A DNA stretch of 40,172 bases, from IMG/VR virus record IMGVR_UViG_3300046318_000277, positions 1 through 40,172 of that record. The stretch is one strand, 5' to 3'. The notes below the pieces were generated by a model. It did no database searches, was not told where the DNA came from, and was given only the letters and a program-made list of their open reading frames with translations. Positions within the stretch are counted from its first letter, which is position 1, and each line of letters begins with the position of its first letter. Source of the stretch: a virus. The translations under genes were made by a program, and so were the position numbers. This document shows positions 1 through 40,172 of this stretch, one piece after another.

Positions 1-164
1 GAACCGGAACCGTAACCGTAACCGGAACCGGAACCGTAACCGGAACCGGAACCGTCACCGGAACCGTTACCGAAACCGTAACCGTAACCGTAACCGTCAC
101 CGTAACCGTCACCGTAACCGTAACCGGAACCGTCACCGGAACCGTTACCGAAACCGGAACCGGA
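1..164. repeat. Degenerate hexamer tandem repeat, left end
   Basis: An uninterrupted run of hexamers of the form ACC-GNN, with units ACCGGA, ACCGTA, ACCGTC, ACCGTT and ACCGAA and no indel. It is much more GC-rich than the rest of the window. Positions 1-126 are identical to 40014-40139. Past 126 the two copies can be realigned by a 12-bp (two-unit) gap. It is the coding sequence of the Gly-X protein on the minus strand. Confidence 0.97.
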
Positions 165-179
165 ATTAACTTTACTCAT
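1..179 (-). CDS. Glycine-dipeptide-repeat protein, N-terminal part (runs off left edge)
   Basis: I do not recognise a family. Read on the minus strand from the ATG at 179-177, the protein begins MSKVN and then alternates strictly X-Gly for 27 pairs, X being Ser (10), Tyr (9), Asp (4), Asn (2) or Phe (2). Two other frames through the hexamers are also open. This one is preferred because it has a GGAG ribosome site 5 nt before the ATG, its start overlaps the stop of the DUF6948 gene (translational coupling), and the same frame at the right end of the window stops in a normal gene gap. It leaves the window after two bases of a codon. If the ends join, those two bases plus one base at 40172 make an intact codon and the product would be about 135 residues. 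By composition it should be disordered and resembles sticker-and-spacer condensate-forming sequences (inference). Confidence 0.72.
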   Translation of the reverse strand, partial: MSKVNSGSGFGNGSGDGSGYGYGDGYGDGYGYGYGFGNGSGDGSGSGYGSGSGYGYGSG

Positions 180-570
180 TTTCGCTCCAAGTTTTAATCG
201 AGTTAATATTTTTTATACATTTTTCTGAGCACAATATTATCTCATTCACACCCAATACTATACGCCCATGACTAACTACTGAAATCCTGCTCTCTACTTT
301 ATCAGTAACGCCATGCACTGCTAAATCTGTTAATTCTGTTGCGCCTACCCATTTCCAGATTCTGCGGCTACTATCTAAGATAGCAGTATCTTTATCTATT
401 TTTTTTAAAATAGCAAAGAAAACACCTGCTGAGTATGTTCTAACTATAACGTATTTTCCGATATAGTCTGAATAAATATCTGTTGAATCGGAGGTTGTTT
501 TATCTGATCTATCACACTCAAACATTCTTTCAATCATTTTATCTAATAAAGATTCTCTAATTTTTGACAT
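172..570 (-). CDS. DUF6948 family protein
   Basis: A 132-residue phage protein of unknown function. The core VIVRTYSAGVFF (about residues 41-52), the RRIWKWVGA stretch (about 69-77), a following LAVHGV and a late ELxxCSEKCIKNI-like segment match what I know of the DUF6948 family, which is seen in phages and prophages. It is the first gene after promoter copy 1, with AAAGGAAATACAA before the ATG. Its stop overlaps the start of the Gly-X repeat gene, so the two are probably translated together. No enzymatic motif is visible. The family call is from recognition, not a search. Confidence 0.75.
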   Translation of the reverse strand: MSKIRESLLDKMIERMFECDRSDKTTSDSTDIYSDYIGKYVIVRTYSAGVFFAILKKIDKDTAILDSSRRIWKWVGATELTDLAVHGVTDKVESRISVVSHGRIVLGVNEIILCSEKCIKNINSIKTWSENE

Positions 571-659
571 TTGTATTTCCTTTTTAATTTCTAGTTAAAA
601 ACTTATTTCTTAACTTTATAACGATATTATAACACACATATATTTTACTGTCAACTTTA
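571..659 (-). promoter_or_regulatory. Consensus sigma70-type promoter and leader, copy 1
   Basis: On the minus strand, TTGACA (654-649), a 17-bp spacer and TATAAT (631-626) form a perfect consensus promoter, followed by a leader of about 50 nt ending in AAAGGAAATACAA next to the DUF6948 start. The block is nearly identical to 2440-2528. It should initiate transcription of DUF6948, the Gly-X repeat gene and, on a circular molecule, the recombination genes. Confidence 0.88.
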
Positions 660-661
660 TT

Positions 662-946
662 TTATATAGATTGAAGTTGCTTAGTATTTTTGATTAATTT
701 AATTTTGTCAATCCGTTGAAACATGAGCTTTTGTCCGATAGTTCGTGATGCGTATGCCCAACCTGATTTTATTCCAAATTCAACGGCTAATGCTTTTATG
801 TCTTTAGACTTGTTTGCTATGCAATCAATGTAAAAATCGATTAAATCTTGCGCTGTAGTCGTCCCCTCCAGTCTTTTTATAATGTCATTTTCAACTGGTG
901 TAAGTACACTCATTGTTGCTAAAGTTTGCTTTTCTAATTTTCTCAT
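662..946 (-). CDS. Hypothetical protein, possible helix-turn-helix
   Basis: Unrecognised 94-residue protein. It appears fully alpha-helical and basic at the C terminus. The stretch around residues 48-75 (DIKALAVEFGIKSGWAYASR) has the spacing of a helix-turn-helix: helix, short turn with glycine, then a polar helix. DNA binding is therefore possible but not shown. It is the last gene before promoter copy 1. There is no Shine-Dalgarno stronger than GGAGTAAAAAT upstream of the ATG. Confidence 0.6.
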   Translation of the reverse strand: MRKLEKQTLATMSVLTPVENDIIKRLEGTTTAQDLIDFYIDCIANKSKDIKALAVEFGIKSGWAYASRTIGQKLMFQRIDKIKLIKNTKQLQSI

Positions 947-1006
947 ATTTTTACTCCAAAATAAATATTAAGTTAATTATACGTGCTGTGCAAATATTAT
1001 ATTTTA

Positions 1007-1186
1007 TTAATTCCTCCATTCTTTTAAGTCGTCCAATGCATCCGCCATTTGCTGATCATACATACTATAACAGCCAAGGCAAATAGTAACTGTTATTCTT
1101 TTACCTTCGGCATCTTTGATTTTATGCTCATAGACATTAGCTGTATCTGCGTCTTCTTCGCACCATTCGCAAACTGATTTACTCAT
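1007..1186 (-). CDS. Small zinc-ribbon-like protein
   Basis: A 59-residue protein, beginning MSKSVCEWCEED and ending LKEWRN. Two CxxC pairs (C6-x2-C9 and C36-x2-C39) separated by 26 residues of predicted beta character look like a small zinc ribbon. Its start codon directly follows the stop of the gene at 1187, with no intervening base, so it is probably translated by coupling. Phages encode many such small zinc proteins as transcription or host-takeover factors. No specific role can be assigned here. Confidence 0.72.
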   Translation of the reverse strand: MSKSVCEWCEEDADTANVYEHKIKDAEGKRITVTICLGCYSMYDQQMADALDDLKEWRN

Positions 1187-1468
1187 TTAATTAATTCCTT
1201 TTGTATACATAGAATCTGGGCTTAGTATATGTACATTAGAGCGTTTATAATGTCTCTTTACAGCGTCACACGCAATAATATTTATTGATAAAAAGTGATT
1301 AATGAACTCTTGCGCACGTTTAAATCCTATGCCACAGCTTAGCATTAAATCCATGGGCGTAAACTCTTTATGCAATAATATAAATCGTATTACAAGCGGT
1401 AAAAGTACATCAAAGTCAGTAACTTTGTCAGCCTTTACTCTAATGCGGTTAATTTGTTTTGTTGTCAT
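1187..1468 (-). CDS. Hypothetical protein, possible winged helix
   Basis: A 93-residue protein. The segment LPLVIRFILLHKEFTPMDLM followed by CGIGFKRAQEFINHFLSINII resembles the winged-helix layout of FtsK-gamma-like domains, in which a helix with GxxRAxxxIxxL is followed by an aliphatic strand. That suggests DNA binding, but the likeness is by eye only. It sits in the minus-strand early operon, directly abutting the zinc-ribbon gene. Confidence 0.6.
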   Translation of the reverse strand: MTTKQINRIRVKADKVTDFDVLLPLVIRFILLHKEFTPMDLMLSCGIGFKRAQEFINHFLSINIIACDAVKRHYKRSNVHILSPDSMYTKGIN

Positions 1469-1480
1469 TTACTGTCTCCA

Positions 1481-1780
1481 CTATCCATAAAAGCAAAACT
1501 TGTCTATAAACTCTTGCATCATATTATTTGCCACAGATTTTGCAATATCAACTGTATCAAAATTACCAATAAAGTAACGCTCATTAAGACGTAAATTAAC
1601 AGATGTTATATCAACTGTATCAAACTCACACCAATGGCGATATTTCTTAATCAACTGAATTTCCCACCTCATTAATCCTAAATCACATTCAATATACCCA
1701 TCTGCGGTTTCTGTCCACTCAAGCTCATTGAATTTTATACTTGCGGGTGCGCTTAACCATACAGTTCCGCTTTTAAACAT
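1481..1780 (-). CDS. Hypothetical protein
   Basis: Unrecognised 99-residue protein with mixed composition, many aromatic residues (several W, Y and F) and an alternating hydrophobic pattern suggesting beta strands. No signal peptide or known motif is seen. Its start overlaps the end of the next upstream gene (1773) by 8 nt, consistent with one early operon. Confidence 0.58.
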   Translation of the reverse strand: MFKSGTVWLSAPASIKFNELEWTETADGYIECDLGLMRWEIQLIKKYRHWCEFDTVDITSVNLRLNERYFIGNFDTVDIAKSVANNMMQEFIDKFCFYG

Positions 1781-2078
1781 TATAACTTCTCCTTTTCTTT
1801 GTTAAAGTACCTCTATGAACAGAATAAACGTCATCAATATTTTTTGCGAATAATTCTTTGCCACTCATATCACAAATATAAAACCTATCCCCCCTCTTGT
1901 CAATTATCATACATTTTATGTCTTTAGGTTGCCAATACACAATGTCGCCAACTTTTAGCTTATCACATTCATCTCGTAAATAAGCTACTATAGCAAATAT
2001 CACCATTACCCAAATAAATAGACTGTAAGTCGAGAATAAGTTAATTAAATAGTTCACAATATCAGTTAAAGTTATCAT
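1773..2078 (-). CDS. Single-pass membrane protein with small beta domain
   Basis: A 101-residue protein. Residues about 19-38 (YSLFIWVMVIFAIVAYL) form one clear transmembrane segment. The following soluble part contains KVGDIVYWQP and FYICDMSGKELFAKN, which look like a small SH3-like beta barrel, and the C terminus is very basic. It could place a small beta domain on the cytoplasmic face of the inner membrane. No function is recognised. Confidence 0.58.
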   Translation of the reverse strand: MITLTDIVNYLINLFSTYSLFIWVMVIFAIVAYLRDECDKLKVGDIVYWQPKDIKCMIIDKRGDRFYICDMSGKELFAKNIDDVYSVHRGTLTKKRRSYNV

Positions 2079-2098
2079 CTATTATCTCCAAAATAAAA

Positions 2099-2305
2099 TT
2101 ATTTACATTCTGCGTTAAGTGCTGCCTGAACTATATGAAAGACTCTATCTTTTAATTGCGCTGAATATTCATCAATCTCAGCCTTTTCGAACACTTGGGG
2201 AATAATATACGCTGTAATATAATCACTAAGATTACCGGCTTCTTGCATTTTTAAAGCTAACAAGTCTTTTAAAGTTGATAGCTTGCTTTCTATACTATAT
2301 GTCAT
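2099..2305 (-). CDS. Hypothetical small helical protein
   Basis: Unrecognised 68-residue protein, probably helical throughout. Its ATG overlaps the TGA of the 45-residue gene upstream in an ATGA arrangement, a sign of translational coupling in the promoter-proximal part of the early operon. Confidence 0.58.
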   Translation of the reverse strand: MTYSIESKLSTLKDLLALKMQEAGNLSDYITAYIIPQVFEKAEIDEYSAQLKDRVFHIVQAALNAECK

Positions 2306-2439
2306 AACTTGCTCCTAAGCCAAAATGCGATTTTTTCAAATACGCTTAGATTATCGCATTTATATTTTACTTTGTCGTGTGCGTGAATATGAAGTAAAAG
2401 CCAGTTTGTGCTTGGGTCTCGTTTTTTATATGTAAACAT
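2302..2439 (-). CDS. Small hypothetical protein, first gene of the early operon
   Basis: A 45-residue protein beginning MFTYKKRDPSTNWLLLHIHAH and ending IAFWLRSKL. It is short and of unknown function, but it has the same leader and ribosome site (AAAGGAAATACAA then ATG) as DUF6948, lies directly behind promoter copy 2, and its stop codon overlaps the next start (ATGA). These features make it more credible than a random open frame. Confidence 0.62.
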   Translation of the reverse strand: MFTYKKRDPSTNWLLLHIHAHDKVKYKCDNLSVFEKIAFWLRSKL

Positions 2440-2528
2440 TTGTATTTCCTTTTTAATTTCTAGTTAAAAACTTATTTCTTAACTTCATGACAGTATTATA
2501 ACACAGGTATATTTTACTGTCAACTTTA
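2440..2528 (-). promoter_or_regulatory. Consensus sigma70-type promoter and leader, copy 2
   Basis: On the minus strand, TTGACA (2523-2518), a 17-bp spacer and TATAAT (2500-2495). The leader and ribosome site match copy 1 at 571-659 base for base over the first 46 positions and with few changes over the promoter. It is expected to drive the early leftward operon starting at 2439. Confidence 0.88.
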
Positions 2529-2675
2529 ATTTATCCTTATTTTGTTGTGCAGTGCAAAAGCGTAATGATACCAATGAGATTATGGATTTTATAGACGTGG
2601 TAAATTGTCGATTTAAGTAGAGTTTATATAAATATGTTGGAGTGAATTGTAATATAAAGTGAAAATTAGAAGAAT

Positions 2676-2714
2676 AAAAAAGCCGGATTCTCCATTACAA
2701 TTAAAATCCGGCTT
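2676..2714 (-). terminator. Rho-independent terminator, minus strand (copy A)
   Basis: A 10-bp stem AAGCCGGATT / AATCCGGCTT (2680-2689 with 2705-2714) encloses a 15-nt loop, and on the minus strand is followed by six T. It ends a minus-strand transcript arriving from about 2780. It has the same geometry and related sequence as copy B at 2989-3028. Confidence 0.82.
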
Positions 2715-2788
2715 CATAAAGTAAGATACACAAAACATAAAGTTAATTATGCCATATATAAATATGATACATTTATATATCAAGCATA

Positions 2789-2797
2789 ATTATACCA
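2789..2797 (-). promoter_or_regulatory. Extended -10 promoter, minus strand
   Basis: The minus strand reads TGGTATAAT, an extended -10 element with a full TATAAT. No good -35 is visible. Predicted start is near 2782, giving a transcript of about 105 nt that would end at the terminator at 2676-2714. The same GTGGTATAAT string recurs upstream of the AlpA-like gene. Confidence 0.5.
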
Positions 2798-2811
2798 CAT
2801 TATATAAAATA

Positions 2812-2820
2812 TGTTATAAT
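2812..2820 (+). promoter_or_regulatory. Extended -10 promoter for plus-strand small RNA
   Basis: TGTTATAAT, an extended -10 element. The -35 region is poor. Predicted start is near G2827, immediately before the structured region that ends in a strong terminator. Confidence 0.58.
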
Positions 2821-2826
2821 ATAATT

Positions 2827-2960
2827 GGAATACAGAGCCGTAACTCTAGTTAAATTTTAACAGCCGTACATGTTAAAGGTTGCGTAAGCAATAGACTAGC
2901 GGGTTCAGTGTGGCGTATGTGGCTAAAGAAAAAGGGTGTCCGAGATGGATGCCCTTTTTA
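2827..2960 (+). ncRNA. Candidate phage small RNA
   Basis: About 135 nt between a -10 element (2815-2820) and a strong terminator, with no credible reading frame. Several local hairpins can be drawn: GAG/CUC around 2836, GUUAA/UUAAC around 2849-2861, and UUGC/GCAA closing a GUAA loop around 2880. A longer CUAG pairing joins about 2845 with about 2896. The string CGUA recurs four times (CCGUAA, CCGUAC, GCGUAA, GCGUAU), mostly in predicted loops. I do not recognise an Rfam family. Function is unknown; a base-pairing or protein-titrating RNA is possible. Confidence 0.6.
2929..2959 (+). terminator. Rho-independent terminator of the small RNA
   Basis: AAAAA-GGGTGTCC, a GAGAT loop, then GGATGCCC-TTTTT. 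The eight central pairs (two G.U) extend through the flanking A/T runs. This is an unambiguous plus-strand intrinsic terminator. Confidence 0.9.
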
Positions 2961-2988
2961 TTTTAAAGGAGGTGGGTATTTTCTTCAT

Positions 2989-3028
2989 AAAAAAAGTCGG
3001 ATTGACCGTTAAAATCAAAATCCGACTT
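2989..3028 (-). terminator. Rho-independent terminator, minus strand (copy B)
   Basis: Stem AAGTCGGATT / AATCCGACTT (2994-3003 with 3019-3028), 15-nt loop, followed on the minus strand by seven T. Stem length and loop length equal copy A, and the paired changes (C to T, G to A) keep the stem intact. Confidence 0.82.
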
Positions 3029-3073
3029 CATAGAATGAAGAAGTACAAGCACAAAAATATATATAAATAGTTT

Positions 3074-3108
3074 TTTGTATGATTAGGATGTAGTAATGAC
3101 AACCCTAA
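3074..3108 (-). promoter_or_regulatory. Candidate minus-strand promoter overlapping an operator-like inverted repeat
   Basis: On the minus strand, TTGTCA (3102-3097), 17 bp, TACAAA (3079-3074) is a fair promoter that could make a transcript of about 80 nt ending at terminator copy B. The imperfect inverted repeat TTAGG-ATGT / ACAA-CCCTAA (3083-3108) covers its spacer and -35, as a repressor site would. The winged-helix protein at 3247 is a possible ligand (inference). Confidence 0.35.
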
Positions 3109-3207
3109 TTTTCTAACGTTATTCTAACCCATTTATAATCAATCTGTCAAATATATTTCTTAAATATTGTATTTTTTAGCTGATGCTTTACTTTCACATT
3201 GCCTTTA

Positions 3208-3216
3208 TGTTATAAT
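3208..3216 (+). promoter_or_regulatory. Extended -10 promoter of the replication region
   Basis: TGTTATAAT with predicted start near 3223, about 24 nt before the winged-helix gene at 3247. The -35 is weak (TTACTT at 17 bp). The short leader includes the AGAAAGCGT ribosome region. Confidence 0.6.
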
Positions 3217-3246
3217 TGAGCACTTAATTTATTAGAAAGCGTAAAA

Positions 3247-3477
3247 ATGGAATTAAATAGTTTAGCGGAAAGCATTTTAAAATATATTACAAATAGCAAC
3301 GTATCAGACGGTGTCGAATTAAAAAACATAGCTAAAGCAATGCGAGTTTCATTACCTACTGTATATAAGTATATAAAGATTTTAGTAGAAAATGAACTAA
3401 TTGAAAAGGAGTATATGATTTGTAAGGGCGGTACTACAGGAGACCGTAGAAGGGTAGTTAAAGTATATAAATTATAA
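3247..3477 (+). CDS. Small winged-helix DNA-binding protein
   Basis: A 76-residue single-domain protein. SLAESILKYITN, GVELKNIAKAMRVSLPTVYKYIKILVENELIEKE, then a hairpin with GGTTGDRRRVVKVYKL form a textbook winged helix: helix 1, the helix-turn-helix with recognition segment SLPTVYKYIKIL, and a basic wing. It resembles MarR/ArsR-like regulators and replication-initiator wHTH domains. It is the first plus-strand gene after the control region, with its own extended -10 promoter. It could regulate the divergent promoters or take part in replication, and the sequence does not decide between these. Confidence 0.75.
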   Translation: MELNSLAESILKYITNSNVSDGVELKNIAKAMRVSLPTVYKYIKILVENELIEKEYMICKGGTTGDRRRVVKVYKL

Positions 3478-3504
3478 AATAAACTATATCATAAAATTTA
3501 GTTA

Positions 3505-3513
3505 TGGTATAAT
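3505..3513 (+). promoter_or_regulatory. Extended -10 promoter of the replication operon
   Basis: TGGTATAAT, a full extended -10, with predicted start at about 3519-3520, the first base of the GTGAC/GTCAC stem in the leader. The -35 is not evident. Confidence 0.6.
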
Positions 3514-3518
3514 AATGC

Positions 3519-3597
3519 GGTGACTAGGGTAGCTCCCGAAAAGCAGATCATCCAGCTGTCTGTCACACTCTTTTATTGGATGCAATTTTATATAGGG
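3519..3597 (+). promoter_or_regulatory. Structured 5' leader of the replication initiator
   Basis: An untranslated stretch between the predicted start and the initiator gene. GTGAC (3520-3524) can pair with GTCAC (3562-3566), enclosing two smaller hairpins: GGG/CCC around a TAGCT loop (3527-3537), and CAG/CTG or CAGA/TCTG (3544-3562). This gives a possible three-way junction right at the 5' end. I do not recognise a known riboswitch. The initiator frame is open upstream from 3520, but no ribosome site supports that start. Confidence 0.42.
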
Positions 3598-3603
3598 ATG
3601 TAT

Positions 3604-4329
3604 ATGTCAAAAGAACAAATTTTACAAAACAAAAAATCATTTTTACTACACATGGATTCGTTAGATATTCTCGACGAAATGACAAATGAACAAGCTGGAA
3701 TTTTCATAAAAAGTATATTTCATTTTCAAAAAAATGGCATTCTACCAGATTTAGACGTTAGTTTAAAATTTGCATTACAATCTTTCATTAATCAATTTAA
3801 ACGTGACAATGAAAAGTGGGAAGCTGTGCGAGAGAAGCGAAGCCAAGCAGGTAAGGTAAGTGCTAATAGACGTCAACAAATGTCAACACATGTTGAAGGT
3901 GTTGAACAAAATTCAACAAATGTTAACACATGTCAACATTTGCCAACTGTTAATGTAAGTGTAAATGATAGTGTTAGTGTTAGTGATAATGTTAATGATA
4001 CTGATATTAAAAAAAATAAAATAAAAAAAATTGAGTTTGATTATTCCGGATTTAATGATGTTGAAATATTCGCAATCAAAAGATGGTTAGATTATCGGAA
4101 GGTAATCAAGAAGTCTTATAAAACCCAATTTGCATTAGATCAGTTAAGAAAAAAGCTGTTATCTTTCATTGAAGATAATGTGTTAGTTGAAGCTATTGAA
4201 CACAGCATGGCAGAAGAATGGCAAGGAGTATTTGCACCCAAGGAGAGACGATATAGTGCTCAGGAGCATAGTTTAAAGTCAGCTATTCATAATTGTAATG
4301 AACAAGATTTTGATAACAAGGAGTTCTGA
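3604..4329 (+). CDS. DUF6291 replication protein (probable origin-binding initiator)
   Basis: The N-terminal part (FLLHMDSLDILDEMTNEQAGIF, then IKSIFHFQKNG) matches the DUF6291 domain found in phage replication proteins. A low-complexity linker follows (residues about 90-140, rich in N, V, S, D), then a C-terminal helical domain. I take the ATG at 3604 because AGGGA lies 5-6 nt upstream; the frame is open from 3520. The product is 241 residues. Next comes a DnaC-like loader gene, the initiator-then-loader order of lambda O and P. As in lambda O, the middle of the gene carries repeated DNA boxes followed by an AT-rich tract, so the protein probably binds its own gene as the origin (inference). 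Confidence 0.78.
   Translation: MSKEQILQNKKSFLLHMDSLDILDEMTNEQAGIFIKSIFHFQKNGILPDLDVSLKFALQSFINQFKRDNEKWEAVREKRSQAGKVSANRRQQMSTHVEGVEQNSTNVNTCQHLPTVNVSVNDSVSVSDNVNDTDIKKNKIKKIEFDYSGFNDVEIFAIKRWLDYRKVIKKSYKTQFALDQLRKKLLSFIEDNVLVEAIEHSMAEEWQGVFAPKERRYSAQEHSLKSAIHNCNEQDFDNKEF
3871..4035. other. Candidate replication origin: 10-bp phased boxes plus AT-rich tract
   Basis: From 3871 to 3950 the sequence divides into eight consecutive 10-bp blocks related to TGTCAACAAA, for example TGTCAACACA (3881), ATTCAACAAA (3911), TGTTAACACA (3921) and TGTCAACATT (3931), with no indel. The pitch is not a multiple of three, so it is not a peptide repeat but a DNA-level pattern. A 21-bp segment at 3872-3892 recurs at 3912-3932 with two changes. 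It is followed by a GTTAGT-like hexamer stretch and then almost pure A/T to about 4035, suited to duplex opening. This is the arrangement of lambda-type origins. Confidence 0.62.
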
Positions 4330-4331
4330 TA

Positions 4332-4988
4332 ATGGTAACTACTAATTGCACAATACACGGTGATAATGTAGAGTCACTTATTAATCGTAAATGCGCTTTA
4401 TGCTACAAACAAAAAATTGAAGATCAGGAATTGATAGAATTGCAAGAGAGATTGAGTAGAATTAAAGAACTGTCATTAATACCAAAGAGATTTCGCAATT
4501 CATTATTTGATAATTACTATCCGACCAATGAAAAATCTCAACTATTTTTAGAGTTTTGCAAAGAGTATGAGTTTAATATCAATGTGCTTATGCTGGGTAG
4601 CACTGGAACTGGTAAAACGCATTTAGCGTGTTCTTTAATGGATCGAGGAATTAAAATTGGTCTTAGTTGCAACTACATCAAGTTTTATCAATTAGCCGAT
4701 ATAAAAATAAGAAAGCCAAAACTTTTCGATGAGTTGCTTATTTGTGGTTTTCTTGTGATTGATGAATATGGACAGCAGGATTCAGACTTTAAAAGCCATT
4801 TGCTATCCGAGATTATAGACCTGCGCTACGACAATGAGGTTTACACTGTGCTAATAAGCAATTTAGCGGCTGATAAGTTTCGAGATTCTATACCAGCTCC
4901 GCTATATTCGAGGTTAAAAGAAAATGTGATTGTCAAAAATTGCGAGTGGGAAGATTACAGACTAACAAAAATGGAGGTAAAGCAATGA
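4332..4988 (+). CDS. DnaC-like AAA+ helicase loader
   Basis: 218 residues. An N-terminal zinc finger is suggested by C6-x2-H9 and C21-x2-C24, as in DnaC/phage loaders of this type. Walker A GSTGTGKTHLA lies at about 88-98 and Walker B FLVIDEYG at about 139-146, with arginine-containing segments near LYSRLKENV. The family loads the replicative helicase onto initiator-bound or single-stranded DNA. It starts 2 nt after the DUF6291 gene, with GGAGTTCTGATA upstream, and its TGA overlaps the RusA start. No replicative helicase is encoded, so it presumably recruits the host DnaB (inference). Confidence 0.88.
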   Translation: MVTTNCTIHGDNVESLINRKCALCYKQKIEDQELIELQERLSRIKELSLIPKRFRNSLFDNYYPTNEKSQLFLEFCKEYEFNINVLMLGSTGTGKTHLACSLMDRGIKIGLSCNYIKFYQLADIKIRKPKLFDELLICGFLVIDEYGQQDSDFKSHLLSEIIDLRYDNEVYTVLISNLAADKFRDSIPAPLYSRLKENVIVKNCEWEDYRLTKMEVKQ

Positions 4989-5608
4989 ACTTAACAATTA
5001 AAACACCGTATCCGATTAGTACAAACCGCTACTACAGGAAATTTAAAAATATTATGATGATTTCAAAAGAGGGGTTAGCGTTTAAACAAATAGTTAAATA
5101 CGAAAATTTAAAAATGAAACCGGTATCAAGAGATGTTAAATTAGAGATTCTAATTCATCCAAAACAAAAAAAAGACGGATGCGCTTATAACAAGGTCATT
5201 GATATAGATAACGGACTTAAGTGCATTTTAGACAGCTTGATTGGTGTTGTTTATAATGATGACAAGCAAGTTAAAGATTTACATGTTAAATACGGCGCAT
5301 CAGCTATAAACGGAGGTGCTACTGTAAATGTTAGTAATTATTTGCAAATTGAGCGGATATTTCAACCACCAGAAATAATAATAGGTGGCGTTAATCTTAG
5401 CCCTTATATTCTACAAATGGATACAGACCAGCAAGAAACTAAAATAATCTTTGATTTAAAATATTTATCAGAAATTGAATTGGCTAATGTTTTAATTAAC
5501 ATTGAAGATTATAGATATGACCGCAGTGACGTAAAATGTTATAAATTTAGTAACATGAAAAGTATTTTGGAAATTAATTATTGCAAAAGAATTGAGGTAA
5601 ATGTATGA
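4985..5608 (+). CDS. RusA-type Holliday junction resolvase with C-terminal extension
   Basis: Residues 1-118 match RusA: PISTNRYYR near the N terminus, VIDIDNGLKCILDSL with D73 and D75, and GVVYNDDKQV with D92. These correspond to the three catalytic aspartates of E. coli RusA. The enzyme cuts Holliday junctions, here probably resolving replication or recombination intermediates before packaging. The ATG at 4985 is chosen because of the ATGA overlap with the loader gene and the GGAGGTAAAGC site; the frame is open further upstream. About 90 residues follow the RusA core. I cannot assign them; they are richer in I/L and acidic residues and may be a fused extra domain. Confidence 0.85.
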   Translation: MNLTIKTPYPISTNRYYRKFKNIMMISKEGLAFKQIVKYENLKMKPVSRDVKLEILIHPKQKKDGCAYNKVIDIDNGLKCILDSLIGVVYNDDKQVKDLHVKYGASAINGGATVNVSNYLQIERIFQPPEIIIGGVNLSPYILQMDTDQQETKIIFDLKYLSEIELANVLINIEDYRYDRSDVKCYKFSNMKSILEINYCKRIEVNV

Positions 5609-6267
5609 AACTAATTGAAATGGTTAGGGGGGTTCTTCATAAAATAAATGCACATGCTGATAACTTTGCAACAATCAAAGAAATATGCAGAGCATTAGAC
5701 GACAAATTAGAAGACAAATTAGAATTATTAGAAAATCGGATTGCATCTTTAGAAGCAAAACTGTTAGAAACCGCCCGCAATGAGGCTGCAGTCGATTATA
5801 AGGGCGCTTATGGCACAAACGTACCAGACGAGGAAAACGAAAGCGACACGGAGGGGTTTAAGAGCGGTCTACGATATTGGATAATGGAAAAGTTTATAGA
5901 GAATAGAATTGAAAAATATACCTTGAGGGGTACGTTGGGTATGTTAAGAAATAACTTAGAGAGGAGAGGCTTTGATGTGGGCCGCATTCGAGAGTATGCA
6001 GGCATTTATCAAGCCACATTAGGAGATATTAAAATAGAGTGGCATGAAGAAGTAAGATCCTATAATTGTACACTTGGTGCAAGTATAGTTATACAAGTAT
6101 TGAATAATAAAGTTAGTTTTAAAGTTGAAGAAATAACACCAGAATTAGTATATGATATTATGTCCTACGTTGACAACTATAAACATATAGAACAAATTGT
6201 AAGAGAAGAAAAATTAAAAATTGTAAGAGAAGAAAAATTAAATAAAGTTTTTGGAGTGGAAAAATGA
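5605..6267 (+). CDS. Hypothetical protein, coiled coil plus domain shared with 8417-8800
   Basis: 220 residues. The N-terminal third is helical and contains DDKLEDKLELLENRIASLEAKL, a likely coiled coil built partly from a tandem DKLE duplication. The C-terminal half (MLRNNLERRGFDVGRIREYAG, GDIKIEWHEE, CTLGASIVIQ, then a helical tail ending KLNKVFGVEK) aligns by eye with most of the protein at 8417, including the same KLNxxFGVE ending. A 24-bp tandem duplication gives IVREEKLK IVREEKLN near the end. It starts with an ATGA overlap with RusA. Function is unknown. Confidence 0.65.
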   Translation: MKLIEMVRGVLHKINAHADNFATIKEICRALDDKLEDKLELLENRIASLEAKLLETARNEAAVDYKGAYGTNVPDEENESDTEGFKSGLRYWIMEKFIENRIEKYTLRGTLGMLRNNLERRGFDVGRIREYAGIYQATLGDIKIEWHEEVRSYNCTLGASIVIQVLNNKVSFKVEEITPELVYDIMSYVDNYKHIEQIVREEKLKIVREEKLNKVFGVEK

Positions 6268-6554
6268 ATAAAAAATTAAGATGGAATAGAGTTACTATGT
6301 CTCATTGGGTTGATAATCGCCAAGTTGATATGCTCGGATGGATTGCTAATGTAATATCGACACGGGATATAAAAGTTGATATACTTATCGCAGAATGCGG
6401 CAATATAGGGGATAAATATTATCGAATTTGCTTAGACGAAAACACTGAAGGTTCAATCATGGAAGATATAGGAGATGCTGATACCCTGAAAGCGGCTAAA
6501 GAATTAGCACAAAAAGAATGTGATTTATTTTGGAGTAGAAACAATGACAACTAA
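6264..6554 (+). CDS. Hypothetical phage protein
   Basis: 96 residues, unknown. The pattern YYRICLDENTE then KAAKELAQKECDLFW (a strand followed by an amphipathic helix with AK and Q spacing) recurs in the next protein (FGWYIIKH then AKNQVQMLWDEYV), suggesting two related members of a small phage family. It overlaps the preceding gene by 4 nt and has the ribosome site GGAGTGGAAAA. Confidence 0.6.
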   Translation: MNKKLRWNRVTMSHWVDNRQVDMLGWIANVISTRDIKVDILIAECGNIGDKYYRICLDENTEGSIMEDIGDADTLKAAKELAQKECDLFWSRNNDN

Positions 6555-6617
6555 ACAGGAAATTAAGGTAAAAATTGGAGTAGAAACAATGACAACTAAA
6601 CAGGAAATTAAGGTAAA
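6531..6617 (+). repeat. Tandem duplication of a ribosome site and start codon (about 44 bp x 2)
   Basis: GGAGTAGAAACAATGACAAC and the following 24 bases occur twice in direct tandem (about 6531-6574 and 6576-6617). Both copies contain the Shine-Dalgarno, the ATG and the codons for MTTKQEIKVK in the same frame, so the gene has two equivalent start sites. Confidence 0.9.
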
Positions 6618-6831
6618 GAAACTTGTGTGGGAAGATAGTAATGGCGGTTCAATAGCAATAAATTGCCCGTATTATATCTGCGGTTCCGTTGATATTAATT
6701 TTGGGTGGTATATTATCAAGCATAGAACTAACGATTGGGAAGACTGGATAGGTGGTAATTTACAGTATGCCAAGAATCAAGTACAGATGCTATGGGATGA
6801 ATACGTGCTGAGTCTAGTGGAGGTGTTATGA
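6544..6831 (+). CDS. Hypothetical phage protein with duplicated start
   Basis: 95 residues from the ATG at 6544, or 80 from the equivalent ATG at 6589. Each start has GGAGTAGAAACA in front, because the start region was duplicated in tandem. The C-terminal part (GWYIIKHRTNDWEDWIGGNLQYAKNQ...LWDE) resembles the preceding gene's product, so the two may be paralogues. The function is unknown. The GGAGG of the next gene lies in its last codons. Confidence 0.6.
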   Translation: MTTKQEIKVKIGVETMTTKQEIKVKKLVWEDSNGGSIAINCPYYICGSVDINFGWYIIKHRTNDWEDWIGGNLQYAKNQVQMLWDEYVLSLVEVL

Positions 6832-7089
6832 ATGTTAACTAGCGAATTAATAAAAGAACTTCAATGGTCGTTAGAAAAATACGGAGATTGTGAAGTGTTA
6901 CTACAAATGGCTATATTTAGTTTTCAAATTGACCATAATGTAAATTCTATTTGCCTCTCTCAAGCAACCACATTTGAAATCAAAGCTAAAGTCGATGAGG
7001 ATAAATATAGGCATATCTATGAGAATATGAAAGACTACTTTGAACGCCAGAAAACTGCTGCTATGGCTAATCAGTGGAGTAAAATATGA
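6832..7089 (+). CDS. Hypothetical phage protein
   Basis: 85 residues. The opening LTSELIKELQWSLEKYGDCEVLL resembles a widespread group of small phage proteins that begin with a helix followed by a (Y/H)GD-x-(P/E)V strand. The product at 8793 has a similar plan. No biochemical role is known to me. GGAGGTGTTATGA precedes the ATG, and its TGA overlaps the methyltransferase start. Confidence 0.58.
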   Translation: MLTSELIKELQWSLEKYGDCEVLLQMAIFSFQIDHNVNSICLSQATTFEIKAKVDEDKYRHIYENMKDYFERQKTAAMANQWSKI

Positions 7090-7574
7090 ATAACGTACAT
7101 TTTAGTAGTAGATCTGATGAGCTTGATATACTAAACCGAATACATCATATAGACTGCTTAGAGTTTATGAAGAAAATACCCGACAAATACTTTGATTTAT
7201 GCCTAACTGATCCGCCGTATGGGCTTGGAGATAGACTATGTAAGGGAACGGGTAAACATATGCCCACACTTTCATCCTGTGAGTATGCGTGGACATCATT
7301 TGATAAACCTGCTAAAATGTTTTCAATGAGATCTACTGACTTAAATAGATTTCATCCAACCCAGAAGCCTACAGAATTAATGAGGTTTTGCTTAAATTAT
7401 GCAAAAACTAATATGGAGCATAAAATATTTGATCCTTTCATGGGTTCTGGAACAACTGCCGTAGTATGTAAAGAATTAGGGTTAAAATGGGCTGGATGTG
7501 AGTTAGATGATACTTTCTTTCATAAAGCAACAGAACGTTTAAAAATTACACAGCCGGATATGTTTGGTGTATAA
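7086..7574 (+). CDS. Short DNA (adenine/cytosine-N4) methyltransferase, possibly degenerate
   Basis: 162 residues with the motif order of beta-class N6/N4 methyltransferases: catalytic motif IV DPPYGLG (about residues 41-47), then RFHPTQKP, then the SAM-binding motif FDPFMGSGTTAV (about 117-128) and GCELD. Family members of this type are usually well over 200 residues. Here the segment after motif IV that normally carries conserved Rossmann strands and part of target recognition (the WDK...GGNYF region) is absent, and CEYAWTSF follows almost directly. The reading frame itself is clean. It may be an internal-deletion form that is inactive or needs a partner (inference). It is the last gene before the late promoter. 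Confidence 0.8.
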   Translation: MNNVHFSSRSDELDILNRIHHIDCLEFMKKIPDKYFDLCLTDPPYGLGDRLCKGTGKHMPTLSSCEYAWTSFDKPAKMFSMRSTDLNRFHPTQKPTELMRFCLNYAKTNMEHKIFDPFMGSGTTAVVCKELGLKWAGCELDDTFFHKATERLKITQPDMFGV

Positions 7575-7617
7575 AGCTAATAACCATAATATATAATAAA
7601 ATATATAATATATTTAC

Positions 7618-7647
7618 TTGACAAACTGTTGGCTAATGTTATATAAT
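7618..7647 (+). promoter_or_regulatory. Strong late-region promoter
   Basis: TTGACA (7618-7623), 18-bp spacer, TATAAT (7642-7647), preceded by about 35 bp of almost pure A/T that could act as an UP element. The predicted start falls at about 7653-7654, the first bases of a long hairpin. It is the best plus-strand promoter in the window and sits at the boundary between early and structural genes. Confidence 0.85.
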
Positions 7648-7652
7648 ACTGT

Positions 7653-7731
7653 GTGTGTAGCGAATATGAGAGATAGATGTGGTCTCCATCCTACTTTGTT
7701 TTATTCTAATTCGTTACACACTTTTACTACG
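7653..7731 (+). ncRNA. Long 5' hairpin at the start of the late transcript
   Basis: GTGTGTAGCGAAT (7653-7665) pairs with ATTCGTTACACAC (7719-7731) over 13 pairs with one G.U. The 53-nt interior contains a smaller GATG/CATC hairpin (about 7676-7690). A run of four T follows, so it could end a short RNA or only pause the polymerase. Since the stem starts at the predicted transcription start, it may protect the 5' end or act as a regulatory leader. Confidence 0.6.
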
Positions 7732-7740
7732 ATGATTATA

Positions 7741-7826
7741 CATACGGCTTATGGCAAATATTCAAATTAATCAAAAAGTTGTTTATTCGTTTAATTTATA
7801 TATCCCAAAATGTTATGAGCTGTATG
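7741..7826 (+). promoter_or_regulatory. Second leader stem before the first late gene
   Basis: CATACGGCT (7741-7749) can pair with AGCTGTATG (7818-7826), nine pairs with one G.U, enclosing 68 nt. It follows directly on the first long hairpin, so the whole 7653-7860 leader could fold as two closed domains. No known riboswitch is recognised. A 35-codon frame at 7751-7858 lies here, but it has no ribosome site. Confidence 0.4.
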
Positions 7827-7870
7827 TGGAATCTTTATTGTTTAACAAATATTTTTAAAGGACAAAAAAC

Positions 7871-8272
7871 ATGACTGAACAAGAATTACAACAATCTAAT
7901 ATTAAAATGCCAAGCACAGAAGAATTGGCCGCAATGCGAGAAGAGGAAGCAAAACGCTTTAAGATGATTAAAAAAGCTCAGGCTTTAGAAGAGCAAAAGA
8001 TCAAAAACATTAATAACACATTAGTCAATAATCAATTAAATATTGCAAATATGATTGATTCTTACAGAGTTACAAGCGATATATTAAAATCTGTATCTTT
8101 AGATGAAGCTCTGGAAAATCGTGTTAAAACACTAAGAATGGCACTTATTCAAGGATTGTGTAATTTCTGGATACCAGAACAAGCAACAGAACAAAATACA
8201 GCATCAGAGCCGGTAATCGAAGGAGATCTAGATGAGCCAAGTTGCATCAGAGCTCGCTATAATACCAAGTAA
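7871..8272 (+). CDS. Hypothetical protein, first gene after the late leader
   Basis: 133 residues, mostly helical. Residues about 17-50 (TEELAAMREEEAKRFKMIKKAQALEEQKIK) suggest a coiled coil, and the C-terminal 25 residues are polar. AAAGGACAAAAAAC provides a good ribosome site. It is unrecognised. Its position at the head of the late operon would suit a small regulator or packaging helper, but nothing in the sequence shows that. Confidence 0.62.
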   Translation: MTEQELQQSNIKMPSTEELAAMREEEAKRFKMIKKAQALEEQKIKNINNTLVNNQLNIANMIDSYRVTSDILKSVSLDEALENRVKTLRMALIQGLCNFWIPEQATEQNTASEPVIEGDLDEPSCIRARYNTK

Positions 8273-8310
8273 GTGATGTAGATTAATAATAATATTTTGC
8301 GAGTAGAAAT

Positions 8311-8460
8311 ATGACAACGGTAAAACAAGAGAAAACGTTATTGGATGAGTTTGATAAAAGATATGGCAAATTAAAATCTGTGGAGGTAGCATACATGTTA
8401 GGCGGTTTGATGCTTGATGAAAGACAAAGATACCAAGTTAATCAAGAAATCCACAACTAG
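8311..8460 (+). CDS. Small hypothetical protein
   Basis: A 49-residue frame beginning MTTVKQEKTLLDEFDKRYG and ending QVNQEIHN, with the recurring ribosome site GAGTAGAAAT before the ATG. Its opening resembles the duplicated MTTKQEIKVK start at 6544. It overlaps the likely start region of the next gene. Evidence is limited to the ribosome site and composition. Confidence 0.5.
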   Translation: MTTVKQEKTLLDEFDKRYGKLKSVEVAYMLGGLMLDERQRYQVNQEIHN

Positions 8461-8800
8461 AATGACAGCCAGTGAGATTTTAGGTAGGCTTAGAGATGAG
8501 CTAGAACTTAAAGGGTTTTTTATAACAAATATTTGGCGCAGTGGCGGCTATGACCCCAATGCTTATGAGTCTTTCTATAAAGGTATAGAAATAACATGGA
8601 TATACCCGACAGAAAATCTGGTTACCTGCTATCTAGGTGTACGAATTAAGGATATATATCATAGTTTTTATGGAGAAGAAATAGATATAAATTTTGCAGA
8701 CAAGCTACTCCGCCATATTGATGTCTATCTAGCTGCTAGTCGTATAAAAAAACCCATAGATGGCAAGCTTAATGATTTATTTGGAGTAGAAAATGGATAA
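8417..8800 (+). CDS. Hypothetical protein, paralogue of the C-terminal half of 5605-6267
   Basis: 127 residues from the ATG at 8417. The ATG at 8462, 1 nt after the previous stop, is an alternative giving 112 residues, and neither has a strong ribosome site. ILGRLRDELELKGFFITNIW, GIEITWIYPTENLVTCYLGVRI and the tail KLNDLFGVENG line up with MLRNNLERRGFDVGRI, GDIKIEWHEEVRSYNCTLGASI and KLNKVFGVEK of the protein at 5605, so the two share a domain of unknown function. Its last codons contain the GGAGTAGAAA ribosome site of the next gene. Confidence 0.62.
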   Translation: MKDKDTKLIKKSTTRMTASEILGRLRDELELKGFFITNIWRSGGYDPNAYESFYKGIEITWIYPTENLVTCYLGVRIKDIYHSFYGEEIDINFADKLLRHIDVYLAASRIKKPIDGKLNDLFGVENG

Positions 8801-8987
8801 TTATAGCAATATTGGCGGAATGATAGAAATGTTACAAAAGGTAAAGAAGCTAAACGGCAATGATGTTCCTTTGTTTTTTAAAGATGATTATAATAATACT
8901 TTTATAATGTCAAACGCAAATACTATAGAAACTCCAGAAGGCATCAGAGTTGTAATTTCACTAGCACATTATGGTTTAAAACATTAA
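8793..8987 (+). CDS. Hypothetical small phage protein
   Basis: 64 residues. MIEMLQKVKKLNGNDVPLFFKDD is the helix-then-strand plan seen in the 6832 product and many small phage proteins. It overlaps the previous gene by 8 nt. Function is unknown. Confidence 0.55.
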   Translation: MDNYSNIGGMIEMLQKVKKLNGNDVPLFFKDDYNNTFIMSNANTIETPEGIRVVISLAHYGLKH

Positions 8988-9025
8988 ATTAATATTTTTG
9001 ATAGATGGTCAAGAAATAAATAAAC

Positions 9026-9565
9026 ATGATTACTCAAATTATACATATTAATCAATTAGAAAATAATACTGGTCAAATACGTGGTGTTAATCAAAACCCA
9101 CGTGATTTAACAAAAGAAGGATTTGCTTTAGCTATTAAATCAATTCAAGACTTCCCCGAGATGCTTGAGGCTAGAGAGCTTGTTGTTGTCAAACATAACG
9201 ATAAATACGTTGTTATTGGCGGCAATCAAAGGCTAAGGGCATTAAAAGAACTGGGATATACCGAGGCAACATGTAAAGTTGTAAACTGGTCTGCAGATAA
9301 GATAAACGAGTTTATAGTAAAAGATAACTTAAGCTACGGCGTATGGGATTGGAATCTTATTGCTAATGAATGGGATGAGGCACAGCTGATAGACTGGGGC
9401 ATGGATATACCCGTTAATTTTAATGATGTTGAACCAGAAGCAAAAATAATAGAAAAGACTACAGTATTTGGGTTAACTATAGAAACTGAAAGCAAAATGA
9501 ATTTTGATGTTATTAAGCGAGAACTTGACCGCCTTAAAATAGGCTATAGTGAGTTTGAGAAATAA
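9026..9565 (+). CDS. ParB/sulfiredoxin-fold nuclease-like protein
   Basis: 179 residues. The N-terminal ~95 residues fit the ParB N-terminal domain: IHINQLENNTGQIRG, NPRDLTKEGFALAIKSI, then LVVVKHNDKYVVIGGNQRLRALKELG with the GGNQRLRA box at 65-72. The C-terminal part (SYGVWDWNLIANEWDEAQLIDWGMDI) is the tail usually found in phage and methyltransferase-linked ParB-like proteins. In phages such genes commonly lie just before the terminase, as here. Family members are proposed nucleases or modification-related proteins. The substrate of this one is unknown. Confidence 0.8.
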   Translation: MITQIIHINQLENNTGQIRGVNQNPRDLTKEGFALAIKSIQDFPEMLEARELVVVKHNDKYVVIGGNQRLRALKELGYTEATCKVVNWSADKINEFIVKDNLSYGVWDWNLIANEWDEAQLIDWGMDIPVNFNDVEPEAKIIEKTTVFGLTIETESKMNFDVIKRELDRLKIGYSEFEK

Positions 9566-9566
9566 A

Positions 9567-10145
9567 ATGGCAAAACCTAAGGTGAAGATCAAAGCCACTC
9601 GTCTAACTGGTGAGCAGTATGCAGAAATGCGGACTCGCTATCAGATGGGTGAAGGTATAAGAGAGATATCTCGTGATTATAATTATGACGCCGGAAATCT
9701 ACAGCGAAGATTTAAAAAAGACGGCGTTAATCAAGGTGAATTACAACAGCTAATCAATAAGAAAGTCATTGCGGCAGCTGAAGAGTTAAAAACAATTACA
9801 ACAGATATACAACATATAACAACAGAACTACAACACCCCCTCATACAGCATAAATTAAACGAGCGGGCAGCTAGATGGTTGGGTATTGTAGAAGATACTA
9901 CAGATATTGCGCTTAAGCTAAATCATAAGTTGTTAATTGAAGTAAACAATAGATCTAAGCCGGGAGTTGAAGGTGGGTACGAGCCACATCAGTCAGCTGC
10001 AATATTGCGCACATTAGGTATGACGCATGATAAGCTATTAGAACAAACAGGGATAACTGCTGAAGCAATACAAGACCCTGAAAAAGAAAATAGCAAATTA
10101 CCAATTATAATTAATTTTAATCCAGTTAAAAAAATAAATGAATAA
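9567..10145 (+). CDS. Terminase small subunit
   Basis: 192 residues from the ATG at 9567; a GTG at 9549 inside the preceding gene would add six. The N terminus (LTGEQYAEMRTRYQMGEGIREISRDYNYDAGNLQRRFKKDG) is a helix-turn-helix, then a helical oligomerisation region. The small subunit recognises packaging sites and hands DNA to the large subunit. Its position immediately before TerL (8-nt overlap) supports the call. The sequence is diverged, so the identification rests on context and the HTH. Confidence 0.72.
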   Translation: MAKPKVKIKATRLTGEQYAEMRTRYQMGEGIREISRDYNYDAGNLQRRFKKDGVNQGELQQLINKKVIAAAEELKTITTDIQHITTELQHPLIQHKLNERAARWLGIVEDTTDIALKLNHKLLIEVNNRSKPGVEGGYEPHQSAAILRTLGMTHDKLLEQTGITAEAIQDPEKENSKLPIIINFNPVKKINE

Positions 10146-11418
10146 TGATTGTGTTAATTTCGATTATCCAGAAAAGCTAACAGGTTTTTTACAAACAAAG
10201 TGCCCTTATCAAGTTTTGTATGGCGGTAGGTCATCTGCTAAAACATATACAGCACTCTTAAAGTTGGTATCACGTAGCTTATCTTATGAGACTGCTAAAA
10301 TCGTCTTATGCACTCGTGAAACGCAAAATTCGATGGAAACATCAACATATTTAGATCTTAAGCAAATCATAGAAACCCATAAAATGGGGGTATATTTTTT
10401 AATACAACACAATAAAATAGTAGTAAAACACAATGGCACTGAGTTTATATTTAAAGGTCTTAAGCGTGATATTAACAGTATCAAATCAATGCCAAATATT
10501 GCTGCGTGCTTAGTAGAAGAGGCGGAAACAATTGGGCAACCTTTATGGGAAGTTTTAGACCCAACATTAAGGAGCAACGGAGTAGAGTTGATAATATGCT
10601 TTAATCCGAAAGATTCACAAAGCTACACCTACAGAGAATTTGTTCTGTCAACCCACTACGGTGACGATATTTATCGCCAAGAGATCAATTATTATGATAA
10701 TCCATTTAATTCACCTGATATTCTAAAGAAAATATCTCGTATGCGTAATCATGATTATGCAAGATATGAGCATATTTATATGGGTAAAGTCTTGGATATG
10801 TCCGAAGATGTGATTTTCAAAGGACGGTTTAAAATTGATGAGGTTGATATACAGCGTAATACACGTAACATGTGGACATATAAAGGTCAGGCAGTAGCAC
10901 CGCTGTATGGGCTAGATTTTGGCTTTAGCGTTGATCCGATAGCTACAGTAGAGATATTTATGCTTGATGAAGATACTGTTTATATCTCACGTGAAATATA
11001 CGAGACAGGGTTGTTAATTACTAAACTGCCGCAAAAAATTAAAGCTGTAATGCCAGAAGCTATAAAGGATGTGTTTTACGCTGATAGCGCATCTCCTGAT
11101 AAAATAGCCCAGTTAAATCATGAGGGAATAAGATGTATCGGAGCAGCTAAAGGCAAGGGAAGTATTGAAGCAGGCGTTGATTGGATGCTGGGTAAAAAAT
11201 TTATAATTCACCCTAGTTGCACTAACACTATATATGAATTTTACAATTATAAATATAAAGTAGATAAAAATAGTGGTAAAATAACACGTGATATAATTGA
11301 TGCAAACAATCATGCGATCGATGCGATACGGTACGGATGTTATAAACAAATAAGCTCTACAATGCGTAGACCAATTCAGATTAATAAAAAGATACTAAAT
11401 AGATTAGGGGTTAATTAA
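10138..11418 (+). CDS. terL: Terminase large subunit (PBSX-like)
   Basis: 426 residues. ATPase half: Walker A-like GGRSSAKT at 29-36, VLCTRETQNSMETSTY, and Walker B ACLVEEAE at about 122-129, with a CFNP coupling motif. Nuclease half: YGLDFGFSVDP (first acidic residue near 257), FYADSASPDKIAQL, and NNHAIDAIRYG near 389-399. This order is that of the PBSX/SPP1 type of large terminase, which powers DNA entry into the prohead and cuts the concatemer. Length is typical. It uses a GGRSSAKT variant instead of GGRGSGKS. Confidence 0.93.
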   Translation: MNNDCVNFDYPEKLTGFLQTKCPYQVLYGGRSSAKTYTALLKLVSRSLSYETAKIVLCTRETQNSMETSTYLDLKQIIETHKMGVYFLIQHNKIVVKHNGTEFIFKGLKRDINSIKSMPNIAACLVEEAETIGQPLWEVLDPTLRSNGVELIICFNPKDSQSYTYREFVLSTHYGDDIYRQEINYYDNPFNSPDILKKISRMRNHDYARYEHIYMGKVLDMSEDVIFKGRFKIDEVDIQRNTRNMWTYKGQAVAPLYGLDFGFSVDPIATVEIFMLDEDTVYISREIYETGLLITKLPQKIKAVMPEAIKDVFYADSASPDKIAQLNHEGIRCIGAAKGKGSIEAGVDWMLGKKFIIHPSCTNTIYEFYNYKYKVDKNSGKITRDIIDANNHAIDAIRYGCYKQISSTMRRPIQINKKILNRLGVN

Positions 11419-11419
11419 G

Positions 11420-12994
11420 GTGAGAAAACCAAGAAAAGCTGCAAATACAGCAGTAGAAAACAAAAAAACTGAGGAAGTAGTAAAAAAACCAAAACGACTC
11501 AGCAGTACAGCATTAGAAGAAATAGCAAAATATAATGCAAGAATTGGCAAGAACAAGTTTAAAAACTTTGAGCTTCCAGAAATGCCGCTCAATTCAAACG
11601 ATAAAATATCAGTAAAGAAGAGTAATTTAGTTGTTGATAGTGATTCTAAGCTAGTTATGGATAGCAACGGGCTAGAGATTAATCAATACGACTTTACCGG
11701 CTTAGCTAAAGTAAATCAAGAAGTTATCAACTTTGGGTTTTTAGGTCATGCAGAGTGCGCTATCCTAACGCAATCTGGGATTATGCAAAATGTAATTAAA
11801 TCATATGCGGAAAGTGCTACACGTGAGTGGGATGAGATGAAATGTGTAAATAATCAAAATTCATCATCAAAAGCCAAAAAGATAAAAGCTATTGGGGCAC
11901 GTGCTGAAGAACTAAAGCTACAAGATAAGTTTAGACAGGCTGTTGAGATGTCTGTAACTTTTGGTGGTGGTTTTCTATATCCACAGTTCAAAGGTGATAA
12001 TGACCTAGAGGGCGGTGATGAGATGCTAACCCCGCTTTACAAAGAAAAAATCACAAAAGGCTCGTTGTTGGATTTTAAAGTCATTGAGCCATTATATTGT
12101 TACCCGCTCAACTTTAACGCAAGCAATCCATTATCAGATGACTTTTACAAGCCGAGGAATTGGAACTTACTGGGTAGGATTGTTGACCGCAGTAGATTAA
12201 TGCATTTTGTGTTTAATGATGTGCCAAATTTATTAAAACCTGTATATTTGTTTGGTGGCTTCCCACTTGTACAATTATGCTTGGACAATGTCTACGGATA
12301 TGAGAGCATCAGACATAATACTGTTGGCGTGCTGGGTAGATACAATTTAAACATTTTTAAAACAAACATGGCTGCTTTGCTAAATGACAATAGCGAATTT
12401 GGCGAGGGTGACAGTGTCATAGACCGGCTAAAACTAGCAAATGCGCTGAGAGACAATTACTCAATTTTTGCGTTAGATAATAACGAACAAACACCAGAAG
12501 AATGGCAACAGTTCACATTGTCGTTAGCCGGATTTAGTGAGGTATTAAGTCAAAATGCAGAACTAATATGTGCAACGACGCAAATACCAGCGATTATCAT
12601 GTTTGGAACATCGCCAAAAGGATTTAATTCAAGCGGTGATATTGAACTAAGGGTTTGGTATGATAGAGTACGTGGTTATCAAAATAGCAGGCTTCTACCT
12701 CACTTACGCACAGCATATGATTATATACAACTAGACTTATTTGGCGAGATTGACGAAGATTTAACTGTTGAATTCAAGCCGTTATGGACTCCATCTGAGC
12801 TTGAGCAATCGCAAATACAATTAAATAAACAGCAGAGAAATAGTGCATACGTTGCAGATGGTACATTGTTGCGTGAAGAAGTAAGAGCGTCACTGCTTGA
12901 AGACCCACACAGCGGATATAACACACTCTTATCAGAAGATGAATATTTAGCCAATAATGATGAGCCAGAAGATGAAGAAACTGCACAAGCGTAA
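11420..12994 (+). CDS. Portal protein (DUF1073 type)
   Basis: 524 residues. A Lys/Ala-rich N terminus is followed by the portal body. Segments such as TREWDEMKC, VIEPLYCYPLNF, ICATTQIPAIIMFGTSPKGFNSSGD and WYDRVRGYQNSRLLPHL are typical of DUF1073 portals. The dodecameric portal forms the DNA channel at the prohead vertex. It begins at a GTG 1 nt after the TerL stop, with AGGGG upstream. It lies between terminase and MuF, as expected. Databases sometimes attach an anti-CBASS (Acb1) name to DUF1073; size and position argue for portal here. Confidence 0.9.
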   Translation: MRKPRKAANTAVENKKTEEVVKKPKRLSSTALEEIAKYNARIGKNKFKNFELPEMPLNSNDKISVKKSNLVVDSDSKLVMDSNGLEINQYDFTGLAKVNQEVINFGFLGHAECAILTQSGIMQNVIKSYAESATREWDEMKCVNNQNSSSKAKKIKAIGARAEELKLQDKFRQAVEMSVTFGGGFLYPQFKGDNDLEGGDEMLTPLYKEKITKGSLLDFKVIEPLYCYPLNFNASNPLSDDFYKPRNWNLLGRIVDRSRLMHFVFNDVPNLLKPVYLFGGFPLVQLCLDNVYGYESIRHNTVGVLGRYNLNIFKTNMAALLNDNSEFGEGDSVIDRLKLANALRDNYSIFALDNNEQTPEEWQQFTLSLAGFSEVLSQNAELICATTQIPAIIMFGTSPKGFNSSGDIELRVWYDRVRGYQNSRLLPHLRTAYDYIQLDLFGEIDEDLTVEFKPLWTPSELEQSQIQLNKQQRNSAYVADGTLLREEVRASLLEDPHSGYNTLLSEDEYLANNDEPEDEETAQA

Positions 12995-13775
12995 ACCTGA
13001 GACTATTTTAAAACTTGATAGCAACGTAGCAATACAAGCATACTATCAAAACAAATTAGACATTATGGTTAATGCTATGAACAAAGATTATACAAAGCAA
13101 GTTAAAGAGTTTTATTCAAAATACCAGCATTATTTAGTTTTTGATGGAAATAACTCCGTAGATAAATTAACAGCATTAATCGAAAGCATCGGCAACACGT
13201 GGCAAGCTAAGTTTGATAAAATGTCATCTATATTGGCTGGTAAAGTCGTCAAAAACATTAAACTAGATGAAAAAAATAAATTCGATAAGCTCAGGAAAAA
13301 ATACCCGTTTTTGCTGAAAGCTGGAAAAGAAGAGCTAAGGATCGCTAATGTCGTTCAATCTTCTTTGGCTGAAAATGTATCATTAATTAAAACAATACCG
13401 CAAGAATATCATAATAAAGTATTACTAAGCGTCACAAATACTACCGGAGTTGGTGGGAATGCTAAACAACTATTCGATGATATAATGGAAATTGGGCAAA
13501 GCACAACTAAAAGAGCTAAATTCATAGCAAGCGATCAAACTATGAAAGCAACTACTGCAATAAATAGGCAACAATCAATCGAAACTGGATTAACTAAAGC
13601 AGTATGGAATAAGTCAATTGCAGGTAAAACTCATAGAAAATCACACGCTAACGCCGACGGTAAAATATTTGATATAGCCGATGGTTGCTTAATCGATGGT
13701 GAATACATCCTGCCCAGATATAAAATTAACTGCAAGTGTTCTTATTCCCTCATACTTCCGGATGATTTAAAGTAA
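12957..13775 (+). CDS. Minor head / head morphogenesis protein (Mu F, SPP1 gp7 type)
   Basis: 272 residues. The N-terminal half is helical and charged. The C-terminal half has the MuF hallmarks: AKFIASDQTMKATTAINRQQS, VWNKSIAGKTHRKSHANADGKIFD, then INCKCSYSLILP at the end. Such proteins sit near the portal and help assemble the head or enter with DNA. It overlaps the portal gene by 38 nt (MMSQKMKK start). Its stop codon lies within a terminator hairpin, so this transcript block probably ends here. Confidence 0.87.
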   Translation: MMSQKMKKLHKRKPETILKLDSNVAIQAYYQNKLDIMVNAMNKDYTKQVKEFYSKYQHYLVFDGNNSVDKLTALIESIGNTWQAKFDKMSSILAGKVVKNIKLDEKNKFDKLRKKYPFLLKAGKEELRIANVVQSSLAENVSLIKTIPQEYHNKVLLSVTNTTGVGGNAKQLFDDIMEIGQSTTKRAKFIASDQTMKATTAINRQQSIETGLTKAVWNKSIAGKTHRKSHANADGKIFDIADGCLIDGEYILPRYKINCKCSYSLILPDDLK

Positions 13776-13800
13776 TCTCTATCAGTTATTACTTTCTTTT
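13769..13800 (+). terminator. Terminator after the MuF gene
   Basis: AAAGTAAT (13769-13776) pairs with ATTACTTT (13788-13795), 11-nt loop, followed by CTTTT. The stem includes the MuF stop codon and overlaps the 3' end of the opposing AlpA-like gene. It is weak in GC, so efficiency is uncertain. Confidence 0.5.
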
Positions 13801-13958
13801 ATAAACTCCTCTACATTAGATAATAACCATAGATTCTTACCATTTTTGCCAGATGGTTTAACCGGTTGTATAAACTTACCGCTTTTACACCAGTTATACA
13901 ATGTATTCTGATGGATATGTAATAAAATACAAACTTCTTTTGTTGTTAAAAAATGCAT
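13782..13958 (-). CDS. AlpA/excisionase-like HTH protein, reverse-strand insert
   Basis: 58 residues, beginning MHFLTTKEVCILLHIHQNTLYNW and ending VEEFIKESNN. The layout (L-T-x-K-E-V at the N terminus, HTH, KxGKFIQPVKPSG turn, W-x-x-x-x-V-E-x-F-I at the end) is that of MerR-like HTH_17 proteins such as AlpA and excisionases. It is the only minus-strand gene inside the late block, with its own extended -10 promoter and GAGAGAG ribosome site, like a moron inserted between the MuF and protease genes. It could regulate transcription. No integrase is present for it to work with as an excisionase. Confidence 0.8.
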   Translation of the reverse strand: MHFLTTKEVCILLHIHQNTLYNWCKSGKFIQPVKPSGKNGKNLWLLSNVEEFIKESNN

Positions 13959-14004
13959 ATTAATTAACTCTCTCAGTAATTAAGTATGTCTATTCGTTGC
14001 CTAC

Positions 14005-14013
14005 ATTATACCA
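14005..14013 (-). promoter_or_regulatory. Extended -10 promoter of the AlpA-like gene
   Basis: The minus strand reads GTGGTATAAT, identical to the minus-strand box at 2789-2798. Predicted start is near 13998, about 40 nt before the AlpA-like ATG. Confidence 0.6.
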
Positions 14014-14070
14014 CAATTTACCATAATGCGTGTGTAAATTACCCAATAATCATAATCTGCTATTTTATTC

Positions 14071-14079
14071 TGCTACAAT
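14071..14079 (+). promoter_or_regulatory. Candidate extended -10 promoter before the head genes
   Basis: TGCTACAAT, an extended -10 element 48 nt before the protease/scaffold start, with no good -35. It would restart plus-strand transcription after the terminator at 13769-13800. Confidence 0.4.
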
Positions 14080-14126
14080 TACCACATATAATTACTACAT
14101 GCGCATATTTAGAGCAGAAGATAGAA

Positions 14127-15320
14127 ATGGCTGGTCAAACAGAAAATAAAATAAATTCTTTAGTAATGGACAGCAACAGAACAAAAGATATAAACGGTTA
14201 TTTAACTGTTGAGAACTGTGTAATTACGGGTGAAGATGTAGCTAAATACTGGGGGCGTGAAATCCCAGACTACAATGCATATGGCTTAGACCAAGATGCA
14301 ATTTATTACGTGTACAGACCAAAAGACGAGATCAAAGACTCAGATTTCAGCAATAAGCCACTTTTATCACAACATATGGACTTTAGCGCATCTGATTATA
14401 AAACTAAATTTATTGCTGGCACGACAGGAGAAATTGGTCTAGTCGGTGATCAACTAAAGGGTACTATTGTATATTGGAGTGAAAAGTCGATAGATGCGCT
14501 CGAAAATGGGCTCAAGTATTTATCTTGTGGATACACTTACACGCCAAAAATCCAAGATGGGGTACATAATGGTCAGAAGTACGATCTGATTATGACTAAC
14601 ATTGCAGCTAATCATGTTGCGATGGTAGACAATCCACGGTACAAGCTCGCAGTAGTTGCAGATAATGCATTTAATATTAATAGTTTAATTGAAGGAATAA
14701 AAAAAATGAAGTTCTTAAAAGCATTTAAAAAGCTAGTCACAGATTCAGAGTCAATGTCATTTGATGAGGGTATCGAGACAGTAAAAACTATCATGGCTAA
14801 TGATGAGCTGTCAGCTGAAGAAAAAGAAGAGGCGATCGAAGCCTTAAAGAAAAAAGGCACTACTGATAAAGTTAAGGACAAAGATCCAGAAGAAGATCCA
14901 GAAGAAGATCCAAAACCTAAAGTAAAGCCTGAAGATGAAGATCCAGAAGAAGATCCAAAACCTAAAAAAACAATGGATGCTGACGCAGTAGAATCAATTG
15001 TTGCAAAGCGTGTGGCTGAAGAATTAGCAAAATACAATAAGAAAACAACTACATTTGATCATGCAATCACTGCATATACAAAAGCATGCGGTAAGATTGA
15101 TAAAAATGTGTTTGATTCAGCGGATGCGGTTTACGACAAGATTTTAGATAATTACAAAATTAAATCAGCAGGTAAAACGCTAGAGCAAAAACAAGCGATG
15201 GTTGAGATTTTGCCAGTAGTTAATCGCAATAATAAAATGAAAACAGTATTTGATAATGCAATTAGCGGTACTGATTCATTAGTTCCAGATCATTTTTCAA
15301 AACTTTTTAAGGATAATTAA
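14127..15320 (+). CDS. DUF2213 prohead protease fused to scaffold
   Basis: 397 residues from the ATG at 14127 (AGAAGATAGAA upstream); the frame is open from 13986 but no upstream start has a ribosome site. Residues ~1-175 are a DUF2213 protease: SQHMDFS with H83, GLKYLSCGYTYTP with S133, and NHVAMVDNP with H163, the likely catalytic set of the assemblin-type fold. Residues 194-397 are scaffold-like: very charged, with an acidic-proline repeat (DPEEDPKPK units, about 255-290) and predicted coil. The protease trims scaffold and head proteins during capsid maturation. The fused arrangement, with an internal start at 14706, is like Mu I/Z. Confidence 0.85.
   Translation: MAGQTENKINSLVMDSNRTKDINGYLTVENCVITGEDVAKYWGREIPDYNAYGLDQDAIYYVYRPKDEIKDSDFSNKPLLSQHMDFSASDYKTKFIAGTTGEIGLVGDQLKGTIVYWSEKSIDALENGLKYLSCGYTYTPKIQDGVHNGQKYDLIMTNIAANHVAMVDNPRYKLAVVADNAFNINSLIEGIKKMKFLKAFKKLVTDSESMSFDEGIETVKTIMANDELSAEEKEEAIEALKKKGTTDKVKDKDPEEDPEEDPKPKVKPEDEDPEEDPKPKKTMDADAVESIVAKRVAEELAKYNKKTTTFDHAITAYTKACGKIDKNVFDSADAVYDKILDNYKIKSAGKTLEQKQAMVEILPVVNRNNKMKTVFDNAISGTDSLVPDHFSKLFKDN
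14706..15320 (+). CDS. Nested internal-start scaffold protein (in-frame)
   Basis: Within the protease/scaffold gene, GAAGGA (14691-14696) lies 9 nt before an in-frame ATG that begins MKFLKAFKKLVTDSE. This is precisely where the protease domain ends and the charged scaffold region begins. A separately translated scaffold of about 204 residues is therefore likely, as in other phages with nested scaffold genes (Mu Z, lambda Nu3). The evidence is the ribosome site and the domain boundary. Confidence 0.62.
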   Translation: MKFLKAFKKLVTDSESMSFDEGIETVKTIMANDELSAEEKEEAIEALKKKGTTDKVKDKDPEEDPEEDPKPKVKPEDEDPEEDPKPKKTMDADAVESIVAKRVAEELAKYNKKTTTFDHAITAYTKACGKIDKNVFDSADAVYDKILDNYKIKSAGKTLEQKQAMVEILPVVNRNNKMKTVFDNAISGTDSLVPDHFSKLFKDN

Positions 15321-15322
15321 TT

Positions 15323-15859
15323 ATGGCACTTTCAGCAGGTATACAAAAACAAGCCGCTAATCCTAATAAATTTCAAGCAGGAGTCCCAACGGGTGCATTA
15401 TTAGATGGCGCAACGTTTGGAGCGCAAGCAATTACTGATATTATTATTGGTAGTGGTTGTTTTATCTCCGATAACGATGGATTAGACACTACTGTTACAC
15501 AAACAAGAATAGCTACAAACCCATTTGCAGGTGTTGCACTTCGTAGTAACGAGTCTACTATATCGTTTGCAGACGCACGGGCAGGATTCGGCAATGTAGT
15601 CCCAGAGGGGCAGAATGTATCGGTATTAACTCGTGGCAGTGTTCCAGTTGCTTTAGCGATTGCATTAGAAAGCGGAGGGTTACCTCTAGCCGGTTCAGTT
15701 GTGTATGCAATGCCTGATGGTACTTTTCAATCACAAACATTAGGCGGTGTAGCACCAGTTGGCGGTAGTGAAACTAACTTTAGGGTTAAGCAAGTACCTG
15801 CAGGTTGGGTAGTTAATGCACTTATTGTAATAACCAATACTCAGAATGTAGGAGCATAA
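15323..15859 (+). CDS. Capsid cement / decoration protein (gp24-like)
   Basis: 178 residues rich in G, A, V and T, with an all-beta pattern. MALSAGIQKQAANPNKFQAGVPTGALLDGATF and the later VPEGQNVSVLTRGSVPVALA are like the structural cement proteins that stabilise capsids in related myoviruses. It starts 2 nt after the scaffold stop and lies directly before the capsid gene, the usual place. The assignment is by composition, position and resemblance. Confidence 0.72.
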   Translation: MALSAGIQKQAANPNKFQAGVPTGALLDGATFGAQAITDIIIGSGCFISDNDGLDTTVTQTRIATNPFAGVALRSNESTISFADARAGFGNVVPEGQNVSVLTRGSVPVALAIALESGGLPLAGSVVYAMPDGTFQSQTLGGVAPVGGSETNFRVKQVPAGWVVNALIVITNTQNVGA

Positions 15860-15863
15860 CAAA

Positions 15864-16937
15864 ATGGATATTAATATGAATAAAGACGAGTTATTGTCAT
15901 TCTATAAAGGAAAAGGCATACACTTTAACGGACATATCCCCGTATTCACTAAAGATGATGCATCATTTCGTAAAATGGTAATGGATGCGGACACTTTCAC
16001 CTATAACCCTTCAAGCAATGGTATACAGCCGTGGCACGTGATGCTTCTTAATGGTAATAAAATCGTTGACCAGCTTTTACTTAAAAGAGCATATACAAAT
16101 GTGGGCGATCCTTGGCAACAGGGTGGTTTTGAAGATAGATTTGTTCCATTCACAGAGCGTGCTCCTTCCGGCGATGTTGAAGGGTATGATGATTTTAGTG
16201 CAACACAAAAATCGGATATTAATGTAACATTTCCAATTTTAGATGTGGTACGGCTTCAAACGATGGTTCAGTACGGTGATTTAGAAGTTGCCGAGCTATC
16301 ACGAGCTAAGATTGATGCAATTGCAAGCAAAGAGAACGCGGCCGCAACTAACATATCAATAGCTCAAAATAAGCTGTTTTTCTTGGGTAATTTAACAAGT
16401 TCAGGTGCATTTATTACTCGCACATTTGGTCTAATTAACCATCCCCAGTTAAACGCATCTGTACCTGTTACAAATGGTTCTGGTGCTAGCCCATTGTGGT
16501 CTGATAAAGCCGCACGAGGAGCATCACAAGACATTGTTAATGATGTTTCAGTTACAGCATTTAATGCATTGCAAGCGCAGATGGGTGGTAATGTAGATGA
16601 AAATACTGATTTATTGCTCTTAGTTGGTAGTAATCAAGTCGGTACATTAAACGGAGCTACAAATAGTTTTGGTTTAACGCCTCTAGCGCAATTAAAAACA
16701 ATATTCAAAAACTTAGAGGTGCAGTTCGCGCCAGAATATGATGTATCGCATACATTCCAATTAATTGCACGAAATGCAATCGGCGAAAGTGTGGTAAAAG
16801 ATTTATTCACATATAAATATCGTAGTCATGGTATTGTGCGTGATACGTCCTCAATGAAACAGAAAATTTCTTGTGGATCAGGTGGGTGCGGGTTATTAGC
16901 ATCATTAGCAGTAGTAACATTGAGCGGGGCTTATTAA
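15864..16937 (+). CDS. Major capsid protein (DUF2184 family)
   Basis: 357 residues. SNGIQPWHVMLLNG, TERAPSGDVEGYDDFS, QTMVQYGDLEVAELSRAKIDAIASKENAA and FGLINHPQLNASVPVTNG are characteristic of the DUF2184/HK97-fold capsid family. It follows the cement gene by 4 nt with GGAGCATAACAAA as ribosome site. An unusual C-terminal tail, SCGSGGCGLLASLAVVTLSGAY, has paired cysteines in a Gly-rich stretch. It should be the most abundant virion protein. Confidence 0.88.
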   Translation: MDINMNKDELLSFYKGKGIHFNGHIPVFTKDDASFRKMVMDADTFTYNPSSNGIQPWHVMLLNGNKIVDQLLLKRAYTNVGDPWQQGGFEDRFVPFTERAPSGDVEGYDDFSATQKSDINVTFPILDVVRLQTMVQYGDLEVAELSRAKIDAIASKENAAATNISIAQNKLFFLGNLTSSGAFITRTFGLINHPQLNASVPVTNGSGASPLWSDKAARGASQDIVNDVSVTAFNALQAQMGGNVDENTDLLLLVGSNQVGTLNGATNSFGLTPLAQLKTIFKNLEVQFAPEYDVSHTFQLIARNAIGESVVKDLFTYKYRSHGIVRDTSSMKQKISCGSGGCGLLASLAVVTLSGAY

Positions 16938-16938
16938 T

Positions 16939-17292
16939 ATGACAATGATTAAAGTTTATAGCACAGCACCAGTTGCACACGGGTTTGATCTTGGCAATAC
17001 AAAATATGTATTCAAAGGAACTAACAGTAATTCTATAGAAGTAAAAGGCGAATTATCCGGCGCACCGCATATTACTGAAATTGATGAAGCTGTTTTTGCT
17101 CAAATACAAGACAAATACAAAGCGCATATCTATATTTTTGGGGGTGTAACATCTGATGGCGTTAAAATTGAGCCAATGATTTACACCGCTAAGACAGATT
17201 CTGACGCAAAGAAAAAGCAAAAAGATAAAGAACCTGTAATTCCTGATAATTCAATTGTTACAAAACAAAAAACTGTTGAAGTTATGAAGTAA
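16939..17292 (+). CDS. Hypothetical head-region protein
   Basis: 117 residues. The first ~80 form a probable beta-rich domain (YSTAPVAHGFDLGNTKYVFKG). The last 35 are a charged Lys-rich tail (DAKKKQKDKEPVIPDN). Phages of this type often carry a small protein of this sort between capsid and neck genes. Role is unknown. Confidence 0.6.
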   Translation: MTMIKVYSTAPVAHGFDLGNTKYVFKGTNSNSIEVKGELSGAPHITEIDEAVFAQIQDKYKAHIYIFGGVTSDGVKIEPMIYTAKTDSDAKKKQKDKEPVIPDNSIVTKQKTVEVMK

Positions 17293-17296
17293 TAGA

Positions 17297-17656
17297 ATGT
17301 ATACACCAGTTCTTGTCATTGCAGATTGGAGGGCTCGGTATACAATGTATAGTAATGTTTCAGATTTAGTATTGAATGATTTATGGGTTGAAGCGATCAC
17401 ATTCGGACAGCCCATCATTTCAAGATTACAGCAAGAGTCTGTACAGTTACACTATTACTATGTTATGTTAGCACATTTAGCCGAACTTGAAGTTAGAAGA
17501 GCTAACGGCGTATTGAGCTCTAGCACACAGGGCACTGTTACTGTAGGCATGGAAGTAGATAAGGGCAATATATACCTCTGGTTTAACCAAACACGCTGGG
17601 GAGCCAAAATTGCTCAGTTAATGAAATCTTACGGTGGTTTTAGGTTTATACCATGA
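17297..17656 (+). CDS. Head-tail adaptor (DUF4054)
   Basis: 119 residues. The pattern DWRARYTMYSNVSDLVLNDLWVEA, then YYVMLAHLAELEVRRANG, then SSSTQGTVTVGM, then YLWFNQTRWGAKIAQL...GGFRFIP matches DUF4054. These adaptor proteins bind below the portal and connect it to the neck. The gene sits at the head-neck boundary, overlapping the next gene by 4 nt. Confidence 0.82.
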   Translation: MYTPVLVIADWRARYTMYSNVSDLVLNDLWVEAITFGQPIISRLQQESVQLHYYYVMLAHLAELEVRRANGVLSSSTQGTVTVGMEVDKGNIYLWFNQTRWGAKIAQLMKSYGGFRFIP

Positions 17657-18096
17657 TCATTAAAGGCGGTGACAAATTAAAAGAGTTTATCGCAACAGTA
17701 GCTAAACAAAAAGCACGAGTAGACGTTGGGTTTTTTGAAGACTCAACCTATTCAAATGGCACTCCTATAGCAGAAGTGGCAATATACCAAGAGTTTGGTA
17801 CAGAATCAATACCACCAAGACCATTTATGCAACCTACATTTAATAATGAAAAGGCAAAATGGGCAGATATAATGAGAAAAAAAATAATATCGCAAGGTGA
17901 ACATATTAATGCATATCAAGTAATGCAAACGGTTGGTCTTGTGGCAATGACAGATGTTAAAGACAAAATCAACTGGTGGGCAGCAAGTGGTTCACCGAGA
18001 AACGCTGAAGCTACAATTAATAAAAAAGGGTTTGATAGCCCATTAATCCAAGACGGCACTATGCGTGATGCCGTAAGGTTTAAGGTAACATCATGA
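17653..18096 (+). CDS. Neck / head-tail joining protein (HK97 gp10 or Mu G-like)
   Basis: 147 residues. ARVDVGFFEDSTY, VAIYQEFGTESIPPRPFMQPTF and SPLIQDGTMRDAVRFKV are the typical landmarks of the gp10/tail-completion family, with the E-F-G-T...P-x-R-P-F box in the middle. The protein forms part of the connector or tail terminator. Both ends overlap neighbours by 4 nt. Confidence 0.78.
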   Translation: MIIKGGDKLKEFIATVAKQKARVDVGFFEDSTYSNGTPIAEVAIYQEFGTESIPPRPFMQPTFNNEKAKWADIMRKKIISQGEHINAYQVMQTVGLVAMTDVKDKINWWAASGSPRNAEATINKKGFDSPLIQDGTMRDAVRFKVTS

Positions 18097-18470
18097 ATTT
18101 AAATTATTTGGCAAGTGAATTAGTAGAGGCTACATATCCATCTGTTGAGATTGACATATACACGTATGTAGGACAGACAAATAACCTAGGCGATGTAACA
18201 GTAATATATAGTACCCCAGTTACAGTTGAAGCGAATGTACAGTTAGCGGATAGACAAAAAATACAAGCAATTGACGGTTATAGCGCAACTACAATTTATA
18301 AAGCATTCTGGATAAATAACAGTGATCTAACCGGATTAAATAGAAATTTAGGCTCAGGTGGTGATTATATTGTATACAATGGACTAAAATATAAAATTGT
18401 TGGAATAGAAAATCAGTTCAATACGGATTGGATTTTAGTGTACGGTGCTGAAAGCGTTATAAGTGAGTAG
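18093..18470 (+). CDS. Probable collar / neck protein
   Basis: 125 residues, beta-rich. VEANVQLADRQKIQAIDGY and NLGSGGDYIVYNGLKYKIVGIENQFNTDWILVYG resemble neck or collar proteins of E217-like myoviruses, which surround the head-tail junction. The assignment rests on context between two neck genes and a resemblance recalled from that family. ATGA overlap with the gene before. Confidence 0.6.
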   Translation: MNLNYLASELVEATYPSVEIDIYTYVGQTNNLGDVTVIYSTPVTVEANVQLADRQKIQAIDGYSATTIYKAFWINNSDLTGLNRNLGSGGDYIVYNGLKYKIVGIENQFNTDWILVYGAESVISE

Positions 18471-18969
18471 CGCACAAATAATTTACCTAATGGTAACTAA
18501 TTTATTGTCAACGGTATATCAGTATTATGATTCAAATAATGTATTTAATGCTTTTTTGAATGATGAGGTCAAGCCACCAGATGACGGTTTTATTATTATC
18601 AGGCTGTTAGAAAATAGACAATTAGCGTTACCGCTTAATAAGTTTGACGCTGATACACAGATAAATACAATTACTGGCTTTAATGATAAAAGTTGGCAAA
18701 TAGATTTGTACGGTAAGAAAGCGGATGAGTCAAGTAATATTTTATTAACTTACTTAAACTCAACATCGGCAAGTAACTTTTTATTGCAATATAACGCTGG
18801 TATTGGAGTAGTTAAGGATGTTAAGAATCTAACTAAATATAATGATCGAGATAGATATATGCCACGATTCGTTATTAATTTTGATACATTAGATATTAAC
18901 AGAGTGTTATTGCCGGAAAATGGCATCGGATTAAATGATATTATAATCAATTACAAGGAGATATATTAA
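18463..18969 (+). CDS. Phage neck terminator / gateway protein (gp12-like)
   Basis: 168 residues, GTG start at 18463. PPDDGFIIIRLLENRQLALP, SWQIDLYGKKADESSNIL and DRYMPRFVINFDTLDINRVLLPENGI match the LIC_12616/gp12-like neck terminator family, which closes the tail tube at the head end. It directly precedes the sheath gene, as in related phages. Confidence 0.68.
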   Translation: MSSAQIIYLMVTNLLSTVYQYYDSNNVFNAFLNDEVKPPDDGFIIIRLLENRQLALPLNKFDADTQINTITGFNDKSWQIDLYGKKADESSNILLTYLNSTSASNFLLQYNAGIGVVKDVKNLTKYNDRDRYMPRFVINFDTLDINRVLLPENGIGLNDIIINYKEIY

Positions 18970-18970
18970 G

Positions 18971-20542
18971 ATGACTACAGCAATAGATATTAGCAATCAG
19001 ATACCCGTAAAAAGCACGGTATCCAATATTTTAAGCACAAGGCGAATTTTCACAGGGATTGGACTAACGAATAACCCACTAGTTCCAACAACAACACCGA
19101 TTCTAACATTTACTAGCGCAGATGATGTGGGTAAATATTTTGGCACATCGTCAGATGAGCATACAAGAGCGATTAGGTATTTCAAAACAAGCACGCAATC
19201 CGCTCTATTGCCACCGTATATTTATTTTGGCAAGTGGATTAATAACGACATTGCACCGTATGTTTTATCTTCTAAAGTTACAACCCCGAGTTCGCTATTA
19301 TTAACTTTACAAGGCATTACTGCTGGTAATATTACAATGACGATTAATGATGTTGTGTATAATACAACTGCAATTAATTTATCAACAGCAACAAGTTTAT
19401 CACAAGCAGCTACATTACTAGCAACAGCAATGAAAACAGCAAATGCAGGAATACCTGCCTCTTTTGCAATTGTATACAGTGGCACTACAAATAAATTCAC
19501 AGCAAGTTTAACTGAAGTTGGCGCAGCAAATACGCTTAGCTTCGCAACGAGCACACCATCTGTCGGTGGTTTGGCTGATTTATTCCAATTGTCTCAAGTG
19601 AAAGGCGCAGTATTATCACAAGGCGCAGACGCTCTTACAACTGTAGACAACTTGGATTATTTATATAATCAGTTCGACGATCAGTTTAGTATAATATTTG
19701 TGAATGATTTACAAGGTGATCTTACTAATGTAGTAAAACTAGATGTCGCAACTTGGGCGTCAAACCTAGAAAATCCAAACGTTGGATTTTTCTGTTGGAG
19801 TGACGAAATTGCAATAACACAGACTAATGATACTACAAGCATAAATTTTTTAATTACAGAGGCAGAGCTATCAAATACTGCTATTTTTGCTACACAGTTT
19901 GATACAGCGGGTAAAGAAGATGTGATTAATTCAGCTTTTGCAGCATCCGGTATATTTGCTTCTGTAGATTTATCGCTAGCTAACAGTGCTATGACGTTAG
20001 CATGGAAGTCGCAAGAGGGGTTAATTCCAACGGTTACCAGTACCGCAATCGGTAAAATATTAAATGCAAAAGGTGTCAACTATTACGGTTCTTACAAACT
20101 ATCGGGTGGAAAAACTTTATTTAATTTCTTCCAGACTGGTGGCATTTCGGGGTTCTGGTCATTCATTGATAATCTGATGGCTCAAGTTTTTATCTCTGCG
20201 CAAATACAGGGCGATTTAGCTATTTTATTCACAAGCACACCGCAGGTTACATCTTCCGATGGATTGAGTGAGATTAATACTACAATTACATCATCCATGG
20301 AAAAAGTAGTTGCAACAAAACTAGTAGCAAAAGGTTTAACGTTCTCACCAGCTACGGCACAGAGCGTACTATCAACATATGGGGTTAGTATTAATGAATT
20401 AACCGTGAACGGCTATATTATCAGAAATGATTTACCAACTGAAATACAGCGTAAATTGCGAACTAGTTCAACATGGTTTGTCTTATATGTCAAGAACAGT
20501 GCTATAAATATATTACCAATTAACACAGTTACATTTTTCTAA
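18971..20542 (+). CDS. Tail sheath protein (DUF3383)
   Basis: 523 residues. IPVKSTVSNILSTRRIFTGIGLTN, FTSADDVGKYFGTSSDEHTRAIRYF, YIYFGKWIND and a C-terminal NGYIIRNDLPTEIQRKLRTSSTWFVLYV identify the DUF3383 family, the contractile sheath of E217/Pam3-type phages. The presence of a sheath shows that the virion is a myovirus. It is followed by the tube gene, the usual order. Confidence 0.88.
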   Translation: MTTAIDISNQIPVKSTVSNILSTRRIFTGIGLTNNPLVPTTTPILTFTSADDVGKYFGTSSDEHTRAIRYFKTSTQSALLPPYIYFGKWINNDIAPYVLSSKVTTPSSLLLTLQGITAGNITMTINDVVYNTTAINLSTATSLSQAATLLATAMKTANAGIPASFAIVYSGTTNKFTASLTEVGAANTLSFATSTPSVGGLADLFQLSQVKGAVLSQGADALTTVDNLDYLYNQFDDQFSIIFVNDLQGDLTNVVKLDVATWASNLENPNVGFFCWSDEIAITQTNDTTSINFLITEAELSNTAIFATQFDTAGKEDVINSAFAASGIFASVDLSLANSAMTLAWKSQEGLIPTVTSTAIGKILNAKGVNYYGSYKLSGGKTLFNFFQTGGISGFWSFIDNLMAQVFISAQIQGDLAILFTSTPQVTSSDGLSEINTTITSSMEKVVATKLVAKGLTFSPATAQSVLSTYGVSINELTVNGYIIRNDLPTEIQRKLRTSSTWFVLYVKNSAINILPINTVTFF

Positions 20543-20553
20543 AGGGTTATAAA

Positions 20554-21012
20554 ATGCTAATAGCAACAAGTAAAAACGCAATTATTATATATAGTTCATT
20601 AACAACCGGTGCAATTAAGTTCGAAGGTTTTTCTACAGACCATATTATTGCAATTAATGATGCAGATATGGTAAACTATGATGTGGGTAACGATGGTTAC
20701 GCAAGTGTGGGGATAAAAGCAACAAAGATAGAGGGTAGTTTTAGCTTTTTTGCAGGCTCACCTACATTAACTAAGTTAGATACAATACAGAGTGTTGTTT
20801 ACTTAAGCGGACAGCCAAATGATGGTATTTTAACAGTTGTATTCCCATCTCTTGGTAAAAAATTTGTATATGTAGACTTTGTGATGTTATCTGCACCAAA
20901 AGGTATAGAAGGTAAAGATATAGCACAACCAAGGACTATTAAATGGAGCGCACAGGTTCCAAATGTGAGTGCTTTATCTGCACTAGAACAAACAGCAATC
21001 GGCTTATTATAA
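20554..21012 (+). CDS. Tail tube protein (DUF3277)
   Basis: 152 residues. IAINDADMVNYDVGNDGYASVGIKATKIEGSFSF and SVVYLSGQPNDGILTVVFPSLG are like DUF3277 inner-tube proteins of contractile tails. AAAGGGTTATAAA is the ribosome site. Stacked rings of this protein form the channel inside the sheath. Confidence 0.85.
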   Translation: MLIATSKNAIIIYSSLTTGAIKFEGFSTDHIIAINDADMVNYDVGNDGYASVGIKATKIEGSFSFFAGSPTLTKLDTIQSVVYLSGQPNDGILTVVFPSLGKKFVYVDFVMLSAPKGIEGKDIAQPRTIKWSAQVPNVSALSALEQTAIGLL

Positions 21013-21024
21013 TAAGGTAAAGCA

Positions 21025-21501
21025 ATGCAAGATTTAACGGCAAATATAAAAGAGTTTACAATTACAGAAAATGGCAATGTGTTTAAGTTTTATGCTCCAA
21101 AACTTAAGGCATTTAAACAATTAGACGTTATGACTGATATAATAAGAATCATCGCTCGTGGAAGTGCTAGCAATAAAAAAGAAGTTGAACAAGTATTAAA
21201 CAATTTATTACAAACTGGTGTTAAAGTAGAAGGCGCAGATAAAAAAGAAGGCGCAGATAAAAATATCGAAGTGCCAGTTATTACGCTATTAATTGATGCT
21301 ATAAAAGGTGCACTAGCTAACTTAGATAGCGAAACCCTTGAGCTACTACTATCTAAATTAATGAATGGATTAACTATTGATATTGGCAACAATAAAGTAG
21401 TTCCAGCTACACATGAGTTGCTTGATGAAAAACTTGAGAGTTGGAAGTCTTTGGTTCAGTTGACAAGAGAATTAATAAGGCTGAATTTAGGTTTTTTGTA
21501 A
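21025..21501 (+). CDS. Tail assembly chaperone, zero-frame product
   Basis: 158 residues ending ...LNLGFL. It is mostly helical, starting from a beta segment (EFTITENGNVFKFYAPKLKAFKQLDV) typical of phage tail chaperones that bind the tape measure. An 18-bp tandem duplication gives EGADKK EGADKN near residue 73. The gene ends at a slippery T TTT TTG directly before its TAA, so a share of ribosomes should shift to the -1 frame. Position between tube and tape measure is diagnostic. Confidence 0.78.
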   Translation: MQDLTANIKEFTITENGNVFKFYAPKLKAFKQLDVMTDIIRIIARGSASNKKEVEQVLNNLLQTGVKVEGADKKEGADKNIEVPVITLLIDAIKGALANLDSETLELLLSKLMNGLTIDIGNNKVVPATHELLDEKLESWKSLVQLTRELIRLNLGFL

Positions 21502-21746
21502 CTCGGACGAGGATTGATATACCGCAAAAGTATATGGATACCTCTTTTTGTATTTCTCATAAAAATTTACTGCCTATTTTTGTAGCAGTTATAAATGCAA
21601 AATTAGCAACATTATACGAATTAAAAAACTATTATTATTATGAAGATATACTTGACTTATTTGAGTTAGTTCTAGTTAATAATTATAATGAAACGACTTA
21701 TAATGAAATTGAACAATTAAAAGCTGATGCAATTGCACAGAGGTAA
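21441..21746 (+). CDS. Tail assembly chaperone extension, -1 frame
   Basis: This frame is open from 21441, but the first 51 nt overlap the chaperone gene and the ATG at 21441 has no convincing ribosome site. The likely route to it is -1 frameshifting at 21492-21498, joining the 158-residue domain to VTRTRIDIPQKYMDTSF and about 80 more residues ending DAIAQR. This gives a fusion of about 240 residues, like lambda G/GT. The second domain contains YELKNYYYYEDILDLFELV, a compact helical pattern usual in such extensions. Confidence 0.75.
   Translation: MEVFGSVDKRINKAEFRFFVTRTRIDIPQKYMDTSFCISHKNLLPIFVAVINAKLATLYELKNYYYYEDILDLFELVLVNNYNETTYNEIEQLKADAIAQR
21492..21498 (+). other. Programmed -1 ribosomal frameshift site
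   Basis: The heptamer T TTT TTG sits exactly in zero-frame codon phase (GGT TTT TTG TAA). Slipping back one base continues GTA ACT CGG into the open -1 frame. A stop codon immediately downstream in the zero frame is typical. No clear downstream hairpin was examined in detail. Confidence 0.78.
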
Positions 21747-21752
21747 TTTATT

Positions 21753-23726
21753 GTGAACTTAGATACGTTTTTAATATCAATATTATTCAATGATGCTGAG
21801 ACAAAGCAATCTGCTGGCAAAATTAATACTATTGTTGACGGCATGGCTAAGTCAATAATTAAAACATTTACTGCGATAGCGTCTATTGACTTCTTAAAAG
21901 ATCAAGTTAAGCGAGTTACAGAACTAGCTACTCAACTTGACAATCTATCATATCAAACCAATATCAACCAACAAGACCTACAGGCTTGGGGCGAGGCTGT
22001 ACGTAGAAACGGCGGCTCTACAGCTTCATTCCAGCAATCAATTGGTAATCTTACGGGCAAAATACGTGAGATGCAGACATCGTTCGGAAGCGTTGGTCAA
22101 CTTGCGTTTGCACGTTTGGGTATAAACATTAAAGATACAAACGGACACGTTAAGAATGCTGTCACAGTTCTGAGTGAATTGGGTGATAAGTTCAAAACAT
22201 TACCAAAAGTATGGCAGTTAAAACTCGGTGAGCAACTCGGATTAGATACTGCGACAATTCGCCTATTAGCAAGCGGTAATGCGAATATTCAACAGCTTGT
22301 AGGTAACATGAAAAAGCTGGGAGATTTTAGCTCATTAAACACGCAAAAGACGCTCGAATATCGGAATGCAATGTATGACCTGCAAATGGTCTTTAATTCA
22401 GCAAGTAATATAATTGTAGGTACATTATTAACGCCACTTAAACAATTTACTGAGCTTTTAACTAAAGGTGTTCTATTCTTACGAGAAAACCCACAGTTAT
22501 TAGTAAGTGGATTAATTGCTATCTCTACTGTCATTACAGCAATGCTAATACCTGCATTTTTAAGTTTAGCTCGTGTATCCGCTCCATTTTTAGCTTTAAG
22601 TGCTGTAATCGTGGGTATTAGTTTAGTGGTACAGGATTTTATAGTGTGGATGCATGGCGGAGAGTCTGCATTCGGAGCATATTATCAAAAAATCGCTAAT
22701 TCTACAAAAGGAATCAGAGATTGGATTGTAGAACATAAAGAAGCGATAATAACGTTCGGCAAAGTAACGGCAGCCGTTCTGGGAAGCATTTGGGCAGCGG
22801 GTAAATTAATTGCAATATTTAGAGGTGTGGCTACAGCAATTGGTGTAGCACGTATTGCCATGGTTGCATTTATGACAAATCCTGTAGTTTTAGCAATTAC
22901 TGCGATTATAACAGCACTTACGCTATTAATTACAAACTGGGATAGTGTAACTAAATATATGCATGATTTCGGTGAGGAGGCTGATAAGGTATTTAATAAA
23001 ATATCAAATGGCGTAAAGAATGTAAAAGACGCAATCGGCAGCGGAGTAACTAAAACAAAAGAAACAATTAGCACTGGTGTAAGAAAAGCTTCAAGAGCTG
23101 TATCAACAGTATACGATAGTAGCAAGTCTGATGTTGTTAATATAATACATAAAACTGCACAAGCTCTTGGGTTTGATACGCAGAAAGCATTAGCAATAGC
23201 AAGTATAGAAAGCTCTTTAAACCCTAACGCTAGGAGCAATAGTAGCTCAGCGAGTGGGTTATTCCAATTAATTGATAGTACAGCTAAAGAAAGTGGAGTC
23301 AAAGATTTATCACAAAAGAATAATCCACTAATAAATGCGAGAGCTGGAATTGAGAATTTAAAAAAGACAGCGAAAGCATTACATGAATTTTTGGGAAGAG
23401 ACGCAACTGGTGGTGAGTTATATCTGGGTGAAATGCTTGGGATAAATGGAAGCAGAAATGTGCTACAGGCTAATCCGAATAGTCCATTAAATCAAATTAT
23501 GAGCCAAGGTGTACTACAAGCTAATCCGTCATTTAGAAATATGACAGCAGGACAATTAAGACAAAAGGCAGATGCGACATATAAACAGCACGCTGTCAGT
23601 GTGGGTAAAATAACTATAAATGCGCCCAACTCAAACTCAAAAGAAATAGCGCAAAATATAGCGGGTGAAATATCCAAGCATTTATCACACGTTGTAACTA
23701 ATGCAGACAGCGGGTATAAATTATGA
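21753..23726 (+). CDS. Tail tape measure protein with C-terminal lytic transglycosylase
   Basis: 657 residues, GTG start with AGAGG upstream. The N-terminal half is long, helical and QxN/G-rich (QQDLQAWGEAVRRNGGST is typical), followed by hydrophobic segments at about 250-300 and 355-400 that may insert in the membrane. From about 459 on there is an SLT domain: HKTAQALGFDTQKALAIASIESSLNPNARSNSS with catalytic Glu near 486, then ASGLFQLIDSTAKESG and a region ending GYLGEML-like. It sets tail length and degrades peptidoglycan at injection. The short length predicts a short tail. Confidence 0.9.
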   Translation: MNLDTFLISILFNDAETKQSAGKINTIVDGMAKSIIKTFTAIASIDFLKDQVKRVTELATQLDNLSYQTNINQQDLQAWGEAVRRNGGSTASFQQSIGNLTGKIREMQTSFGSVGQLAFARLGINIKDTNGHVKNAVTVLSELGDKFKTLPKVWQLKLGEQLGLDTATIRLLASGNANIQQLVGNMKKLGDFSSLNTQKTLEYRNAMYDLQMVFNSASNIIVGTLLTPLKQFTELLTKGVLFLRENPQLLVSGLIAISTVITAMLIPAFLSLARVSAPFLALSAVIVGISLVVQDFIVWMHGGESAFGAYYQKIANSTKGIRDWIVEHKEAIITFGKVTAAVLGSIWAAGKLIAIFRGVATAIGVARIAMVAFMTNPVVLAITAIITALTLLITNWDSVTKYMHDFGEEADKVFNKISNGVKNVKDAIGSGVTKTKETISTGVRKASRAVSTVYDSSKSDVVNIIHKTAQALGFDTQKALAIASIESSLNPNARSNSSSASGLFQLIDSTAKESGVKDLSQKNNPLINARAGIENLKKTAKALHEFLGRDATGGELYLGEMLGINGSRNVLQANPNSPLNQIMSQGVLQANPSFRNMTAGQLRQKADATYKQHAVSVGKITINAPNSNSKEIAQNIAGEISKHLSHVVTNADSGYKL

Positions 23727-24283
23727 TATACGATACACAGACTGGCGAGCTAATAGTTGCGTTTAACACGTATACTCACAATGCGCAAAAGAATCAAAAT
23801 AATGTAGCATATGAGGTATTAGAAAATGGCACGTTTAGCAGTGATAGTAAACAAAATACCCCGACTTATGTTACAATTACAGCTTTAAAATCAATACCTG
23901 CGAAAAACGCAAATCCATTTGTTAGCCCCACGGATGTTAAAGAAACATTGGATAAGTTAGCAAGCGGTGAAACTCTTGTTAATCTTATACTACAACCGCA
24001 ACAAAGATTGATAGATCAAGGTGGCGAGAGCTTCTGGTTTATGTGCGGAAACATATATAGAAACTATAGTCTTTACGATCTATCTTTCGAGCAAAGACCG
24101 GACAAGTTGCATTATGAGTTTAACATGATATTTCAAGAAATACGCATGACCGGTATTGAATTTGGAACAGCGCAAATTGTAGCTAATCCGAACAATACTG
24201 CCCCTGTGGAAGCTGGACAAGTTCAGCCTGTAAAAGAGCAGTCATTGCTGCGTAAAGGTTTTGGCGAGGTTGGGAGTAAGTAA
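23723..24283 (+). CDS. Dit-like baseplate protein
   Basis: 186 residues. VAFNTYTHNAQKNQNNVAYEVLENGTFSSDSKQNTPTYVTITALK and FEQRPDKLHYEFNMIFQEIRMTG are like the Dit-like N-terminal domain proteins of small myovirus baseplates. It overlaps the tape measure by 4 nt and begins the baseplate set. It would form the ring at the tube end to which hub and plug bind. Confidence 0.7.
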   Translation: MIYDTQTGELIVAFNTYTHNAQKNQNNVAYEVLENGTFSSDSKQNTPTYVTITALKSIPAKNANPFVSPTDVKETLDKLASGETLVNLILQPQQRLIDQGGESFWFMCGNIYRNYSLYDLSFEQRPDKLHYEFNMIFQEIRMTGIEFGTAQIVANPNNTAPVEAGQVQPVKEQSLLRKGFGEVGSK

Positions 24284-24594
24284 TGGCATTAAATATACCA
24301 ATTCTAGCAGTACCAAATCAAAATATAGTTGTTGTATTAAATAAACAGAATTGTATTATTAATTTGCTAACACGAGGTAATAGAGTATACTTTGATGTAT
24401 TATTAGATAATAACCCAATAATACTTGGGCGCCAATTAAGTATAACTGCCGTCTTACCGTATAAATACATTCAGAATATTTTTAATGGCAACTTTATCAT
24501 TTTAAATAATGATGGCAATTTAGATACTTTACCGGACTATAGGCTATTCGGTATAAGTCAATCGCTAATATATTATACAGAAGCGGATTTATAA
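24283..24594 (+). CDS. Baseplate plug-like protein (Pam3 gp18 type)
   Basis: 103 residues, beta-rich. VPNQNIVVVLNKQNCIINLLTRGNRVYFDVLLDNNPII and ILNNDGNLDTLPDYRLFG...LIYYTEADL match the small plug protein family of Pam3-like baseplates (DUF6983). Only 1 nt is shared with the gene before. Confidence 0.72.
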   Translation: MALNIPILAVPNQNIVVVLNKQNCIINLLTRGNRVYFDVLLDNNPIILGRQLSITAVLPYKYIQNIFNGNFIILNNDGNLDTLPDYRLFGISQSLIYYTEADL

Positions 24595-24595
24595 A

Positions 24596-25492
24596 ATGGC
24601 ATTTTTAAATAATCCGGAAAAATTAAAGGTTAGGCAATTAGAAGTTGAGATAACACTAGTAACTGGCACGTTTAATGGAAATAGCAACAAGAAAATAGTT
24701 AATTCGCTAACAGTAGATGCTACAATTAAAAAAACACTTAATAATAATTTCACTAACACTGCATCTATTGTAATATACGGCATGAGTAATACAGATATAG
24801 CAACACTAAGCACAACTGGTTATCAACCTTTAGTTTATGAGTCAAATAAGATAGATGTATTTGCACAATATGAGGGTGAAGCTAAATCCTTGGCATTTAG
24901 CGGTTTTATTGTAAAAGCATATGCTGACTATAGCAATCCGTCACGCCCCATGCACTTTGAGTGCCAAACTAGCTACCAAAATGCAATTGACGCAACAGCA
25001 CCAATTAATACAGCTGGCACTCAAGATGTAGCTCAGGTTTTTAATAATATTGCAACTAGTATCGGTTATAGCTTTGAAAATACCGGAGTTAGCGGAGTAT
25101 TGAATAATTGCATTTTGACTGGTAGTCCGATTGATCAACTAAAACAGCTCTCTAAGCAAACACAAACAAATTGTGTTGTAGATTTAAACAAAGTTAAAAT
25201 TGCACCGCAAGGACAAGCATTAAGTAATCAGATTTTAGATGTAAATAGCAGTAGCGGGTTGTTAGGCTTCCCAATACCAGACCAATGGGGAGTATTATTT
25301 AAAATGCGATATACGCCTCAATTACAAATTGGACAATACGTTAAACTAGAGACTAACACGTATATACCAAAATCTAATGGGCAATGGTTCGCGTATGATA
25401 TAGAAACTAGCTTAAATAATCGACATGAGAACTGGTTTAGCACTGTAAAAGGTAGTTACAATAGTTTACAAGGCTTAGACAATGGCGCTTAA
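24596..25492 (+). CDS. Baseplate hub protein
   Basis: 298 residues. LRQLEVEITLVTG-type start, ASIVIYGMSNTDIATLS, FAQYEGEAKSLAFSGFIVKAYADY, and a later GFPIPDQWGVLFKMRYTPQLQIGQYVKLET are the layout of phage hub proteins of the gp27/gpD type, in which two barrel-like domains form a trimeric cylinder that carries the spike. Its end overlaps the spike gene by 11 nt. The order plug, hub, spike fits. Confidence 0.75.
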   Translation: MAFLNNPEKLKVRQLEVEITLVTGTFNGNSNKKIVNSLTVDATIKKTLNNNFTNTASIVIYGMSNTDIATLSTTGYQPLVYESNKIDVFAQYEGEAKSLAFSGFIVKAYADYSNPSRPMHFECQTSYQNAIDATAPINTAGTQDVAQVFNNIATSIGYSFENTGVSGVLNNCILTGSPIDQLKQLSKQTQTNCVVDLNKVKIAPQGQALSNQILDVNSSSGLLGFPIPDQWGVLFKMRYTPQLQIGQYVKLETNTYIPKSNGQWFAYDIETSLNNRHENWFSTVKGSYNSLQGLDNGA

Positions 25493-26177
25493 TAGTTCAA
25501 GAAAAATAACTGATGATTTATCATTAACTGATGCGCTAGAGTTTTTTATGTTAAAAAAGATGTTAGGATTGCATACTTTGACATTAGCGGAAGTTTTAGA
25601 AGTAAATAGCGATAAATCAAGAATGACTGTACAATCACTAATAAATAATGTAGATAATAACGATCGATCAGCGCCTGCGCCACAAATTTATGATGTGCCC
25701 TGTGTGATGATGAGAGGTGGCAATGCCGGATTAATAACAGAGTATAAAAAAGATGATAAAGTGCTGATCGGGTATTGTGAGCGACAGATTGATGCAGTAA
25801 AAAGAACTGAAGCACGGCAGACTCCTGCACTGTTTCGCTCACACGCATTAGAAGATGCTATTATAATTGGTCATTGGTCTAACACATTGCCATCAATTTA
25901 TGTTAAAATAACTGATGATGAGGTAACTATTGAAGCCGTTGATAAGCCAATAACCATCGTAACCACTGGTAACACTATAGTTAAAGCAAATAATGCTACT
26001 ATCGAGGCTACGACTTTGGCTACGATTAAAGCCCCAAATATTAAACTAGATGGTATTGTTGAGGCAACATCATCAATGACAATTAGTAATAATCTAAGTG
26101 TTAGCGGGAAAGATTTTATAACTCATGTCCATAGTGGTGTTACATCTGGTGGCAGTAATACGGGCGCATTAGTTTAG
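25482..26177 (+). CDS. Central spike protein (Gp138 N-terminal domain) with HxH tip
   Basis: 231 residues. Residues ~30-150 are an OB fold of the Gp138_N type (LAEVLEVNSDKSRMTVQSLIN, YDVPCVMMRGG, DKVLIGYCERQID). A repetitive beta-helix follows (ITIVTTGNTIVKANNATIEATTLATIKAPNIKLDG). The C-terminal end has HVHSGVTSGGSNTG with H215 and H217, the HxH motif that binds an iron ion at the tip of phage spikes. It should be the membrane-piercing needle of the contractile tail. Confidence 0.85.
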   Translation: MALNSSRKITDDLSLTDALEFFMLKKMLGLHTLTLAEVLEVNSDKSRMTVQSLINNVDNNDRSAPAPQIYDVPCVMMRGGNAGLITEYKKDDKVLIGYCERQIDAVKRTEARQTPALFRSHALEDAIIIGHWSNTLPSIYVKITDDEVTIEAVDKPITIVTTGNTIVKANNATIEATTLATIKAPNIKLDGIVEATSSMTISNNLSVSGKDFITHVHSGVTSGGSNTGALV

Positions 26178-26195
26178 AGAGAATAACAGTATAAA

Positions 26196-26564
26196 ATGGC
26201 AATAAATCAACCCACCGTAGCACTTGATGAAAATGGAGACATTTACTTAGATCAAAACGGTAACATTGCAATGATAAACGGAGTTGCAGGTGTAGCGCAG
26301 ACGGTATCTACAGCATTAAGTTTATGGCTTGGTGAATATGATTTTAATACAACTATTGGAATGCCGTATAATGCAATTATGGGTGAAACATTAGACCAAT
26401 TATTGTTATATAGTTATGTTAAAGATGTTGTGAGTAATGTTGCATTTGTAACAAAAGTAACGAATATTGATTTTGTTCAAGATAGAGAAAAGCGGATAAC
26501 AACAATTACAGTTGAGTTTGATACGACTGATTCAAAAGGTACTATAGTTAATGCAACTATTTAA
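26196..26564 (+). CDS. Baseplate wedge protein (gp25/W-like)
   Basis: 122 residues. LDENGDIYLDQNGNIAMINGVAGVAQTVSTALSLWLGEYDFNTTIGMPY and later RITTITVEFDT are typical of gp25-like baseplate wedge proteins. Its end overlaps the baseplate J gene by 14 nt. It initiates sheath assembly at the baseplate in this class. Confidence 0.85.
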   Translation: MAINQPTVALDENGDIYLDQNGNIAMINGVAGVAQTVSTALSLWLGEYDFNTTIGMPYNAIMGETLDQLLLYSYVKDVVSNVAFVTKVTNIDFVQDREKRITTITVEFDTTDSKGTIVNATI

Positions 26565-27708
26565 CACGGGGATTATACCAATTACTGCAGAAGAAGCTCT
26601 TGCAGAAGCTACCGCAATATATAGAAATGCGCTAGGTAATGCGGTTAATACAGATCCAAGTAGCCCGACTGGACAAGAAATACAAGAAATAGCAAATGCA
26701 ATTATTGCTTATGATGCTAACATGATAAAAGTAATGTATACTCTAAATCCGAATGTTGCTACTGGTTTTGCATTAGATTCTATTATAGCAAACATAGGTA
26801 GTGAGAGAATACCTGCGACTTTTTCAACAGCAAGTTGTGTGTTAAATGGCTTGAGTGGTACAATTATACCGGCGGGTAGCTTGATTGAGTCAACAAATGG
26901 CGATCAATTCCAGACCGATGTGGCTGTAACAATTGGAATAAGTGGCACTATTACAGTTGCAGTTAGTGCAGTAATAGCGGGTGATATTTTAGTTACAGCA
27001 AATACTTTAACAACTATAGTAACAACTATAAACGGGTGGGATACTGTTAATAATCCGCTTCTGGGCACTATAGGGACAAAAGTACAAAACGATGTACAAG
27101 TTAGAAATAATAGAATCGATAGTTTAGCTTTTAGTTCTGCAAATAGCTTAGATAGCGTATTAGCTGGATGCGCGACATTATCGGGTGTTACAAGTTATTA
27201 TGTGACACAAAATATAACTACTAATATTGAAATTATCGATGGTGTAGCAATAAATCCGATAAGTATTTTAGCGGTACTAAGCGGCGGCAATGCATTGGAA
27301 ATAGCGGATATGTTATATAAACGTACAAGTATTGGCACAAGTGGCAATACAAGTCAAGTGGTTAATATTCCAAATACAGTACAAACACAAACAATGAACT
27401 GGCAAACTGCAGTTAATTATGACCTTAAACTAACTATAAAAGTTCAGGGAGGAGCTTCGTATCCGCTTGATCTTACAAATAAAATTGCAACTATAATGAA
27501 TGATCAATATAATTTTAATAGAATTGGGAGGCAAATATTAGCAAGTGAAATTTTAACATTATTAAATAATAATGGCATAACGCCTATTTTGGAAATAACA
27601 TTTGATATCGGGGCTATTGCAATAGATCAAACAAATTACACTATGAAAATTAGCGATAGTTTAGTTGTACCTTTTCTTGCTTCAAATGTTACAATAATAA
27701 CGGTTTAG
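26551..27708 (+). CDS. Baseplate J-like protein
   Basis: 385 residues. DPSSPTGQEIQEIANAIIAYD, LDSIIANIGSERIPATFSTASC, GTIIPAGSLIESTNGDQFQTD and GWDTVNNPLLGTIGTKVQNDVQVRNNRIDSLA follow the pattern of the Mu gp47/P2 J baseplate wedge family. It joins gp25 and the tail-fibre-carrying protein. The call is secure from sequence and order. Confidence 0.88.
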   Translation: MQLFNTGIIPITAEEALAEATAIYRNALGNAVNTDPSSPTGQEIQEIANAIIAYDANMIKVMYTLNPNVATGFALDSIIANIGSERIPATFSTASCVLNGLSGTIIPAGSLIESTNGDQFQTDVAVTIGISGTITVAVSAVIAGDILVTANTLTTIVTTINGWDTVNNPLLGTIGTKVQNDVQVRNNRIDSLAFSSANSLDSVLAGCATLSGVTSYYVTQNITTNIEIIDGVAINPISILAVLSGGNALEIADMLYKRTSIGTSGNTSQVVNIPNTVQTQTMNWQTAVNYDLKLTIKVQGGASYPLDLTNKIATIMNDQYNFNRIGRQILASEILTLLNNNGITPILEITFDIGAIAIDQTNYTMKISDSLVVPFLASNVTIITV

Positions 27709-27725
27709 GAAATATTAATATATAA

Positions 27726-28307
27726 ATGGCTATTTACACTCAATATGAAAACAGCAGTAGATTAAAAACGTTGATTTCTGGCATCACATCAGCACTAAGT
27801 TTCGACGATATGCAATTTGCTAGTAATTTTCTTAATATAATCACTTCTAATACTGATGGATTAGACAATTGGGGGATAATCCTCAATCAGTCAAGAGTAG
27901 TAAAATCTGGTGAAGCATACGATGGTGTATTTGGTTTTGATACTGGAGTTACTTCGGCGGATGATAAAGAATACCCTCAGAATTTTGACCATGGAAATTT
28001 TTATAATAGTATTTATGCGCCTGAAATCGGATTAACTGACGAACAGTATCGTAGTTTGTTATATTTACTTTATCGAAAGTATACAACAAATAACTCTTTG
28101 TTTAATTTAAATCAAATTATACAAAGCTACGAGAAAGTCGGCAGAGTTGTACCGAGAGGAGTACCTTTTGTTAAATCTGAAGCACCGTTAGAAATAACTT
28201 ATTACTTCCCGTATCAACTGGAAAATTACGAAATAGAGTTATTTTCAAATACAGAAACATTACCACGCTCAGCGGGGTATAAAGTAAACTTGATTTTAGG
28301 AATATAA
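27726..28307 (+). CDS. Baseplate protein, DUF2612 (gpI-like position)
   Basis: 193 residues. DNWGIILNQSRVV, GVFGFDTGVTSADDKEYPQNFDHGNFYN and LTDEQYRSLLYLLYRKYTTNNSLFNLNQII are typical of DUF2612 wedge proteins, which connect baseplate to fibres (the role of P2 gpI). It follows J and precedes the fibre genes. Confidence 0.82.
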   Translation: MAIYTQYENSSRLKTLISGITSALSFDDMQFASNFLNIITSNTDGLDNWGIILNQSRVVKSGEAYDGVFGFDTGVTSADDKEYPQNFDHGNFYNSIYAPEIGLTDEQYRSLLYLLYRKYTTNNSLFNLNQIIQSYEKVGRVVPRGVPFVKSEAPLEITYYFPYQLENYEIELFSNTETLPRSAGYKVNLILGI

Positions 28308-28311
28308 AAAA

Positions 28312-29295
28312 ATGACAATATTAAAACCAACAGCAATTATAAAGCCGTTTTGTACAGCTGGTGACAAAGTGCTACCATCGGTTGGCGCAGACTCGTTAAA
28401 AGCCAATCAACAAACTGGCTTCCCTGTGTCACAGAGTACAATACTACCCATTGGGGAAACAGTAAAGCGGCCTGAGATGAACGGTGTGTTTAACCTATAT
28501 TCGCAATTCATATTATGGCTAACATCGGGTGGACAATCAACATTCGAGCAGGCGGTCTCAGATGAAAATGGAGGGTATCCAATTAATGTAATCCTATTTG
28601 ATTTTGCATCTAAGAAATATGTTAGGAGTTTACACGATAATAATACAGCAAATTTTGTTGTAACGCCATCATTAATCAATGGTGTGGATTGGGAATTTTT
28701 CTTGTTAGCATCAGATAATACGTGGACTGGTGCTAATACATTTGAAGATAACCTTTTCTTTACTGGTACAGCTTTTGGCTCAGGTGTTCTGGGTGAAACT
28801 GGACTTCATTTGCGTTCAACTGTCGACACGGGGTTACGCATATTCTACGGAAATGGGTTTTTAGGGGGCGCTCCGATACGTGGATTTAACAGCACAAGTG
28901 AAGGATTCGGGTTAAACTTTCTAGGTGGCGGAAATGGTGTGTTTTATGAAAAAAATAACTCAGAGATAGCAACTTTAGCTGATATTGATGAAGTAAGATC
29001 CCTGCTGTTTGGGATTGATCAAACATGGCAAAATGTTACAGGAAGTCGTTCATTTGGTGTTCAATTTATAAATGCAACAGAAAAGCCGATTGCACTATCT
29101 GTATTATGCATACTGCCAAATTCGAGTTCAACAGCTCTACTGCTTATTGACGGAGCTGCAAGAGCCTTATTTGCAAACAATGGGGGGGCTGGAACACAAA
29201 TAACAGTTTTTTCAGTAATTGAACCCAATACAAGTTATGAGATAACCGGATCAAATGGCGCTGTACTTAATCTTTGGACAGAATTACGGGCTTAA
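28312..29295 (+). CDS. Tail fibre (first fibre gene, baseplate-proximal)
   Basis: 327 residues. The N terminus (CTAGDKVLPSVGADSLKANQQTGFPVSQSTILPIGE, then MNGVFNLYSQFILWLTSGGQSTFE) is the conserved baseplate-attachment region of many myovirus fibres. A TWTGANTFEDNLFF shaft motif follows, then a Gly-rich head (about 150-327). The variable C terminus likely contacts the receptor. Next comes a putative assembly protein. Confidence 0.78.
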   Translation: MTILKPTAIIKPFCTAGDKVLPSVGADSLKANQQTGFPVSQSTILPIGETVKRPEMNGVFNLYSQFILWLTSGGQSTFEQAVSDENGGYPINVILFDFASKKYVRSLHDNNTANFVVTPSLINGVDWEFFLLASDNTWTGANTFEDNLFFTGTAFGSGVLGETGLHLRSTVDTGLRIFYGNGFLGGAPIRGFNSTSEGFGLNFLGGGNGVFYEKNNSEIATLADIDEVRSLLFGIDQTWQNVTGSRSFGVQFINATEKPIALSVLCILPNSSSTALLLIDGAARALFANNGGAGTQITVFSVIEPNTSYEITGSNGAVLNLWTELRA

Positions 29296-29321
29296 AATAA
29301 AATTTAAAGGAAACAAATAAA

Positions 29322-29849
29322 ATGATAAACATGCGTACATTTAAAGATACAGCCGGCAAAGTCTGGGCTTACTCAGACAAAGATTTAATTAGCATCGGTA
29401 GAAAAAATTTACCTCAAAAGTTTCAAACAGATGAAAAAGGTGATTTAATTTATAATATTATTAAAAGCAACCAGAGCGTGCTAGATGAAAATAAAAAACG
29501 TGTTATGAAAGTAGTTGAGACAAAAACTGCAATCAAGATTGAACAAAAAGATGAAGACTGCACATCACGAGCTTTAGAAATTCTGACTCAAGAAGGCAAG
29601 ACTGAATTTTCATATACTGATGAAGAAATTGCGGCGGCTAAGTTTGAGCAAGACAAAAATATTTTAATCGGTCAAGCAGAAACTTTACTTAGCGCAAATG
29701 ATTATAGACAGCTTAAGGCACTTAGTGGCTTATATTCAGACGCAAAAAAGCAAGCGGTATTTGATTATGCAGAGAACTTACGTCTAGTTATTCGAGAAGC
29801 AAGAAAAGGGAATCTATTGCCTTTGCCAACTTTTGAGGATGCAAAATAA
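29322..29849 (+). CDS. Probable tail-fibre assembly protein
   Basis: 175 residues, soluble and helical in the second half. It starts with MRTFKDTAGKVWAYSDKD and ends with LRLVIREARKGNLLPLPTFEDAK. This layout resembles fibre assembly or chaperone-like proteins that follow fibre genes. The function is inferred from position and overall look. AAAGGAAACAAATAAA is the ribosome site. Confidence 0.55.
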   Translation: MINMRTFKDTAGKVWAYSDKDLISIGRKNLPQKFQTDEKGDLIYNIIKSNQSVLDENKKRVMKVVETKTAIKIEQKDEDCTSRALEILTQEGKTEFSYTDEEIAAAKFEQDKNILIGQAETLLSANDYRQLKALSGLYSDAKKQAVFDYAENLRLVIREARKGNLLPLPTFEDAK

Positions 29850-30223
29850 TGCGAGTTGCTAATTATTTAATTGATAAGGAGGGGGTATTAATTTACCCAA
29901 CTTCTCAACTTAATATTGAGAATGATGCAAAACACAATATTATTAATACTCAGATAACGCTAGTATTCTATTCTGGAATTGTTACAAATCCCGACGGTAG
30001 TATATCTGGCACAGGAGTAGTTACAACAGGATTAAGCGGTACAGTAAATGTACAAGCTAGAAGCGATATCGATGACCGCTGGTCTGATATAGATAACGGA
30101 AACCTTGATATTTCGACAAGTAATAGAGTGTATCCTGCGGGAGTGATACAGTCAGTTAATTTAATTACAAATGAAGTTGCTGGCTGCGAATACATCGGAG
30201 TTATTGTTGATACTAATTTATAG
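29849..30223 (+). CDS. Hypothetical virion protein in fibre cluster
   Basis: 124 residues with a beta-rich pattern and a repeated TGxVTTGLSGTVNV element. It is probably a small structural or decoration protein of the fibre region. It begins in the stop of the gene before and is not recognised as a family. Confidence 0.55.
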   Translation: MRVANYLIDKEGVLIYPTSQLNIENDAKHNIINTQITLVFYSGIVTNPDGSISGTGVVTTGLSGTVNVQARSDIDDRWSDIDNGNLDISTSNRVYPAGVIQSVNLITNEVAGCEYIGVIVDTNL

Positions 30224-30234
30224 AGAACAAAAAA

Positions 30235-30675
30235 ATGAGTAATTATAAAGACTGGGCAAAAGCTGACACAGGCGGTGGAATTAGTTCTATAAATAATAAT
30301 ACTAATTCATCGCAATTTATTAATGCTGGGTTTGGGATTAACGTAGATTCCATAACTACTCCCGGTACAACAGTTATTAGTGCAGGAAATGCAGCAGTTC
30401 CAAAAGAAGTGTCAGCACCCTTTTATCAAATGAGCGTTGGCGATAAAATCGTTAGAGCTGTAGCTGGTGCTAGTATAATTGCTTTACCTAAAGGCTCTAC
30501 TGTTGTTGCTGGTGAAACGTATTCAGTTGGAACTGGTGATTTTTCTGGGTTAACGATTAATCCATTTCTCGGTGATTTAATTAACGATACAACCTCATCC
30601 CAAAATATCGCATTCCCGTATAATGGAAATGACTATTACTGGGATGATCAAACTTCAAGCTGGTATAATAAATAA
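30235..30675 (+). CDS. Fibre-cluster protein with small C-terminal beta domain
   Basis: 146 residues. The first 60 (ISSINNNTNSSQFINAGFGINVDSI) look like shaft. The rest, with SIIALPKGSTVVAGETYSVGTG and a final NDYYWDDQTSSWYNK, resembles the small terminal domains (aliphatic strands then S-D/W-rich end) of the proteins ending at 31915 and 34699. It may be a short fibre or tip. Function is not shown. Confidence 0.58.
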   Translation: MSNYKDWAKADTGGGISSINNNTNSSQFINAGFGINVDSITTPGTTVISAGNAAVPKEVSAPFYQMSVGDKIVRAVAGASIIALPKGSTVVAGETYSVGTGDFSGLTINPFLGDLINDTTSSQNIAFPYNGNDYYWDDQTSSWYNK

Positions 30676-30712
30676 AAATAATAGTAAAATTTAATTTAAA
30701 AAGGAAAAAACT

Positions 30713-31915
30713 ATGAACTACGGATCAAAAAATTTAGCAAACGGAGTACCTGGATTAGATAATTTAGGTAAAATAGATCCAGATCAAATTGTCAACTTAG
30801 ACCCTCTCCGGATTTTACCCGGTACGGTTGACAGCACAGAGTTTGGGTTCTTAGCTGGTGCTACTTCAAATCTTCAGGCGCAAATTAACAATTTTGTGAA
30901 TGGTGGCGTTGTCTTTGAAGCTGTTGCAGTTGCCACAGCAAATATAACAATTGCAACTCCAGGAGCGATAAATTGGGACGGAGTAACGCCAAATATTGGT
31001 GATTCTGTATTTTTAATTCCAGTTGCATCAGGAGGAAATCAAACCGCAGCCGCAGAAGGTGGGCTATATACATATAATGGCGCTTCTACTCCGTTAACTC
31101 GTTATGTAGGCATGAGCACGTGGGATGCGATTGTTGGGAGTAGAGTTTATATAAACGAAGGCGGGACTGTATTTGGTAGCACAGCATGGTTTAACACTAA
31201 CAATAGCGGCGGGGTAATCGGGACTACGGCTGTTAGTTATACACAGATGCAAAATAACTATGTTGCAGGTACTAATATGCAGCTTCTGGGTAATGTGTTT
31301 TCTACAAGCCTAACCCCGTCTTTTACCAGTGAAACTTTAACTGCAAATACAAACTTTTTAGTATCTGGTACGACAAATACAATGACGTTTACTATGTCTG
31401 CTTTAACTGCGCCACGTGTATTTACATTGCCTAATGCTAACAGTAATGCTGTTGTTCCTACGACTGTAACAGCAGGCAGCATGGTATCCTTTATTGACTC
31501 ATTAGGGGTACAAAATAAAGCAGTTGTTATTGACCAAGTTCTGTCATCATTTAGCGCAAGTGCTGGAACTGTTACCAATACAGACTCCATAGTTCAATTT
31601 GCAAATAAAGTTGTTGGAAATGTAGGGGCATTAACGCCAAGTGTTGTTCATAAAACAGCAAATCATCAGTTTTTAGTATCTGAGACTACTGTAATAATGG
31701 ATGCAGATGCTCTAACTGGAACATTACCAGCCCCTGCGAGTGTTATTGCCGGCATCACGTATACTTTAAAATTAGGAACTGGTGCAAATACTGGAACTTT
31801 AGCAGTTCCAGTGGGTGTCAAATTGGATGGCACATTGGATGGCACATTCCCAATAACTGGTGCTCAAAATTCCGCATCGGCACAAAGCGACGGTACATTG
31901 TGGATTACAGTATAA
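30713..31915 (+). CDS. Tail fibre protein
   Basis: 400 residues. It has an N-terminal NLANGVPGLDNLGKIDPDQI shaft-start motif, STEFGFLAGATSNLQAQIN, then an insert with TIATPGAINWDGVTPNIGDSVFLIP...GGLYTYNG, a common fibre domain. Residues 220-260 contain SGTTNTMTFTMSALTAPRVFTLPNANSNAVVP, which recurs in the next gene, and 275-310 recur in the product at 34184. The end (QSDGTLWITV) closes a small beta domain, with a tandem LDGT duplication just before. Confidence 0.75.
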   Translation: MNYGSKNLANGVPGLDNLGKIDPDQIVNLDPLRILPGTVDSTEFGFLAGATSNLQAQINNFVNGGVVFEAVAVATANITIATPGAINWDGVTPNIGDSVFLIPVASGGNQTAAAEGGLYTYNGASTPLTRYVGMSTWDAIVGSRVYINEGGTVFGSTAWFNTNNSGGVIGTTAVSYTQMQNNYVAGTNMQLLGNVFSTSLTPSFTSETLTANTNFLVSGTTNTMTFTMSALTAPRVFTLPNANSNAVVPTTVTAGSMVSFIDSLGVQNKAVVIDQVLSSFSASAGTVTNTDSIVQFANKVVGNVGALTPSVVHKTANHQFLVSETTVIMDADALTGTLPAPASVIAGITYTLKLGTGANTGTLAVPVGVKLDGTLDGTFPITGAQNSASAQSDGTLWITV

Positions 31916-31935
31916 TTTGTGAAGGTTAATACATA

Positions 31936-34164
31936 ATGAATAACGGTAAAAAAAACTTACCTGACGGTTTAGTCGGAATTGATGCAAATGGGCGTGTGAT
32001 TCCGCTAAAAATCAATACATTAACAAACTTTATAATAGCTGGTACGACAAATACAATGACGTTTACGTCAGTATTGACAGCACCTCGGATATTTACGTTA
32101 CCCGATGCTAATAGTAACGCTGTTGTTCCAAGTACAGCACCGACAAATCAATTTGCAACGGGTATTAATAGCTCTGGCGTGATTCAATATGCGCAAGTTA
32201 ATTTTAGTAATCTTAGCGGAATAGCAAGCATAGCACAAGGCGGTACGGGGCAAACTACGGGTACCGCTGCTCGCAATGCATTATTGCCATCTCAAACGGG
32301 TAATGCTGGTAGAACATTAGGTACAAGCGGTGCCAATGTGTTTTGGGTAGATACAGTAACTGCAGTTACTGTTGCTCCGGGAAATGGTTTTGCTGGAACT
32401 GTTGCAACACCGTTCACAACCCCAGCTATTACTATTAGCACTACGGTAATCGGATTATTAAAAGGGGATGGAGCCTCTGTTAGTGCGGCAACTGCGACCG
32501 ATATACCGACTACCAATGTTTTATCAAGTGTTACAAATACTATGACTAGTGTAGTCAACTCTGTATCCTCGAATACTCCAATTGTAAATAGTAATTCTCT
32601 TGCGTTGACAACAACATCCCTAACCAGTAATGTAAATGGTGTAGCCGCCCCATCTGTGCAAGTTTCTCCAAGCCCCGAATCTCCTACATCTTCTATCACA
32701 TTTACGACTCTGACAGAAGTATTATTATTAGTTGCGCCAAGTATTAATCCTATAGGAACATATAATTTGCGTCTAGTTAGTAGTAGTTCCGAATTAAATG
32801 TTATTTTTACATTTAGCGGTAACCCTAGCACATCTTATAAACAATCAGAGATAACTATTTTACAGGTTAATGATAGTGCTGGTATAATAAATGAGACAAA
32901 TATTCAAAACTTTTTATTATTCAGAGGATATTTAAGGAATATAACGCCAAATTCTTATTTTGCAGTTACCATTTCTATGCCCTATACTGTATTTTATACA
33001 AATCCAATTTCAATGACAGTATATCAATATGCGGGATCATATTTAAACGAAAATTTTACTATTACTAATATGATTACAACTGGCATAGAAAATTTAGTTA
33101 GTCTAGCTCCTGCAGATTTAATTTTTAATATAACTACAGCATATGTTCCGACTACTGTTTTTTCACCTCAGGGTTACTTGTATGCTTCTGCAAACACAGG
33201 CGGAACTATATCCCAATTTAGTATAAATAATTTAACCGGTGCATTAGCTGCATTAGCACCAGCTACTGTTACAACTCCTGCTGTACCTTACGCTGTTGCT
33301 ACTACGAAACTTCGCAATTTTCTTTATGCTACAAATCAGACTACAAATGCGATTTATCAATACAGCATAAATAGTACAACAGGAGCATTAACTGCTTTGA
33401 GTCCAATCTCCGTTGTAGGCGCGGCTGCACCAACGGGTATAGCAATTGACCCGACTGATCGGTTTGTGTATGCATGTGGCTTCAATGCTCCGGGCACCAT
33501 TAGTCAATTTACTATAACTAAAGCAACGGGACAATTAGTAGCTATAGCTGGAGCTGTGAATGCTTTAGCAGGAATGCAAGATTTAGCAGTTCATCCATCT
33601 GGCAAATTCCTATATGCAATTAATACAGCAAGTAATAATATATTTCAATATAGTATAAATAGCACAACTGGTGCATTAACTGCATTAAGTCCTTTAAATA
33701 TTGCAACTGGGACATCTCCTTTTAATATAGTTATTCATCCATCTGGTTTATTCGCATATGTATTAAATAATGCAACAGCTACAATTAGCCAGTATTCAAT
33801 TAATACAACAACTGGGCAATTAACGGCTCTATCTCCTGCGACTTTTGCTGTCGGTGGTAATCCGTTTGGGCTATGCATAAGTAGAAATGGTAGGTTTATT
33901 TATCATGCAAGTGCAACCGCAGGTAACGTTAGTCAGTCTACAATTAATTTGACAACCGGACTTATCGGCACTCCTACAACAACAATTAATGTACCGACGG
34001 CACGGCACTGCGTAATAGATTTCTCCGGTAATTTTCTGTTTAGCTCAAATACTGGCGCAAATCAGACAAGAGCATTTTCTATTAACCAGACAACTGGCGC
34101 TCTTACAGCTGTTGCGCCAAATCTAACACTTGGTGCAAATATAACTAGTTTAGCAACAATTTAA
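31936..34164 (+). CDS. Tail fibre with C-terminal seven-bladed beta-propeller
   Basis: 742 residues. It shares the NNGKKNLPDGLVGIDANGRV start and the AGTTNTMTFTSVLTAPRIFTLP segment with the gene before. A typical shaft (IASIAQGGTGQTTGTAARNALLPSQTG) is followed by a unique middle (about 190-410). From about residue 412 to the end there are seven repeats of about 47 residues. Each has the form F/L-Y-A-x-N...I-x-Q-Y/F-S-I-N-x-x-T-G-A/Q-L-T-A-L-S/A-P, then P-x-G-R/K. This is the layout of YncE/lactonase-type seven-bladed propellers. As the distal part, it probably binds the receptor or is an enzyme on it. Confidence 0.82.
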   Translation: MNNGKKNLPDGLVGIDANGRVIPLKINTLTNFIIAGTTNTMTFTSVLTAPRIFTLPDANSNAVVPSTAPTNQFATGINSSGVIQYAQVNFSNLSGIASIAQGGTGQTTGTAARNALLPSQTGNAGRTLGTSGANVFWVDTVTAVTVAPGNGFAGTVATPFTTPAITISTTVIGLLKGDGASVSAATATDIPTTNVLSSVTNTMTSVVNSVSSNTPIVNSNSLALTTTSLTSNVNGVAAPSVQVSPSPESPTSSITFTTLTEVLLLVAPSINPIGTYNLRLVSSSSELNVIFTFSGNPSTSYKQSEITILQVNDSAGIINETNIQNFLLFRGYLRNITPNSYFAVTISMPYTVFYTNPISMTVYQYAGSYLNENFTITNMITTGIENLVSLAPADLIFNITTAYVPTTVFSPQGYLYASANTGGTISQFSINNLTGALAALAPATVTTPAVPYAVATTKLRNFLYATNQTTNAIYQYSINSTTGALTALSPISVVGAAAPTGIAIDPTDRFVYACGFNAPGTISQFTITKATGQLVAIAGAVNALAGMQDLAVHPSGKFLYAINTASNNIFQYSINSTTGALTALSPLNIATGTSPFNIVIHPSGLFAYVLNNATATISQYSINTTTGQLTALSPATFAVGGNPFGLCISRNGRFIYHASATAGNVSQSTINLTTGLIGTPTTTINVPTARHCVIDFSGNFLFSSNTGANQTRAFSINQTTGALTAVAPNLTLGANITSLATI

Positions 34165-34183
34165 TTTTAAAAAAGGTAAAATC

Positions 34184-34699
34184 ATGGTATTTCAATCAGA
34201 CCAAACAGTGACTGTCAAGTATAATAACAATCCAACTCCGGGGTGTGCAATCGAAGTAGTTCAAATAGATGGACTTCAAAAAGAAATTAAAATAATAGAC
34301 CAAATTCTTGATACACTTGCGCCATTAGCTGGTATAGTAGAGAACACAGACACGATCGTTCAATTTGCAAATAAAGTAGTAGCTACGTTAGATACAGCAT
34401 ACGGTGTACTAACTACTAGCACAGGTGCACAACTAACACCGTTTCAACGCTTAGCAATTGTAACTACCGTGGGTGAAAATATAGAGCTTCCGCTGTCAAG
34501 CGCAGTTGGAGTAATTTCTGCAACTGAATATACGGTTATATTCCCAGCTACTGGATTAAGTGTTGCGGGTACGTTATCTGTAGCAACCGGTGATTCGCTA
34601 AATGGCGTTGTTGATGCAGTGTTTGATGTTCCAGCAAAAGCAACCGGAAATAGCCCAATCACAATTAAATCTGATGGAGCGGGGTGGTGGACATGTTAG
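34184..34699 (+). CDS. Small fibre-type structural protein
   Basis: 171 residues. IIDQILDTLAPLAGIVENTDTIVQFANKVVATLDTAYG recurs in the 400-residue fibre gene (VIDQVLSSFSASAGTVTNTDSIVQFANKVVG). The terminal part (VAGTLSVATGDSLNGVVDAVFDVPAK...IKSDGAGWWTC) follows the same small beta module as that fibre's end. It is a second copy of a fibre tip module, or an exchangeable cap. It is the last virion gene before lysis. Confidence 0.68.
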   Translation: MVFQSDQTVTVKYNNNPTPGCAIEVVQIDGLQKEIKIIDQILDTLAPLAGIVENTDTIVQFANKVVATLDTAYGVLTTSTGAQLTPFQRLAIVTTVGENIELPLSSAVGVISATEYTVIFPATGLSVAGTLSVATGDSLNGVVDAVFDVPAKATGNSPITIKSDGAGWWTC

Positions 34700-35097
34700 T
34701 TAGTATATTTCTTATGCGATGCTTTTATTTGACAGGTCTCCCGATGTTCATTTGGTATGTCGGTCTTCGTTGGTCATCTCTCGGCAATGAACTAGGCAAA
34801 ATCACTAATGGTGCGTTTAAACTAAACTGGTGGTTTGCTCCAATCAATTTTGTTACTGCAATATTATCTGTTGTATTCTTAACAATAGCTCTAAGGGATT
34901 TTGACTATGCATTAAAAATTAGATGGCTATCTTGGATTGCTACGTTTTTATGTGCCCGTAATATTTGGTACACATTAGAAGACGTAATAGATTATTATAC
35001 TTATCCGAGTCAGAAACAAATGATATTTATTCTAATTGATGTTGCAATGGTTATAAATACAGTAATTTGGCTACATCTATTCAGGAGTGTAAATTAA
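34693..35097 (+). CDS. Four-pass membrane protein at the start of the lysis cassette
   Basis: 134 residues from ATG 34693 with GGTGG before it; the frame also opens at the GTG at 34684. Four hydrophobic segments: LVSIFLMRCFYLTGLPMFIWYVGL, INFVTAILSVVFLTIAL, LSWIATFLCARNIWYTL and MIFILIDVAMVINTVIWLHLF. It could be a holin or a holin-related membrane protein from position, but it is larger than usual, so another membrane role is possible. Confidence 0.62.
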   Translation: MLVSIFLMRCFYLTGLPMFIWYVGLRWSSLGNELGKITNGAFKLNWWFAPINFVTAILSVVFLTIALRDFDYALKIRWLSWIATFLCARNIWYTLEDVIDYYTYPSQKQMIFILIDVAMVINTVIWLHLFRSVN

Positions 35098-35399
35098 TGG
35101 CAACAGTTCTCACGCTTCCTCACGCATTCATTATGTCGATTATATCTGGCGCAATCTTTGTAGGGGGGTTTATAGTAATGAGCAGAAATACATCGTCATC
35201 AGTTAAAGAGTTACAAGTAACTGTTAATTCTACTAATACAAAGCTTGACTCAGTAGCAATGACATTAAACTCAATGCAAATTGAACAGAAGTATCAAGCT
35301 GAGATGGGTAAAAGAGAGCTTGATATACTATCACAAAGATTATCTATACTTGAAAATAAAATAGAACAAAAAGGTAGGGATTATGCCTCAATTAATTAA
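35097..35399 (+). CDS. Single-pass membrane protein with coiled coil (holin/antiholin candidate)
   Basis: 100 residues. One transmembrane segment (AFIMSIISGAIFVGGFIVM) near the N terminus, then a coiled-coil-like tail (SSVKELQVTVNSTNTKLDSV...RELDILSQRLSILENKIEQK). CAGGAGTGTAAATTA is the ribosome site and the ATG overlaps the preceding TAA. The one-segment, coiled-tail form is known for phage holin-class proteins. Alternatively it is an accessory to the next gene. Confidence 0.58.
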   Translation: MATVLTLPHAFIMSIISGAIFVGGFIVMSRNTSSSVKELQVTVNSTNTKLDSVAMTLNSMQIEQKYQAEMGKRELDILSQRLSILENKIEQKGRDYASIN

Positions 35400-35625
35400 C
35401 TGGTTTAAAATGCACTGTAAAAGTAGGATTTTTAGAGCTTGTACTATAATTGCACTTCTAGTTCTATATCTTATTATTTTTCACAATGATATTTATCAGC
35501 AATTTATGAAGTTTATATTTTTAACAGCTTTTGAGCAATTAGTTACTAATATAATAAATGATAAAACATTTGTAACATCCGTAGGGTTAGCTTTTTGTGC
35601 ATTTTTAGCATGGATTAAAAAATAA
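35383..35625 (+). CDS. Two-pass holin candidate
   Basis: 80 residues, with a basic N terminus and two hydrophobic segments (TIIALLVLYLIIFHN and FVTSVGLAFCAFLAWIKK), typical of a class II holin in size and layout. It overlaps the previous gene by 17 nt and the spanin gene by 1 nt. Its position before Rz and endolysin favours it as the holin. This is inference from topology. Confidence 0.62.
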   Translation: MPQLINWFKMHCKSRIFRACTIIALLVLYLIIFHNDIYQQFMKFIFLTAFEQLVTNIINDKTFVTSVGLAFCAFLAWIKK

Positions 35626-36155
35626 TGTTGGCATTTATACAGCGTTATATGTCTGTCTTTGGCGTTATATCGGCATTCTGTGGGGGTTGGTATAGTAGTT
35701 ATACATATTACAGCGTGCGACAGCTTAAGATTGATTTAAACTCTTCTAATCAAGAAGTTCAAACTAAAAATAGATTATTATTAACAACAAAACAAAACAT
35801 AGAAAATATTAACAAACAATCAATAATTGACTATCAGCAAAAACAAGAAATACAGAAAAAATATGAGGAGCAAATACAATTAAATGCAGACTATAAAAAT
35901 TATATTAACGCTAACAATATTATCACTCACGACTTCATGCGCCGAGTGGGGGCTCTCAAATCAGAAAATGACAAGTTGCGTGCAAATGCAACCACTGCCA
36001 GCTCAATTAGCACAACCGATAGAGCCATATCCCCCTATGAATACGGTCAATGGGCAGTAGGCTTAAAGGCTCATGATGATAGTTGTGTGGTATCATTTAA
36101 TAGCTTACTCGGGATATATAATCAACAAAAAAACTTAGTAAATGGATTTAAATAA
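35625..36155 (+). CDS. Inner-membrane spanin (Rz-like)
   Basis: 176 residues. An N-terminal membrane anchor (YMSVFGVISAFCGGWYSSYTYYS) is followed by a long helix (about 25-125) with heptad-like spacing (LKIDLNSSNQEVQTKNRLLLTTKQNIEN and on), then a C-terminal region. This is the i-spanin layout. It spans the periplasm and joins the outer-membrane partner Rz1 to fuse the membranes at the last step of lysis. A complete Rz1-like frame is embedded in +1 phase, which strongly supports the identification. The next gene is the endolysin. Confidence 0.82.
   Translation: MLAFIQRYMSVFGVISAFCGGWYSSYTYYSVRQLKIDLNSSNQEVQTKNRLLLTTKQNIENINKQSIIDYQQKQEIQKKYEEQIQLNADYKNYINANNIITHDFMRRVGALKSENDKLRANATTASSISTTDRAISPYEYGQWAVGLKAHDDSCVVSFNSLLGIYNQQKNLVNGFK
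35884..36060 (+). CDS. Embedded outer-membrane lipoprotein spanin (Rz1-like)
   Basis: 58 residues entirely inside the Rz-like gene in the +1 frame, as in lambda. The start MQTIKIILTLTILSLTTSC has a basic n-region, hydrophobic core and lipobox LTTSC, so lipidated Cys19 is predicted. The mature part has the Pro-rich stretch QPLPAQLAQPIEPYPP usual for Rz1. GAGGAG lies about 13 nt before the ATG, somewhat far. With Rz it should bridge inner and outer membrane, so the host is Gram-negative. Confidence 0.85.
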   Translation: MQTIKIILTLTILSLTTSCAEWGLSNQKMTSCVQMQPLPAQLAQPIEPYPPMNTVNGQ

Positions 36156-36568
36156 TGATAGACTCCCGTAAAATTGAAGATCTTCATCCTGTTGTTCAAG
36201 ATTTATGTAATAAGTTTATAGCGAAATGTCAGGATGCAGGAATAAAAGTTATTATAACTAGCACATATCGTGATAATGAAAAACAAACACAGCTATATAA
36301 TCAAGGACGTACTACAAGCGGTAAAATAGTTACTAACGCAAAAGCTGGGCAATCTATCCATAACTATAGATTAGCTTTTGATTTTTGCCCCGTGGTAGAT
36401 GGTAAAGCGGCTTGGCAAGATACATTATTGTTTATTAAATGTGGCAAAATAGGCACAGATTTAGGCTTGAAATGGGGTGGTAATTTCAAATCAATTAAAG
36501 ACATGCCGCATTTCGAGTACACAAATGGATTAACATTATCTGATTTACAAGCGGGTAAAACTATTTAA
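36155..36568 (+). CDS. Endolysin, L-alanyl-D-glutamate peptidase (M15)
   Basis: 137 residues. VIITSTYRDNEKQTQLYNQGRTTSGKIVTNAKAGQS, IHNYRLAFDF with H69 and D76, and MPHFEY with H119 provide the zinc ligands of M15C/VanY-type peptidases such as the T5 and ListeriaPly-type endolysins. It cuts stem peptides of peptidoglycan. There is no signal peptide or extra binding domain, so it needs a holin to reach the wall. Last gene of the plus strand; its stop lies at the edge of the terminator hairpin. Confidence 0.9.
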   Translation: MIDSRKIEDLHPVVQDLCNKFIAKCQDAGIKVIITSTYRDNEKQTQLYNQGRTTSGKIVTNAKAGQSIHNYRLAFDFCPVVDGKAAWQDTLLFIKCGKIGTDLGLKWGGNFKSIKDMPHFEYTNGLTLSDLQAGKTI

Positions 36569-36591
36569 GTGTCCGAACAAATCGGACACTT
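36567..36591. terminator. Hairpin between converging late and early transcription units
   Basis: AAGTGTCCGA (36567-36576) pairs perfectly with TCGGACACTT (36582-36591) around a 5-nt ACAAA loop. There is no U run on either strand, so it may act as a factor-assisted terminator or 3' end protector where the lysis operon and the minus-strand operon meet. Confidence 0.6.
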
Positions 36592-36637
36592 GCATACATT
36601 ATCAAGATCTCATCTTTTAGCTCCAATATCTTCAAAA

Positions 36638-36832
36638 TCAGTGTTCAAGTTGTTCATAAAAATAATGCATTATGCCCAAAAATAACATAAAGGTCTTATA
36701 TAATAAAACAAAAGCATGAAAGCCAAAAAAAATAGCAAACGAAACACAAAAATAAGAATCTCCCTTGGAGAAAGCATAACTAATGAGCATTAATATTAGA
36801 TCTACAATAACCATTATCAACAATCTAAGCAT
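36638..36832 (-). CDS. Small two-pass membrane protein
   Basis: 64 residues, nearly all hydrophobic: LLIMVIVDLILMLISYAF and FAIFFGFHAFVLLYKTFMLFLGIM are two probable membrane spans. TAGGTAAAA is upstream of the ATG. It is 8 nt downstream of the SPFH lipoprotein gene at the end of the recombination operon. Phage proteins of this kind can block superinfection, but nothing specific shows this. Confidence 0.6.
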   Translation of the reverse strand: MLRLLIMVIVDLILMLISYAFSKGDSYFCVSFAIFFGFHAFVLLYKTFMLFLGIMHYFYEQLEH

Positions 36833-36840
36833 ATTTTTAC

Positions 36841-37626
36841 CTACTTAATATTTAACATCATCATCGGATTACCTGACGCACCGCTATAAGTCGGTAATTT
36901 GCCGTCCCATTTCTCAATCATTTTTGACTGAATTTCAAGTTGTTTCAAAGCTATCAATTCTGGCGTAACAACTGATTTTTGTAATTGCATTGCGTCAGCT
37001 TGACCTCTTGCCTCAACAACTTTCTGTTGTGCTTCTACCGTTATTCTATTTAAATCATTTTTGGCTTTATTAGCGTGCTGTTCTGCAATTTGTTTAGCTT
37101 CTATGGCTTCACTATAACCTTTGCTAAATGAAAAGTTTGTAATACTCATACTGTCAACAAATAAATCATACTGCTTCAGCTTTGCCGCTAAAGCAACATT
37201 AATCTGTGCGCTTACTAATTCACGCTTTGTGATTAATTCCTCAGCGTTAAACTGCGCCACAATTGATTTAAACGCTTCACTTGTTGCGGGCTTTACGATG
37301 TTATTTTCTAAGCCAAGCTGGTCGCTTCCGAGTCGTAGAAAATGATTAACGGGGTCTAATGCGCCGAGATGATAATTTAGTGTTATTTGTGTCTGCACAT
37401 TTTGTAAATCTTTACTAGCCGCTTCTGAAGAATCAGCGACAGTGCGAACTTTTGTATCTAAAATAACAATAGTGCTACTAATCGGATTATACCAATAAAA
37501 CCCCGGGGATAAGGGTGGGCTTGACACTTTACCCCAGGTGGTTTGTAATCCAACTGTACCATTTTGAACAATAGAGCACCCAGTTAATGATGTTGCTAAA
37601 ATAGCTAAAATTATTCTTTTATTCAT
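36841..37626 (-). CDS. SPFH/prohibitin-like lipoprotein
   Basis: 261 residues from ATG 37626 (AAAGG upstream; the frame also opens at 37644). MNKRIILAILATSLTGCSIV has a lipobox LTGC, so Cys17 is probably lipidated, unlike the usual transmembrane anchor. GLQTTWGKVSSPPLSPGFYWYNPIS and VQTQITLNYHLGALDPVNHFLRLGSD form the SPFH (Band 7) domain, then a helical IAEQHANKAKNDLNRITVEAQQKVVEARGQADAM coil typical of prohibitins and HflK/C. SPFH proteins form large ring complexes on membranes and modulate proteases. Phage copies are uncommon; a role against host FtsH-type proteolysis or superinfecting phages is conjecture. Confidence 0.82.
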   Translation of the reverse strand: MNKRIILAILATSLTGCSIVQNGTVGLQTTWGKVSSPPLSPGFYWYNPISSTIVILDTKVRTVADSSEAASKDLQNVQTQITLNYHLGALDPVNHFLRLGSDQLGLENNIVKPATSEAFKSIVAQFNAEELITKRELVSAQINVALAAKLKQYDLFVDSMSITNFSFSKGYSEAIEAKQIAEQHANKAKNDLNRITVEAQQKVVEARGQADAMQLQKSVVTPELIALKQLEIQSKMIEKWDGKLPTYSGASGNPMMMLNIK

Positions 37627-37693
37627 TATAATTATACCTTTCAAATTTGATAAAAATTGTTGTTGATCTTTGAGTTAATACCACATAATTATA

Positions 37694-38080
37694 TTAGAAT
37701 GGTATATTGTCAGAATTTAACGCACCACGTGATATACCTTCGTCAATTGGTGGTAAATTATATGTTGGCTCGGCGTGCTCTTCTTTTTTACTAAGTAACT
37801 CAATATTCCGAGCATAAATCTGTAATGTAGCCATAGGCTTATTCTCTCTACTTAAATATGCTTTAGCATTTGAGAATCCCTGTACCAATATTTTAGTACC
37901 TTTCGTAACGTAATTACGTACTACATCAACTTGCTTCCCGCTAACTGATACGTCGCACCAATCGGTTTTGTCTTTCCCCACATTAACACCAACTGAGAAT
38001 GTGGCGTATTCTTTTCCGTCGTGACTTACTCTAACTTCTGGAGTACGCCCTACGTTTCCAATTATATTTATGTCTTTCAT
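37694..38080 (-). CDS. ssb: Single-stranded DNA-binding protein
   Basis: 128 residues. MKDINIIGNVGRTPEVRVSHDGKEYATFSVGVNV with the OB-fold SSB start, WCDVSVSGKQVDVVRNYVTKGTKILVQGF, and ATLQIYARNIELL are standard. The C terminus SDNIPF is the acidic tip used to recruit partners (DDIPF in E. coli). It is the third gene after the Sak4-like ATPase and the PD-(D/E)XK nuclease, so it probably serves recombination and replication. Confidence 0.92.
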   Translation of the reverse strand: MKDINIIGNVGRTPEVRVSHDGKEYATFSVGVNVGKDKTDWCDVSVSGKQVDVVRNYVTKGTKILVQGFSNAKAYLSRENKPMATLQIYARNIELLSKKEEHAEPTYNLPPIDEGISRGALNSDNIPF

Positions 38081-38793
38081 GTTGTTAATCCTTTAATAAT
38101 AATGTTATTTTTATGTGCTGTTTCAATAATTAATGGTTTTAATTTATTTAATACATACCAATAATGCGTATATAAATCTTCAATTTCTCTATCCATAGTA
38201 GCATATCGTTCAAAATTAAATACTTCAAATTTATCAATTCTAATATTATTCATAGCTGGCTCAATAGTTGGCTCTAAAACCTTACCTTGAAATAGATTAT
38301 ATTTAAAATTATCTAACGAAGTTATATATAAATAAACTTTCCATTGCCATGAGTTAGCGTATTTATCATATTGAATTTGCTTAGTAAATTTATGATCCCA
38401 GATTGTTGTAGCGCTTATAGCATCTACTATGCCGTTAATACTTATATTATTAAGCGACTTAGTGATTCTTGTTTCCCGTAACGTTGGCAAAACTATTTCT
38501 ACCGATTCATCAATGCAGTAATCAAACTTGTACATTTCGCCATCTATACCGATCATATTGCTAATTTCGGTACCATATTGGCTTAACTCAAGTATTTTAT
38601 GCAGAGCTGTACCCGCTTTCATTTCTGGAGTCTTTTCAAACTGCTTGAGCAATTCACCAATAAATAAGTCATTAGTAAATTCTACATCATCACCAGTTTC
38701 AGGGTCTTTGCGGCCCCAATATGAGTTGGTGAGATACATGGCGAACGAATCCAATCGGGATGGGCTAGAAAATGCCTGTTTCCAATCTTGCAT
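38077..38793 (-). CDS. PD-(D/E)XK nuclease (Exo/RecB/Cas4-like)
   Basis: 238 residues. GTALHKILE (H65), ISINGIVDAI (D124), IWDHKFTKQ (D133, K135) and the WQWKVYLY box (Q150-x3-Y154) are the H, D, D-x-K and QxxxY elements of the RecB/lambda-Exo/AddB-type nuclease family. It should resect double-stranded ends to feed strand annealing by Sak4/SSB. An ATGA overlap with SSB and a 1-nt contact with the gene before show an operon. No further domain is present. Confidence 0.85.
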   Translation of the reverse strand: MQDWKQAFSSPSRLDSFAMYLTNSYWGRKDPETGDDVEFTNDLFIGELLKQFEKTPEMKAGTALHKILELSQYGTEISNMIGIDGEMYKFDYCIDESVEIVLPTLRETRITKSLNNISINGIVDAISATTIWDHKFTKQIQYDKYANSWQWKVYLYITSLDNFKYNLFQGKVLEPTIEPAMNNIRIDKFEVFNFERYATMDREIEDLYTHYWYVLNKLKPLIIETAHKNNIIIKGLTT

Positions 38794-39008
38794 TAATTTA
38801 TTTCCGATGATTGTATTTCTTTTAATTTAATAACGCCTACAATGCGCCCATTATTAACTTTTGCTATTTTTAAAACATAAGGACTTAATGTCTTTTCACC
38901 ATATAGAGCCAATATTGGTAAATTACCAAATTCATTTTTCATAGATTGTAACCCGTCAATCAATTGTTGTATATCTGTTAATTCAGTAATTTTTATAATA
39001 TTATTCAT
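38793..39008 (-). CDS. Hypothetical small protein of the recombination operon
   Basis: 71 residues. IKITELTDIQQLIDGLQSMKNEFGNLPILALYGEKTL resembles the small helix-plus-strand proteins elsewhere in this window. It lies without gap between the ATPase and the nuclease genes, suggesting it is a cofactor, but no function is known. Confidence 0.58.
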   Translation of the reverse strand: MNNIIKITELTDIQQLIDGLQSMKNEFGNLPILALYGEKTLSPYVLKIAKVNNGRIVGVIKLKEIQSSEIN

Positions 39009-39910
39009 TAAGCAGCTACCTCAGCAAACTGTTTAGTATCTTTGTTAAATGTAAATCCTTTATCAGTAGCTGCCTTAACCAATGCGTGTTTATATAGTGG
39101 TACCGAATCTTTTAGGGCAATTAACTTACCGTTAAAATCTTCTAAACTACCTAGTGCTTGAATCTCATCTAATATAGCCTGAAACTCTTGTTCAGCTTTT
39201 ACCATTTCCTCACTTTTGGCATTCATCTTATTTTTAGTAAATGTAATTAAATCTGCTAGAAATTCACGATGTTCACCTAAGTTGGGTATTTTCTGTTCCG
39301 GTATTTCCGCACAGTTTTTCCCCAAATGATTTTCTGTGGGATTAAAATCAATTTGACGCTCTTTGCCACTCATATACATATAACCCATAAGATCAGCAAT
39401 TTTTGTTATTTCACTTCTACTGTTACCGATTGCATCTGGTCTAATAAATACATTATCACCACTTTTATCCTCTTTGTCATGCATTACTAGTATTATATCT
39501 TTACCATATGATTTTAATTTAATCATAAAGTTCTTAAACATAGTATTTAATTGCCCAAATCCGGGTAAAGATAATCCACCATTCATACGATTTATCATTT
39601 TTGGATTTTCATTTTTAATTTGCGTTTCCATGACTTCTAATAATCTACCGGCTGTATCAACAATAATGGTGTTAAACTCCTTCAAATCATCTTTGGTCAG
39701 GTTAGCTATATCTGCCCATTCTTTGATCTGCACACAGTTCCCACGGATGCTTGATAATGCACGCTGTGCTCCTAGATCAAAATCCAAAAGAAGGGGTTTA
39801 TCTGATGAAAAACTTAGAGATGTTTTTCCAGTTCCGGGCTGACCGTACAAGACAATTATTAAATTCTCAGTTAATATTGGCTGGGTTGGTTTTACTATTT
39901 TAATTGTCAT
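39008..39910 (-). CDS. Sak4-like RecA-type ATPase (phage recombinase)
   Basis: 300 residues. Walker A GQPGTGKT at 23-30, LLLDFDLGAQRAL at 40-52, and Walker B TIIVDTAGRLLEVM with D85, then MHDKEDKSGDN and ADLMGYMYMSGKERQIDF. This is the AAA_24 nucleotide-binding family known as Sak4, a single-domain RecA-like protein that pairs strands with SSB. Its C-terminal 80 residues are a helical extension. It opens the recombination operon with AAAGGAAAATTAAT before the ATG, only 33 nt after the stop of the Gly-X repeat gene. Confidence 0.85.
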   Translation of the reverse strand: MTIKIVKPTQPILTENLIIVLYGQPGTGKTSLSFSSDKPLLLDFDLGAQRALSSIRGNCVQIKEWADIANLTKDDLKEFNTIIVDTAGRLLEVMETQIKNENPKMINRMNGGLSLPGFGQLNTMFKNFMIKLKSYGKDIILVMHDKEDKSGDNVFIRPDAIGNSRSEITKIADLMGYMYMSGKERQIDFNPTENHLGKNCAEIPEQKIPNLGEHREFLADLITFTKNKMNAKSEEMVKAEQEFQAILDEIQALGSLEDFNGKLIALKDSVPLYKHALVKAATDKGFTFNKDTKQFAEVAA

Positions 39911-39943
39911 ATTAATTTTCCTTTAAAAGTTTATTTATTTTGT

Positions 39944-40172
39944 TTATATACCGTAACCGTAACCGTCACCGTAACCGTAACCGTCACCGTAACCGTCACC
40001 GTAACCGTAACCGGAACCGGAACCGTAACCGTAACCGGAACCGGAACCGTAACCGGAACCGGAACCGTCACCGGAACCGTTACCGAAACCGTAACCGTAA
40101 CCGTAACCGTCACCGTAACCGTCACCGTAACCGTAACCGTAACCGGAACCGGAACCGTCACCGGAACCGTTA
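39944..40172 (-). CDS. Glycine-dipeptide-repeat protein, C-terminal part (enters from right edge)
   Basis: Minus strand. Entering from the right edge the frame reads N-G, then alternates Gly with Ser (10), Tyr (17), Asp (7), Asn (2) and Phe (1) over 37 pairs, and ends GYGYGI and a TAA at 39946-39944. The stop is 33 nt before the Sak4-like start. The first base at the edge completes the codon left open at position 1 of the window, so the two pieces are in frame if joined. The join gives S-N in place of S-G-N, a single break of the alternation, which may reflect assembly across the repeat. An overlapping VTVTV/VPVP frame exists but has no supported start. Confidence 0.72.
   Translation of the reverse strand, partial: NGSGDGSGSGYGYGYGDGYGDGYGYGYGFGNGSGDGSGSGYGSGSGYGYGSGSGYGYGDGYGDGYGYGDGYGYGI
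39950..40172. repeat. Degenerate hexamer tandem repeat, right end
   Basis: ACC-GNN hexamers without interruption to the window end, of the same five kinds as the left end. Positions 40014-40139 equal 1-126. Positions beyond 40139 (to 40172) match the left side only after a 12-bp gap. Confidence 0.97.

Follow-up and report, generated by a model that had tools for sequence, protein, structure and literature searches.

A probable replication origin inside the DUF6291 initiator gene of a phage, with box sequences that covary with a short protein segment among relatives

The window, i.e., the whole stretch of DNA analysed here, is virus record IMGVR_UViG_3300046318_000277, positions 1-40,172 (40,172 bp). 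The locus consists of a putative initiator gene that carries an array of short boxes and a hexamer tract within its own coding sequence, followed in turn by genes for a DnaC-like helicase loader and a RusA-like resolvase. The features are listed below, where F and R denote direct and inverted boxes.

3604-4329, plus strand: putative initiator gene, coding for the DUF6291 protein (241 amino acids from the ATG at 3604; PF19808 match and PHROG O-like/primosomal matches)
3637-3861, plus strand: DUF6291 domain, amino acids 12-86 (Pfam match; all-helical by prediction)
3820-3870, plus strand: proposed reader segment EAVREKRSQAGKVSANR, amino acids 73-89, end of the predicted long helix (covariation with box class)
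3871-3950, plus strand: box array, layout F F R R F F F F on a 10-bp grid (self-match, shuffles, core positions)
3873-3878, plus strand: box 1, core TCAACA
3883-3888, plus strand: box 2, core TCAACA
3891-3896, minus strand: box 3, inverted core, read as TGTTGA on the plus strand
3900-3905, minus strand: box 4, inverted core, read as TGTTGA on the plus strand
3913-3918, plus strand: box 5, core TCAACA
3923-3928, plus strand: box 6, core TTAACA
3933-3938, plus strand: box 7, core TCAACA
3943-3948, plus strand: box 8, core CCAACT
3949-4007, plus strand: hexamer tract (GTTAAT/GATAGT-like), candidate unwinding element (sole such run in the genome; codons frozen in relatives)
4008-4035, plus strand: A-rich run 3' of the hexamers
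4332-4988, plus strand: DnaC-like helicase loader gene (phrog_50, E 5e-38)

The initiator protein scored 62.7 bits against PF19808 (DUF6291), for which the cut-off is 27.2, and all 45 members of alignment A5 also matched this family. DUF6291 was the only Pfam match on the protein. The reading frame is also open from a GTG at 3520, and the PHROG O-like match corresponds to amino acids 116-257 of the resulting 269-residue translation, which places it outside the DUF6291 domain. Comparison of the DUF6291 model fold with the PDB returned no match with E below 1, and hence none to a known DNA-binding fold, which counts against the reading given below; the structure prediction for the linker was of low confidence.

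Several other features of the window may be recorded here. Both of its ends (1-162 and 39950-40172) carry AACCGT/ACCGGA hexamer arrays in one and the same orientation, which encode a Gly-rich ORF (MSKVNSGSGFGNGSG...) on the minus strand from near position 170; thus, the genome is probably circular or permuted, and was opened within this repeat to give the contig. The ORF at 7086-7574 codes for a DNA methyltransferase of 162 amino acids that matched N6_N4 methylase families in their N-terminal and also in their C-terminal parts, as though an internal portion had been lost. Small ORFs contain exact tandem duplications, one of 24 bp (6194-6242) and one of 45 bp (6530-6617), the latter being a second copy of the start region of the ORF at 6520-6831.

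The box array is located in the linker, 3' of the DUF6291 domain. The first-pass annotation had described it as eight boxes at an exact pitch of 10 bp, out of phase with the codons. The array and its phase were borne out, and so were six of the boxes: the direct cores at 3873, 3883, 3913, 3923, 3933 and 3943 are separated by exact multiples of 10 bp. The two middle boxes, at 3891 and 3900, are reverse complements and lie 2-3 bp off the grid. Since 10 is not divisible by 3, one and the same box is read in all three codon frames. In lag-10 self-match (42-43 of 70 positions) the array ranked highest among all 80-bp stretches of the window, and TCAACA/TGTTGA occurred as six exact copies within 66 bp at the array, as against 39 over the entire window. 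Structured RNA was dropped as an explanation of the array, since the Rfam search of the window yielded no structured-RNA match and the DNA fold z at the site was -0.5.

Hexamers and A/T-rich DNA had been noted by the same annotation to follow the boxes, and this was indeed found. Hexamers of the form G[AT][TA]A[AG]T extend over 48 bp from 3949, with a repeat period of 6, and no other such run exists in the genome. In duplex stability, the 80 bp from 3951 rank within the lowest 0.3% of the window, several other regions being even less stable. A hexamer tract followed the array in 66 of 70 non-redundant relatives, although the number of hexamers differed among them. Codon choice in these tracts was nearly invariant: aspartate was encoded by GAT in a ratio of 247:1, compared with 598:250 elsewhere in the same genes, and serine by AGT in 150 of 152 cases, compared with 131 of 823 elsewhere.

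Members of the DUF6291 family were found in phages and prophages of Bacteroidota, Gammaproteobacteria and others, it being noted that sampling in IMG/VR is biased. Dozens of diverse DUF6291 genes carried, in the same linker and in varied codon phases, arrays at spacings of 9-10, 20 or 30 bp together with the hexamer tract; the spacings of same-strand boxes in relatives were 10 bp in 101 instances, 9 bp in 40, 20 bp in 43 and 30 bp in 7. The boxes fell into classes, the regular expressions of which were written after inspection of the linkers: class A (AACCCA/AACCGA, usually with inverted TGGGTT), class B (AGCAAA or TAGCAAA, all direct), class C (CAACA; the window and Olleya and Cellulophaga phages), class D (TACCA/TGGTA) and class E (TCGCA), the last two represented by three proteins each. 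Class C was extended by Flavobacterium phage 11b (L178, CAACT) and a gut phage (L180, GAACAA). Inverted boxes were present in classes A (21 of 30 arrays), C and D, and absent from class B. In all of five complete phage genomes, boxes were nowhere as densely clustered as at this site, and the hexamer run was unique in four. A clear array was not seen in the relatives L107-L109, L017 and L110. Taken together, this phage and over a hundred of its relatives most probably carry origin-like sites inside the initiator gene, as judged from sequence comparison.

The search also reached the edges of the family. The combined alignment of N-terminal regions (A1) proved too heterogeneous for use in back-translated searches. 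Lin1244_N (PF14297) genes were considered as carriers of the same cassette and set aside, their three loci having no clear array. The plasmid collection returned one distant DUF6291 relative, L387, on the Spirosoma sp. plasmid NZ_CP056033; the element is circular, 17 kb long, and carries ParB, SSB, ERF and terminase genes besides the distant DUF6291 match, i.e., it is a small phage-like plasmid, and it was rejected as an independent plasmid replicon. Three distant DUF6291 proteins (L105, L106 and L172) have a GGAPKGNRNA- or GGAPRGNQNA-like segment ahead of AACAACC-rich DNA, and possibly represent further reader/box classes. In an apparently unrelated phage contig (L003), boxes of sequence TGTCAACA recur every 10 bp (TGTCAACAAATGTCAACAAATGTCAACA) in apparently non-coding DNA on the reverse strand of 8769-8796 and in its vicinity, accompanied by inverted TGTTGACA copies, and this site is possibly an origin with similar boxes that lies outside a gene.

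The array was compared with what the encoded peptide alone would produce. With peptide and codon usage fixed, the window linker had a lag-10 match of 0.515 versus 0.424 and 37 inverted 5-mer pairs versus 12.2, neither of which was reached by any of 200 synonymous shuffles. In 70 non-redundant relatives, where the peptide was likewise fixed and synonymous codons were reshuffled within each gene, the self-match exceeded the shuffles at lags of 9, 10, 19, 20, 29 and 30 with z values of 7.7, 16.8, 4.3, 13.0, 5.6 and 5.0, respectively, and inverted 5-mer pairs numbered 11.6 against an expected 6.4 (z 12). No lag-10 or lag-20 excess was seen in the N-terminal or the C-terminal zone of these genes. 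Among protein pairs of 40-60% identity, which are not mutually independent, identical residues retained the identical codon at a frequency of 0.73 in the boxes and 0.83 in the hexamers, compared with 0.49 in the core, reader and C-terminus. The excess over synonymous shuffles and the frozen codons thus establish that boxes and hexamers are held by a constraint at the DNA level, and that the array is not explained by the peptide. They also bear out an earlier expectation that boxes would be kept while the peptide differs: the arrays of relatives occupy the same linker in different codon phases, with frozen synonymous sites.

The type of box was found to covary with about 14 residues immediately ahead of the array, at the end of the predicted long helix. 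The segment reads NxxNGxxGGRPK with AACCCA boxes, RxxAGxxGGKQK or RKExGRKGGLxK with AGCAAA boxes, [RK]SxAGxxSAxxR with CAACA boxes and KNRLIAEKRY with TACCA boxes. In partial Mantel tests on 64 proteins, box type correlated with the segment when the core was controlled for (r 0.54, p 0.0005), but not with the core when the segment was controlled for (r 0.03, p 0.26); on 135 proteins, the respective values were r 0.69 (p 0.002) and r 0.055 (p 0.008). By nearest neighbour, the segment predicted the box class of 132 of the 135 proteins, compared with 94 by the core. It is to be noted that the post hoc classes underlie these Mantel and nearest-neighbour results as well as the labels used for spacing and for the C-terminus, whereas the shuffles and the scans with box DNA are independent of them. 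When viral sequences were scanned with AACCCA box DNA alone, 82 of 83 non-redundant DUF6291 genes had the class-A reader motif; with CAACA box DNA alone, 46 of 46 had the class-C motif, and no crossover of the two motifs was seen among these 83 and 46 genes. Of the 86 loci in the class-C scan, 27 were something other than DUF6291 genes, in many cases long unrelated ORFs, and the first class-B DNA pattern was too short, only 29 of its 55 matches being DUF6291 and the rest chance coding matches. Placed on the core tree, in which few branches are well supported, box class required 30 changes where the minimum is 5. For example, L028 is of class D within a class-B clade (support 100/93), and the core of the window protein is nearest to class A and B proteins while its reader and boxes are of class C. 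Four relatives (L024, L025, L030 and L166) have hybrid reader segments (e.g., VRKNAGLKGGRPP, VRKESGRKGGLMK) together with arrays that mix AACC-type and AGCAA-type boxes.

We consider it likely, with a probability of roughly 0.8, that 3871-4035 is the replication origin of this phage, placed in the linker of its own DUF6291 initiator gene, where the boxes would be bound through amino acids ~73-89, the hexamer/A-rich tract would be opened, and the C-terminal part would hand over to the loader. Origin use, protein binding and unwinding are what we infer from the constraint, the helical spacing, the single site in each genome examined, the gene context and the covariation that the comparison shows. 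In the proposed sequence of events, initiator protomers would occupy boxes spaced by one helical turn; their assembly may then strain and open the adjacent hexamer/A-rich tract, as its low duplex stability suggests; and the C-terminal part may recruit the helicase or loader encoded next door, as suggested by the gene context. In 62 loci of relatives, the gene 3' of the DUF6291 gene was a primase or helicase in 38, DnaB-like in 35, DnaC-like in 6 and P-like in 3, these counts being overlapping. The first-pass annotation had proposed both an origin inside the initiator gene and a filament-like or wrapped initiator complex. The former was well supported, namely by the conservation of boxes and hexamers and by the replication genes nearby, the role as origin being read from the comparison. 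The latter was weakened: the class-B arrays are all direct, but inverted boxes occur in the window and in 21 of 30 class-A arrays, and the two inverted middle boxes argue against a single polar filament across all boxes in this phage. GC skew, which had been suggested as a check, was undecided. Its minimum was near the array in three of five genomes (the window, Olleya phage Harreka_1 and phiA005), where the gene strand also flips, but away from it in two (BT-1011 and 1.013.O), where no strand flip occurs at the array; being confounded with gene strand and inconsistent over the five genomes, it was rejected as origin evidence. Involvement of DnaA was also rejected, since no DnaA box with ≤1 mismatch to TTATCCACA was found within 3200-4400.

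Other explanations of the array were weighed against the origin. Slippage or repetition at the protein level would make the DNA pattern a by-product of a flexible, low-complexity linker peptide; the linkers are indeed of low complexity (SDSDSD, NVNVND) and the hexamer number is variable, but the period of 10 is out of codon phase, the pattern is beyond the reach of synonymous shuffles, inverted boxes encode unrelated peptides, and synonymous sites are better conserved than in the folded domains, all of which make this account very improbable. That the array is an operator, through which the DUF6291 protein or another regulator controls transcription of the replication genes while replication starts elsewhere, appears unlikely. 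Clusters of direct and inverted short boxes would also suit cooperative repressors; nonetheless, in every relative that has an array it lies in the middle of the gene and not at a promoter, it is tied to a hexamer tract with frozen codons, and no denser cluster of such boxes was seen in any of the genomes examined. Packaging and partition sites can also be arrays of short boxes, but a helicase loader and a resolvase are the neighbours in the window, and helicases, loaders and primases follow in relatives, so that we give such a site hardly any credence.

A separate question is what reads the boxes. The origin could be as described but be read by the DUF6291 core, by the C-terminal part or by another phage or host protein, the match of segment and boxes then reflecting linkage within about 150 bp. 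Indeed, the reader segment is the closest physical neighbour of the boxes, and common descent and close linkage contribute to the association. However, the correlation does not decay gradually: it is 0.14 in the window that starts six residues before the segment, in a very conserved stretch that lowers this value, but reaches 0.52 and then 0.76 in the two windows that follow. The C-terminus, on the opposite side of the array, was uninformative about box class (r 0.15, joint coefficient -0.02), and DnaA boxes are absent from the vicinity, as stated above. We therefore regard a different reader as rather unlikely. Among 63 other loci, none had a homologue of the upstream wHTH ORF (3247-3477), which therefore does not serve as a reader of boxes in general. 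The abrupt rise at the segment, the lack of information in the C-terminus and the conflicts between core and box favour, without proving, recognition by the segment and exchange of cassettes. Thus, the boxes are probably read by the basic end of the long helix, amino acids ~73-89, and reader and boxes look like one exchangeable cassette. A more far-reaching proposal, which we put forward tentatively and at somewhat less than even odds, is that this short basic helix end specifies the box ([RK]SxAGxxSA with CAAC, NxxNGxxGGRP with AACC and RxxAGxxGG[KL] with AGCAA, hybrids going with hybrids), as a decodable replication-compatibility cassette; since about 150 bp encompass both reader and boxes, origin specificity could be exchanged in one recombination step. 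The spacing of the reader motif is similar to that of the bZIP basic region, a resemblance only.

The origin reading gives DUF6291, a family of unknown function, a testable role as replication initiator, and would allow the position of the origin in each DUF6291 phage or prophage to be predicted to within ~150 bp. The codon-frozen hexamer tract becomes a defined candidate for the strand-opening step, and at least five natural reader/box pairs provide material on initiator-origin recognition and on changes in origin specificity. In the literature searched, from which subscription journals were largely absent, DUF6291 was not mentioned and no description of such a layout was found.

Known systems offer partial parallels. 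The lambda and Stx phages have four (lambda) to six (Stx) iterons and an AT-rich tract in gene O, each lambda iteron being itself an inverted repeat (PMC7466680). The present locus resembles lambda O and ori-lambda in that candidate initiator sites, together with an easily melted tract, lie midway within the initiator gene and a loader gene is adjacent; the easily unwound tract beside the repeats is represented here by the 80 bp from 3951. It differs in that the boxes are single, with a non-palindromic core of 5-6 bp (TCAACA), placed one helical turn apart in mixed orientation; that the tract consists of codon-frozen hexamers, whereas that of lambda is plain AT-rich DNA; that the N-terminal domain is DUF6291, without the N-terminal domain of the lambda O family by Pfam; and that the classes differ in box sequence, in step with a short protein segment next to the array. 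In RepA_N plasmids such as pSK41, the Rep boxes are central in rep and code for a dispensable linker between the N- and C-terminal domains, and in the chimeric pPR9 initiator the N-terminal domain and the origin were exchanged jointly (PMC5703833). The boxes of DUF6291 genes likewise lie mid-gene in linker-coding DNA; however, RepA_N proteins have a winged HTH (PF06970), to which Pfam found no match here, and the DUF6291 box type follows a segment of ~14 residues that is shuffled relative to the remaining N-terminal domain. The DnaA-trio is a repeated trinucleotide, 3'-(G/A)AT-5', that adjoins DnaA boxes (PMC10797057); it is similar in that double-stranded boxes are followed by a short-period repeat, possibly bound as a single strand, but the repeat here is of 6 nt (GATAGT-like) and 3200-4400 has no DnaA box at ≤1 mismatch. 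Overall, the system would function like the lambda-type and RepA_N layouts and belongs to neither family by domain content, and it is distinguished from both by its one-turn pitch, its frozen hexamer tract and its series of reader/box pairs.

Follow-up and report, generated by a model that had tools for sequence, protein, structure and literature searches.

The question raised by this locus is whether the six-base repeats found at both extremities of a viral record belong to a genuine phage gene and, if so, what role its product might play. The window analysed here is the entire 'linear' IMG/VR record IMGVR_UViG_3300046318_000277 (40,172 bases), whose two ends we infer to be continuous. Tandem 6-bp arrays occupy positions 39950-40170 and 2-162, and the minus strand of both encodes (Gly-X)n, hereafter GX. 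The reading frame opens with an ATG at position 179 (MSKVNSGSGFGNGSG...), runs off base 1, re-enters at 40172 and reaches its stop at 39944. The product carries the leader MSKVNS, continues with GSGFGNGSG and terminates with GYGDGYGYGI. Its start context, TTGGAGCGAAAATGAG, consists of an SD sequence (GGAG), 7 nt and the ATG, which overlaps the TAA of the ORF at 570..172 by 8 nt. This minus-strand reading bears out the initial annotation, in which the terminal hexamers were proposed to encode a Gly-X chain with an SD, a coupled start and a proper stop.

The two ends of the window share 126 identical bases (1-126 are the same as 40014-40139), and the final 38 bases repeat bases 32-69; thus, the two parts of the GX gene partly duplicate each other, and the true length of the array, as well as the number and order of its units, is not fixed. 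Depending on the overlap chosen, the joined ORF encodes 82, 112 or 135 aa, in frame in all three cases. In the straight join of 135 aa, we counted 64 G, 26 Y, 22 S, 11 D, 5 N and 3 F, and the aromatic fraction of the window protein equals 0.21. The residue count given in the initial annotation matches this straight join apart from the N-terminal leader and the join itself, but some of its units were possibly counted twice. The aromatic residues are spaced by Gly/Ser, as in phase-separating low-complexity proteins. An open frame within a 6-bp array is unsurprising by itself, and the case for its use is therefore comparative. The features discussed below are collected in Table 1.

Table 1. Position of the GX gene and neighboring genes in the window
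Feature	Coordinates	Strand	Evidence and remarks
DUF6948 gene, 132 aa, predicted Sm/LSm fold	172..570	-	PF22253, E 6.5e-19; directly upstream of the GX gene
(GX)n gene, N-terminal part, MSKVNS(GX)n	1..179 (ATG at 179-177)	-	SD GGAG; 8-nt overlap with the upstream stop
(GX)n gene, C-terminal part, ending GYGYGI and stop	39944..40172	-	ORF reading
Sak4-like ssDNA annealing protein	39008..39910	-	phrog_124, E 5.5e-42; 33 nt past the GX stop
71-aa ORF between Sak4 and nuclease	38793..39008	-	without known family
Exonuclease, probable	38077..38793	-	weak Exo5 / phrog_2139 matches
Single-strand DNA binding protein (SSB)	37694..38080	-	phrog_44, E 3e-16
SPFH/Band 7 domain protein	36841-37644	-	PF01145, E 1.2e-31; just downstream of SSB, same strand run

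The product of the upstream ORF is a member of DUF6948, a Pfam family without described function (68.3 bits against a gathering cut-off of 27, over residues 38-121). A search by DUF6948 alone, with no repeat-based query, returned at least 458 viral contigs, 80 of which were kept, and 33 genome contigs assigned to many bacterial phyla and to two archaeal-labelled MAGs. After removal of near-duplicates, 84 loci retained enough downstream sequence for the pair to be scored. We found a GX ORF directly downstream of DUF6948 in 80 of these 84 dereplicated loci, and in 77 of the 80 its start overlaps the DUF6948 end. The offset is most commonly -13 nt (68 loci), with -16 or -19 in seven more; the relative frame of the two genes is identical in 76/80. 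The usual GX start (A|TGG) makes use of a conserved Trp codon close to the C-terminus of DUF6948, and an SD core precedes it in 30 of 77 cases (6.7 expected). The relatives thus keep both start and frame, as the initial annotation had demanded of a real gene. In the window, the GX ORF likewise lies downstream on the same strand with an overlapping start; the offset is -8 and the frame differs from that of the usual -13 pairs, which indicates that the two genes remain coupled despite a different construction of the overlap. In one locus (L111), DUF6948 and GX are fused into a single ORF.

A reverse search was performed with a pattern of seven GGTNNC hexamers in viral contigs, from which single-unit arrays (GL, GP, GA, GV etc.) were filtered as a separate class. 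It matched at least 120 stretches. Among the matches listed, 55 loci contain mixed S/Y/D/F arrays, 33 of them with DUF6948 directly upstream; in 13 of the other 22 mixed loci listed, the array starts at a contig or locus edge. Taken together, the comparisons show that the GX ORF is not a one-off but comes second in a tightly linked gene pair that recurs in many unrelated phages. We also noted small proteins preceding GX arrays at L018:2325-2657, L119:1-234 and L036:1644-1901, where no DUF6948 was recognised; they align weakly in the DUF6948 register (Pfam E 0.037 for one) and may represent very divergent DUF6948/LSm-like members.

The composition of the chain is conserved, whereas its DNA varies by lineage. 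The dominant Gly codon varies by locus (GGC in 60, GGT in 11, GGG in 8 and GGA in 1), while S (35%), Y (26%) and D (23%) prevail among the X residues and all three occur in 74/80 arrays. Single-base departures at Gly positions comprise 70 non-synonymous and 138 synonymous changes, a ratio of 0.51 vs around 2 under neutrality; Gly-to-other changes are thus depleted about 4-fold relative to synonymous ones. The chains have a median length of 78.5 aa (some fall below 40), 66 of the 80 ORFs are closed, and the median aromatic fraction over the 80 is 0.135. Net charge is negative in 76/80, with a median of -9. These data point to a real protein selected for its composition, with G at every other position and S/Y/D in between, and not for an exact sequence. 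The acidity of the chain makes it less likely that it coats DNA directly and favors an indirect role exerted via a nucleic-acid-binding partner. Variation in the window array is confined to the first two positions of the X codons, which raised the possibility of a DNA-level constraint; we rejected it, since other lineages use GGC, GGG or GGA. Because X codons end in C, a DGR-like mutator was also considered and rejected, as codons for Ala, Thr, Ile, Val and His hardly occur. Individual arrays show no synonymous change, in keeping with the shuffling of whole hexamer units.

Such shuffling can be followed in a natural experiment provided by seven Pectobacterium phages of the Ymer genus (PMC11445585) and phage Setonix. 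The DUF6948 genes of Taid, Ymer, Abuela and Amona show no more than one nt difference from the Taid gene over 399 nt. Their GX ORFs measure 258, 222, 222 and 204 nt, respectively, and the order of units is reshuffled among the four phages, Ymer and Abuela being alike. All eight phages retain the ATG, a leader of the MSKLIKPE type, the frame and the stop; the lengths of their GX ORFs range from 162 to 270 nt and differ by multiples of 6. The units consist almost exclusively of GGC followed by TCC, TAC, GAC or TTC. This pattern fits turnover via whole-hexamer recombination or slippage and not via point mutation. Since homogenisation should eliminate unit types, the joint retention of S, Y and D suggests selection on the mixture.

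As for the upstream partner, an AlphaFold model of DUF6948 built with 26 aligned sequences reached a pLDDT of 89.7, and all 50 best listed PDB matches of this model are chains with the Sm/LSm fold. The top match is 6ppn chain H (E 4.8e-4); the TM scores, by target length, lie mostly between 0.5 and 0.76, the upper value being that for the archaeal SmAP 1i8f, and the rmsd to AF-Sm1 (1i5l) is 2.0. The best matches among viral models are DUF6948 proteins themselves. The model includes a helix-containing insert after strand 3. The Sm-type five-strand barrel is thus seen in the predicted structure only: a profile search of PDB sequences with DUF6948 retrieved no Sm protein and no relative, and a Pfam scan of ORF 570..172 gave DUF6948 only, with no Sm1/Sm2 signature. 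As no sequence homology was detected, we file DUF6948 as Sm-like by fold and not as a proven member of the Sm family; it is predicted to be a small protein with an Sm/LSm/Hfq-type fold. The conserved residues Arg44, Arg69, Arg70, Trp72 and Trp74 hint at RNA or ssDNA binding, although they are suggestive only. The net charge of DUF6948 proteins has a median of +2, and that of the window's own member is 0.

On this basis we propose, at roughly even odds, a two-gene module in which an LSm-like protein and an acidic, aromatic, disordered GX tail act together on phage nucleic acid. The first gene would supply the small protein with the predicted Sm/LSm barrel, and the second, with its ribosome site and start inside the end of the first, the presumably disordered, acidic and Tyr-rich Gly-X chain. 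Both proteins would be made together in fixed proportion. The GX chain would then serve as a tail in trans for the LSm-like protein (in L111, in cis), its Asp residues competing with nucleic acid for the barrel while its Tyr/Phe side chains make weak multivalent contacts, and the two proteins would handle RNA or single-stranded DNA in early replication and recombination. Were composition the object of selection, the hexamer array would be free to expand, contract and shuffle without loss of frame. The opposite charge tendencies of the two products (median -9 for GX vs +2 for DUF6948) are consistent with this proposal, but the window's own DUF6948 is neutral and an electrostatic hold on the acidic chain is not obvious there. 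Moreover, co-translation does not require the two proteins to bind each other, the Sm assignment comes from the model (best E 4.8e-4) while the sequences reveal no Sm kinship, and in some loci GX leads into a folded 'FAHG' domain, where it is perhaps a mere linker. A further-reaching version, which we put forward tentatively, is that a split LSm protein with a hypervariable tail in trans would form a nucleic-acid granule or gate an LSm ring in early replication and recombination in phages of widely differing hosts; it would be a counterpart, in bacterial viruses, of the LSm/Hfq proteins that carry low-complexity tails, with selection on composition and not on sequence.

The regular Tyr/Phe residues would allow weak multivalent contacts, and condensation is therefore conceivable. 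An alternative, already raised in the initial annotation, is that GX forms phase-separated bodies, i.e., a replication/recombination condensate around the recombination machinery, with the LSm-like protein as nucleic-acid-binding client or scaffold. The Gly/Ser spacing of the aromatic residues (0.21 of the residues in the window protein, with a median of 0.135 across the 80 chains) and the proximity of ssDNA-annealing genes are in line with it, and precedents can be seen in LSm4-type tails and in the tyrosine/glycine-rich YG domain of PEX13. Yet, many members are short, the chain is rich in Asp with few Arg/Lys partners, and composition alone does not establish phase separation; we regard this explanation as unlikely. 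More doubtful is a counter-defence or decoy pair, in which acidic GX would mimic nucleic acid or soak up a host enzyme and its reshuffling would evade host recognition. A small, acidic product (net negative in 76/80) of an early-region gene would suit this role, as would the very fast turnover of GX beside an almost unchanged DUF6948, but the shuffled arrays keep the same few unit types, as unit-level recombination predicts, and the fixed coupling to DUF6948 is left unexplained.

A similarly low probability is assigned to GX being a flexible linker or spacer that once joined DUF6948 to the C-terminal FAHG domain and persists as a remnant where the domain was lost. GX-FAHG fusions in at least eight loci and the fusion with DUF6948 in L111 speak for such a history; against it, most dereplicated loci end in GX and a stop (66/80 closed, median 78.5 aa), and a bare linker would have no need of a conserved S/Y/D composition. 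Least probable, and in our view very much so, is that the array is a DNA-level element (a recombination hot spot or protein-binding repeats) or a junk microsatellite with an incidental open frame. It is true that a 6-bp array is open in most frames by construction, that each array is dominated by one Gly codon and that contigs often end within it. However, the hexamer DNA varies by lineage while G-[SYD], the start, the SD and the frame persist, changes of Gly are depleted, and lengths shift by whole hexamers with start and stop retained.

The FAHG domain itself (FAHG...WH..LTGSC..GR, ~150 aa) is conserved and C-terminal to GX in L053, L060, L075, L081, L082, L228-L231 and L243. The domain gave no Pfam hit, and its confident AlphaFold model (pLDDT 89) matched no fold in the PDB; possibly, it represents a new fold. 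In L226, the GX stretch is followed by a leucine-rich-like repeat.

Some LSm proteins, e.g., LSm4, possess low-complexity tails. A close likeness to the proposed LSm-like protein with its GX tail is offered by Acinetobacter baumannii Hfq, in which an Sm-type core is extended by a disordered Gly-rich C-terminal domain with GGFGGQ repeats and an acidic tip, and in which the repeat number affects function (PMC11617691). Both systems would thus join an Sm-type core to a disordered tail of Gly/aromatic repeats, with acidic residues present in each. However, the bacterial Hfq is one protein with GGFGGQ repeats, whereas the phage pair consists of two coupled genes with strict G-X alternation, and its acidic residues are distributed along the whole chain instead of at the tip. 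In E. coli, the acidic C-terminal tail of Hfq acts as a nucleic-acid mimic and drives RNA off the Sm ring (PMC5606850), which provides a model for an acidic disordered chain acting on an Sm core; that tip is short and in cis, while the phage chain is in trans, aromatic-rich and hypervariable. With eukaryotic and archaeal Sm and LSm proteins (6ppn, Lsm2-8; 1i8f, SmAP), DUF6948 shares the predicted barrel, but it differs in its insert after strand 3 and in the lack of detected similarity to any solved Sm protein. The YG domain of PEX13 (PMC9795577) and FUS/FG-type domains resemble GX as Gly/Tyr-rich low-complexity chains, but they are eukaryotic. In the acidic phage chain, by contrast, G and S/Y/D follow each other in strict alternation, and the coding sequence is a hexamer array that recombines. 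An Sm-like protein with a disordered tail is therefore known; new are its apparent division between two coupled phage genes and the hypervariability of the tail.

With respect to genomic setting, we detected a Sak4-type, RecT or ERF gene in 22 of 43 DUF6948-bearing viral records. The median distance between the annealing gene and DUF6948 is 2.3 kb vs 10.5 kb under random placement, a proximity reached in 0 of 5000 simulations; the corresponding value for the large terminase is 9.4 kb. Downstream neighbors include helicases, HNH endonucleases, methyltransferases, replication initiators, RecT, Sak4 and a Cas4-type exonuclease. Both the distance and the neighbors place the module in the early DNA-metabolism region, and these comparative data support the original view of a phage gene for a Gly-X low-complexity protein situated in the early region by recombination genes. 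The assumption that its partners are Sak4, the nuclease and SSB did not hold: the consistent partner is the upstream DUF6948, and Sak4 is only one of several annealing proteins that occur a few kb away. Sak4 relatives were dropped as a guide to the array, since they led to only two viral contigs, neither of them with an array; a link to Sak4 is thus not general. Nearness to recombination genes may be explained by the clustering of early and late genes alone, without a direct functional link.

A literature search, with most subscription journals and preprints outside its coverage, revealed no paper naming DUF6948, no description of phage GX proteins or of a coupled GX partner, and nothing on phage LSm granules. 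The predicted Sm-like fold offers a first functional lead for an uncharacterised phage family with members in hundreds of viral contigs, and the pairing links this family to a low-complexity partner that is annotated as hypothetical, missed or probably misframed. In Iodobacter phage PhiPLPE (L239:1173-1410), a complete GX ORF (MSRLVNNKNGDGSGYG...) follows gp84 and is absent from the annotation. In Chlorobiaceae phage CV-1-33 (L238:5286-5531), DUF6948 is followed by an annotated hypothetical protein 'MAMAMALAMAL...', which probably represents an array of this kind translated out of frame. The pair is also present, unremarked, in Taid (CDS0033/0032, two hypothetical proteins) and in Vibrio phage IKEMa6-1, besides PhiPLPE; hence, sequenced phage isolates carrying it are already at hand. 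If the pair works as proposed, it would provide a compact natural system for studying the role of a disordered tail in an LSm protein, and a case of composition kept by selection while order scrambles.

Phage contigs repeatedly stop inside or just after the GX array, as do the window ends and many loci in L125-L204. Assemblies of phage metagenomes thus seem to break commonly at this array, which may account for some incomplete phage contigs. Finally, a second kind of GX protein, with the leader YFYPVG or MYPVG and no recognised DUF6948 adjoining, was observed in L008, L020, L054 and L083; some of these proteins terminate in a basic end, STRTRRR.
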